Below the pieces are notes generated by a model. That model searched no databases, was not told where the DNA came from, and was given only the letters and a program-made list of their open reading frames with translations. Positions 1-41,161 of a DNA stretch of 41,161 nucleotides are shown here, piece by piece. The stretch covers positions 1-41,161 of the forward strand of contig JAJAZD010000163.1 in NCBI GenBank assembly GCA_026785945.1. The letters run 5' to 3'. The stretch comes from Pseudonocardia sp. (GTDB lineage Bacteria; Actinomycetota; Actinomycetes; Mycobacteriales; Pseudonocardiaceae). The position numbers and the translations under genes were made by a program. Numbering within the stretch: the first letter of the stretch is position 1; each line of letters opens with the position of its first letter.

Positions 1-1925
1 GCCGCGCGCAGGGCGGCCGAGCAACCGGAGCCGTCGGCCTCGGGCCACAGCTCCGGGCTGACGCCGCCGGCGGCCCGCGCCCGAGCGACGGCAGGCGGAT
101 CCGCACCGCCGGCATCGGACACGGCCAGTAGCTCGCGGAACAGCGGGGAACGAGCCGTCAGCTCCGCCTCGGTGCCGACGTCGACGACGCGGCCGGCATC
201 CAGGACGGCCACCCGGTCGGCGAGGGCGAGGGTCGAGCGGCGGTGCGCGACCAGCAGCGTGGTGCGGCCCTTCGTCAGGACGCGCAGGGTGTCGTGGATG
301 GCGGCCTCGGTGGCGGTGTCGACCGCGGAGGTGGCGTCGTCGAGCACGAGGACCCGCGGGTCGGTGAGGACGGCACGCGCGAGCGCGATGCGCTGGCGTT
401 GCCCCCCGGACAGGGTGAGCCCGCGCTCGCCGACGAGGGTGCCGTAGCCCTCGGGGAGCCGCTCGACGAACGTGTGGACCTGCGCGGCGCGGGCGGCGGC
501 GCGGATCTCGGCGTCGGTGGCGTCAGGGCGGCCGTAGGCGATGTTGGCGCGGATCGTGTCGGAGAACAGGAACGCCTCCTCGAAGACCACTCCCAGCTCG
601 CGGCGCAGGTCGGCCAGACGCAGCGCGGCGAGTGGCACGCCGCCGAGCCGCAGCTCACCGGCCTGAGGGTCGTAGAACCGCGGCAGCAGCAGCGCCACCG
701 TCGACTTCCCCGAACCGACGTTGCCGACCAGTGCGAGCGTCTCCCCGGGCTCGACGCGCAGCGAGACGCCTTCGAGCACCGGCTCGCGGCGCGTGTAGCC
801 GAACGTGACGCCGTCGAGCTCCACGGCGAGCGGGCCGTCGGGAAGCGTGGCGGGCGAGACCGGATCGACGACGTCGGGCTGGGAGTCGACCAGGTCGTAG
901 ACGCGCTCGACACCGGCACGGGCGAGCTGCGCGCTGACCACCACCGCGCCGACCAGCCGCGCCGGACCGACCAGGCCGGCGACGTAGGTGGTGAACGCCA
1001 GGAAGGTGCCGAGAGTGATCGACCCCGTGAGCGCCAGATAACCGCCGAACCCGATCACGCCGACCTGCCCGAGCGTGGGCAACGTGAGCAGCGTCGGGTT
1101 GAGGCGGGCGGTGAGCCGGGCCGCCCGCATACGCTCGGCGTAGAGCCGCCGGGCACCCCGCTCGAGCGCGGCGACCTCGCGAGCCTCCTGCCCGAAGCCC
1201 TTCACCACCCGCACGCCGGTGACCGTCTCCTCCACCTGCTGGGCGATGTCGGCGGCCCGCTGCTGGGCCGACCAGGTGGCGGGGAACAACGACGTGCGCG
1301 CCTGGAGCGTGATCCACCCGGCCGCCGGGAGCAGCACGAGCGCGACGAGCGTCAGCAACGGGGAGAGCCACAGCATGGCCGCGACGGAGGCGACGACGAG
1401 CACGACCGTGCCCAGCGCCAGCGGCACCATCGACAGCAGCATCTGCAGGAGCTGCAGGTCGGTGATCGCGCGGGAGACGACCTGACCGGTGCGCAGCGCG
1501 TCCTGACGCTCCCCGTCGAGGCGCTGCACGGCGGCGAACACCTGGCGGCGCAGGTCGTGCTGGACGTTCAGGGCGAGGCGCCCGGCCAGGTAGCGGCGCG
1601 CGAACGACGCACCGAATCGGACCACCGCCAGCGCCAGCAACGCCGTTACGATGCCGCCGAGCGCCGCCGTGGAGCCGGCGACGGCGTCGTCGACGGCCAC
1701 CCGGGTGAGAAGCGGCCCGACGGCCTCCAGGCTCACCCCGACCGCGGAGGACACCAGTGCGGTGATCGCCACGCCGCGATGGCGCAGACACTCCCCGGTG
1801 ACGCGGCGGATCCAACCGGGGGCGGGGACGGGCACGGGTACGGGTACGGGGACGGGTACGGGTACGGGTACGGGTACGGGTACGGGTACGGGTACGGGTA
1901 CGGGGTCGGCGGGGGGAGCGGGCAC
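1..1925 (-). CDS. ABC exporter, fused membrane and ATPase domains (3' end outside window)
   Basis: About 640 residues of a half-size ABC exporter are visible; the gene runs off the left edge. An N-terminal membrane domain of about six helices is followed by an ATPase domain with Walker A GNVGSGKST (lysine codon near 708), signature LSGGQRQR, Walker B VLVLDDATS and a switch histidine in LLVAHRRS. Such proteins export lipids, drugs or peptides as dimers; the substrate cannot be read here. The start is uncertain. No good in-frame ATG exists, so GTG 1925 is taken, and the N-terminus then begins with a Val-Pro repeat encoded by a hexamer microsatellite. A later in-frame GTG past the repeat is possible. 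It lies 90 bp downstream of the ABC-2 permease gene on the same strand. Confidence 0.85.
   Translation of the reverse strand, partial: MPAPPADPVPVPVPVPVPVPVPVPVPVPVPVPVPAPGWIRRVTGECLRHRGVAITALVSSAVGVSLEAVGPLLTRVAVDDAVAGSTAALGGIVTALLALAVVRFGASFARRYLAGRLALNVQHDLRRQVFAAVQRLDGERQDALRTGQVVSRAITDLQLLQMLLSMVPLALGTVVLVVASVAAMLWLSPLLTLVALVLLPAAGWITLQARTSLFPATWSAQQRAADIAQQVEETVTGVRVVKGFGQEAREVAALERGARRLYAERMRAARLTARLNPTLLTLPTLGQVGVIGFGGYLALTGSITLGTFLAFTTYVAGLVGPARLVGAVVVSAQLARAGVERVYDLVDSQPDVVDPVSPATLPDGPLAVELDGVTFGYTRREPVLEGVSLRVEPGETLALVGNVGSGKSTVALLLPRFYDPQAGELRLGGVPLAALRLADLRRELGVVFEEAFLFSDTIRANIAYGRPDATDAEIRAAARAAQVHTFVERLPEGYGTLVGERGLTLSGGQRQRIALARAVLTDPRVLVLDDATSAVDTATEAAIHDTLRVLTKGRTTLLVAHRRSTLALADRVAVLDAGRVVDVGTEAELTARSPLFRELLAVSDAGGADPPAVARARAAGGVSPELWPEADGSGCSAALRA
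1825..1906. repeat. Hexanucleotide microsatellite, GGGTAC units
   Basis: About 13 head-to-tail copies of a 6-base unit (GGGTAC on the plus strand) with two or three variant copies at the left end. The unit is a multiple of three, so copy-number changes keep all frames open. In the exporter frame it encodes alternating Pro and Val just after the proposed start. Confidence 0.95.
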
Positions 1926-2014
1926 ACCACCACGGTATGCCGCACCCCTGACAGCCGACCCGCCGAACGCGGCGCCGCACCCCCACAGGGACGCGGGGTT
2001 TCCGCACAGCAGGT

Positions 2015-2833
2015 TCAGGTGACGTCGCGGCGGGCGCCCACGAACCAGCCGACCACGGCGGTCGCGGCCGTCCACGCCGCCAGGACGATCAGTGCGGCCC
2101 ACCACGGCGGGGGCGCGCTCACACCCGCGAGGAGCTCGACGACGGCGGGGCCCGCCACCGGGCCCGCGAGGACGTCGGCCGGGATGCCGTAGAGCGCGAC
2201 GTCACCGGAATTGACCGGCAGGTACGCGGCGAACTGCGCGAAGGGCGCCGGGTCGGCGCCGGTCAGCAGCACCGAGACCAGCAACTCGACCACCAGCATG
2301 TAGACGAGCGTCACGACCAGCGCCGCCACCTGGTTGCCGATCGCGACGCCGAGCGCCGCGCCCAGCGCCCCCCACAGCGCCACGACGGCCAGGCCGACGG
2401 CGGTGACCGACAGCAGCGCACCGACGGGTGGCACGGCCGCCGACCCGGCCAGCCCACCCAGCACCCCGGTGGACACCGCGGCCCCGGCGAACAGCGCGCC
2501 CATCACGGCACCGGCCGCCGCCTTGGCCAGCAGCACCCGGCCGCGGCTTCGCGCCGTCAGATAGGTGGTCGTGACGGTGCGGTGCCGGAACTCCCCCGCC
2601 GACGCCACGATGCCGTGCACCGCGGCGAACACCGTGGTCAAGGACAGCGAGTAGGCCAGCGAGCCGAGCAGCAGCGGAGGCGTGTCCCCGGCCGACAGCG
2701 TCGCGAACGCCCCGGTGAACAGCCCGCCGAACAGGTTGAGCAGCCCCGAGAGCACCGCGACCGGAATCAGCAGGCCCCACCACAGCCTCGTCGAGAACAT
2801 CTTGCGGAACTCCGACCGCAGGACCCCGGTCAC
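2015..2833 (-). CDS. ABC-2 type transporter permease
   Basis: A 272-residue membrane protein of about six helices starting VTGVLRSEFRKMFSTRLWW, typical of ABC-2 permeases: an amphipathic N-terminus carrying the SEFRK pattern, then paired hydrophobic helices. The GTG start at 2833 overlaps the stop of the ATPase gene by four bases (GTGA), so the two are translationally coupled and form one transporter. Families of this type export drugs, bacteriocins or polysaccharide precursors; no substrate is indicated. The open frame extends much further upstream, but that part is a shadow of the ATPase gene. Confidence 0.88.
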   Translation of the reverse strand: MTGVLRSEFRKMFSTRLWWGLLIPVAVLSGLLNLFGGLFTGAFATLSAGDTPPLLLGSLAYSLSLTTVFAAVHGIVASAGEFRHRTVTTTYLTARSRGRVLLAKAAAGAVMGALFAGAAVSTGVLGGLAGSAAVPPVGALLSVTAVGLAVVALWGALGAALGVAIGNQVAALVVTLVYMLVVELLVSVLLTGADPAPFAQFAAYLPVNSGDVALYGIPADVLAGPVAGPAVVELLAGVSAPPPWWAALIVLAAWTAATAVVGWFVGARRDVT

Positions 2834-3750
2834 GGCCCCCACCGGCCGCTCGTGAGCTGGAAGAACAGCTGTTCGAGATCGATCCGCTCGTCGGCGAGCC
2901 CGTAGATCGCGACGCCTGCCGCCAGCGCGGTGTCCCCGACCCGGACGGCGTCGCCACCCGCCACCCCCAGCCTTCCGTCGGGCAGCGTGTCGACCTCCGG
3001 CATCCCGGCGAGGGCCAGCGCATGCGCGAGCCGCGCCGGCGCCGAGCACGCCACGAGCACCCTCGGCCGCCGCGAGCCGCGCAGTTGGTCCAGCCCACCC
3101 CGGTAGACGCAGCGGCCGCGGGTGATCACGACGAGATGGTCGGCGGTCTGTTCGATCTCCGCGAGCAGGTGGCTCGACACCAGCACGCTGCGTCCCTGCC
3201 TCGCGAACGCGCGCAGGAATGCCCGCAACCAGGCGATCCCTTCGGGATCGAGCCCGTTCGCGGGTTCGTCGAGGATCAGGACCTGCGGGTCGCCGAGCAT
3301 GGCGACGGCGAGGGCGAGGCGTTGCTTCATCCCGAGGGAGTAGCCACCGACGAACCGGTCGGCCACGTCGACCAGGCCCACCGCTCCCAGGCCGACGTCG
3401 ACGGCGGCGTCCGGCACGCCGATCGCGGCGGCGCACGCCAGCAGGTGCCGACGCGCCGTTCGCGCCGGGTGGAAGCCCTGCGCCTCCAGCACCGCACCGA
3501 CGACCCGGGCGGGGTCGCGCAGCGCGGCGAAGGGCACCCCGTTGATGCGGCAGCCGCCTGTCGTGGGCGCGACCAGGCCAAGGATCATCCGCAGCGTCGT
3601 GGTCTTGCCCGAGCCGTTGGGCCCCAGGAACCCGGTGACGGCGCCGGGCTCGACGGAGAACGACACCCCGTCGACGGCGGCCACGGCGCCGAACCGCTTG
3701 GTGAGCCCGTCGACGACGACGCGGCCGGAGCGGTCCTGACGGTCGTCCAC
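2830..3750 (-). CDS. ABC transporter ATP-binding protein (ABC-2 partner)
   Basis: A 306-residue cytoplasmic ATPase that energises the adjacent permease. Seen in order: Walker A GPNGSGKTT, a Q-loop region (AVLEAQGFHP), a signature-like YSLGMKQRL, Walker B VLILDEPANGLDP and the switch histidine in VSSHLLAEIE, followed by a C-terminal extension of about 90 residues. The GYSLGMKQR signature is the form usual in drug and bacitracin-type ABC-2 ATPases. GTG 3750 is preferred because GGAAGGA lies 7 bases upstream; an upstream in-frame TTG at 3768 has no such site. Confidence 0.9.
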   Translation of the reverse strand: MDDRQDRSGRVVVDGLTKRFGAVAAVDGVSFSVEPGAVTGFLGPNGSGKTTTLRMILGLVAPTTGGCRINGVPFAALRDPARVVGAVLEAQGFHPARTARRHLLACAAAIGVPDAAVDVGLGAVGLVDVADRFVGGYSLGMKQRLALAVAMLGDPQVLILDEPANGLDPEGIAWLRAFLRAFARQGRSVLVSSHLLAEIEQTADHLVVITRGRCVYRGGLDQLRGSRRPRVLVACSAPARLAHALALAGMPEVDTLPDGRLGVAGGDAVRVGDTALAAGVAIYGLADERIDLEQLFFQLTSGRWGP

Positions 3751-3792
3751 GCGAGGATCCTTCCGCAACGGTGCGCCGCGCGCCGGTACGGC

Positions 3793-4572
3793 CTACTGTT
3801 CGACCACCGCGGCCCTCTCGTTCTCGCCCGGGTGCGCGGGCACCGTGGGGATGCCGTCCGGCGGGGTCTCCTCGTTGTTCGGCGCCGGGTTGTCCACGGT
3901 CGCGACGAACGCCGCGGCCCACGCCGCGTGACCGACGTCGTTGAGGCGGACGCCGTCGCGGCCCCGGCCGGGGGCACCTCGCACCGCGCCGAGCTCGACG
4001 ACGCGCAGCCCGTGCCGTGCGGCCTCCTCGCGGATCACGCCGTTGAGCGCGTCGGCCACCCGGTCGCGCAACGGGATCGTCGCGACGATCGCACCGGGTG
4101 GGAGTGCGACCAGCATCGACCGCAGCGCGGTGTCGAGCCCGGGCGTGCGGCGGGCCACGTCCTGCGTGCCGACGATGCAGCTGACCAGCGCCGCGGGCCG
4201 GGAGTCCGTGAGGGCGACGAGGGCGGGCAGTTGGCGCGCCAGCACGTCGGCCACCCCGGTACCGGACTGCGACAGGTTGACCACCCGCCAGGCGTCCCGG
4301 CGACGCAGCAGCTCGTGGGCCACGCCGACGTAACCGGCCTCCCGCGTGGTGGCGCCCAGACCCAGGCCGGTCGAGTCGCCCAGTGCCACCCACAGCGGGC
4401 CGTCGGCATGGCGGGCGTCGATGTTCGACGCGGCCCACTCGTCGGCGAAGGCACGCATGTGCAGGCGCCGTGCGGTGGCGCCGGGCAGCACACCGCCGAG
4501 GAACCGCTCACCCCCCGCCTTGACCCTGCGCAGGGTCGCGCGCATACGGGGGGCTCGCTGGCGAGTAGTCAT
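3793..4572 (-). CDS. SGNH/GDSL hydrolase family protein
   Basis: A 259-residue protein with SGNH esterase blocks: block I ALGDST with the nucleophile Ser67, a block III equivalent GTQD at 135-138 (the canonical form is GxND), and block V NDVGH with Asp212 and His215. Families of this kind hydrolyse acyl esters on lipids, carbohydrates or cell-wall polymers. The first 60 residues are basic, without a clear signal peptide, so it is probably cytoplasmic or membrane-associated. ATG 4572 follows a GGAG site. The C-terminus is hydrophilic and rich in Asn, Pro and Glu. It reads away from the acyl-CoA synthetase gene, with 178 bp between them. Confidence 0.85.
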   Translation of the reverse strand: MTTRQRAPRMRATLRRVKAGGERFLGGVLPGATARRLHMRAFADEWAASNIDARHADGPLWVALGDSTGLGLGATTREAGYVGVAHELLRRRDAWRVVNLSQSGTGVADVLARQLPALVALTDSRPAALVSCIVGTQDVARRTPGLDTALRSMLVALPPGAIVATIPLRDRVADALNGVIREEAARHGLRVVELGAVRGAPGRGRDGVRLNDVGHAAWAAAFVATVDNPAPNNEETPPDGIPTVPAHPGENERAAVVEQ

Positions 4573-4750
4573 GGGGAGCTCCGAGCGTCGGTGGCCGGCG
4601 CAGGCCGAAGGGCCGCAACCGTAGCCAGGAACGGGCGGGGCGATGCACGCGGGGCCGGGCGCGGCGAAACGGCCCACTGGAGCGCGGGTCGCGGTTACTA
4701 TCCGGGCCCACGACATGTGTCCTGCGCCACATCTCAGTTCAGGAGACCGT

Positions 4751-6310
4751 ATGACCACCCGGCTCAGCGACTTCACCACGATCATCACACGCTGGGAGAC
4801 CCAGCGTCCCGATGCGGTGGCACTCACGTTCGGCGGGACGGACCGGACCTGGGCGCAGCTGGGTCGGCGGGTCCGGCAGGCCGCCGCGGCCCTGCGGGCG
4901 GCCGGGCTCGTCCCCGGCGACCGGGTGGCCGTGCTCGACCTCAACCACCCGTCCTGCCTGGAGCTGACGCTCGCCTGCGCCCGGGTGGGCACCGCCGACG
5001 CCGTGGTCAACTTCCGGCTGGCGCCCCGGGAGATCGTCTACGTCATCAACGACGCGCAGGCCCGGATCCTGTTCGTCGGCCCGGAGTTCGCCGCCGCGGT
5101 GGCCCAGATGCGCGACTCGCTGCCGACCGTCGAGCAGGTGATCCACGTGGGCGGCGACGGCGACGAGTACGAGGCCTGGATCGCCGCCCAAGCGCCGGAT
5201 CCGGAGATCCACGCCGGTTCGCCCGACGACTGTTTCGTGCAGCTCTACACGTCGGGCACAACGGGCTTCCCCAAGGGCGCGATGCTCACCCACCGCGCGC
5301 TGCTCGCCCACTCGTCCCACGTCATGGCGGACTTCGACCTCGGGCCCGACGCGATCGTCCAGGTCGCCATGCCGTTGTTCCACGTCGGCGGCACGAGCTA
5401 CGCGCTGCTGGCGATCTACTGCGGCGCGCGGATCGTCCTGATGCGGCTACCCGATCCGGCCGCGGTGCTGGAGATGATCGAAAGCGAGGCCGTCACGCAC
5501 ACGTTCCTGGTGCCGGCGCTCATGGCGGCGATGACGCAGGTGCCCGGCGCGGCGGACCGCGACTGCTCGTCGCTCCGGGCGCTGTCCTACGGCGCGTCCC
5601 CGATGCCGCTGCCGGTCATGCGGGCGTGCCTGTCGCTGTTCCCCGGTGTGATGCACCAGGTCTACGGCATGACCGAGGTGTGTGGGGTGGTCACGTCGCT
5701 GGGTCCCGAGGACCATTCCGACCCCGCGGTGGCACACCGGCTGGTCTCCGCGGGCACCCCGATCCACGGCGTCGAGATCGAGATCCGCGACCCCGCCACC
5801 GGCGCTCCGGTGCCCACCGGGGAGCCGGGTGAGATCTGGATGCGCACCGAGCAGCTGATGGGCGGCTACTGGGGCAGGCCCGACGCCACGGCCGCCGCCG
5901 TCACCGACGACGGCTGGCTGCGCTCCGGCGACGGTGGCCACCAGGACGCCGAGGGCTACCTGTACGTCACCGACCGGATCAAGGACATGATCATCAGTGG
6001 CGGGGAGAACATCTACCCGGCGGAGATCGAGCGGGTGCTGGCCGAGCACCCGTCCGTCGGCGACGTCGCCGTGATCGGCGTGCCCGACGAGAGGTGGGGC
6101 GAGGTGGGCAAGGCCGTGGTCGTCCCGGCCCCGGGCTCGACGGTCGACGCGGACGCGCTGCTGGCCTACTGCCGTGAGCACCTGGCCGCGTTCAAGTGCC
6201 CGAAGTCGGTCGACGTGCTCGAGGAGCTGCCCCGCAACCCGACCGGCAAGATCCTGAAGAAGGACCTGCGCACACCGTACTGGGAGGGCCACGAACGCCA
6301 GGTGGTGTGA
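4751..6310 (+). CDS. Acyl-CoA synthetase (AMP-forming), class I adenylate-forming enzyme
   Basis: A 519-residue enzyme that activates a carboxylic acid as acyl-AMP and transfers it to CoA. The ATP loop YTSGTTGFPKG lies near residues 166-176, YGMTE near 305, the hinge RSGDGGHQDAEGYLYVTDR near 400, the GGENIYP motif follows it, and the C-terminal adenylation lysine is K500 in PTGKILKKDLR. Length and motifs fit fatty-acid or aromatic-acid CoA ligases; chain length cannot be told. The start ATG has AGGAG five bases upstream. An LLM oxidoreductase follows on the same strand beyond an inverted Nudix gene, so operon membership is unlikely. Confidence 0.93.
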   Translation: MTTRLSDFTTIITRWETQRPDAVALTFGGTDRTWAQLGRRVRQAAAALRAAGLVPGDRVAVLDLNHPSCLELTLACARVGTADAVVNFRLAPREIVYVINDAQARILFVGPEFAAAVAQMRDSLPTVEQVIHVGGDGDEYEAWIAAQAPDPEIHAGSPDDCFVQLYTSGTTGFPKGAMLTHRALLAHSSHVMADFDLGPDAIVQVAMPLFHVGGTSYALLAIYCGARIVLMRLPDPAAVLEMIESEAVTHTFLVPALMAAMTQVPGAADRDCSSLRALSYGASPMPLPVMRACLSLFPGVMHQVYGMTEVCGVVTSLGPEDHSDPAVAHRLVSAGTPIHGVEIEIRDPATGAPVPTGEPGEIWMRTEQLMGGYWGRPDATAAAVTDDGWLRSGDGGHQDAEGYLYVTDRIKDMIISGGENIYPAEIERVLAEHPSVGDVAVIGVPDERWGEVGKAVVVPAPGSTVDADALLAYCREHLAAFKCPKSVDVLEELPRNPTGKILKKDLRTPYWEGHERQVV

Positions 6311-6353
6311 GACGACGGCAGCCGCTCGCCCGCCACCTGGCCCGGGCGGAGGA

Positions 6354-6821
6354 TCAGAACCCGAAGGTGACGATCGCCTGGACCCCGCCCGCCCGAAGCC
6401 GGTCCAGCACGAACCTCTCGTGCGGGACGACCGGGTCGGGCAGATCGTCGAGGGCGAACCAACGCAGGTCCGCCGCTTTGGCCACCTCGGCGATGCGGGG
6501 CTCACCACTCCACCGCCGGCAGGTGAAGAAGTAGTCCGCACGCTCGTCGACCGCCTGCCCGTTGCCGTGGGTGCGATGCATCGCGGTGAGCGGGACCAGC
6601 TCCTCGGGCGTCACACCGATCTCCTCACGGGCCTCCCGCACCGCGGCGGCGGACACCGACTCGCCGGCCTCCACATGCCCGGCCGCGGCCGCCGCCCAGT
6701 GCCCGTCCCGGTACCCGGTGCCGTGGCGCAGCTGCAACAGGACCTCATCGGCACACCGGCCGGCGCCCGCACCTTCCCGGAGAAGGAAGACATAGGCGGC
6801 GGGCACGACCTGGAAGCTCAC
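6354..6821 (-). CDS. Nudix hydrolase
   Basis: A 155-residue protein with a complete Nudix box at residues 48-70: GHVEAGE, then seven residues, then REAREEIGV. This matches the GX5EX7REUXEEXGU consensus that binds the metal and the diphosphate of nucleoside diphosphate derivatives. The N-terminus (FQVVPAAYVFLLRE) and the HWAAAAAGHVE stretch resemble MutT-like house-cleaning enzymes; the substrate is not predictable. It starts at GTG 6821 with only a weak upstream AGGG. It is convergent with the acyl-CoA synthetase gene, with 43 bp between stops. Confidence 0.9.
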   Translation of the reverse strand: MSFQVVPAAYVFLLREGAGAGRCADEVLLQLRHGTGYRDGHWAAAAAGHVEAGESVSAAAVREAREEIGVTPEELVPLTAMHRTHGNGQAVDERADYFFTCRRWSGEPRIAEVAKAADLRWFALDDLPDPVVPHERFVLDRLRAGGVQAIVTFGF

Positions 6822-6982
6822 GGGTCGACCCTAGGTCGGCCCGGTCACGCACCGAACGGAGGCACGTGATCGGCGTCTGCGGTGCAGGAGCTGCACGGGT
6901 ACACGTCCTGCACCGCAGTCGGCGATCATGAACGACCGGCCGCTGCTTGACCCGCCGGTAACCGGCGCGGTAAGCACGGGTC

Positions 6983-8014
6983 ATGCAGCTCTCGACCCAG
7001 CTCCAGTACGGCGACGACCCGATCCGCAACGCCGAGGCGGTGGTCGCACTGGAGCAGGCGGGCCTCGACGTCGTCTGGGTCGCGGAGGCCTACAGCTACG
7101 ACGCGGTCTCGCTGATGGGCTACCTCGCCGCACGCACCGAGCGCGTCCAGATCGGGTCGGGGATCCTGCCGATCTACAGCCGTACCCCCACCCTCACCGC
7201 GATGACGGCCGCCGGGTTGGACGCGCTGTCCGACGGCCGCGCGATCCTGGGGCTCGGCGCGTCCGGCCCGCAGGTGATCGAGGGCTTCCACGGCGTGCCC
7301 TACGACAAGCCGATCGCGCGCACCCGGGAGATCATCGAGATCTGCCGCCAGGTGTGGCGCCGCGAGAAGATCCAGCACGAGGGCATCTACACGATCCCGC
7401 TGCCCGAGGGTCAGGGCACGGGGTTGGGCAAACCGCTCAAGCTGATCAACCACCCCAAGCGCGCCGACATCCCGATCTGGGTCGCCTCGCTGGGCGACAA
7501 GAACGTCGAGATGACCGCGGAGCTCGCGAACGGGTGGCTGCCGCACGTCCTGATGCCGGAGAAGACGCGCGAGGTCTTCGGTGACGCGCTCGACCGCGGT
7601 TTCGCCAAGCGCGCCCCCGAGCTCGGGACCCTGCAGATCACCGGAGGCGGGATCCTCGCACTGGAGGAGGAGATGTTCGAGCCGGCGCGCCAACTCGCCC
7701 GCGCGATGTTCGCCCTCTACATCGGCGGCATGGGGGCTCGCGGCCGCAACTTCTACAACACCGTCTTCCAGCGGCAGGGTTACGCCGACGAGGCGAAGCT
7801 CGTGCAGGACCTGTACCTCGACGGGAAGAAGGAGGAGGCCGCCGCGGTGCTGCCCGACGAGTTCCTCGAGAAGGTCACGCTCATCGGGCCGGCAGGCCAC
7901 GTCCGGGAGCGGATCGCGGCGCTGGGTGAGGCGGGTGTCACCCACCTGCACGTGACCCCTGTCGGCTCCGACGCCCCGAAGCTGATCTCCCAGGTCAAGG
8001 AGTGGCTCTCCTGA
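6983..8014 (+). CDS. LLM class F420-dependent oxidoreductase
   Basis: A 343-residue luciferase-like monooxygenase (TIM barrel). Diagnostic stretches are ALEQAGLDVVWVAEAYSYDA, the glycine-rich ILGLGASGPQVIEGFHG and PIWVASLG. Actinobacterial members close to this form (the mycobacterial Rv3520c type) use reduced F420 rather than FMN. The cofactor and substrate are inferred from family only. ATG 6983 is used although no strong ribosome site precedes it. The next downstream gene is 75 bp away. Confidence 0.88.
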   Translation: MQLSTQLQYGDDPIRNAEAVVALEQAGLDVVWVAEAYSYDAVSLMGYLAARTERVQIGSGILPIYSRTPTLTAMTAAGLDALSDGRAILGLGASGPQVIEGFHGVPYDKPIARTREIIEICRQVWRREKIQHEGIYTIPLPEGQGTGLGKPLKLINHPKRADIPIWVASLGDKNVEMTAELANGWLPHVLMPEKTREVFGDALDRGFAKRAPELGTLQITGGGILALEEEMFEPARQLARAMFALYIGGMGARGRNFYNTVFQRQGYADEAKLVQDLYLDGKKEEAAAVLPDEFLEKVTLIGPAGHVRERIAALGEAGVTHLHVTPVGSDAPKLISQVKEWLS

Positions 8015-8089
8015 GTGAACGAGGGGGGGCGACTCGGTGACGCGGGGTCACCGGCGCACACTCTGAGGTGACTGACCACCGCGAGCCGA

Positions 8090-8935
8090 GTGGAGCGTGA
8101 GTTGTCCGACCTCGCCATTGAGGCGTCCGACCGGCCACTGCGCCCGGACCAGTACACCTATGTCGAGACGCACGCCTGGTGGTTGGGCAGTTTCGGTCGG
8201 CACAACCACCTCAGTGAGCAACGGCTACGGACCTGGGTGCCGGCACGACCGGAGCGGGAGTGGCTGCTCGACCGCGAGCTCACCGGCAAGCAGACCTGGC
8301 TGACCGGATCCGCCGACGAAGCCCATGACGACGGTTTCGACCTGCGCGACATCGGCCCCGTGGGCCGGTTCCGCGCGCGGTACGGGGAGTTCGACACCGG
8401 GCACAGCGAGCCCCTCGACGGTGATCCGCACGACCCGCACGACCACCACGCTCCGCTGTTCGACGTGGGCTGCGCCCCGACCCGGCCGCGACGGCGAGGT
8501 AGCTGGCAGTCGCCGACGCCGGAGTTCATGGCCGAGCTGCCGCGCGACCCGTCGGAGCTGCTGGGCCGGCTGCGCGAGGAGAACCCCGGGAGCTGGTTCG
8601 GCCCGTTCGCGGCGGCGGTCACGGTCCTGCGCAGCAGCCTGGCCCGGGCGGATCTGCGGCGCGCGCTCTACCGGGCGGTGACGGGGCTGCCCGCGGTGAG
8701 CGTGGCCGCAGGCGTCCGGAACGTGGACGGGCACGAGTGCATCGCGATCGTCCACGACACCGGCCGCACCCGGACCGAGCTGATGATCGCTCCCGACGGC
8801 GGGGGGTTCGCCGGCGAGCGCGACACCCTGCGCATGGACTCCCGCTGCGGCGGTCTGAAGGCGGGAACGGTGATCAGCTCGACCGCGGTCCACACGGCCG
8901 TCGTCGATGTCCTGGGCGAGCAACCCCGGCGCTGA
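8090..8935 (+). CDS. CU044_5270-family-like protein, apparently without its N-terminal membrane part
   Basis: A 281-residue protein whose first 40 residues (PLRPDQYTYVETHAWW) match the start of the extracytoplasmic domain of actinobacterial CU044_5270 proteins, as I recall that family. These usually carry a cytoplasmic head and one transmembrane helix before this point and sit beside an ECF sigma factor. Here no membrane helix and no sigma gene are visible, and only 75 bp separate it from the previous stop. The C-terminal part (LPAVSVAAGVRNVDGHECIAIVHD) also fits the family. The start is GTG 8090 with no good ribosome site; an 11-codon GTG mini-ORF (8068-8100) overlaps it. It may be a truncated remnant or a cytoplasmic variant. 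Confidence 0.7.
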   Translation: MERELSDLAIEASDRPLRPDQYTYVETHAWWLGSFGRHNHLSEQRLRTWVPARPEREWLLDRELTGKQTWLTGSADEAHDDGFDLRDIGPVGRFRARYGEFDTGHSEPLDGDPHDPHDHHAPLFDVGCAPTRPRRRGSWQSPTPEFMAELPRDPSELLGRLREENPGSWFGPFAAAVTVLRSSLARADLRRALYRAVTGLPAVSVAAGVRNVDGHECIAIVHDTGRTRTELMIAPDGGGFAGERDTLRMDSRCGGLKAGTVISSTAVHTAVVDVLGEQPRR

Positions 8936-9077
8936 CACCAGGGGTCGACGACCGCCCGGCACCCGCCGGCACGGTGTCGCCGAGGGCCGGAGCGAGGTAC
9001 CCCGCGTGGGCCACGAGGACTAACCTGGCTTCCAGTTCCTCGCAATGACGATGCGATCCGATCAAGGCGGTCCCAGC

Positions 9078-12000
9078 GTGTCCAGCAGCAGCACCTCGAA
9101 CCAAGCCAGTCAGTTCGGCCCCAACGAGTGGCTCGTCGAGGAGATGTACCAGCGCTTCCTCGACGATCCCTCGACGGTGGACACGGCATGGCACGAGTTC
9201 TTCGCCGACTACCGGCCGGTCGAGCAGCCCGGAGCAGACGTCGCAGGCAACGCCGGCGCTCCCCCCACCGCCCCGTCCGCCGAGCGCGCGGAGCCCTCGG
9301 AGAGGCGCCGCAACGCTGATCGTGACGCCGTGACGCCTCCCCCCGCGGCAGCGGGTACGGCCACCACCCCGACGGTGGGCCCCGCGAAGAACGGAGCCCG
9401 CCCGCCGGCCGAGCAGGCCCCGGCCGCCGCCTCCGCGCGCACCGCCAAGCCGGCCGCGGGCACCACGTCGAAGGCCGCCAAGCCCACGCCCGTCGGCAGT
9501 GACGGCGCCGCCACCCCGTTGCGCGGCGCCGCATCCGCCGTCGTCAAGAACATGAACGCCTCACTGACGGTCCCGACCGCCACGAGCGTGCGCGCGGTTC
9601 CCGCCAAGCTGCTGGCCGACAACCGAGTCGTGATCAACAACCAGCTCAAGCGCACCCGCGGCGGCAAGATCAGCTTCACGCACATGATCGGATATGCGCT
9701 GGTCAAGGCGCTGGCCGATTTCCCGGTGATGAACCGGCACTTCGTGGATACGGACGGCAAGCCCACCGTCGTCCAGCCCGACCACGTCAACCTCGGCCTC
9801 GCGATCGACCTTCCCGGCAAGAACGGCCAGCGCTCGCTCGTCGTCGTCTCGATCAAGGGCTGCGAGGCGATGAACTTCGCCCAGTTCTGGTCGGCCTACG
9901 AGGACATCGTGCGCAAGGCCCGGGGCGGCAACCTCACGGCCGACGACTTCGCCGGCACCACGATCAGCCTGACCAACCCCGGCACGCTGGGCACCAACCA
10001 CTCGGTCCCGCGGCTGATGCAGGGCCAGGGCGCCATCGTCGGGGTCGGCGCGATGGAGTATCCGGCCGAGTTCCAGGGCGCGAGCGACGAGCGGCTGGCC
10101 GCCATCGGCATCAGCAAGATCATCACATTGACCTCGACGTATGACCACCGCATCATCCAGGGCGCCGAGTCCGGCGAGTTCCTGCGCCGGGTGCATCAAC
10201 TGCTGCTCGGCGAGGAGGGCTTCTACGACGGCATCTTCCGGTCGCTGCGGGTGCCCTACGAGCCGATCCGCTGGGTGAAGGACATCCCCGACGGGGCCCT
10301 TGACAAGACCGCCCGGGTGATCGAGCTGATCGACGCCTACCGCACCCGCGGGCACCTGATGGCCGACACCGACCCGCTCAACTACCGCCAGCGCCGCCAT
10401 CCCGACCTCGACGTGCTGTCCCACGACCTGACGCTCTGGGACCTCGACCGCGAGTTCGCCACCGGCGGCTTCGGCGGCAGCGAGCGGGTGAAGCTGCGCG
10501 ACGTGCTGGGCCTGCTGCGCGACTCCTACTGCCGCACGATCGGCACCGAGTACATGCACATCGCCGACCCCGCGCAGCGCAGCTGGCTCCAGGAGCGCAT
10601 CGAGATGCCGCACCAGAAGCCGAACTCGGCCGAGCAGAAGTACGTGCTCAGCAAGCTCAACGCGGCGGAGGCGTTCGAGACGTTCCTGCAGACCAAGTAC
10701 GTCGGGCAGAAGCGCTTCTCCCTGGAGGGCGGGGAGACCGTCATCCCGCTGATGGACGCCGTGCTGGACAAGGCCGCCGAGTACGAGCTCGACGAGGTCG
10801 TCATCGGCATGCCGCACCGCGGGCGGCTCAACGTGCTGGCCAACATCGTCGGCAAGCCGATCAGCCAGATCTTCCGCGAGTTCGAGGGCAACCTGGACCC
10901 GGGCCAGGCCCACGGCTCCGGCGACGTCAAGTACCACCTGGGCGCGGAGGGCAAGTACTTCCGCATGTTCGGCGACGGCGAGACCGTGGTGTCACTTGCG
11001 TCCAACCCCAGCCACCTCGAGGCCGTCGACCCGGTGCTGGAGGGCATCGTCCGCGCCAAGCAGGACCTGCTCGACAAGGGCCACGACGACGGCTACACCG
11101 TGCTCCCGCTGATGATGCACGGAGACGCCGCGTTCGCCGGTCAGGGTGTGGTGGCCGAGACGCTGAACCTGGCGCTGCTGCGCGGTTACCGCACCGGCGG
11201 CACCGTGCACGTCGTGGTCAACAACCAGGTCGGGTTCACCACCGCGCCCGAGCAGTCGCGGTCCTCGCAGTACTGCACCGACGTGGCCAAGATGATCGGC
11301 GCACCGGTCTTCCACGTCAACGGCGACGACCCCGAGGCGTGCGTCTGGGTGGCCAAGCTGGCCGTGGAGTACCGCGAGCGCTGGCACAACGACATCGTGA
11401 TCGACATGATCTGCTACCGCCGCCGTGGCCACAACGAGGGCGACGACCCGTCGATGACCCAGCCCTCGATGTACGACGTGATCGACACCAAGCGGAGCGT
11501 CCGCAAGATCTACACCGAGTCGCTGATCGGGCGCGGCGACATCTCGATGGAGGAGGCCGAGCACGCGCTCAAGGACTTCTCCAACCAGCTCGAGCACGTG
11601 TTCAACGAGGTCCGCGAACTGGAGAGGACGCCGGCACGGGTCAGCCCTTCGGTGGAGCACGAGCAGCTCGTGCCCGCCGACCTCGACACCTCCGTGCCCC
11701 TCGACATCGTGCACCGCATCGGGGACGCGCACGTCGACCTGCCCGAGGGCTTCACGGTGCACCCGCGCGTGCGGCCCGTGCTCGAACGGCGCCACACGAT
11801 GTCGCGCGAGGGCCACGTCGACTGGGCGTTCGCCGAGCTGCTCGCGATGGGCTCGCTGGTGATGGACGGCAAGCTGGTGCGCCTCTCGGGCCAGGACACC
11901 CGGCGCGGGACGTTCGTGCAGCGCCACTCGGTAATCATCGACCGCAAGAACGGCCAGGAGTTCTACCCGCTGCGCAACCTGTCGCATGACCAGGAGCGCT

Positions 12001-12857
12001 TCCTCCCCTACGACTCGGCTCTCTCGGAGTTCGCGGCGGTCGGGTTCGAGTACGGCTACTCGGTGGCCAACCCCAACGCGTTCGTGGCGTGGGAGGCGCA
12101 GTTCGGCGACTTCGTCAACGGTGCGCAGCCGATCATCGACGAGTTCATCTCCTCCGGTGAGGCCAAGTGGGGGCAGACCTCCGACATCGCACTGCTGCTG
12201 CCCCACGGCCTGGAGGGCCAGGGCCCCGACCACAGCTCGGGCCGCATCGAGCGGTTCCTGACCCTGTGCGCGGAGGGCTCGATGACGGTGTCGGTGCCGT
12301 CGGAGCCGGCCAACTATTTCCATCTGCTGCGCCGCCACGCCATGAACGGCGTGCGTCGCCCGCTGGTCGTCTTCACACCGAAGTCGATGTTGCGCAACAA
12401 GGCGGTCGTCAGCCCGCTGGCGGACTTCACCGGTGGCCGGTTCCGCACCGTGATCGACGACGTGCGCCACCGCGGGACCGACGGTCCCGCGGCCGAGGTC
12501 CGCAAGGTCCTGCTGTGCTGCGGCAAGCTCTACTGGGAGCTGGCCGCCGCGCGCGAGAAGCGCAACATCACCGACACCGCGATCGTCCGCATCGAGCAGC
12601 TCTACCCGGTGCCCGACCGCCGGCTCGGCGCGGTGCTCGACCGCTACCCCAACGCCGAGGACATCCGCTGGGTCCAGGAGGAGCCGGCCAACCAGGGGCC
12701 GTGGCCGTTCCTGGGGCTGATGCTGCCGGAGAAGCTGCCGCGGCTCGCGGGGTTCACCCGGGTCTCGCGGCGCCGGATGGCCGCTCCCGCGGCCGGGTCG
12801 TCGAAGGTGCACGAGGTGGAGCAGGCGGCCCTGATCGACACGGCGTTCCGGGACTGA
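9078..12857 (+). CDS. kgd: Multifunctional 2-oxoglutarate decarboxylase/dehydrogenase (E2-E1 fusion)
   Basis: A 1259-residue TCA-cycle enzyme of the actinobacterial type, fusing an E2 succinyltransferase-like domain to a thiamine-diphosphate E1 domain. Visible in order: the N-terminal helix [12 protein letters not shown], an Ala/Pro-rich linker to about residue 150, the acyltransferase domain with its histidine H357 in TYDHRIIQG, then E1 with [18 protein letters not shown] and [20 protein letters not shown], and the C-terminal transketolase-like half. In mycobacteria the enzyme is inhibited by the FHA protein GarA; no garA gene is in the window. GTG 9078 is preferred because AAGGCGG lies seven bases upstream and homologues begin here. 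ATG 9045 and ATG 9051 are in frame further upstream. Confidence 0.97.
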
Positions 12858-12888
12858 ACCGGACCGCGAGGACTGAACCGGACCGCGA
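12851..12888. repeat. 19-bp tandem duplication across the kgd stop codon
   Basis: Two perfect adjacent copies of GGACTGAACCGGACCGCGA. The first contains the final codon and TGA of kgd; the second repeats them in the untranslated region just before the DUF6104 gene. Confidence 0.95.
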
Positions 12889-12908
12889 GGCCGTCTATCC
12901 TCACCGGC

Positions 12909-13091
12909 GTGTACTTCACCGACCGGGGCATCGAGGAGCTGGCGCAGCGGCGGGGTGGCGAGCAGGTCGGCGTCGAGTGGCTGGCCGAGCGGCTGCGCGC
13001 CTTCGTCGACCTCAACCCGCAGTTCGAGGACGCCGTCGAGCGCGTCGCCACCTTCCTGGCCAGGGACGACGACCTCGCCGATCCCGAGTGA
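12909..13091 (+). CDS. DUF6104 family small protein
   Basis: A 60-residue acidic protein starting MYFTDRGIEELAQRRG and continuing VEWLAERLRAFVDLNPQFE. This is the pattern of the DUF6104 family, a small conserved actinobacterial protein of unknown role often found near kgd. It starts at GTG 12909, 51 bp after the kgd stop, and is probably co-transcribed. The predicted fold is two helices; there is no signal peptide and no cysteine. Confidence 0.85.
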   Translation: MYFTDRGIEELAQRRGGEQVGVEWLAERLRAFVDLNPQFEDAVERVATFLARDDDLADPE

Positions 13092-13186
13092 GAATTCTCC
13101 ACCGTTCGTGAACGCGGGCTCCGGTCCGGGCGTAACAGCAGGTGGCGCAGTCACAGCGCCTGCCCTCGCCGAACCGGAGACACATC

Positions 13187-13829
13187 ATGCGTTCATCGCC
13201 CAACATCGGACTCAGCGCCCTCCTGGCCGGTGCACTCCTGGCCACGCCGCTCTCGGTCGCCGCCGCCACGGAGCCGCGGACTGGAGGTCGTCGGCCTCGT
13301 CGACGGAACCAGCCTCGTCGAGTTCCGCTCCGAGAACACCCGCGTCCGCGACAGCGACAAGATCACCGGTCTCGACGGGGACACCTCCCTCGTCGGCATC
13401 GACCACCGCGTGCAGGACGGCGAGCTCTACGGCGTCGGCAACTCCGGCGGCATCTACCGGATCGACGCCGACGAGGCCGAGGCCACGAAGATCGCCACGT
13501 TGACGATCCCGCTGAACGGCACCCACTTCGGCGTCGACCTCAACCCGGCCGCCAACGCGCTGCGCGTCATCAGCGACACCGGCCAGAACCTGCGCCAGCC
13601 CTTCGCCACCAGTCCCCTCGTCGCCACCGTGGCCGACACGCCCCTGACCAACCCGGCCACTCCCCCGGCGCAGGCGCCTGGCGCCCTCGGTGTGACCGGT
13701 GCGGCGTACACGAACAACGACCTGGACACCACGACGGGCACCACGCTGTTCGACATCATCCGGCAAACGGGTGGAGCCGCGGGTCTGACCGAACCGGTCG
13801 GGCAACGAGCTGCGGAGGACAGGGCGTGA
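13187..13829 (+). pseudogene. DUF4394 secreted protein, frameshifted and 3'-truncated
   Basis: ATG 13187 with GGAGA six bases upstream opens a signal peptide (LSALLAGALLATPLSVAAAT). After about 30 codons the family core continues in a different frame, from LEVVGLVDGTSLVEFRSEN at about 13282. That core reads DGDTSLVGIDHRVQDGELYG, DLNPAANALRVISDTGQNLR and GAAYTNNDLDTTTGTTLFDI. The shift lies between about 13268 and 13282. The protein then stops at 13829, where intact family members carry roughly 80-100 more residues. So there are two independent lesions. The last codons overlap the ribosome site and start of the NlpC/P60 gene. One lesion could be a sequencing error; both together suggest decay. 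Confidence 0.8.
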
Positions 13830-15613
13830 CGAAGAAGGATCGGCACCGCACCATCCGGCGTCCCTTGATCGTGGCGGTCGCCATCGGCGCGGCCACCCTC
13901 GCGGCGGTGCCGGCGGCGGCGGTCGTGGTGGCCCCGGTCGCGATGCGCACCAGCACCACACCCCCACGGGGTGACGGCCCGGGCCTCGGCCTCGTCGCCG
14001 GTCCGGCCGCCGTCACGGTCGGGGACCTCATCGGCGGGCTGCCGGGGTACGGCGGCGTCGCCGCGGACGTCCCGGTCACCGCCGACATCGAGGCGCTGAT
14101 CGCCCAGGCACTGGCGGCACCGACCCTGGCGTGGTCCACCTCCAACGCGCCGTCGCTCACCTCGGTCCTCGGCGGACCCGCGACGCCGATCCTGCCGGCG
14201 TCGACGACCCCCCAGCCGACCTTCCCGCTCTCGGGATCCCTCCGGTCGACCGTCCCGCTGTCGTCGCTCCCGACGGTCACCACCACGGCACAGCCCGGTA
14301 CGGCTGCCGCCGCGGCCATCGACTTCGCGCTCGCCCAGCGCGGGCTGCCCTACGTCTGGGGCGGCAACGGACCGTTGGAGGGGGACGCCGGCTTCGACTG
14401 CTCGGGGCTGACCACCGCGGCCTACGACCACGCAGGCATCTCGCTGCCCCGCACCGCGCACACCCAGTACTACGCGGGCCCACACGTCCCGGCCGGTGTC
14501 GACCTCGAGCCCGGCGACCTCGTGTTCTACGGCGTACCCCAGCGGGTGCACCACGTCGGGCTCTACATCGGCGACGGGCGCATGGTGAGCGCACCGACGT
14601 TCGGCAAGCCGGTGCGGCTGGCCTTCGTCCGCTACAACGGCGACGACTATCTCGGCGCCACCCGCCCGGCCGCGGGCCGCGACGCCCCGGAGCTGCTCGA
14701 ATCCCCCGACCTGCCCTTCGACGTGCCGCCGCTGCCGAAGGCGCCCGCCCCCACCGACAAGCCCGACCCCGTCGAGTTCCCGGCACCGCCGGTGCCCGAG
14801 CAGGAGGTGGCGGACATGGCTGGGGCGGACGGGGGCGCTCCGACCGCGCCCGATCCGGCGACAGCCGGCGCCGCGCAACCCCATCCGGCCGGTTCACCGA
14901 AACGTGTGATCGACGGCCCGCCCAGCGGCGACCGCCCAACCGGCACCCCGACGGACGAGCCGGCGCCCACCCCCGCTCCCGTCACGGCGACGCCGCCCGT
15001 AACGGCGAGCGTCCCGGATCCCGAGCCGTCGAAGTCCCCCGAGCCGGCACCGCCCGACCCGAAGTCCCCCGACCCGAAGTCCCCCGGGCCGACGTCATCC
15101 GAGCCGACGTCACCCGGGCCGACGTCGACCCGGCCGGCGGACGGCCCCACGGTGGCCGCGGCGCCCGAGCCGGAGGCGAACGAGAGCGAGTCCGAGGCCG
15201 CCGCGGACACCACCCGGGAACCGGCTCCCGAGCCGGACACCGGGGAGCCCCCCGTCCCGTCCCGCCTCACACTCCCGGGCGGGACGAACCTCGCCCTCTC
15301 ACGTGCCGAGCGGGGTGCGGACGGCCTGCCGCCCGGACGCTCCGGCGCGACCCTGAGCTGGCGTCCCGGCAAGGACGGTGCGTGGACCGCCGCGGTGCGC
15401 CTCCCGGACGGCACCGCCACCGCGGGCCTCTCCACCGGAGCCACGATCACGGTCACCGGTGCCGACGGCACGCGCCAGGCGCTGACCATCCGTGCCCGGC
15501 GCACCCTCGACCCGGCCGACGCGGCCGAGTCCGCACGCCGCGCCACCGGCGCCCCCCGACTCGTACTGCTGCTCCCCGACGGCGACGAGGTCCTGGTCGT
15601 CGTCGCGGAGTGA
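13826..15613 (+). CDS. Secreted NlpC/P60 peptidoglycan hydrolase with Pro-rich tail
   Basis: A 595-residue exported endopeptidase. A basic N-terminus and a hydrophobic segment (LIVAVAIGAATLAAVPAAAVVV) form a signal peptide or anchor. The NlpC/P60 domain lies around residues 160-280: RGLPYVWGGNGP, catalytic cysteine in FDCSGL, catalytic histidine in VHHVGLYIG. Next comes about 190 residues rich in Pro, Asp, Glu and Ser, with near repeats PDPKSP and PGPTS near 15055-15130. The last 120 residues form a beta-rich module resembling the C-terminal strands of a sortase but lacking the TLxTC cysteine (my inference). GTG 13826 follows GGAGG by seven bases and overlaps the previous stop. It probably cleaves peptide stems in the cell wall. 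Confidence 0.9.
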   Translation: MTKKDRHRTIRRPLIVAVAIGAATLAAVPAAAVVVAPVAMRTSTTPPRGDGPGLGLVAGPAAVTVGDLIGGLPGYGGVAADVPVTADIEALIAQALAAPTLAWSTSNAPSLTSVLGGPATPILPASTTPQPTFPLSGSLRSTVPLSSLPTVTTTAQPGTAAAAAIDFALAQRGLPYVWGGNGPLEGDAGFDCSGLTTAAYDHAGISLPRTAHTQYYAGPHVPAGVDLEPGDLVFYGVPQRVHHVGLYIGDGRMVSAPTFGKPVRLAFVRYNGDDYLGATRPAAGRDAPELLESPDLPFDVPPLPKAPAPTDKPDPVEFPAPPVPEQEVADMAGADGGAPTAPDPATAGAAQPHPAGSPKRVIDGPPSGDRPTGTPTDEPAPTPAPVTATPPVTASVPDPEPSKSPEPAPPDPKSPDPKSPGPTSSEPTSPGPTSTRPADGPTVAAAPEPEANESESEAAADTTREPAPEPDTGEPPVPSRLTLPGGTNLALSRAERGADGLPPGRSGATLSWRPGKDGAWTAAVRLPDGTATAGLSTGATITVTGADGTRQALTIRARRTLDPADAAESARRATGAPRLVLLLPDGDEVLVVVAE

Positions 15614-15649
15614 CGGCGCGGGCGACACGCCGACGTAGGAACGAGGCGC

Positions 15650-16009
15650 TCAGCGTCGGGGGAGGCCGAAACGGCGTCGGCGTACCGCGACCAGGAGCGC
15701 TTCGGCCCTGTCCTCCACCCGGACGTCCAGAACCGTGAGGTCGGCCGGGTCGGCTGTCCGGTCGGGCGCGGGGCGCGGGCGCAACGTCATCCACGACTCC
15801 ACCCAGAGCGCCTCCATGGCGTTCTCCCAGTTCAGCTCGACACCCAGCCGGGTCAGCGCGGCCCTCTCGTTCGCGCGCGACATCTCGTCCTCCAGTTCGA
15901 CGAGCCGACGCGACAGCACCGCGGCCCGCTCCCGGTCGCGCTCCCGCAACGCGTCGGCGGCTGCGGCGGCACCGGCGACGATCTCCTTGTAGCGGCGGGA
16001 CGCGCTCAC
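15650..16009 (-). CDS. Small coiled-coil protein, last gene of the FtsK-like operon
   Basis: A 119-residue protein of unknown family. Residues 1-55 are strongly helical and charged (REYKE-like start, then DALRERDRERAAVLSRRLVELEDEMS), suggesting a coiled coil. A Trp-containing middle (ELNWENAMEALWVESWMTLRP) and a short beta-like end (DLTVLDVRVEDRAEALLVAV) follow. Its GTG start at 16009 overlaps the stop of the large ATPase gene by four bases, so production is coupled to the motor. It has no signal peptide or membrane segment. A role as cytoplasmic partner or regulator of the ATPase is inferred from context only. Confidence 0.8.
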   Translation of the reverse strand: MSASRRYKEIVAGAAAAADALRERDRERAAVLSRRLVELEDEMSRANERAALTRLGVELNWENAMEALWVESWMTLRPRPAPDRTADPADLTVLDVRVEDRAEALLVAVRRRRFGLPRR

Positions 16010-18780
16010 GCCTGCTCCAGCGACGGAACGATGACCACCTCGGGAATCGTGTGCCGGGCGCGATCGAAGAACAACCCGCGACCCGGGCGGGGCGACCAGT
16101 TCAGGAGCATGCCGGGGGCGAGCGCGCCCAGCTCGGAACCCTGGACGTCCAGCGCCACCCATGCGCCCAGGTCGTCCACCGATGCGCTCAGGGTGAGCAG
16201 GGTGCGCAGCCGCTGCACACTGCGCCACCAACCGAGCACGTGCAGGCCGGTCTCCGGGCCGTGGCGCAGCAGCCGGCGCAGGGCCTCGGTGCCGTCGCGT
16301 TCCAGCACCGTGTCGGCGGCATCGGCGGCGTAGAGCACCACGACGGTCGGCCGACGGGGCGCACCCGCGAGCCGCGCCGTGACGTCCGCGGCGAGGGCCT
16401 CGATCCGCGCCCGGATCCCACCGAGGGCGACGACCTCCGGCGCGTGCCCGGCGCCGGTCATGAGATCGACCAACCACGCCGCCGGTTCCACCGCCTCCGC
16501 CACCAGCGGGGCGATCACGACGTCCACCGCGCCCGGCGCGAACTGCCCAGCCAGCGACCCGGCCGCGGAGCTGAGCACCCGCACCGCCTCCCGGCCCACC
16601 GCCGCGAGCACACCGAGGTTGCGTCCGGGTGCGGGCGGAAGGGCGACGGCGGCAGCACTGCCGGCCACGTCGATGCACTGCCCGATGAGCGCGCGGGCCA
16701 CGCCGTCGGTCGCCGGCGCCAGGTCCGCCACCAGCGCCGCCAGGGCGGGCGCCAGGCTGCCGTCGAACAGCCGGGGCTGGGCGCGACCGGCGTGGTGGGC
16801 CTCGAACAGGATGCGCTGCACCTCGTCCACCGAGCCTCGCGCGGTCGCGTTCGGGACGCGCACGATCTCGTTGCCGTGCCTGATCCCGGACTCGTGGTTG
16901 AGCACGGCGTGCCAGCGCGGCAGGTCGAGGGTGGCGTCGTTGAGGTCGGCGAGCACCCGGCGGGCGCGGGGCAGCGCGATGCGCAGCACGAACTGTTCGA
17001 AGATCGCCGGACGGCCCCAGAACGCCTCGATCCCGGACACGTCCTGGCTGGCCAGCACCAGGTGGATGCCCTGGGAGCGCCCGCGCCTCGAGACGTCCTC
17101 CAGCAGGATCAGGGCCGCCTTCGTCACCGCGTCGCGCTCGGAGAACAGGTACTGGAACTCGTCGATCACCGCGACGATCCGTGGCCACCGGCCGTGCGGG
17201 TCCGCCGCCCGCAGCTCCTCCAGCTTGGTCACCTCGTGGGCCTTCGCGGCGTCCGCGCGCCGGCGCATCTCGTCGGAGAGGAACTGCAGCAGGGCCAGCC
17301 CGAACTCGCGGTCGGTGTTGATGTTGACTCCGACGAGACGAGCGTGCGGCAACCACGTCCGGTCGCGGCGGCCGGGGGCGAATTGGGCGAACGACACCCC
17401 CTCCTTGAAGTCGAGCAGGTAGAACTCCAGCTCGTCGGGGTCGTACCGCGCGGCCATCGCGCTGATCATCGTGAGCAGCAGGTTGGTCTTGCCCGACCCG
17501 CTCGGCCCGCCGACCAACGCGTGCGGGGACCCGTCCGCGAGCGACATCTCCACCGGCAGCCCGTCCGAGAAACCCACGGGTGCGTGCAGCCCCGCCAGCG
17601 ACCGCGTCCGGCCCCACTGCTCGGGCGGGGGCAGCAGGTCGCGGAAGGCACCGATCCGTCCGCGCCAGTCCTCGTGCTCGGCGGCGATCGCGTGGCAGGC
17701 GCGGATGACGGCCGCGGGGGGCAGCGGCGCGTCCGGCTCGACGGTCACGTGCGGCCCGGTCATCGACGTCACCGCGACGGTGTCCGTGGCCCCCCCGCCC
17801 GACAGCCGGATGGTCTCCACGGTGGCCCCGACCGTCATCGGCACGTCGAGCAGGACCAACTGCACCCCGCACGCCGGGCCACCACGGGCCACCCGTTCCA
17901 GCTGCCGGTGGTCGTCCTCGCGCAACGCCGAGCGGTTGCCCATCAACACGGCGACGACCCACGGCTCGCTGCGCCCACCGGTGGCCTCGGCGAGCGCAGC
18001 CAGGGAGGGATGGCCGTCGACGAGGACCCGGGTATGGACCCGGCGGATCCTGTCCGACAGCTCCTCGAGCAGCTGCGGAAGGCGTCCCGGATCGTGCACG
18101 GTCAGCAGCCCGGTCCGGGTCAGGGGGTAGAGACCGGGCAACGCACCGGTGAACTGTCCGACGTCCCACACGTGCACGGCCACCATGCCCGGCCGGAAGT
18201 GGCTCACGACCCGCATCAGCAGGCTCTCCACCAGCGACTCGGCCCGGTCGCGGCTCTCGTGGGTCGAGGAGATCTGCAGGTGCGCCTCGTCGAGCAGCGG
18301 GACGGCCACGTCGAAGCCCGGCTCACCCTCCCCGATCCGGCCGGCTCCGATCCGCCACAGCGACGGCACCACGCCCGTCCCGTCGATCCGGCCGAACCGG
18401 CCCAGCCATTCCTCCGGTTCCCGGCCGGCGGAACCGGGGGCGGCGTCGGCGAGCAGCGCGGCGAGCTGGGGTGGTCCGGAGCGGAGCCACGGCGCGAACG
18501 CGGACGTGTGGTCGTCCGCGACCCGGCCGACGGGACCGGCGAGCTGCCGGTTGGCCAGCACCCCGGCCAGTGCGGGGTCGACACGGGCGGCGTCGAGTCC
18601 GTCGGTACGCAGCCACATCTCCACCATCGCCTCGGCGTGCGCGCGCACCGCGGCGTCGCGGGCGCCCTCCGCCGCGCCCAGTGCCTGCGAGACGGCGACG
18701 CACAGCTCGTCGAACGCCGAGGCGATGCCGAGGCGGCGCCGGTTGGGCCGCCGGTCGGGCTTGCGCAGGTCGGGTGCCAC
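16006..18780 (-). CDS. FtsK/SpoIIIE (EccC-like) multi-domain P-loop ATPase
   Basis: A 924-residue FtsK-HerA ATPase. The active domain has Walker A GGPSGSGKT (K431), Walker B IVAVIDEFQYLF (D540, E541) and a sensor stretch GIHLVLASQDVSG. Segments before it (about 270-312, PWVVAVLMGNRSAL to GVQLVLLDVP) and after it (about 808-852, PTVVVLYAADAADT to GLHVLGWW) look like further RecA-type cores without Walker A motifs. This recalls EccC of type VII secretion, which has tandem ATPase domains. No transmembrane helices and no FtsK gamma (DNA-binding) domain are visible, so it is not the divisome FtsK. GTG 18780 lies two bases after the previous stop. The substrate, DNA or protein, is unknown. Confidence 0.9.
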   Translation of the reverse strand: MAPDLRKPDRRPNRRRLGIASAFDELCVAVSQALGAAEGARDAAVRAHAEAMVEMWLRTDGLDAARVDPALAGVLANRQLAGPVGRVADDHTSAFAPWLRSGPPQLAALLADAAPGSAGREPEEWLGRFGRIDGTGVVPSLWRIGAGRIGEGEPGFDVAVPLLDEAHLQISSTHESRDRAESLVESLLMRVVSHFRPGMVAVHVWDVGQFTGALPGLYPLTRTGLLTVHDPGRLPQLLEELSDRIRRVHTRVLVDGHPSLAALAEATGGRSEPWVVAVLMGNRSALREDDHRQLERVARGGPACGVQLVLLDVPMTVGATVETIRLSGGGATDTVAVTSMTGPHVTVEPDAPLPPAAVIRACHAIAAEHEDWRGRIGAFRDLLPPPEQWGRTRSLAGLHAPVGFSDGLPVEMSLADGSPHALVGGPSGSGKTNLLLTMISAMAARYDPDELEFYLLDFKEGVSFAQFAPGRRDRTWLPHARLVGVNINTDREFGLALLQFLSDEMRRRADAAKAHEVTKLEELRAADPHGRWPRIVAVIDEFQYLFSERDAVTKAALILLEDVSRRGRSQGIHLVLASQDVSGIEAFWGRPAIFEQFVLRIALPRARRVLADLNDATLDLPRWHAVLNHESGIRHGNEIVRVPNATARGSVDEVQRILFEAHHAGRAQPRLFDGSLAPALAALVADLAPATDGVARALIGQCIDVAGSAAAVALPPAPGRNLGVLAAVGREAVRVLSSAAGSLAGQFAPGAVDVVIAPLVAEAVEPAAWLVDLMTGAGHAPEVVALGGIRARIEALAADVTARLAGAPRRPTVVVLYAADAADTVLERDGTEALRRLLRHGPETGLHVLGWWRSVQRLRTLLTLSASVDDLGAWVALDVQGSELGALAPGMLLNWSPRPGRGLFFDRARHTIPEVVIVPSLEQA

Positions 18781-18782
18781 GC

Positions 18783-19061
18783 CTACAGCCGCGCGTCGAT
18801 GTCGGCGACGGCGGTGGCGCCGCCGCTGATCAGCCCGAGGCCGCGGTCCAGCTCCTCAGCGGCACGGCGCAGCTCGACCGGCACCAGCGGGGCGCCGTGC
18901 TGCTCCCCCAGCCCGGCGAGCAGCGCCACCGCCTCGGCGATACGGGCGCGCGCCACCCCGGCGTGGCGGTAGGCGCCACCGAGCTGTTCGGCCACCCCGA
19001 CCAGCTCGGCACGGATGTCCCCGACGCCACTCACGTCGTGCCACACCGGTTCGGCGCCCAC
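18783..19061 (-). CDS. Small two-helix protein of the FtsK-like operon (B)
   Basis: A 92-residue protein of unknown family with two predicted amphipathic helices separated by a Gly/Pro turn: DIRAELVGVAEQLGGAYRHAG, then QHGAPLVPVELRRAAEELDRG. Size and hairpin form recall WXG100/Esx proteins, but no WxG motif is present. The start is uncertain: GTG 19061 gives the full length, while GTG 19034 (VSGVGDIRAEL) is a plausible shorter start, and neither has a clear ribosome site. It ends two bases before the ATPase start, so co-expression is near certain. Confidence 0.75.
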   Translation of the reverse strand: MGAEPVWHDVSGVGDIRAELVGVAEQLGGAYRHAGVARARIAEAVALLAGLGEQHGAPLVPVELRRAAEELDRGLGLISGGATAVADIDARL

Positions 19062-19080
19062 GGTTCGCTCGCGAGGTCGT

Positions 19081-19341
19081 TCACAGCCGGTTCGCGACCC
19101 CTTCGGAGGCCTGGATCGCGGCGGCGACGGCCTGCTGCACCTCGGTGATGCTGCCGACCGCCTGCGCGAGCAGCCCGTTGGCCTCGGAGACGTCGGCCTG
19201 CGCGCTGCCCTCGGTGACGCGCAGCAACGCGCCTTGCGCCTGCTCCAGCGAGGAGTGGGCCTGCTGCAGCGCGCCTATGCTCTCCGAGGCCTTGTCGTTG
19301 GCCATCGCGATCCCGGCCCGGACCTCGTCGATACTCGCCAT
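19081..19341 (-). CDS. Small helical protein of the FtsK-like operon (A)
   Basis: An 86-residue, Ala- and Gln-rich protein (MASIDEVRAGIAMANDKASE, then QQAHSSLEQAQGALLR and ITEVQQAVAAAIQASEG). It is predicted as a two-helix hairpin with a TEGSAQAD turn, the size of WXG100 proteins but with no tryptophan. ATG 19341 has AAGGGGAG upstream, the best ribosome site in the operon, and the gene is first in the transcript. Pairing with the 92-residue neighbour as a heterodimer, in the manner of EsxA/EsxB, is a hypothesis from size, order and fold only. Confidence 0.8.
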   Translation of the reverse strand: MASIDEVRAGIAMANDKASESIGALQQAHSSLEQAQGALLRVTEGSAQADVSEANGLLAQAVGSITEVQQAVAAAIQASEGVANRL

Positions 19342-19468
19342 GCCCGAACTCCCCTTGCCGTGCCCCGGATCTTTCCTGGTGAAATCTAGCGGTGTCGGCG
19401 GGCGGCCTCACGTCCCGTCCAGTTCACCTCACCCGCCCGGGGATCGCCACATCAACGGGCCCCCACGA

Positions 19469-20935
19469 TCACGTTCGGCGGACCCCGGAGACCGTCGCGG
19501 CACGGCGGCGGGTGCGGACACCGGACACGGCGTCGAGGACGAGGAGGACGACGAGGCTGACGCCCAGCACGGGCGCGGCCCACCCGACCGCCACCGTCAC
19601 CGCCACGACGCCCAACAGCACCGACAGTGGCAATGTCCGGAGGCCGCCGCGGGGGGCGGCCGCGGTGAGCCGGGCCGAACCGGAGGCGCGGGCGGGCCTG
19701 CGCTGCCACCACATCCGGTAGCCCCAGAAGATCACGCACAGCAGGCCGAGGGCCATCGCCGCGAGCGCGAGCTGGTTGGGCAGCCCGAACAGCAGGCCCA
19801 TGTGGGCCGAGATCCCCAGCGAGGTGAGCTGCGCCGGCAGAGGGAAGTCCTCCCATGCAATGCGCTCGGTCACCTGCCCGGTGAACGGGTCGACCGCGAC
19901 CTTGTCCTTCTGGATGGGCACGCCGTCGGCGTTCTCCTCCACCTGGAAGAGCTCACCCGGCTCCACCGGTGCGGCGACCCGCAGGCGTCCGACCAGGCCC
20001 GCGTCCCGCCCGGCCGCCAGCGCCGCGTCCACGCCGATCGGGGTGGCACCGGCCGGCACGGCGACGGGCGCGGCCTCGAGATCCGGGGTACGGCCGTCCA
20101 ACGCGGTGACCGCTGCGGAGAAGCGCTCACCGGCGTGGGCCGCCCACGTCAGCCCGGTGGCGCTGATGAACAGCAACGCGAACGCCAGCCAGATGCCGGT
20201 CGCGCCGTGCCAGCCCAGCACCCGGGAGCGTCCCGGCCGGGCACCGGCCGGCGGCAGGAGCAGGGCGCGCGCCTTCTTCCCCGCCCGCCGCCGGCCGATC
20301 CACAACGCGAGCCCGCCGAGCACGAGTACCGGGAGCCAGCTCGCGGCGAGTTCGGAGTAGTTCCGCCCGACGTCGCCGAGCAACAGGTTGCGGTGCAGGT
20401 CGTCGAGGGTGGTCTGCAGCGGCCCGTAGTCCGACCACGTGACGAGGGCGCCGCGGACCTCCGCCGTGTACGGGTCGACGTACACGGTGAGCTCACGGTC
20501 GTCGGTGAGGTCGGGCATCGAGAGCACGACCGAGGTCGTCCGCCCGGGGTCCGACGGCACGACGACGGAGGCGAGCGCACCGTCCGGATGCGCGCCGAGA
20601 GCAGCCGCTGCCTGCTCGTCGACGGGACGGGGTGCGCCTGCAGGCTCGGTGAAGAACTGCTCGCGGTAGACCAGGTCGGACAGCTGCGGGCTGAACACGT
20701 AGGCCAGCCCCGTCAGGCAGGCCACGACGAGGAAGGGCGCGACGAGCACACCGGCGTAGAAGTGGATCCGGAGCACGAGCGGGCGCAGGAGGGCCCAGGT
20801 GGAGGGGCGGGCGGGCGCCGTCGTCGCCGGCAGCAGGGTCTGCGGGGGCAGAGCCTGCGGCGGCAGGGTCACGGGCGGCGGGGTCGCGGGTGGAGCGGCC
20901 GGGTCGGGCACGGTGGGTTCGGACGTCGTGGTCAT
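19469..20935 (-). CDS. PepSY-associated TM protein
   Basis: A 488-residue inner-membrane protein of the PepSY_TM family. It has a Pro-rich cytoplasmic N-terminus of about 40 residues, then LRIHFYAGVLVAPFLVVACLT (helix 1), an extracytoplasmic PepSY-like region (VYVDPYTAEVRGALVTW and DDLHRNLLLGDVGR), a second helix (VLVLGGLALWIGRRR), a third (GIWLAFALLFISATGLTWAA), another exterior PepSY region (VDPFTGQVTERIAWEDFPLP) and C-terminal helices. Members are linked to iron-siderophore and copper physiology; some reduce substrates across the membrane. ATG 20935 follows GGGAG; upstream in-frame starts lack one. It is separated by 201 bp from the upstream membrane genes, with a strong hairpin between. 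Confidence 0.88.
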   Translation of the reverse strand: MTTTSEPTVPDPAAPPATPPPVTLPPQALPPQTLLPATTAPARPSTWALLRPLVLRIHFYAGVLVAPFLVVACLTGLAYVFSPQLSDLVYREQFFTEPAGAPRPVDEQAAAALGAHPDGALASVVVPSDPGRTTSVVLSMPDLTDDRELTVYVDPYTAEVRGALVTWSDYGPLQTTLDDLHRNLLLGDVGRNYSELAASWLPVLVLGGLALWIGRRRAGKKARALLLPPAGARPGRSRVLGWHGATGIWLAFALLFISATGLTWAAHAGERFSAAVTALDGRTPDLEAAPVAVPAGATPIGVDAALAAGRDAGLVGRLRVAAPVEPGELFQVEENADGVPIQKDKVAVDPFTGQVTERIAWEDFPLPAQLTSLGISAHMGLLFGLPNQLALAAMALGLLCVIFWGYRMWWQRRPARASGSARLTAAAPRGGLRTLPLSVLLGVVAVTVAVGWAAPVLGVSLVVLLVLDAVSGVRTRRRAATVSGVRRT

Positions 20936-21048
20936 GGCGTTCTCCCAGAAAGGGGGGCGAGGGGCATGCCGCCGGGACGCACCGCGGATCAGGCGCGACA
21001 CACAGGCGCGACCGCGCGGGCGTGCGCCGCGGGCAAGGGGGCAGGGTG

Positions 21049-21072
21049 CTCCGGACCCGGCAGGGTCCGGAG
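21049..21072. terminator. Perfect hairpin between membrane genes (terminator or attenuator)
   Basis: CTCCGGACCC-GGCA-GGGTCCGGAG: a perfect 10-bp stem with a 4-base loop. It lies 65 bp past the stop of the 174-residue membrane protein gene and 114 bp before the PepSY start. There is no T-run, so it could end the DUF5134 transcript or attenuate PepSY. Three copies of GCAGGGT (21041, 21060, 21080) overlap it. Confidence 0.5.
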
Positions 21073-21136
21073 GAGCACGGCAGGGTCGACCGTTCGGTGA
21101 CGAGACCGGACGGGACCGGAACCCGATCAGGACGTG

Positions 21137-21661
21137 TCAGGCGGTGTGCGGGGGCCCGCGTCGCACGACGACGTGACGCAATGGCGGGGCCCTGAACCCG
21201 GCTCGTACGGCGGCGGTGGGCACCGGGGGCATGGCGGCGACGGCGAGTGGTGTCGCGAGGGCGTCCCACCAGTGTGCGAGCCGGGCGGCGACCCGGCGGG
21301 CCGCCGCCCAGAGCCGGCGCTCGCCGACCCGCAGCCACACCGCCATGAACAGCGCGCCCAGGAGGTGCAGGTAGAAGGCGACATCGTGCGGGAGTGCGTC
21401 GCGGGAGGCCGTGTCGGCGGTGGCGTCCAGCACCGGATGCATCACCTGCTGGGCGGCGACCTGGACGCTCGCGATGACGGCCCACCCGCGTTCGCGGCCT
21501 GCCAGCATCCACGACGGCACGGCGATCAGCAGGAACGCCAGCGCGACACCGCCGAGGCCGGGCAGCCCGCCACCGAGAACGTGACCCGCCGCCCCGAGTC
21601 CGACGGCGGCAGCGGCGGACGCGGCGGCCTGAGCGCATCTCGCCGGCGCGACCAGGGCCAC
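21137..21661 (-). CDS. Integral membrane protein of unknown function
   Basis: A 174-residue protein with about three to four hydrophobic helices (AAASAAAAVGLGAAGHVLGG, VALAFLLIAVPSWMLAG, VAFYLHLLGALFMAVWLRVG) and an Arg-rich C-terminus. I do not recognise the family. It starts at GTG 21661, two bases after the stop of the DUF5134 gene, so the two are co-translated. Several histidines (HVLGG, MHPVLD, PHDVAFYLH) lie at helix ends, which would suit a metal-related role but does not prove one. Confidence 0.75.
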   Translation of the reverse strand: MALVAPARCAQAAASAAAAVGLGAAGHVLGGGLPGLGGVALAFLLIAVPSWMLAGRERGWAVIASVQVAAQQVMHPVLDATADTASRDALPHDVAFYLHLLGALFMAVWLRVGERRLWAAARRVAARLAHWWDALATPLAVAAMPPVPTAAVRAGFRAPPLRHVVVRRGPPHTA

Positions 21662-21663
21662 CG

Positions 21664-22404
21664 TTACGCCATGCCCAGCAGCATGTACGCCGTCGCGGCG
21701 CCCATGACGACGTGGCCGGCGGGCTCGATGCGCCTGCGCAGGTCGGGGCGCGTCGTCGTGGCGCCGCTGCTGGTCGGGACGCTGCCGCTGGTCGTGGCGC
21801 CGCTGCTGGTCGGGGCGCCGCCGCTCATCGGGGCGCGGTCGCTCGTCGGGGCACGGTCGCTCGTCGGGGCGCGGTCGCTCGTCGAGACGCCGCCGCTCGT
21901 GGAGGCCACGGAGCGTGCCGGGTCACCGTCCCGGTCGAGGAGGTGTCGCACGGCGTGCGTGACGAAGTACGCGGCCAGCAGGAGTGCGGCGGCGGTGGTG
22001 GCCAGTGCCAGCGGGCCACCGTCGGCCCCGGCGCCGCCGCCGTGGTGCGCCTGCGCCCCGTCACCGGCGGCCGGCGCCCCACCGCCGTCGTGCACGAACC
22101 ACATGAAGACCATCGCCACCGCTCCGACGACGTGATGGCCGGTTTCGCCCTCCCGCAGGCCGACTCGGAGGGCGACCCCCGCGAACCAGGCCCCGATCAG
22201 CGCGAACGCCACGATCCACACACCACTGGGCACCGGGTCGAGCCCCGGAGCGAACATGGCCGCCATCGCGACGGCCATGACCCCGTGGGCCACGCCGACC
22301 GCAGGCTCCACCAACCTGGTGATCATCGCGGCGATGTACCCGACGCCCACGACGAGGCAGAGGATCGCGAGTGCCCCGTCGATCCACCCACTGTCGAGTG
22401 CCAT
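21664..22404 (-). CDS. DUF5134 domain-containing membrane protein
   Basis: A 246-residue membrane protein matching the DUF5134 pattern: WIDGALAILCLVVGVGYIAA, then VGVAHGVMAVAMAAMFAPG, VWIVAFALIGAWFAG and GHHVVGAVAMVFMWFVHDGG. A His/Gly-rich loop (AQAHHGGG) separates it from helix ALATTAAALLLAAYF. A hydrophilic stretch made of TSDRAP repeats then leads to a final helix near the C-terminus. DUF5134 proteins occur beside copper-handling genes in actinobacteria, as I recall. ATG 22404 has GAGGTG just upstream. The frame stays open far upstream, but that region contains tandem repeats and no better start. Confidence 0.85.
   Translation of the reverse strand: MALDSGWIDGALAILCLVVGVGYIAAMITRLVEPAVGVAHGVMAVAMAAMFAPGLDPVPSGVWIVAFALIGAWFAGVALRVGLREGETGHHVVGAVAMVFMWFVHDGGGAPAAGDGAQAHHGGGAGADGGPLALATTAAALLLAAYFVTHAVRHLLDRDGDPARSVASTSGGVSTSDRAPTSDRAPTSDRAPMSGGAPTSSGATTSGSVPTSSGATTTRPDLRRRIEPAGHVVMGAATAYMLLGMA
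21823..21894. repeat. 18-bp tandem repeat inside the DUF5134 gene
   Basis: About four copies of an 18-base unit (GCTCGTCGGGGCGCGGTC on the plus strand) with point differences. They encode the (T/S)SDRAP repeats of the hydrophilic loop. Diverged copies continue to the left to about 21770. Confidence 0.85.
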
Positions 22405-22413
22405 CGTCACCTC

Positions 22414-22458
22414 GTCCGATCGCCTGCTGTCCGATCGCCTGCTGTCCGATCGCCTGCC
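22414..22458. repeat. Three 15-bp tandem repeats in the DUF5134 leader
   Basis: Three copies of GTCCGATCGCCTGCT, the third ending CC instead of CT, followed by a decayed partial copy. They lie between the DUF5134 ribosome site and the predicted promoter region. Copy number would change leader length by 15 bases each. Confidence 0.9.
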
Positions 22459-22511
22459 GTCCGGTCGTCGGCCGTGGACACGCACTGTAAGTGATGTGCC
22501 GAACGCCGCCA

Positions 22512-22526
22512 TACCGTATGGGGGTA
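22512..22526 (-). promoter_or_regulatory. TACC...GGTA palindrome, candidate CsoR/RicR-type operator
   Basis: On the minus strand the site reads TACCCCCATACGGTA, about 110 bp upstream of the DUF5134 start. The TACCC/GGTA arms and C-run resemble operators of copper-responsive CsoR/RicR repressors as I remember them. It sits where a promoter for the DUF5134 transcript is expected. No csoR gene is in the window. Confidence 0.4.
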
Positions 22527-22712
22527 GTGACAGGGAGGCTCCGATGTGTCGGTGACCCAGGACGTCGGCGCCGAGGATCCGGGGCGAACCGGTATGGGCC
22601 GGTGGGCCGCGGCCACCTGACCGCAGCCGGCACCAATGGGCGTCCGGTCGCCGAGAGGACTTGCGTCCGGGCGCCGCGGGGATCAACGTATGCCCATCCC
22701 GCGCCTGATGCG

Positions 22713-22742
22713 GACGCTGCGCCGCGGGACGCTGTGCCGCGG
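22713..22742. repeat. 15-bp tandem duplication upstream of the amidohydrolase gene
   Basis: Two adjacent copies of GACGCTGCGCCGCGG with one mismatch (C to T), ending 17 bases before the start codon and next to the ribosome site. Confidence 0.85.
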
Positions 22743-22759
22743 GGGACGAGGAGGCGGGA

Positions 22760-23617
22760 ATGACCGAGACGGTGGGGCCCGGGGTGGTGCGGGCCGCGAT
22801 CCTGCAGGCGAAGTGGACGGGCGACACGGCGTCCATGATCGAGGTGCACGAGTCCTACGCCCGTACGGCGGCGGAGCAGGGTGCGCAGGTCATGGGATTC
22901 CAGGAGGTCTTCAACGCCCCCTACTTCTGCCAGGTGCAGGAGACCGAGCACTACCGCTGGGCGGAGCCGGTGCCCGACGGCCCCACCGTGGTGCGCATGC
23001 AGGCGCTCGCGCGGGAGACCGGGATGGTGCTCGTCGTCCCGGTGTTCGAGATCGAGGACTCCGGGCACTACTACAACACCGCCGCGGTGATCGACGCCGA
23101 CGGCACGGTGTTGGGCAAGTACCGCAAGCACCACATCCCGCAGGTCAAGGGGTTCTGGGAGAAGTTCTACTTCCGGCCCGGAAACCTCGGCTGGCCGATC
23201 TTCGAGACGGCGGTCGGCCGGATCGGGGTCTACATCTGCTACGACCGGCACTTCCCCGAGGGATGGCGGGCCCTGGGTCTCGCGGGCGCGCAGATCGTGT
23301 TCAACCCGAGCGCGACGAGCCGCGGCCTGTCGTCGTACCTGTGGAAGCTGGAGCAGCCGGCCGCGGCCGTGGCCAACGAGTACTTCGTCGCCGCGATCAA
23401 CCGCGTGGGCGTCGAGGAGTACGGCGACAACGACTTCTACGGCACCAGCTACTTCGTCGACCCGCGCGGGCAGTTCGTCGGCGAGCCCGCCTCGGGGTCC
23501 GACGAGGAGCTGGTCGTCCGCGACCTCGACCTGGGGATGATCGACGAGGTGCGCCGGCAGTGGGCGTTCTACCGCGACCGCCGCCCGGACGCCTACGGAC
23601 CGCTGGTGGAGAGGTGA
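22760..23617 (+). CDS. Nitrilase-superfamily amidohydrolase (beta-ureidopropionase / N-carbamoyl amino acid hydrolase)
   Basis: A 285-residue C-N hydrolase with the complete triad: Glu49 in FQEVF, Lys123 in KYRKHHIP and Cys160 in ICYDRHFPE. Length and the KYRKHHIPQVKGFWEKFYF stretch fit N-carbamoyl-beta-alanine or N-carbamoyl-amino-acid hydrolases, which release CO2 and ammonia from the ring-opened product of a hydantoinase or dihydropyrimidinase. Exactly such an enzyme is encoded two genes downstream. ATG 22760 follows a strong GGAGG. Its stop overlaps the next start by four bases. The 285-residue size makes N-carbamoyl-D-amino acid hydrolase (about 304) a less good fit than beta-ureidopropionase. 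Confidence 0.92.
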   Translation: MTETVGPGVVRAAILQAKWTGDTASMIEVHESYARTAAEQGAQVMGFQEVFNAPYFCQVQETEHYRWAEPVPDGPTVVRMQALARETGMVLVVPVFEIEDSGHYYNTAAVIDADGTVLGKYRKHHIPQVKGFWEKFYFRPGNLGWPIFETAVGRIGVYICYDRHFPEGWRALGLAGAQIVFNPSATSRGLSSYLWKLEQPAAAVANEYFVAAINRVGVEEYGDNDFYGTSYFVDPRGQFVGEPASGSDEELVVRDLDLGMIDEVRRQWAFYRDRRPDAYGPLVER

Positions 23618-24897
23618 GCGAGCTGCTGGCGCGCACCCGCGCCGTCCTCCCCTCCTGGCTGGCGATCTACTTCGCCGAGCCGATCGAGCTCGAGCGCGGT
23701 GAGGGCCGTCACGTCTGGGACGCCGACGGGAACCGCTACCTCGACTTCTTCGGCGGCATCCTCACCACGATGACGGCGCACGCGCTGCCCGAGGTGACCA
23801 AGGCCGTCACCGAGCAGGCCGGGAAGATCATCCACAGCTCCACGCTGTACCTGAACCGGCCGATGGTGGAGCTGGCCGAGCAGATCGCCGCGGTCTCCGG
23901 CATCCCGGACGCCAAGGTCTTCCTCACCACGTCGGGCACCGAGGCGAACGACACGGCGCTGCTGCTGGCCAGCGCGCTGCGGCGGTCCAACCAGATCCTG
24001 GCGCTGCGCAACAGCTACCACGGCCGGTCCTTCTCCACGATCGCGATCACCGGCAACCGGTCGTGGTCCCCGACGTCGCTGTCCCCGTTCCAGACCTACT
24101 ACGTGCACGGCGGGCAGCAGTACCGCTCGCCGTACGCCGGCCTGCCCGACGGTGAGTACGTCGCGGCGTGCGTGGCCGATCTGCGCGAGGTCCTCGACCA
24201 GTCCGGGGGCGACGTCGCGGCGTTCATCGCCGAGCCCGTCCAGGGCGTCGGCGGCTTCACCTCCGGGCCCGACGGGCTGCTCGGCGCCTTCGCGGACGTC
24301 CTGCGCGAGCGCGGGATCCTGTGGATCTCCGACGAGGTGCAGACCGGTTGGGGACGCACCGGCGAGCACTTCTGGGGCTGGCAGGCCGCCGGCGCCACAC
24401 CCGACATCGTCACGTTCGCGAAGGGCATCGGGAACGGGCTGTCCATGGGCGGGGTGATCGCCCCCGCCGCGATCATGGACTCCCTCGGCGCCAACTCGAT
24501 CTCGACCTTCGGCGGCTCGCCCCTGACCTCGGCCGGCGCGCTGGCCAACCTGCGCTACCTGCTCGACCACGACCTGCAGGCCAACGCCGCCCGCCACGGC
24601 CCGCCGCTGCTGGCCGGGTTGCGACAGATCGGGTCCCCGATCGTGGGCGACGTCCGGGGCAAGGGCCTGATGATCGGCATCGAGCTGGTCCGACCGGGCA
24701 CCGGCACACCCGGCGAGCCGGCCCCCGAGCTGGCCACGGCCGTGCTGGAGGCCTGCAAGCGCCGCGGCCTGCTGGTGGGCAAGGGCGGGCTGCACGGGAA
24801 CGTGCTGCGTATCGCCCCGCCGCTCACCCTCACCGCCGACGAGGCCGCCGAGGGGCTGACCGCGCTCGCCGCGTCGGTCCGAGAGGTCACGCCGTGA
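23614..24897 (+). CDS. PLP-dependent class III aminotransferase (omega-amino acid or alanine-glyoxylate type)
   Basis: A 427-residue fold-type I transaminase. Seen: the substrate-entry N-terminus, LTTSGTEANDTALLLA, NSYHGRSFSTIAITGN, ISDEVQTGWGRTG and the Schiff-base lysine K270 in TFAKGIGNG. Class III enzymes move the amino group of beta-alanine, GABA or similar compounds to pyruvate, glyoxylate or 2-oxoglutarate. In this operon it would take beta-alanine (or a 2-substituted homologue) made by the preceding hydrolase to malonate semialdehyde. GTG 23614 overlaps the previous stop (GTGA). The long open frame upstream belongs to the hydrolase shadow. Confidence 0.92.
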   Translation: MSELLARTRAVLPSWLAIYFAEPIELERGEGRHVWDADGNRYLDFFGGILTTMTAHALPEVTKAVTEQAGKIIHSSTLYLNRPMVELAEQIAAVSGIPDAKVFLTTSGTEANDTALLLASALRRSNQILALRNSYHGRSFSTIAITGNRSWSPTSLSPFQTYYVHGGQQYRSPYAGLPDGEYVAACVADLREVLDQSGGDVAAFIAEPVQGVGGFTSGPDGLLGAFADVLRERGILWISDEVQTGWGRTGEHFWGWQAAGATPDIVTFAKGIGNGLSMGGVIAPAAIMDSLGANSISTFGGSPLTSAGALANLRYLLDHDLQANAARHGPPLLAGLRQIGSPIVGDVRGKGLMIGIELVRPGTGTPGEPAPELATAVLEACKRRGLLVGKGGLHGNVLRIAPPLTLTADEAAEGLTALAASVREVTP

Positions 24898-24949
24898 GCG
24901 CCACCGACGCCCGTGCGCGCACGACAACGATCCGGCGACGACCCGCGCG

Positions 24950-24984
24950 CACGACCGCACGATGCAACACGACCGCACGATGCA
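24950..24984. repeat. Short direct repeat before the hydantoinase gene
   Basis: The 16-base string ACGACCGCACGATGCA occurs at 24951 and again at 24969, period 18, ending just before the GGAGG of the hydantoinase gene. The rest of the 97-bp gap holds only CGCGCACGAC-like sequence. Confidence 0.85.
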
Positions 24985-24994
24985 GGAGGCAACG

Positions 24995-26419
24995 ATGAGC
25001 ACGACCGTCATCCGCAACGGGCTGGTCGTCACCGCGTCCGACGAGACGGCCGCCGACGTGCTGATCGACGGCGAGCAGGTCGTCGCGCTCGCCGCGTCGG
25101 GGTCCACGGTCGCGCAGGGCTGGACGGCCGACACCGTCCTCGACGCGACCGGCCGCTACGTCATCCCTGGCGGCGTGGACGCCCACACGCACATGGAGCT
25201 GCCCTTCGGCGGCACGTTCGCCTCCGACACGTTCGAGACGGGCACCCGCGCCGCGGCCTGGGGCGGGACCACGACGATCATCGACTTCGCGGTGCAGGCG
25301 TCCGCGGCGAGCCGCGCGGACGGCAGAGCCGGGTCGCTGCGCGAGGGCCTCGACGCCTGGCACGCCAAGGCCGAGGGCGAGTGCGCGATCGACTACGCGT
25401 TCCACATGATCATGGCGGACGTGAACGAGGGCTCCCTCAAGGAGATGGGGACCCTCGTCGGCGAGGGGATCACCAGCTTCAAGCTGTTCATGGCCTACCC
25501 GGGCGTGTTCTACAGCGACGACGGCAAGATCCTGCGCGCGCTGCAGAAGGGCGCCGAGACCGGCGGGCTGATCATGATGCACGCCGAGAACGGCATCGCG
25601 ATCGACGTCCTCGTGGAGCAGGCGCTCGAGCGGGGCAACACCGACCCGCGCTACCACGGGGTCGTGCGCCACGCGCTGCTGGAGGCCGAGGCGACCAGCC
25701 GGGCGATCAAGCTCGCGCAGGTGGCGGGCGCCCCGATCTACATCGTGCACCTGTCCGCCGCCGAGGCCCTCGACGAACTGACGCGGGCGCGCGACCAGGG
25801 CATCAACGCGTTCGCCGAGACGTGCCCGCAGTACCTCTACCTGTCCACCGACGACCTGGCCCGGCCCGGGTTCGAGGGCGCCAAGTACGTCTGCTCGACG
25901 CCCCTGCGCCCCGTCGACCACCAGGCCGCGCTGTGGCGGGGGCTGCGCACCGGCGATCTCTCGGTGGTGAGCACCGACCACTGCCCGTTCTGCTTCAAGG
26001 GACAGAAGGAGCTGGGCGTCGGGGACTTCTCCAAGATTCCCAACGGGCTGCCGGGCGTCGAGACGCGGATGGACCTGCTGCACCAGGCCGTGCTCGACGG
26101 GCACATCGGACGCCGCCGGTGGATCGAGATCGCCTGCGCCACCCCGGCGAGGATGTTCGGGCTCTACCCCCGCAAGGGCACGATCGCCCCCGGTTCCGAC
26201 GCCGACGTGGTGATCTACGATCCGGCCGCGGTGCAGGTGATGAGCGCGCAGACGCACCACATGAACGTCGACTACTCCTGCTACGAGGGCAGGTCGATCA
26301 CCGGCAGGGCCGAGACGGTCCTGTCCCGGGGCCGCGTGATCGTCGATCGCGGGGAGTACCTCGGCGCGAAGGGCCACGGCCGCTTCCTGCGCCGCGACAC
26401 CTGCCAGTACCTGAGGTGA
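24995..26419 (+). CDS. hydA: Dihydropyrimidinase / D-hydantoinase
   Basis: A 474-residue cyclic amidohydrolase. The metal site is complete: DAHTHMELPFGG (H64, H66), carbamylated lysine K163 in SFKLFMAYPG, HAENG, IVHLSAAEA and Asp328 in STDHCPF. It opens dihydrouracil, dihydrothymine or 5-substituted hydantoins to N-carbamoyl amino acids. ATG 24995 has GGAGG seven bases upstream; ATG 24962 lies within the direct repeat and lacks a ribosome site. The neighbouring ureidopropionase and transaminase make a pyrimidine or hydantoin degradation route likely. No dihydropyrimidine dehydrogenase gene is in the window. Confidence 0.95.
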   Translation: MSTTVIRNGLVVTASDETAADVLIDGEQVVALAASGSTVAQGWTADTVLDATGRYVIPGGVDAHTHMELPFGGTFASDTFETGTRAAAWGGTTTIIDFAVQASAASRADGRAGSLREGLDAWHAKAEGECAIDYAFHMIMADVNEGSLKEMGTLVGEGITSFKLFMAYPGVFYSDDGKILRALQKGAETGGLIMMHAENGIAIDVLVEQALERGNTDPRYHGVVRHALLEAEATSRAIKLAQVAGAPIYIVHLSAAEALDELTRARDQGINAFAETCPQYLYLSTDDLARPGFEGAKYVCSTPLRPVDHQAALWRGLRTGDLSVVSTDHCPFCFKGQKELGVGDFSKIPNGLPGVETRMDLLHQAVLDGHIGRRRWIEIACATPARMFGLYPRKGTIAPGSDADVVIYDPAAVQVMSAQTHHMNVDYSCYEGRSITGRAETVLSRGRVIVDRGEYLGAKGHGRFLRRDTCQYLR

Positions 26420-26421
26420 GC

Positions 26422-27435
26422 ATGGACATCGGACTGGTACTGCAGACCGACCCGCCGGCGCGGACGGTCGTCGAGCTGATGGTGCGCGCCGAGGAGCTGG
26501 GGTTCACCCACGGCTGGACGTTCGACTCCCACGTGCTCTGGCAGGAGCCCTACGTCATCTACCCGCGCATCCTGGAGCGCACGTCGCGGATGGTCGTCGG
26601 GCCGATGGTCACCAACCCCGGCACCCGGGACTGGACGGTCATCGCCTCGCTGCACGCCACGCTGAACGAGATGTTCGGCAACCGGACGATCTGCGGCATC
26701 GGCCGCGGCGACTCCGCCATGCGCGTGCAGGGCCGCCCGCCGACGACGCTGGCGCGGCTCGAGGAGTCGATGCACGTCATCCGGGAGCTGGCCGCGGGGC
26801 GCTCGGTGGACCTGGGCGGCACGACCGTGCGGATCCCCTGGGTGCCCGACGGTGCGTCGCTCCCGGTGTGGATGGCCGGTTACGGGCCCAAGGCGCTCGA
26901 CCTGGTCGGGCGCGGCGCCGACGGGTTCATCCTGCAGCTCGCCGACCCCTACCTCGTGGAGTGGACGGTCAAGACCGTGCGCGCCGCGGCGGAGGCGGCC
27001 GGGCGCGACCCGGCGTCGATCACGATCTGCGTCGCGGCGCCCGCCTACGTCACCGCCGACGGCCCGGACGACCTGGCGCACGCGCGCGACCAGTGCCGCT
27101 GGTTCGGCGGGATGGTCGGCAACCACGTCGCGGACCTCGTCACCCGCTACGGCGAGGCGTCCACGGCGGTCCCGGCCGCGCTGACCGACTACATCAAGGG
27201 CCGCGACGGCTACGACTACTCCCACCACGGCCGCGCCGGCAACGCGTCGACGAACTTCGTGCCCGACGACGTCGTCGACCGCTTCTGCCTGCTGGGCCCA
27301 CCCGCCGCCCAGCTGGAGAAGCTGGCGCAGCTACGCGATCTGGGCGTGGACCAGTTCGCGCTCTACGCCATGCACGACGCGAAGGAGCAGACGATCGAGT
27401 CCTACGGCGCGCGGGTGATCCCCGGCGTCGCCTGA
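26422..27435 (+). CDS. LLM class F420-dependent oxidoreductase, hydantoinase-operon type (TIGR03842-like)
   Basis: A 337-residue luciferase-like protein (MDIGLVLQTDPPARTVVELM, GFTHGWTFDSHVLWQEPYVI, NEMFGNRTICGIGRGDSAMR, PVWMAGYGPKALDLVGRGAD). The DIGLVLQTDPPA start and the WTFDSHVLWQEPYVIY stretch match TIGR03842, a predicted F420-dependent family repeatedly found beside hydantoinase genes. ATG 26422 is two bases past the hydantoinase stop; GTG 26416 would overlap it. Coupled expression suggests it performs a redox step on the same ring compound, perhaps replacing dihydropyrimidine dehydrogenase or acting on a related heterocycle. That role is inference. Confidence 0.9.
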   Translation: MDIGLVLQTDPPARTVVELMVRAEELGFTHGWTFDSHVLWQEPYVIYPRILERTSRMVVGPMVTNPGTRDWTVIASLHATLNEMFGNRTICGIGRGDSAMRVQGRPPTTLARLEESMHVIRELAAGRSVDLGGTTVRIPWVPDGASLPVWMAGYGPKALDLVGRGADGFILQLADPYLVEWTVKTVRAAAEAAGRDPASITICVAAPAYVTADGPDDLAHARDQCRWFGGMVGNHVADLVTRYGEASTAVPAALTDYIKGRDGYDYSHHGRAGNASTNFVPDDVVDRFCLLGPPAAQLEKLAQLRDLGVDQFALYAMHDAKEQTIESYGARVIPGVA

Positions 27436-27444
27436 TCCATCCGA

Positions 27445-27465
27445 GGGCGACGCCGGCGTCGTCCC
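27445..27465. terminator. GC-rich palindrome between convergent genes
   Basis: A 10-bp arm pairs with the bases after it (core GACGCCGGCGTC, outer GGG/CCC with one G-T wobble), nine bases past the stop of the LLM gene and before the convergent MOSC gene. There is no T-run. It is probably a bidirectional terminator. Confidence 0.45.
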
Positions 27466-27566
27466 GACAACGCCGACGCATCCCTCGCCGTGACCACCGG
27501 TCACACCGTGCGGATCGTCGTCATCGTCGCCGTGTCCCCTACTCAGGGTCCGTGGTCATGGCGCCA

Positions 27567-28379
27567 TCAGTGCAGCGTGACCTCGTCGCCCTCCCGGATC
27601 CGTCCGGCGGTGAGGACCTCCGCGTAGAGGCCCGCGCACGGGAGCACGCCGAAGCCCTCGACCTCGACGCGGTTGTCCGCCATCGGGACACGCACGGCGT
27701 GGGGGGCGCGGGGCAGGTCGCCGTGCTCGAGCGTCGGCACCGCGCACCGCGGGGTCGGGAGGGTGGCGCGCAACCGCACCTCGCCGACGGCGAACTCGCG
27801 CCCGAGCCAGGCGTTCTCCCCGAACGGCACACCGCTCGGGGTGTCCACCACCACGTTCGGGCGGTACCGCAACGCCTCCGCGCCGATCCGGGCCAGCGTG
27901 GCCGTGGTGATCAGGTGCAGTGGTGAGTGGTCGACGAACGTGGCGCCCGGCGTGCCCTGCGCGATCTCCAGCGTCGCGAAGGACACGTCGGCGTCCACGC
28001 CCTGCTCGAGGACGTCCTCCGGTGCCGATCGCTCCACCACCGCGCCGGCCGGCCGCGTGCCCGACAGCCGCACCGCCCGCCCGAGCACCTCGGACAGCAC
28101 GGCGTCGATGTCGGCGTCACCGGCCTCGACGCTGCGCCCGTCGGGCAGTGTGATCCACACCGTGTCGCCGTCGCGGGAGGCGCTGAACCGGAGCAGCGCG
28201 CGCCACAGGCGCGGTTGCTTGGCGGTGGCCACCCGGCCGGTCTCGACGTCGAGCAACGCCAACGTGCGGTCACCGTCGGCGCCGCCCGCCGTCACCGGCA
28301 GCTCGCCGAGCTGCTCCCCGAGCATCGACTTGATCGGGTACCGGCGCAGCGCCGCGACGGTTCCCACCAGGCGGGACAT
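27567..28379 (-). CDS. MOSC domain-containing protein
   Basis: A 270-residue protein with an N-terminal MOSC-N beta barrel (LRRYPIKSMLGEQLGELPVT, GDRTLALLD, ATAKQPRLW) and a C-terminal MOSC domain carrying the conserved cysteine C212 in TPRCAVPT. Family relatives (YcbX, YiiM, mARC) reduce N-hydroxylated compounds with a molybdenum cofactor bound through that cysteine. The electron partner is not encoded nearby. Start ATG 28379 is chosen; GTG 28382 directly before it is also possible. It is convergent with the hydantoinase operon. Confidence 0.9.
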   Translation of the reverse strand: MSRLVGTVAALRRYPIKSMLGEQLGELPVTAGGADGDRTLALLDVETGRVATAKQPRLWRALLRFSASRDGDTVWITLPDGRSVEAGDADIDAVLSEVLGRAVRLSGTRPAGAVVERSAPEDVLEQGVDADVSFATLEIAQGTPGATFVDHSPLHLITTATLARIGAEALRYRPNVVVDTPSGVPFGENAWLGREFAVGEVRLRATLPTPRCAVPTLEHGDLPRAPHAVRVPMADNRVEVEGFGVLPCAGLYAEVLTAGRIREGDEVTLH

Positions 28380-28412
28380 CACGGGCCCACCAGGTCGACC
28401 TCGGCGGTCACG

Positions 28413-29336
28413 TCACGCCAGGCCCTTCTCGGCGAGCCAGGCCTTGGCGATCTCGGCGTCGGACTTCGCGCCTTCCGCACCGATCTGGACGTTGAGCTCG
28501 ACCAGGTCCTCCAGGCTCAGCGCGGCGGACACCCCGTTGAGCGCCTCGGTCACCTCGGGGGTCACCTTCGTGGAGTTGATCAGCGGCACGATGTTCTGGG
28601 CCGGGAAGTTGTTGCGGGGGTCCTCGAGCGTCACGAAGTCGTTCGCGGGCAGCGCCGGGTCGGTGGTGAACAGGTCCGCACCCTGGATGGTGCCGTCACG
28701 CAGCGCCGCGACCGTCAGCGGGCCGCCGACGTCGAGTGGGCGGAACCCGGCGAACTCGCAGCCGTAGTTCTTGCGCATGCCCTCGATCCCGTACGAGCGC
28801 TCCGCGAACTGGGCCGGCCCGCCGAAGGTGATGGTCGGGCACAGCGGCACGACGTCCTCGATCGAGGTGAGTTTATTGGCCTCGGCGAAGGCCTTGGTGA
28901 CCGTGAACGCGTCCTTGTTCTCCGCCACGGCCTGCTCGAGCAGCTTGAGCTCCGGCGGCAGCGCAGCCTCCAGCGCCGTGTAGACCTCCTCCGGCGAGGA
29001 CTCGGTGGCCTCCGGAACGACGTAGCGCAGCAGGTTGCCGTTGTAGTCGGGCACCACGTCGATCGAGCCGTCGAGCAGCGCCGGGTAGTAGGTCTCGCGG
29101 GAGCCGATGGCGAAGCGTCGCTCCACCGTCACGCCCGCTCCTTCCAGCGCCTGTGCGTAGATCTCGCCCAGGAGCTGGTTCTCGGCGAACTGTTCGGATC
29201 CGACGCGGATGACACCGTCGGCCGCGGGCGGGCCCGCCGGCGCGGCGAGGGGATCGCCCCCACCGCCACCACCGCATGCGGTGAGGAGCAGCAGGCCGGC
29301 CAGTCCGGCCGCGATCGAGGTCAGGGTGCGGTTCAC
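28413..29336 (-). CDS. Osmoprotectant ABC importer, substrate-binding lipoprotein (OpuCC/ProX type)
   Basis: A 307-residue lipoprotein with a signal peptide and lipobox LLLTAC, then a Gly-rich linker and an OpuAC domain: VIRVGSEQFAENQLLGEIYA, IGSRETYYPALLDGSIDVVPDYNG, GADLFTTDPAL. It binds glycine betaine, choline or related quaternary amines outside the membrane. GTG 29336 follows AAGGAG; the upstream TTG at 29351 lies over that site and is rejected. It is the last gene of the importer operon and starts one base after the permease stop. Confidence 0.93.
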   Translation of the reverse strand: MNRTLTSIAAGLAGLLLLTACGGGGGGDPLAAPAGPPAADGVIRVGSEQFAENQLLGEIYAQALEGAGVTVERRFAIGSRETYYPALLDGSIDVVPDYNGNLLRYVVPEATESSPEEVYTALEAALPPELKLLEQAVAENKDAFTVTKAFAEANKLTSIEDVVPLCPTITFGGPAQFAERSYGIEGMRKNYGCEFAGFRPLDVGGPLTVAALRDGTIQGADLFTTDPALPANDFVTLEDPRNNFPAQNIVPLINSTKVTPEVTEALNGVSAALSLEDLVELNVQIGAEGAKSDAEIAKAWLAEKGLA

Positions 29337-29337
29337 G

Positions 29338-30102
29338 TCAGCTCCTTGCAAGTTCAGGTTCGGGTGTGGTGGAGCGGCTCTGCGGGAGCTGCTCGGGTTG
29401 GGCCGGGGCCACGACAGCCCGCCGTCGCGACGACGTGCTGGTGCGCAACCCGGGTGAGACGATCAGGCGCTGCAGGGCGGCCAGTGCGGCGTCCGCGAGC
29501 AGCGCGAGCACCGCGATGAGAAGCGCACCGGCGGCCATCCGCGTGTAGTCACGCACGGCCAGCCCGGAGAACAGGATGCGGCCCAGACCGTCGACTCCGA
29601 CGAAAGCGGCGATCGCGGCCGTGGCGATGACCTGCAATGTCGCCGTCCGCAGCCCGCCGATGATCAGTGGCAGCGCGTTGGGCAGCTCGACCTTCGTCAG
29701 GATCTCCGGCTCGGTCATCCCCATGCCGCGGGCGGCGTCGACCACGGCACGGTCGACGTTGCTCACCCCGGCGTAGGTCCCGGCGAGCAGCGGCGGGATG
29801 GCCAGGATCAGCAGCGCGATGGTGACCGGCAGAAGTCCGACCGACATGAACGTCACCAGGATGGTGAGGACGCCGAGCTCGGGAAGGGAGCGCATGCCGT
29901 TGGCCACGCCCACCACGAGGAAACCCCCGCGGCCCGAGTGGCCGACCGCCGCGCCGATCGGCACGGCGATGAGCAGGGCGAGGAGAATCGGGACGATGCT
30001 GTACTGCAGGTGTTCGAGGACGCGGTTGGGCACACCCGCGGCCCCGGTCCAGTTCGCCGAGTCGCCGAACCATGCGGCCACGTCCGCCAGGAGGGCGCCC
30101 AT
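29338..30102 (-). CDS. Osmoprotectant ABC importer permease (OpuCD/ProW type), second copy
   Basis: A 254-residue permease with about six helices and the coupling loop DAARGMGMTEPEILTKVELP, followed by NALPLIIGGLRTATLQVIA. The C-terminus carries a Pro/Ser-rich tail of about 35 residues beyond the family core. ATG 30102 overlaps the stop of the other permease (ATGA). It pairs with that permease as the membrane channel of the glycine betaine/choline importer. Confidence 0.92.
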   Translation of the reverse strand: MGALLADVAAWFGDSANWTGAAGVPNRVLEHLQYSIVPILLALLIAVPIGAAVGHSGRGGFLVVGVANGMRSLPELGVLTILVTFMSVGLLPVTIALLILAIPPLLAGTYAGVSNVDRAVVDAARGMGMTEPEILTKVELPNALPLIIGGLRTATLQVIATAAIAAFVGVDGLGRILFSGLAVRDYTRMAAGALLIAVLALLADAALAALQRLIVSPGLRTSTSSRRRAVVAPAQPEQLPQSRSTTPEPELARS

Positions 30103-30758
30103 CAGCGTGCCTTCCGGCCGACGCCGACCCAGGGCGTCACGAGTCGCCCGATCAGCACCAGCAGCGCGTCGAAGACCAGCGCGAGCACCACGATGAGGAT
30201 GACCCCGGCGAAGATCGAGGTGGTGTTCCCCCGCCCGAAGCCGTCGGTGATGAAGTAGCCGAGCCCGCCGATGCCGATGAGCGCGCCGACGCTGACCAGG
30301 CTGATGTTGGTGACCGTAGCCACCCGCAGGCCTGCGATCAGGACGGGCAGCGAAAGCGGGAGCTCCACCTGCGCGAACCTGCGGGCCGGCCTGTAGCCCA
30401 TCGCGGTGGCCGCGGCCACCACCATCCCGGGCACGGCGGCCAGCGCGTCGGCCACGGACCGGACGAGCAGCGCCACCGTGTACACCGAGAGCGCCACCAC
30501 GACGTTGACGGGGTCCAGGATCTGGGTGCCGAGGATGCCGGGCAGCAGGATGAACAGCACCAGCGACGGGATCGTGTACAGCAGCCCCGCCACCGGTACG
30601 AGCACCGCGCGCGCCGGCCGGGACCGGTTCGCCACCCACCCCAGCGGGATCGCGACGATCAGCCCGATCACCACCGGGAGCAGCGCGAGCAGCAGGTGCG
30701 CGCCGAGGGCGGGCACGAGCCGCTCGGCGTTGGTGGGGAACCAACTCCAGTCGATCAT
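30102..30758 (-). CDS. Osmoprotectant ABC importer permease (OpuCB/ProW type), first copy
   Basis: A 218-residue permease with helices such as LLLALLPVVIGLIVAIPLGW and the coupling loop AAATAMGYRPARRFAQVELP before LSLPVLIAGLRVATVTN. ATG 30758 follows GAGGAC; the open frame upstream is a shadow of the ATPase gene. It starts 28 bp after the ATPase stop and overlaps the next permease by four bases. Confidence 0.92.
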   Translation of the reverse strand: MIDWSWFPTNAERLVPALGAHLLLALLPVVIGLIVAIPLGWVANRSRPARAVLVPVAGLLYTIPSLVLFILLPGILGTQILDPVNVVVALSVYTVALLVRSVADALAAVPGMVVAAATAMGYRPARRFAQVELPLSLPVLIAGLRVATVTNISLVSVGALIGIGGLGYFITDGFGRGNTTSIFAGVILIVVLALVFDALLVLIGRLVTPWVGVGRKAR

Positions 30759-30786
30759 CGTTCGGTCCTCGCGCCTCGCGGAACGG

Positions 30787-31896
30787 TCATGCGGCGGCCT
30801 CGTCGCGGCGGGCGGTGGCCAGCGCCGCAAGGACGTCGGCGGCCCGTACCGAACCGACGACGGCGCCGGAGGCGTCGACCGCCACCCCCAGCCCCGACGG
30901 CGACGACAGCGCCGCGTCCAGGGCCCCACGCAGCGAGTCGGCCTCGGTGTCGTAGAGCGACCCGCCCGCGATCAGGGCGTCGGTGTCGACCGGTCCGCTC
31001 AGTGCCTGACCGACCTGCACCCAGCCGAGGGGGTGGCCCGCGTCGCTCACGACGAGCGTCCAGCCGTCCCGGGCCGCCTCCCGCACCTGGTCGCCCGTGG
31101 CACCGGAGCCGACGGTGGACAGCTCACCGACCGGCAGACCATTGGCCGAGAGGAAGCCCAGGCCGCGGTAACCACGGTCGCGCCCGACGAAACCGTCGAC
31201 GAAGTCGTCCGCGGGACGGGCGAGCAGGTGCCCGGGCTCGTCGTACTGCGCGAGCAGGCCGCCGGTGCGGAACACCGCGACCTTGTCGCCGAGCTTGACG
31301 GCCTCGTCGATGTCGTGGGTGACGAAGACGATGGTCTTGCCCAGCTCCGACTGGAGCCGCAGCAGCTCGTCCTGCAGGTTCTCGCGTACGACCGGGTCGA
31401 CAGCGCTGAACGGCTCGTCCATCAGCAGGATCGGCGGGTCGGCCGCGAGCGCGCGGGCCACGCCGACGCGCTGCTGCTGGCCGCCGGAGAGCTGGGCGGG
31501 GTAGCGCTGCGCCATCTCCGGGGAGAGCCCGACGAGCTCCATCAGCTCCGTGGCCCGCTCCCGGGCCTTGCGCTTTCCCCAGCCGAGCAACAGGGGCACC
31601 GTCGCCACGTTGTCCAGGATCGAGCGGTGCGGGAACAGGCCCGACTGCTGGATGACGTAGCCGATCCCTCTGCGCAACTGGGCGGCGTCGCCGGCCATGA
31701 TGTCGCTGCCGTCGATCAGTATGGTGCCGCCGGTGAGCTCGACCATGCGGTTGATCATCCGCAACGACGTGGTCTTGCCACAGCCCGACGGTCCGACGAA
31801 GACCGTGATCTTCCCGTCCTCTACGGCGAGATCGAGCGCGTCGACCGCCACAGTGCCGTCGGGGAAGCGCTTGGTCACGCCCCGGAACTCGATCAT
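30787..31896 (-). CDS. Osmoprotectant ABC importer ATPase with C-terminal CBS-like domain (OpuCA/ProV type)
   Basis: A 369-residue ATPase, first gene of the importer operon. Walker A is GPSGCGKTT, the Q-loop VIQQSGLFPH, signature LSGGQQQR, Walker B ILLMDEPFSAVDP and the switch histidine FVTHDIDEA. The C-terminal 120 residues (WTLVVSDAGHPLGWVQVGQA, GVAVDASGAVVGSVRAADVL) resemble the CBS pair that senses ionic strength in OpuA/OpuC systems. ATG 31896 has GGAGG eight bases upstream; GTG 31917 does not. Uptake of compatible solutes under osmotic stress is the expected role. Confidence 0.93.
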   Translation of the reverse strand: MIEFRGVTKRFPDGTVAVDALDLAVEDGKITVFVGPSGCGKTTSLRMINRMVELTGGTILIDGSDIMAGDAAQLRRGIGYVIQQSGLFPHRSILDNVATVPLLLGWGKRKARERATELMELVGLSPEMAQRYPAQLSGGQQQRVGVARALAADPPILLMDEPFSAVDPVVRENLQDELLRLQSELGKTIVFVTHDIDEAVKLGDKVAVFRTGGLLAQYDEPGHLLARPADDFVDGFVGRDRGYRGLGFLSANGLPVGELSTVGSGATGDQVREAARDGWTLVVSDAGHPLGWVQVGQALSGPVDTDALIAGGSLYDTEADSLRGALDAALSSPSGLGVAVDASGAVVGSVRAADVLAALATARRDEAAA

Positions 31897-31992
31897 CCGA
31901 GGGACCTCCGTGTTCACCGACGACCCCTTGCCGGTCGCCGCATCGCACGAGGCTAACCCGTCCGCAGGATGGTTGCGACCGCCCGTGATCGG

Positions 31993-34401
31993 TTAGAGAC
32001 CCACGCCGTCGCCGCCGGGGGTACTCAACCGGCCTGTGGCGAGCATGTCGTGCAGTGCGGCGGCAGGCTGCGGGCGGGCGAACAACCAGCCCTGATAGGC
32101 GTCCACGCCGATACCGCGCAGCACGTGGAACTGCTCGGCGGTCTCGACGCCCTCGGCCACCGTCGTGCGTCCCATCGCGCGGGCCATGTCGACGACCGCG
32201 CGGGCGACGGCGAAGTCTGCGGGGTCGTCGGCGATGCCGGTCACGAATGCTCGGTCGACCTTCACCGTCTGCGCGGGGAGCTCCTTGAGCCGGGCCAGCG
32301 AGGAGTAGCCGGTGCCGAAGTCGTCGACGGCGAAGCGGACGCCGCGGTCCACCAGGTCCGCCATGGCCGCGAGCGCCTGCGGCGGCAGCGCCACCAGGCT
32401 CGTCTCGACGAGCTCCAGCACCAACCGGTCCCAGGACAGCCCGCTGTCCTCGACGATCTCCGTGACCGTGGTCAGGAAGTCGGCGTCCCCGGGCAGCAGG
32501 CCGGCCAGGTTCACCGCGATCGAGGGCTGCGAGGGCCCCGGCCACGTCGAGGCCTCGCGGACGGCGGTGCGCAGCACCCAGACGTCCAGGTCGCGCAGCA
32601 GCCCGCAGCGCTGCGCCACCGGCAGGAAGTCCCCGGGTGCGATGAGTCCGCGCTCCGGATGCGGCCAGCGGACGAGCGCCTCGGCACTGAGCACCGTGCC
32701 GTCCGGGCCGACGACGGGCTGGTACTCCAGCACGAGCCCGTCGCCGGCGATGGCGGCCCGCAGCTCGGCTTCCAGCTCCAGCGCCCGGGTCGCCGAGTTC
32801 ACGACGCCGTCCGTGGCCATGCCGATCCCGCCGCGGCTCTGCCGCCGCTTGACGTCGTGCATCGCGACCTCGGCGAACCGCAGCAGGTCCGCGGCCCGGA
32901 CCTCACCGGTCGGCACCGGCGTGGCGAGTCCCACCGACGCCGTCAACAGGACCGGCCGGCCGAGCACCGTGATGGTGGTGCGCAGCAGTTCGGCGACGGT
33001 GCGGGCGAGCTGGTCCGGCCCGCCGACCTCGGCGTGGTCCGCGCAAATCACCACGAACTCGTCGCCCGACAGGCGCGTCGCGGTACAGCCGGCCGGGAGC
33101 TCGCGCTGCAGCCGCCCCGCCAGGCCCACGAGCAGGTCGTCGCCCACCTCGTGGCCGAGCGAGGAGTTGATGCGGGCGAAGTCGTCGAGATCGCCGCACA
33201 CCACCGCGACCCGGTCGCGGCCCGGGCCTGCGAGCAGCCCGTCCACCAGCTCGAGCGACGCGGCGCGGTTCGGCAGCCGCGTCAGCTCGTCCACGGTGCC
33301 GGCCCGGTGCAGCAGCTCGGCCGCGCGGCGGCGCTCGGAGACGTCGGTGCACACGAGGACCCAGAACCAGGCACCGTCGTCGGCGGGCGTGGCGGCGACG
33401 ACCAGCTCGCACCACACCGTGGTGCCGTCACCGCGGCGCAGCGGGGCCGCCTCGACCGTGTAGCCGTACTCCGCGCCGGGTGGCACCGGACGGAGCCACC
33501 CGGGCAGTTCGTCGGCCGAGGCGGCCGGCTCCGGCTCCGGTTCCAGGGCGATCGCCGGCGTGCCGCGCAACCGGTCCAGCGGCATGTCGAGCAGAACGCA
33601 CAGGGCCGGGTTCGCGTCGACGACGCGACCCGTCGGGTCGAGCAGCGCCACCCCCGCAGGCACCATCGCCATCAGATCGACGAAGCGCTGGTCCGAATGC
33701 CGGGCCCGACCCTCGGCGACCTGCTGCGACGTGAGGTCACGCACCACCCCGACCACCCTCACTGCCGTTCCGTCCTCGTCGTGCTCCACCTCGGTGCGGC
33801 AGCTCAGCTGCCCGCCGGGTACGCGCAGCTCGCTGTGGTGATCATGGCGGCGGTCGCCGTGGTGATCGCTGTGGCTCCGGCCGTGGCACAGCTGCGCCAC
33901 CTGCTCCTCCTCGACCGAGGGTCTCGACGCCCCCGGGTCGATCCCGACCGGGACGTACAGCTCGTCGAGGGCCTCGCTGCGATGCAGGCCGCGGGTGGCC
34001 ACGTCGTAGGTCCACGTCCTGACCCCGGCCGGCCACAGGTCACCGAACAGCGCGTCCCCCCGCAGGACGTCACCCCGCACGGCTTCCCCCGGCCGCGCGT
34101 CGCCCGCCGCCGGGTCCCGCGAGGGCGGCAGGGTGACCGCGCGCGGGTACCCGTCCCACGTCGCGGCGGAGTCGACCAGCCGCACCGTCCGCCGGTCGGG
34201 CTCGACGTCGTGCGCGACGTGGACGGGCCGCGCGACGTCGAAGGCGGACCGGGCTGCTCGCGGGTGCGCCCCGGCGCCGAACGCCGCCAGGCGCGACCGG
34301 CGCAGGTCCGTCGTCGCCACGGCCGAGGGGAGCACCTCGTCCGGTTCCGTCGCCGGGTCTGTCGGCGCGTTGTCCCCGAGGCGTCGGTCGAGCTTTCTCA
34401 C
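31993..34401 (-). CDS. PAS-GGDEF-EAL cyclic-di-GMP signalling protein
   Basis: A protein of about 802 residues. In order: a disordered N-terminus, a degenerate PAS-like region (residues 120-235) with a His-rich insertion, a PAS domain near 245-370 (GVALLDPTGRVVDANPALC), a GGDEF domain with RLSGDEF near 446 (first Gly replaced by Ser) and an EAL domain starting at E574 in SAEALVRWPHPERG. The EAL side keeps ELVETSL, DDFGTGYSSL, VKVDRAF and AEGVET, so phosphodiesterase activity is likely; cyclase activity with SGDEF is possible. No membrane helix is seen. ATG 34407 is directly abutted by GGGAG, whereas GTG 34401 has it six bases away, so GTG is preferred. Confidence 0.9.
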   Translation of the reverse strand: MRKLDRRLGDNAPTDPATEPDEVLPSAVATTDLRRSRLAAFGAGAHPRAARSAFDVARPVHVAHDVEPDRRTVRLVDSAATWDGYPRAVTLPPSRDPAAGDARPGEAVRGDVLRGDALFGDLWPAGVRTWTYDVATRGLHRSEALDELYVPVGIDPGASRPSVEEEQVAQLCHGRSHSDHHGDRRHDHHSELRVPGGQLSCRTEVEHDEDGTAVRVVGVVRDLTSQQVAEGRARHSDQRFVDLMAMVPAGVALLDPTGRVVDANPALCVLLDMPLDRLRGTPAIALEPEPEPAASADELPGWLRPVPPGAEYGYTVEAAPLRRGDGTTVWCELVVAATPADDGAWFWVLVCTDVSERRRAAELLHRAGTVDELTRLPNRAASLELVDGLLAGPGRDRVAVVCGDLDDFARINSSLGHEVGDDLLVGLAGRLQRELPAGCTATRLSGDEFVVICADHAEVGGPDQLARTVAELLRTTITVLGRPVLLTASVGLATPVPTGEVRAADLLRFAEVAMHDVKRRQSRGGIGMATDGVVNSATRALELEAELRAAIAGDGLVLEYQPVVGPDGTVLSAEALVRWPHPERGLIAPGDFLPVAQRCGLLRDLDVWVLRTAVREASTWPGPSQPSIAVNLAGLLPGDADFLTTVTEIVEDSGLSWDRLVLELVETSLVALPPQALAAMADLVDRGVRFAVDDFGTGYSSLARLKELPAQTVKVDRAFVTGIADDPADFAVARAVVDMARAMGRTTVAEGVETAEQFHVLRGIGVDAYQGWLFARPQPAAALHDMLATGRLSTPGGDGVGL

Positions 34402-34595
34402 GGTCATCTCCCAGCGTGTGTCCCCGGCGTTGCGTGCGGCGTCACACCGCACAACGACGCACGGCGCCACACGATCCGGGGGCCGTCCACGATCGGGGCA
34501 CGTCGGCGCGTGCGGCCACAGCCATCGGTCACCACGTTGCGTGACGAAGGCCGTCGACATCGCACGAGGCCGCAGGCGACGGCCGCGGCAGGGGA

Positions 34596-35624
34596 TCACT
34601 CCGAGTCGGCGCGCGACGTCGGCCGCGGTGCGGATCCGTCCGACGCCGCGGCGACGGCGGCCGACACGGCGGGGGCGACACGCGGATCGAACGGGCTCGG
34701 CACGATCCGGTCGGGTGCGAGGTCGTCGGCGGCGACAGTGAAGATGGCATCGGCGGCGGCCGGCTTCATCGCCTCGGTGATGCGCCGGGCGCCGGCGTCG
34801 AGCGCGCCGCGGAACACCCCGGGGAACGCGAGCACGTTGTTGATCTGGTTCGGGAAGTCGCTGCGCCCGGTCGCGACGATCGCCGCGTACCGCGCGGCGA
34901 CGTCCGGGTGCACCTCGGGGTCGGGGTTCGACAGCGCGAACACGATGCCGTCGGATGCCATCAGCGCGAGCAGCTCCTCGGGCAGCCGCGCGCTGGACAG
35001 CCCCACGAACACGTCGGCCCCGGCCAGCCCGTCGGCCGGGCCGCCGGTGACGTCGCGGGGGTTGCTCTCCGCCGCGAGCAGCGCCTTCTCCCCGGTCACG
35101 CCCGACCGACCGGGCGCGATGACACCCCTCGAGTCGAGCACCACGACGTCGGGCACGCCCGCGGCGAGCAACATCCGGGCGCAGGCGACGCCGGCCGCAC
35201 CCGCGCCCGAGACCACCACTCGCAGGGTCTCGACGATCTCGTCGACGTCGGTGGTGTCGAGCACCAGCGGGATCGAGTCCAGGCCTCCGAACGCCTTGAA
35301 CAACGCGGACTTGCCCTCCATCACCGGCATTGCCGCCCGCGGGCCGATGTCGCCCAGGCCGAGCACCGCCGTGCCGTCGCTGACGACCGCGACGAGCCGG
35401 TTCGCCCAGGTGTAGCGAGCGGCGACACCGGCGTCCGCGGCGATGGCGCGGCTGACGTCGGCGACCCCGGGTGTGTAGGCGATCGACAGGTCACGGGCGT
35501 TGTCCAGAGGTGCGGTGAGACCGGTGGTCAGCCTGCCGCCACGGTGGGCGTCGAAGACCTCCCCGAGGGTCGGCACGGTGGTCGCCGCGATGTCGGGCAG
35601 GGTGCTCTCAGGCATGATCGTCAT
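34596..35624 (-). CDS. Malic enzyme homologue with internal in-frame deletion, probably inactive
   Basis: A 342-residue NAD(P)-dependent malic enzyme homologue. The N-terminal half is normal (DLSIAYTPGVADVSRAIAAD, VSDGTAVLGLGDIGP, AMPVMEGKSALFKAFGGLDS, VLDTTDVDEIVETLR). It then jumps directly to the nucleotide-binding domain (VVVSGAGAAGVACARMLLAAG). Bacterial enzymes carry about 65 residues between these points, including the FGGINLEDI and FHDDQHGT motifs that bind the divalent metal and substrate. The join is near 35219-35222 and keeps the frame. The rest of the protein (NPDPEVHPDVAARYAAIVATGRSD) is intact. ATG 35624 follows AGGAAG. It could be a recently damaged gene, an assembly error or a repurposed binding protein. 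Confidence 0.85.
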   Translation of the reverse strand: MTIMPESTLPDIAATTVPTLGEVFDAHRGGRLTTGLTAPLDNARDLSIAYTPGVADVSRAIAADAGVAARYTWANRLVAVVSDGTAVLGLGDIGPRAAMPVMEGKSALFKAFGGLDSIPLVLDTTDVDEIVETLRVVVSGAGAAGVACARMLLAAGVPDVVVLDSRGVIAPGRSGVTGEKALLAAESNPRDVTGGPADGLAGADVFVGLSSARLPEELLALMASDGIVFALSNPDPEVHPDVAARYAAIVATGRSDFPNQINNVLAFPGVFRGALDAGARRITEAMKPAAADAIFTVAADDLAPDRIVPSPFDPRVAPAVSAAVAAASDGSAPRPTSRADSE

Positions 35625-35740
35625 CGATGACACTTCCTGGTGCGGCGCAGTGGTGGGGCGCCCGGTGGTGGGACGGGGCGCTCGCTCGCCGTGCACCTGG
35701 CCACGGGTGGGGCCGGTGCCGGACGACCTCCCGCCGGGCG

Positions 35741-35764
35741 CGCTCCGCAGGATGTTGCGGAGCG
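35741..35764. repeat. Inverted repeat, 9-bp perfect stem
   Basis: CGCTCCGCA and TGCGGAGCG flank a six-base loop (GGATGT), about 117 bp upstream of the malic enzyme start. It may be a leader hairpin or a decayed repeat element; no function can be assigned. Confidence 0.6.
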
Positions 35765-35881
35765 GGCGGGATCCAGGCGTCAGCGGCCCCCGAGGGCGGC
35801 GCGGCCTTCACCATCCGCCTACCCCGACACCGACGCGCCCTCTCGCACCCACCCACCCCCGCTCCCGCCCCCGCCCCGCTG

Positions 35882-35927
35882 CGCGAACGGCACTTTCGCG
35901 CGATATGGCTCGAAAGTGCCGTTCGCG
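35882..35927 (-). terminator. 17-bp perfect inverted repeat just after the sodX stop
   Basis: Arms CGCGAACGGCACTTTCG (35882-35898) and CGAAAGTGCCGTTCGCG (35911-35927) pair perfectly around a 12-base loop. The right edge is four bases past the sodX stop codon on the minus strand, so it is placed as its terminator. The length and symmetry also fit a dispersed REP-like intergenic element. Confidence 0.7.
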
Positions 35928-35931
35928 GAGG

Positions 35932-36249
35932 TCAGGGCGGGGTGAGGGGACGCGGGCGGAGGCTGCCCGGGCGTGGCCACAGGCGGAGCCGGACCACCGC
36001 CACCACCTGCGCGGGGCCCAGGGTGCGGGAGTCCGTCGAGCCGTCGAGGTTGTCGCCCAGCACCCACCACCCGCTGTCGCGGCGGTACGCCGCCCGCTTC
36101 ACCGAGAGCTGACCCGGCCGCGCCTGCCACCGCACGAGCACGACGTCACCGGGCCGTGCAACGGCGCCGAACCGGGCCAGCACGACGTCGGAGTCCCGCA
36201 ACACGGGCGACATCGACGGACCCCGGACCGCCACCCTGCGCCAACGCAC
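35932..36249 (-). CDS. sodX: Nickel-type superoxide dismutase maturation protease (S26 family)
   Basis: A 105-residue signal-peptidase-like protease with the catalytic serine S12 in GPSMSP and general-base lysine K51 in VKRAAYR, plus the WVLGDNLDGSTDSR box of S26 peptidases. Its small size and lack of a membrane helix match SodX, which removes the short propeptide of nickel SOD so that His1 is exposed. The target gene sodN is divergent, 84 bp away. It starts at GTG 36249. Confidence 0.92.
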   Translation of the reverse strand: MRWRRVAVRGPSMSPVLRDSDVVLARFGAVARPGDVVLVRWQARPGQLSVKRAAYRRDSGWWVLGDNLDGSTDSRTLGPAQVVAVVRLRLWPRPGSLRPRPLTPP

Positions 36250-36333
36250 ACCCGCTCCTCGTCACCCTGCCCCGCCCTGGGCCCGGGAGTAGTGTCGAAC
36301 TCGCCAGAAAAGATCATCATCCAGGGAGGACCC

Positions 36334-36750
36334 ATGGGGATTCTGTCCCGCATTCTCCGCCCGCAGCTCGAGGCCACCGCGCACTGCGACCTCCCCTGCG
36401 GCGTGTACGACCCGGCCCAGGCCCGCATCGAGGCCGAGTCGGTCAAGGCCATCCAGGAGAAGTACCAGGCCAACTCCGACCCGGAGTTCCGCACCCGGGC
36501 CATCGACATCAAGGAGCAGCGGTCCGATCTGGTCAAGCACCACCTGTGGGTGCTGTGGACCGACTACTTCAAGCCGCCCCACTTCGAGAAGTACCCGGAG
36601 CTGCACGAGCTGTTCAACAACGCGACCAAGAAGGCCGGCGGGGGGGCGGGCGGGGCGAAGTCGTCCATGGACCCGGCCACCGGCCAGGAGCTCCTCGACT
36701 ACATCACCCAGATCGACAAGATCTTCTGGGAGACCAAGGCCGCTGCCTGA
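36334..36750 (+). CDS. sodN: Nickel superoxide dismutase
   Basis: A 138-residue NiSOD that dismutates superoxide in the cytoplasm. The nickel hook HCDLPCGVYDP begins at residue 17; after removal of the 16-residue propeptide it gives His1, Cys2, Cys6 and Tyr9, the ligands and catalytic residues. The four-helix body follows (ARIEAESVKAIQEKYQ, LVKHHLWVLWTDYFKP). A short Gly-rich loop (AGGGAGGAKSS) near residue 110 may be slightly longer than in Streptomyces enzymes. ATG 36334 follows GGGAGGA. In Streptomyces expression depends on nickel; a similar control is likely here but no operator was identified. Confidence 0.96.
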   Translation: MGILSRILRPQLEATAHCDLPCGVYDPAQARIEAESVKAIQEKYQANSDPEFRTRAIDIKEQRSDLVKHHLWVLWTDYFKPPHFEKYPELHELFNNATKKAGGGAGGAKSSMDPATGQELLDYITQIDKIFWETKAAA

Positions 36751-37200
36751 TCCAGGCGCTGTCGACGGCGCTGACCTTCGAGAACCCCACTCGTCGGTCA
36801 GCGTCGTTTCTCGTTGTGGGCGACTTTTCACGGCCTAGAGACGGCCCTGGGACGCCCCAGCTCCCTCAGTCCCGACGCACGCCGGCTACATTCCAAGTTC
36901 CATCCCGTCGACCTGGCGCAGCCCGACCGCGCGGACGCCCGTGGGCAGCCCTCGACGCAACCGCACCGGCCTCGCCAAGCTCTGCCCACCGGTGGCCGCG
37001 TGGTAGCCCTCCGGGAGGTTTTCGGGATGGCACGGACCCCCACCCCCGGAGGCCTGCCCGCCCGGCGAGGGCATGAGTACTCCCTTCGAACGCCGCGGGG
37101 CGACCTCCGGGTCTCAGTTGTCGCGTGCGACCGGCAGCGTCCGGTCAGATGTGGGGGGTGGGACTAGCGTTAGGGACAGCGGCCAAGTCTGGAGGCACCC
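36751..37200. other. Intergenic region downstream of sodN
   Basis: 450 bp without a supported gene. An inverted repeat GCTGACC (36770) / GGTCAGC (36796-36802) followed by a T-containing tract could end the sodN transcript. GACCGG-N6-CCGGTC at 37129-37146 lies upstream of the next gene. Small ORFs here have no codon bias or ribosome site. It marks the left edge of the lower-GC patch. Confidence 0.7.
37129..37146. promoter_or_regulatory. Inverted repeat upstream of the small ORF pair, possible operator
   Basis: GACCGG and CCGGTC separated by six bases, 54 bp before the GTG start of the 89-residue ORF. The position would suit autoregulation of a toxin-antitoxin-like pair, but this is positional inference only. 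Confidence 0.3.
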
Positions 37201-37470
37201 GTGGCGGATGTCTGGGTCGCAGTGCTCATGATCAGTGAGCGAGTGGCTCAGAAGATCATCCAGCGACACGGTATCGAGGTTGCCGAGCTACGCGATGCAG
37301 TCGTCTGCGTTGAAGGGCTCCCCGGTCGGTGGGACGACGACCCGGAGCGTGGCCGCCGCGCACTCCTCGACGTGGTCATCCGCAACCGGACTGCCACCTT
37401 TGTGCTCTACCCCCTGGAGCATCCGATGGGGGATGCTTGGAACCTGGGGAGCGTGTACTTCGCTGCCTGA
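37201..37470 (+). CDS. Small protein, possible BrnT-like toxin
   Basis: An 89-residue protein of uncertain family. After an N-terminal VAVLMISERVAQKIIQRHGIE helix comes ELRDAV, a Gly/Trp segment (GLPGRWDDDPERGRRALLDVVI) and two strand-like stretches (RTATFVLYPLEH, WNLGSVYFAA). This order is reminiscent of BrnT/RelE-fold ribonucleases, but no family match is certain. GTG 37201 has GGAGG six bases upstream. The next small ORF follows after 15 bp with its own GGGAGGG. The pair is less GC-rich than its surroundings and sits near an integrase remnant. Confidence 0.65.
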   Translation: MADVWVAVLMISERVAQKIIQRHGIEVAELRDAVVCVEGLPGRWDDDPERGRRALLDVVIRNRTATFVLYPLEHPMGDAWNLGSVYFAA

Positions 37471-37485
37471 GACGGGAGGGCTGCG

Positions 37486-37680
37486 ATGAACGACGGTGAC
37501 TTCTACGAGGACGACGAGCCGCTGGAGAAGATCCAGGCGATCCGCCGACGGGTGCCGGACTTCGTTACCCGTCGACCGGCCAGCCGTGGAGTGACCTTGT
37601 ATCTTGGGCCATCGACGGCGACGGGCAAGTGGGAACAAGCGGCCGAACCGGTGACACTTGGGGCCGCTGCATGCCCCTGA
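37486..37680 (+). CDS. Small acidic-start protein, possible antitoxin partner
   Basis: A 64-residue protein beginning MNDGDFYEDDEPLEKIQAIR, then a basic centre (RRRVPDFVTRRPASRG) and TLYLGPS. I do not recognise the family with certainty; the DFYEDDEP start recalls small actinobacterial proteins encoded behind toxin-like genes. ATG 37486 follows GGGAGGG. Its 3' end overlaps the DUF6941 start by ten bases. Function is inferred only from its pairing with the preceding ORF. Confidence 0.6.
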   Translation: MNDGDFYEDDEPLEKIQAIRRRVPDFVTRRPASRGVTLYLGPSTATGKWEQAAEPVTLGAAACP

Positions 37681-38114
37681 CCAAGCCCAAGATCGCCTTC
37701 AAGATTATCCTGTGTGATGCTGCGCAAGCAGATCCGAGTACAGGCAAGATGCATATGCTCGGTGCTGGCTGGACGATGATGGGGACGCCGACCTCACCGC
37801 ATGCCGTGGCGATCATGGTTCAGGTGCCGTGGGACCGCGCGAACGAGAAGTTTCCAGTTCGGATCGAGTTGCTCGACGGCGATGGCAAGTCTGTGGAAAT
37901 TCCTGGCGACGGCGGCTCACAGCCGATACATGGCGAGGCTGAACTTGAGGTCGGGAGGCCCCCTGGCGTTGCCCACGGTAGTCCGCTAAGTGCGGTTTTC
38001 GCTCTGAACGTCGCCCCCCTACCCCTTGCGCCTGGCAGGTACGAGTGGAGGGCCTCGGTCGCGGGTGACACGGCGGCGGAGTCTTTCCAGGTTGTTGTTC
38101 GGCAAGCCGGCTGA
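37671..38114 (+). CDS. DUF6941 family protein
   Basis: A 147-residue protein with a predicted beta-sandwich: CDAAQADPSTGKMHMLGAGW, TSPHAVAIMVQVPWDRANEK, RIELLDGDGKSVE, LEVGRPPGVAHGSPLSAVF and PLPLAPGRYEWRASVAGDT. The DAAQ...GK..LGAGW start and the LPLAPGRYEWR end are typical of DUF6941, an actinobacterial family of unknown function. ATG 37671 (MPLTKPKIAFKI) is chosen although its ribosome site is weak; coupling to the overlapping upstream ORF would explain this. Its codon use is less GC-rich than the core genes. Confidence 0.75.
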   Translation: MPLTKPKIAFKIILCDAAQADPSTGKMHMLGAGWTMMGTPTSPHAVAIMVQVPWDRANEKFPVRIELLDGDGKSVEIPGDGGSQPIHGEAELEVGRPPGVAHGSPLSAVFALNVAPLPLAPGRYEWRASVAGDTAAESFQVVVRQAG

Positions 38115-38223
38115 GCCAACCTTTGTCGCACATGCCGTAAGGTCTCATACTCCGCGTCCAATGATCGCGCGGTCAAGCATCTCAAAGCCATTCCCAACCC
38201 AGAGGCATACGTAGAATGTCCTG

Positions 38224-38670
38224 ATGGGTTGGACTGCAGCAGGGATGATCGCAGCCGACCTGGAGCGCTTGGCGAGTGCGTCGGGCCGGCCGTCGAGGAT
38301 GTGGATCAAGCGGGTGTTCGCCCTGCCCAAGTACGACAAGGAGCGTGAGATCCCGCTCTCGGAGCGGGCCATCGCAGCGCACCTCCGCGCGAACGCCCCT
38401 CATCAGGTGCTGTTGCCGTGGAACGTGGAGGGCGGGAGGCCGACGACGGCGCACCTGATCGTCACCTCGGTGCGGGGCCTGGCCGTCGCGGCGAACGACT
38501 TCAACCGCAACTACTCCGAAGTACGCACTCGACGTGGCGGGCGTCCCGAACGCGCGCTACCAGAACGGCATGCACGAGCTTCGCCACTTCTTCGCCTCGA
38601 CGCTGCTCGATCAGGGCGGGTCAATCAAGGCAGATCTTCTGGGAGACCATGCAGGTCCTCCCCGCGATGC
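38224..38670 (+). pseudogene. Tyrosine recombinase (phage integrase) remnant
   Basis: A decayed catalytic domain. The first frame gives IKRVFALPKYDKEREIPLSE and NFDRNY-like NDFNRNYSE; about position 38520 the reading shifts and continues in another frame as YALDVAGVPNARYQ and GMHELRHFFASTLLDQGGSI. That contains the HxLRH box of tyrosine recombinases. The N-terminal half, with the first catalytic arginine, and the C-terminal LGH...Tyr segment are missing or scrambled (ADLLGDHAG). So it is truncated at both ends and frameshifted. It probably marks a former integrated element that brought in the small ORFs before it. Confidence 0.8.
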
Positions 38671-38684
38671 CGGGGTCACAGGTG

Positions 38685-39032
38685 CTAGGGCGCGCCCGTC
38701 AGGTGGTGGCCCGCCGCCTCCACCGCCTCGGCCAGCAGGCGCCGTACGTGGCCCCCGCGAGCACGGTAGAGCGCACGACGGCCGTCGCGACGGGTCGCCA
38801 CCAACCCCGTGAGCCGCAGCTTCGCCAGGTGCTGCGACACCGCGGGCCGGGCGGCGCCCACCGCCTCGGCCAGCCCGGTGACGTCGTACTCGGCACCGCA
38901 CAGCAGCCACAGCAACCGCAGGCGCGTGGGGTCGGCGAGCATGCGGAACGACTCTGCGGCCGCATCGACGTGGTCGCCCGGGGGCAGCCGCTGCCAGTCC
39001 TCTGCTCCTGCAATATCATCGCGTGCGCACAT
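38685..39032 (-). CDS. ArsR/SmtB family metal-responsive repressor
   Basis: A 115-residue winged-helix regulator: ADPTRLRLLWLLCGAEYDVT, then the recognition helix AARPAVSQHLAKLRLTGLVA and the wing RRDGRRALYRA. The histidines near the C-terminus (GGHVRR, AAGHHLTGAP) and the N-terminal Cys2 could bind metal; the ELCVC arsenic motif is absent. ATG 39032 is preferred to GTG 39038. The gene is divergent from a CDF exporter and its start is 20 bp from that gene's, so it very likely represses both promoters until zinc, cobalt or nickel accumulates. Confidence 0.9.
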   Translation of the reverse strand: MCARDDIAGAEDWQRLPPGDHVDAAAESFRMLADPTRLRLLWLLCGAEYDVTGLAEAVGAARPAVSQHLAKLRLTGLVATRRDGRRALYRARGGHVRRLLAEAVEAAGHHLTGAP

Positions 39033-39053
39033 GAGCACGTATAATGGCCTCCA
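39011..39053. promoter_or_regulatory. Divergent overlapping promoters and ArsR operator candidate
   Basis: On the plus strand a perfect TATAAT lies at 39040-39045; seven bases later comes ATG 39053, so the CDF transcript is probably leaderless. On the minus strand TATACG (39043-39038) precedes ATG 39032 by five bases. Inverted repeat CGTGC (39021)/GCACG (39035) with an 8-base spacer covers both and fits a winged-helix operator. Confidence 0.6.
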
Positions 39054-40042
39054 TGAGCGCCACGCCGCAACACGGGCACGGTGACGGCCACGCGCCCACC
39101 CGGGCGCGGCGCGCCTGGCGGGCCGTGTGCCACCTCGCCACCCCGCACAGCCACGACGCCGCCGACCGCGTCGACTCCGCGATGGAGGCGTCGAAGGCCG
39201 GCATGAGGGCGCTGTGGATCTCCCTCGGTGCGCTGGGCGCGACGGCGGTGTTCCAGGCCTTCGTGGTGGTGGCGTCCGGCTCGGTCGCGCTGCTCTCGGA
39301 CACCCTCCACAACGTCGCGGACGCCCTCACCGCGGTGCCGGTGGGCATCGCGTTCCTGCTGGCGAAGCGCCCACCGACCCGCCGGTTCACCTACGGTTAC
39401 GGCCGGGCGGAGGACGTCGCGGGCGTCGTCGTGGTCCTGGTGATCCTCGGTTCGGCCGTGCTCGCCGGGTACGAGTCGATCCGACGCCTCGGCGAGCCGT
39501 CCGACGTCCGGTTCCTCGGCGCCGTCGCCGTCGCCGGGCTGGTGGGTGCGATCGGCAACGAGATCGCCGCGCAGGTGCGCATCCGCACCGGACGCCGGAT
39601 CGGATCGGCCGCGCTCGTCGCTGACGGCCTGCACGCCCGGACCGACGCGCTGACCTCGCTCGCGGTGCTGCTGTCGGCCGGCGGGGCGGCGCTCGGTTGG
39701 CGGTGGGCCGACCCCGCGGTCGGCCTGGCGATCACCGCCGCGATCGCCACCGTCACGTGGGGCGCGGCCAAGCAGGTGCTGGCCCGCCTGATGGACGCCG
39801 TGGACCCCGACATGGTCGCCCAGGCCACGGAAGCGCTGAGGACCGTCGACGGGGTGGTCGACGTCGACCGCGTGCGGATGCGCTGGGTCGGCCATGCGCT
39901 GCGCGCCGAGGTGGACCTGTCGGTGCCCCCCGGCGTCACTGTCGAGACCGCGCACCGCACGGCCCATGCGGCCGAGCACGAGCTCACCCACGCCGTCCCC
40001 CGGCTCACCGCAGCAACGGTGCACGCCCACCCGGCGCGCTGA
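39053..40042 (+). CDS. Cation diffusion facilitator (zinc/divalent metal exporter)
   Basis: A 329-residue CDF transporter. A His-rich N-terminus (QHGHGDGHAP, HLATPHSHD) precedes six helices. The transport site is complete: D83/H86/D90 region in SDTLHNVADAL (helix 2) and H194/D198 in DGLHARTDAL (helix 5), the HxxxD pattern of zinc-type CDFs. A C-terminal cytoplasmic domain follows (VDGVVDVDRVRMRWVGHALR, VDLSVPPGVTVETAH). It exports Zn2+ or a similar ion by proton antiport. ATG 39053 is chosen over ATG 39044 because the latter overlaps the -10 box. Confidence 0.92.
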   Translation: MSATPQHGHGDGHAPTRARRAWRAVCHLATPHSHDAADRVDSAMEASKAGMRALWISLGALGATAVFQAFVVVASGSVALLSDTLHNVADALTAVPVGIAFLLAKRPPTRRFTYGYGRAEDVAGVVVVLVILGSAVLAGYESIRRLGEPSDVRFLGAVAVAGLVGAIGNEIAAQVRIRTGRRIGSAALVADGLHARTDALTSLAVLLSAGGAALGWRWADPAVGLAITAAIATVTWGAAKQVLARLMDAVDPDMVAQATEALRTVDGVVDVDRVRMRWVGHALRAEVDLSVPPGVTVETAHRTAHAAEHELTHAVPRLTAATVHAHPAR

Positions 40043-40142
40043 CCGCGAGCCGCCCACCGCCCCGTCGACGTGCGGACCGGGCTCGTCCCCGATGATCGCC
40101 GCGGCCTGCCGCGGGACCGGCCCGCGCACTACGCTCGCCGCC

Positions 40143-40736
40143 GTGACCTCCGGCCGGATCTTCTTGCTGCGCCACGGCGAGACCGAGTGGTCGGTGTCGG
40201 GCAGACACACCGGCCTCACCGACATCCCGCTCACCGAGCGCGGGCGGGGCCTCGCGAAGGCCGCGGGTGCGCTCGGCGTCCGGCTGCGGGGCGACACCCC
40301 CCCGGCGCTGGTGCTGACGAGCCCCCGCAGCCGTGCCCGGCTCACCGCGGAGCTCGCCGGCCTGCACGCCGACCGCGTCGACGAACGGCTGTCCGAATGG
40401 GACTACGGCGACTGCGAGGGCCGCACCACCCCCGAGATCCGCGAGACGACCCCGGGCTGGACGGTGTGGACCCACCCGTGCCCGGGAGGCGAGGACGCCG
40501 AACAGGTCGGCGCGCGGGCCGACGCCGTGCTCGTCGACGCCCGCGCGGCGACGGCCGGGGGCGACGTGGTCCTCGTCGGGCACGGGCACTTCAGCCGGAT
40601 ACTCGTGGCCCGCTGGATCGGGTTGCCCGCGACGCAGGGCGTCCACTTCGCGATGGAGGCACCGTCCTGGGCCGTGCTCGGCGACGAGCGCGGCGTGCCC
40701 CGGCTGGACCACGTCAACCTGAGGGCCCTCTCGTGA
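40143..40736 (+). CDS. Histidine phosphatase family protein (phosphoglycerate mutase-like)
   Basis: A 197-residue acid-phosphatase/mutase-fold enzyme. The phosphate-accepting histidine is H11 in FLLRHGETEW; the second is in LVGHGHFSR. GRHTGLTDIPLTERG and LSEWDYGDCEGRTTPEI are typical of cofactor-independent phosphatases of the branch-1 family rather than glycolytic mutase. The substrate is unknown. It starts at GTG 40143 and its stop overlaps the GNAT gene start (GTGA), so they are co-translated. The 100-bp gap upstream holds no other gene. Confidence 0.9.
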   Translation: MTSGRIFLLRHGETEWSVSGRHTGLTDIPLTERGRGLAKAAGALGVRLRGDTPPALVLTSPRSRARLTAELAGLHADRVDERLSEWDYGDCEGRTTPEIRETTPGWTVWTHPCPGGEDAEQVGARADAVLVDARAATAGGDVVLVGHGHFSRILVARWIGLPATQGVHFAMEAPSWAVLGDERGVPRLDHVNLRALS

Positions 40737-41161
40737 CCGTCCGGGAGATCCGCCGCGCGGACGTACCCGCCGTCGTCGGCCTCGTCCGGGAGCTGGCCGA
40801 GTACGAGCGCGCCCTCGCCTCGTGCGACCTCACCGACGACCAACTCACCGCTGCCCTGTTCGGACCGGCCCCGGCCCTGTTCGGACACGTGGCCACGGCC
40901 GGGTCCACAGACGGGTCCACGGAGGACTCCACCGTGGATGGTCCGGTGGTCGGCTGCGCGCTGTGGTTCCGGAACTTCTCCACGTGGCGCGGGGTGCACG
41001 GGATCTACCTCGAGGACCTTTACGTGAGTCCGGCGCACCGGGGCCGCGGGCTGGGTCGCGCGCTGCTCGCGGCGCTGGCCGCCGTGTGCACCGAGCACGG
41101 CTTCGGGAGGCTGGAGTGGTCGGTGCTGGACTGGAACACCCCCGCCGTCGACTTCTACCGC
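40733..41161 (+). CDS. GNAT family N-acetyltransferase (3' end outside window)
   Basis: 143 residues are visible: REIRRADVPAVVGLVRELAE (helix 1), the family strand ALWFRNFSTWRGVHGIYLED, then LYVSPAHRGRGLGRALLAAL, the acetyl-CoA pyrophosphate loop R/Q-x-x-G-x-G/A, and LEWSVLDWNTPAVDFY. The EYERA start and WFRNFSTWRG strand match diamine/SSAT-like acetyltransferases. An insertion (ALFGPAPALFGHVATAG then STDGSTEDST) contains two copies of a CCCTGTTCGGAC string. GTG 40733 overlaps the preceding stop. The C-terminus is cut by the window edge. Confidence 0.88.
   Translation, partial: MTVREIRRADVPAVVGLVRELAEYERALASCDLTDDQLTAALFGPAPALFGHVATAGSTDGSTEDSTVDGPVVGCALWFRNFSTWRGVHGIYLEDLYVSPAHRGRGLGRALLAALAAVCTEHGFGRLEWSVLDWNTPAVDFYR

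Follow-up and report, generated by a model that had tools for sequence, protein, structure and literature searches.

The closest described systems are the type VII secretion systems (T7SS). In T7SSc to T7SSj, an ATPase that is membrane-bound and has four predicted NTPase domains is combined with a WXG100 protein and, in most of these systems, a ubiquitin-like protein (Garrett, Higginson and Palmer 2024, PMC11217815). Bicistronic WXG100 genes yield heterodimers (PMC3935865), and the C-terminal residues of EsxB dock on ATPase3 of EccC (PMC6954902). How T7SS motors recognise and move folded helical hairpins, and their need for a membrane complex, is still being worked out. The window analysed here is the whole stretch of 41,161 nucleotides from Pseudonocardia sp., within which four minus-strand genes form a genuine, conserved operon. 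The family (Pseudonocardiaceae) includes many antibiotic producers. The genes and start signals are laid out as follows:

19383..19388, minus strand: -10-like hexamer TAGATT, 41 nt upstream of gene A, by consensus resemblance only
19349..19356, minus strand: strong ribosome-binding site of gene A, AAGGGGAG, read in the sequence
19081..19341, minus strand: gene A, 86 aa, ATG start, predicted helical hairpin with an Arg-Leu end
18783..19061, minus strand: gene B, 92 aa as called, paralog of A
16006..18780, minus strand: ATPase, 924 aa, GTG start, three RecA-like domains predicted with one intact site
15650..16009, minus strand: gene D, 119 aa, GTG start, coiled-coil-like, hydrophobic segment absent

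All four open reading frames (86, 92, 924 and 119 aa) were found as an earlier note on this DNA had described them. With B as called, 19 nt separate A from B and 2 nt separate B from the ATPase gene, which overlaps gene D by 4 nt. All three values agree with the earlier note, but the first is not firm, since the GTG at 19034 is the likelier start of B and would give an 83 aa product; B is 81–87 aa in all 54 other loci with a recognised B. The note's good ribosome site at the first gene was likewise recovered, though not as the sole such site, as gene D has GGAG 5 nt 5' of its GTG.

Of 200 genomes of the family, 161 have the ATPase, and it occurs in 35 of the 46 genera; in a draw of 396 genomes from the phylum it was present in this genome and four others. 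Its descent tracks genus lines, and only 2 of the 161 carrier genomes have two matches. The order and orientation of the genes are conserved between genera far above chance, which answers a check proposed in the earlier note: gene A lies upstream of the ATPase in 78/82 loci and D adjoins or overlaps the stop codon of the ATPase gene in 73/76. The expectation that both small proteins accompany this ATPase elsewhere held for A and only partly for B, which was unrecognised in 11 of 30 genus loci and for which 7 of 78 loci leave no space. Gene calls outside annotated records came from a simple in-house caller, by which small genes can be missed or mis-started. The genes of the operon are shown to be inherited together, and the genes flanking the four-gene unit, which were clustered and mostly not identified, differ between genera. 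A phage origin for the ATPase gene was rejected on a scan of viral contigs that yielded three relatives.

The first gene encodes a protein with helices at residues 4–42 and 49–85 that form a hairpin in the AF2 model (mean pLDDT 91), and the profile match between A and B (84 columns, E 1.8e-8) identifies the two as paralogs at the sequence level. A C-terminal leucine, usually within Arg-Leu, is present in 71/75 A proteins and 54/55 B proteins. For A, three of 78 proteins (126, 74 and 113 aa as called) were left out of the counts. Neither WxG nor YxxxD/E occurs in any of the 75 A proteins, and YxxxD/E occurs in 1 of 55 B proteins. The Pfam WXG100 model matched 6 of 49 members of the A family (best E 0.008), and the A profile gave no significant match to WXG100-like partners (E 0.07, one column). 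A was therefore rejected as a true WXG100 protein. Structure searches with A returned zero matches at E <= 0.001, and Esx proteins made up only five of the top 50; hairpin folds of this kind resemble many unrelated proteins. The commonest Pfam match was DUF6244 (PF19757), a family without assigned function, with weak E-values for both A (11/49 members, best E 6.5e-4) and B (5/32, best E 2.2e-3). A search with the PF19757 model hit none of eight genomes, with the controls equally silent. Gene B and the N-terminus of the second gene in Micromonosporaceae are counterparts by position only (profile probability 8).

The D product is predicted to be soluble and without a membrane helix, as hydropathy identified no hydrophobic segment. 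Its counterparts in Micromonosporaceae, matched by position only (profile probability 33), have membrane helices by hydropathy; one of the 12 (145 aa, at a contig edge) was left out. The D-like proteins of genomes G058 and G047 and of Rhodococcus carry a hydrophobic C-terminal segment.

A tripartite RecA-like architecture with a single intact site and without membrane helices is predicted for the ATPase, with the following parts:

18442..18750, minus strand: N-terminal helical region, residues 11–113 (AF2 secondary structure)
17731..18363, minus strand: N domain, residues 140–350, RecA-like, without P-loop (AF2 and profile match to the core)
16861..17610, minus strand: catalytic FtsK/EccC core, residues 391–640 (Pfam, core tree)
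17485..17508, minus strand: Walker A GPSGSGKT, residues 425–432 (motif)
17152..17175, minus strand: Walker B VAVIDEFQ, residues 536–543 (motif)
16027..16695, minus strand: C domain, residues 696–918, alpha/beta, without P-loop, with a conserved GLHVLGWWRS segment (AF2)

The core matched the N domain with a profile probability of 94 (E 1.4e-7) and the N domain matched the C domain at 62, and the direct match between core and C domain was not significant (probability 1). All 76 ATPase copies longer than 850 aa have a single P-loop and a Walker B of the DEFQ type, six of the 82 copies (850 aa or shorter) having been left out. No membrane helix was identified in the AF2 model, and the highest 19-residue hydropathy was 1.56; windows reaching 1.6 in 40 of the 76 copies are taken to be buried strands. 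Pfam gave no match to an FtsK gamma domain. The reading of the earlier note, which had described hairpin-like small products without WxG beside an EccC-like triple-domain ATPase with one intact FtsK/HerA-type site, no membrane helices and no gamma domain, thus agrees with these predictions.

Foldseek analysis of the ATPase model placed the EccC cytoplasmic domain of Thermomonospora curvata (4nh0; E 2.2e-32, 944 columns) first, with EccC/EssC at ranks 1–8 and FtsK from rank 9 on, though TM-scores against 4nh0 were only 0.39–0.42. The best NCBIfam model was EccCa (E 4.9e-27), where the 95 bits obtained fall below the curated cut-off of 509, and the Pfam FtsK/SpoIIIE match of the catalytic core had an E-value of 1.5e-19. 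In the core tree the wider ATPase family forms a clade separate from both EccC and FtsK (support 98/94). This tree included two phage FtsK-type rows and one Streptomyces EccC-type row; it left out a Caballeronia row covering residues 156–320, the Walker-less second copy of genome G049 (locus L035) and the second and third domains of EccC, and it lacked the G191 ATPase, which was missed by the motif filter. Divisome FtsK was rejected on the position of the ATPase outside FtsK in the tree, clear placement within divisome FtsK being a result that the earlier note had named as refuting its reading; the membrane N-terminus and gamma domain of FtsK/SpoIIIE were not found in the ATPase either. The best FtsK_SpoIIIE match of this genome lies on another contig, C140.

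Distant relatives of the ATPase are neighboured by WXG100 proteins, by an SMI1 gene together with a colicin-type nuclease, or by Hsp70 genes, and some have a membrane-anchored partner. Five of the eight hairpins tested beside them match Pfam WXG100 and three do not; only the Caballeronia hairpin (E 3.6e-7) scored above the Pfam cut-off, those of genome G131 (1.6e-5), Helicobacter (4.6e-5), Deinococcus (2.7e-4) and Rhodococcus AH-ZY2 (0.0051) all falling below it. The Helicobacter locus encodes a Colicin-DNase/WHH protein and an SMI1/KNR4 gene, and some of the distant relatives are on plasmids, one adjoining a nuclease-type effector gene. In a sister branch, Hsp70 accompanies the ATPase, identified by Pfam in G058, G047, G235 and G366 and by annotation in Rhodococcus pseudokoreensis. 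A TPR protein also lies beside the ATPase there, with a DnaJ match in G058 and G235, one below cut-off in G366 and none in G047; GrpE scored over the cut-off in G366, just below it in G235, and is annotated in Rhodococcus. In nine Micromonosporaceae loci a gene resembling ClpC lies near the operon and is transcribed divergently to gene A; one of the nine was analysed with Pfam and showed Clp_N, UVR and ClpB_D2-small. The ESX genes of this genome are on other contigs, namely the only EccB found (C198), two EccC-type genes (C233 and C79) and WXG100 genes (C233 and C144), and the module is apart from ESX loci as the earlier note had proposed.

EccC/EssC of T7SSa and T7SSb are the best structural and sequence match of the ATPase and resemble it in their predicted tandem RecA-like domains and in the small helical partners encoded adjacent. 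The ATPase differs in having no transmembrane helix seen, a single P-loop and a core in its own clade, and it is 924 aa long, where the two EccC-type genes of this genome have open frames of 1,377 and 1,472. The architecture is thus of EccC type by prediction (tandem FtsK-like domains, EccC as nearest structure, core–C match not significant), whereas the bit score and separate clade place the protein outside the EccCa orthologous group. T7SSc to T7SSj share with this locus an FtsK-related ATPase and small hairpin core, along with WXG100 or effector-like neighbours in distant relatives, but the membrane-bound four-NTPase ATPase, WXG100 protein and ubiquitin-like protein described for them in PMC11217815 were not found for the operon. 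A and B resemble EsxA/EsxB in size, two predicted helices, a turn near residue 45 and their bicistronic paralogous arrangement; A lacks W-x-G, YxxxD/E and the profile match and has a near-fixed C-terminal leucine instead. The AF2 model and hydropathy gave no membrane-bound ATPase, A is not a WXG100-family partner, and membrane components (EccB/D/E, EssA/B, EsaA or equivalents) were not found in the locus, where neighbours were not all identified. The operon falls outside T7SSa–j membership.

The favoured reading, held with slightly better than even confidence, is that the products of the operon form an ATP-driven motor for handling proteins on the EccC plan, similar to a T7SS motor and without the ESX membrane complex or EccC anchor. 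It draws on the kept gene order and D–ATPase overlap, the EccC matches by structure and NCBIfam, the domain homologies, the A–B paralogy with its C-terminal leucine, and the WXG100 and nuclease neighbours of distant relatives. A and B would pair as an antiparallel hairpin dimer in the manner of EsxA/EsxB, and their C-terminal leucine (usually Arg-Leu) may dock on the C-terminal pseudo-ATPase domain as EsxB does on EccC ATPase3. The central site would hydrolyse ATP in a ring and pull, remodel or deliver the hairpin pair or its bound cargo, with D as a constant coiled-coil partner that would be soluble in Pseudonocardiaceae and a membrane tether in relatives. Against this reading stand the absence of a channel gene from the operon, the missing WXG100 profile match of A, its lack of WxG and YxxxD/E, the unspecific nature of hairpin folds, the low TM-scores and the non-significant core–C match. 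At least 7 of 78 loci lack B, and three of eight partner hairpins lack a WXG100 match. An independent profile comparison also gave no significant link from A to the Hsp70-branch hairpins, and the ClpC-like gene of Micromonosporaceae fits a chaperone role.

An unlikely alternative is a pump for double-stranded DNA comparable to FtsK or TraB, in which the ATPase would serve chromosome segregation or transfer between hyphae and the helical proteins A, B and D would be accessories. The FtsK/SpoIIIE core, the position of FtsK motors directly after EccC in Foldseek and the presence of the gene in most genera of the family are consistent with a DNA pump, but EccC/EssC ranked higher by structure, the gamma domain was unmatched, the clade is separate from three FtsK-type rows, and the partners are paralogous hairpins, while relatives have WXG100 proteins and a nuclease effector as partners. 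DNA transport, also raised in the earlier note, is less likely than protein handling. The Hsp70, TPR/DnaJ and GrpE genes of the sister branch would fit a chaperone-linked cytosolic segregase that extracts or remodels clients from chaperones and is unrelated to export; the divergent ClpC-like gene fits this role, as does the failure to find membrane helices in the window's ATPase and D product. The segregase is considered similarly improbable, since flanking genes (clustered, mostly not identified) vary by genus, so that a chaperone gene is not a constant part, and the C-terminal segment of the D-like proteins is hydrophobic in G058, G047 and Rhodococcus.

An accessory motor of the resident ESX system, supplying A and B to an EccB/EccD pair from other loci, is given still less credence. 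This genome does have EccB, two EccC-type and WXG100 genes, and EccB is found in 197 of 200 family genomes, but a gene that common makes co-occurrence with the operon uninformative; 7 of 10 genomes with a distant ATPase relative had no EccB match, and EccC joins its complex through membrane helices that this ATPase does not have. Least probable, and very doubtful, is an anti-phage or conflict module, for which PADLOC matches to mad8 (6.7e-20) and SspH (3.7e-18) and the plasmid-borne or nuclease-linked distant relatives could be cited. Among A, B, the ATPase and D, these matches are confined to the shared FtsK core; A, B and D matched none of the PADLOC models, and no MADS/Ssp partner gene was found among the four. 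A variable effector was not seen within the four-gene unit of this family, and the genus-line descent, the rarity of second ATPase matches and the three viral-contig relatives argue against the defence module suggested in the earlier note.

A broader proposal, tentative and rather doubtful as a whole, is that the protein-handling motor represents a deep branch of EccC-like motors with paired hairpins and without an ESX-type membrane complex. In actinomycetes it would have become a four-gene housekeeping machine that is soluble throughout and recognises a leucine signal at the C-terminus; other branches would be coupled to Hsp70, to a nuclease effector and WXG100 proteins (also on Gram-negative plasmids), or to JAB/ThiF proteins. 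If this is true, the motor and hairpin pair would be the core unit around which T7SS translocons were added later. A compact soluble relative, purifiable as four proteins, would allow motor–substrate recognition to be studied without a large membrane complex, and a gene set without assigned function that is spread over 35 of the family's 46 genera is of interest in its own right.

A count of upstream words at gene A returned only GC-rich words, words of the ribosome site and the -10-like box, and TA-rich boxes resembling TAGATT are found ahead of A in some other loci.

The operon lies on the minus strand of the window, which is one entire contig (C163) within a 4.46 Mb draft genome, and is composed of four genes:

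19081-19341, minus strand, gene A, a small helical protein (hairpin) of 86 aa
18783-19061, minus strand, gene B, a second hairpin of 92 aa as called
16006-18780, minus strand, an FtsK/EccC-type ATPase of 924 aa
15650-16009, minus strand, gene D, a protein of 119 aa

The intergenic spacings are 19 nt (A-B), 2 nt (B-ATPase) and -4 nt (ATPase-D). The four-gene operon described in an earlier note is confirmed. Gene A, which is single copy in its own genome, is preceded by a ribosome site and a -10-like box. Since B is 81-87 aa long in 54 other loci with a recognised B among the loci listed, its start in the window is probably at 19034.

Pfam identified only an FtsK core in the ATPase (residues 391-580), while an AF2 model (mean pLDDT 87, 40 rows) predicts three alpha/beta domains preceded by a helical region at the N-terminus. 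The top Foldseek hit of this model was the EccC cytoplasmic domain (E 2.2e-32 over 944 columns), and EccC/EssC proteins occupied ranks 1-8, with FtsK next at approximately 1e-14. The EccC-like architecture proposed in the same note is supported by prediction. The TM-score of the model against EccC is only 0.39-0.42, and domain placement therefore differs from that of EccC. Profile comparison linked the catalytic core to the N domain (probability 94, E 1.4e-7) and the N domain to the C domain (probability 62, E 7.4e-5); direct comparison of the core with the C domain gave no tie (probability 1.0, E 0.05). A similar segment is featured in all three domains (GGPACGVQLVLLDV, RGRSQGIHLVLASQD, HGPETGLHVLGWWRS), and one P-loop with a DEFQ-type motif is present in 76/76 ATPase copies over 850 aa among the loci listed. 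A catalytic-core tree of 36 rows, unrooted, with only three FtsK-type rows and with rows selected by a model built on the family's own core, resolved three separate groups: the wider family (23 rows, support 98/94), EccC first domains (10 rows, 100/99) and FtsK-type proteins (3 rows, 96/93). Genome G049 encodes a second ATPase copy (L182:8079-11766) that has no Walker A and lies beside a D-like protein of its own that contains hydrophobic segments; this copy is probably an inactive paralog.

The A protein is predicted to form a hairpin (helices 4-42 and 49-85, mean pLDDT 91), and A and B are paralogs by profile comparison (probability 95, E 1.8e-8, 84 columns). Among the loci listed, a C-terminal leucine is found in 71/75 A and 54/55 B proteins and a G[STQ] turn in 74/75 A; the WxG motif occurs in none of the 75 A or 55 B, and YxxxD/E falls within the last 30 residues in 0/75 A and 1/55 B. 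The commonest weak Pfam matches were DUF6244 (11/49) and WXG100 (6/49) for A and DUF6244 (5/32) for B. A structure search with A returned nothing at E <= 0.001, and Esx proteins made up 5 of its top 50 hits. At a threshold of 1.6, a hydrophobic segment was detected in 0/68 D copies of the D119 cluster and in 11/11 Micromonosporaceae counterparts of D.

Within the genus, 36 genomes were searched, own genome included, and 31 gave a full-length ATPase match; the match is in three pieces in G030 and fragmentary in G029, and G006, G021 and G026 gave no match. In all 30 fetched loci D adjoins the ATPase, A is present in 29 (L019 stops at a contig edge, and only a partial A falls inside the fetched stretch of L013), and B is recognisable (E < 1e-10) in 19. 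In one Pseudonocardia genome (L048, 11044-11968), B and the ATPase are separated by an insertion that carries a TetR-like regulator gene and part of a further gene, both named from the look of the sequence.

Across the family, the ATPase (E <= 1e-60) was found in 161/200 genomes and 35/46 genera; 2 of these 161 genomes gave two matches each. The best 80 of 504 relatives came from Pseudonocardia, Saccharothrix, Lentzea, Kutzneria, Saccharopolyspora, Actinopolyspora, Amycolatopsis, Prauserella, Actinokineospora, Kibdelosporangium and others, and also from Micromonospora and Salinispora. In a set of 82 loci (these best 80 of 504, the window and one more), A lies upstream of the ATPase on the same strand in 78; three of the other four are contig edges, and L112 is without explanation. 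Of these 78 loci, 76 also carry D, which in 73 of the 76 overlaps or abuts the stop codon of the ATPase gene; 7 of the 78 leave no room for B, and six more have room but no recognised B. The flanking genes vary from genus to genus, and the four genes are for this reason taken as the unit. In Micromonosporaceae, a 291-425 aa protein replaces B, and in place of D stands a protein of roughly 220 aa that contains hydrophobic segments. Nine Micromonosporaceae loci, L057 (12991-15543) and eight others, have a ClpC-like gene of some 850 aa in divergent orientation to A; Pfam, run on L057 only, identified Clp_N, UVR and ClpB_D2-small.

The ATPase of the window falls among named Pseudonocardia species, grouping with P. 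kunmingensis at an SH-aLRT of 97. By a quick method, the ATPase tree has 11 changes, the minimum for 12 genus/family labels taken together, with other genera nested inside Amycolatopsis and Saccharopolyspora. A phylum draw of 396 genomes gave the ATPase (E <= 1e-30) in own genome and four others. Two contigs labelled Rhodococcus rhodnii and Melainabacteria (L119, L122) carry loci that group with Kibdelosporangium or are 61% identical to the window, and these labels probably reflect contamination or mislabelling.

Plasmids of Rhodococcus, Caballeronia, Helicobacter and Deinococcus, and several actinobacterial genomes, supplied full-length relatives for alignment, all with the same layout. W-x-D replaces W-x-G in the hairpins of Caballeronia, Helicobacter, Deinococcus, Rhodococcus AH-ZY2, G131, G430, G210, G199 and G071. 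Eight partner hairpins were run against Pfam: five matched WXG100 with E values of at most 0.0051 (one above the cut-off), and the other three, from Rhodococcus pseudokoreensis, G430 and G210, did not. Proteins with hydrophobic segments also neighbour the ATPase in G058, G047, R. pseudokoreensis, Deinococcus, G430 and the second G049 copy, encoded upstream of the ATPase in Deinococcus and G430, and none was identified beside the relative in Caballeronia, Helicobacter or G366. EccB was matched in three of ten genomes with a distant relative (G047, G049, G131) and not in the other seven (G058, G045, G366, G210, G235, G430, G191).

On the Helicobacter plasmid (L039:5355-8605), a WXG100-like protein, a long-helix protein with a Colicin-DNase/WHH end, an SMI1/KNR4 gene, a small protein and the ATPase lie in a row that reads as a putative T7SS-like effector cassette in a Gram-negative bacterium. 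JAB and ThiF genes adjoin the ATPase relative and W-x-D hairpin of G210 (L180:4642-11715). On the R. pseudokoreensis plasmid (L036:11208-12026), a 272 aa protein whose start is helical and whose C-terminal domain is unassigned adjoins the 86 aa hairpin; Pfam and PHROG gave no match, and the protein appears effector-like in layout.

No description of this operon was found in the open-access listings searched. A 2024 survey of T7SS variants describes T7SSa-j, in all of which the FtsK-related ATPase is membrane-bound and a WXG100 protein is present (PMC11217815). A 2016 study of ESX evolution, which drew nine species from nine further orders, including Pseudonocardiales, takes a WXG-FtsK cluster as the ESX ancestor (PMC4791881). 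The third ATPase domain of EccC has a pocket in which hydrophobic residues from the C-terminus of EsxB dock (PMC6954902), and bicistronic WXG100 pairs are heterodimers, single ones homodimers (PMC3935865). Likewise, the operon features two paralogous hairpins (or A alone) with near-fixed C-terminal leucines, and its ATPase is predicted to combine one catalytic domain with a C-terminal pseudo-ATPase domain. Because the operon repeats this logic, the ATPase is proposed to handle A-B: the pair would dock through its C-termini, an ATP-driven ring might move or remodel it, and D could act as partner or tether of the ATPase.

The operon encodes no channel gene and, when assessed for T7SS membership, fell outside it. 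A purely cytosolic remodelling role may apply, since chaperone genes neighbour some ATPase relatives. G058 and G047 carry a TPR or DnaJ-TPR protein, Hsp70, a hairpin, the ATPase and a D-like protein whose C-terminus holds a hydrophobic segment (no DnaJ match was found at the G047 locus). Hsp70, DnaJ-TPR and GrpE occur at the G235, G366 and R. pseudokoreensis loci, with DnaJ in G366 and GrpE in G235 scoring under the Pfam cut-off and the R. pseudokoreensis genes named after the record and the appearance of the sequence. Surveys of conflict systems (PMC7159879, PMC8195603) mention FtsK and Hsp70 or GrpE as components in other contexts. That the operon works like a T7SS motor is the best reading, slightly more likely than not, and was rated a shade higher before the ClpC-like neighbour was taken into account.

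Among the other genes of the window, a DUF4394 gene (13142-13829) looks broken, its domain match covering only profile positions 2-147 of 230 and its signal-peptide-like start lying in a different frame, which would fit an assembly error or a pseudogene. The gene at 13826-15613, convergent with the operon, encodes an NlpC/P60 protein of 595 aa that has a long Pro-rich tail. Two small ORFs with no Pfam match (37201-37680) lie in the lowest-GC stretch of the window. A nickel superoxide dismutase gene (Sod_Ni, 1.4e-44) is divergent from a small S26-type peptidase gene (35932-36750), the usual gene pair for this enzyme.
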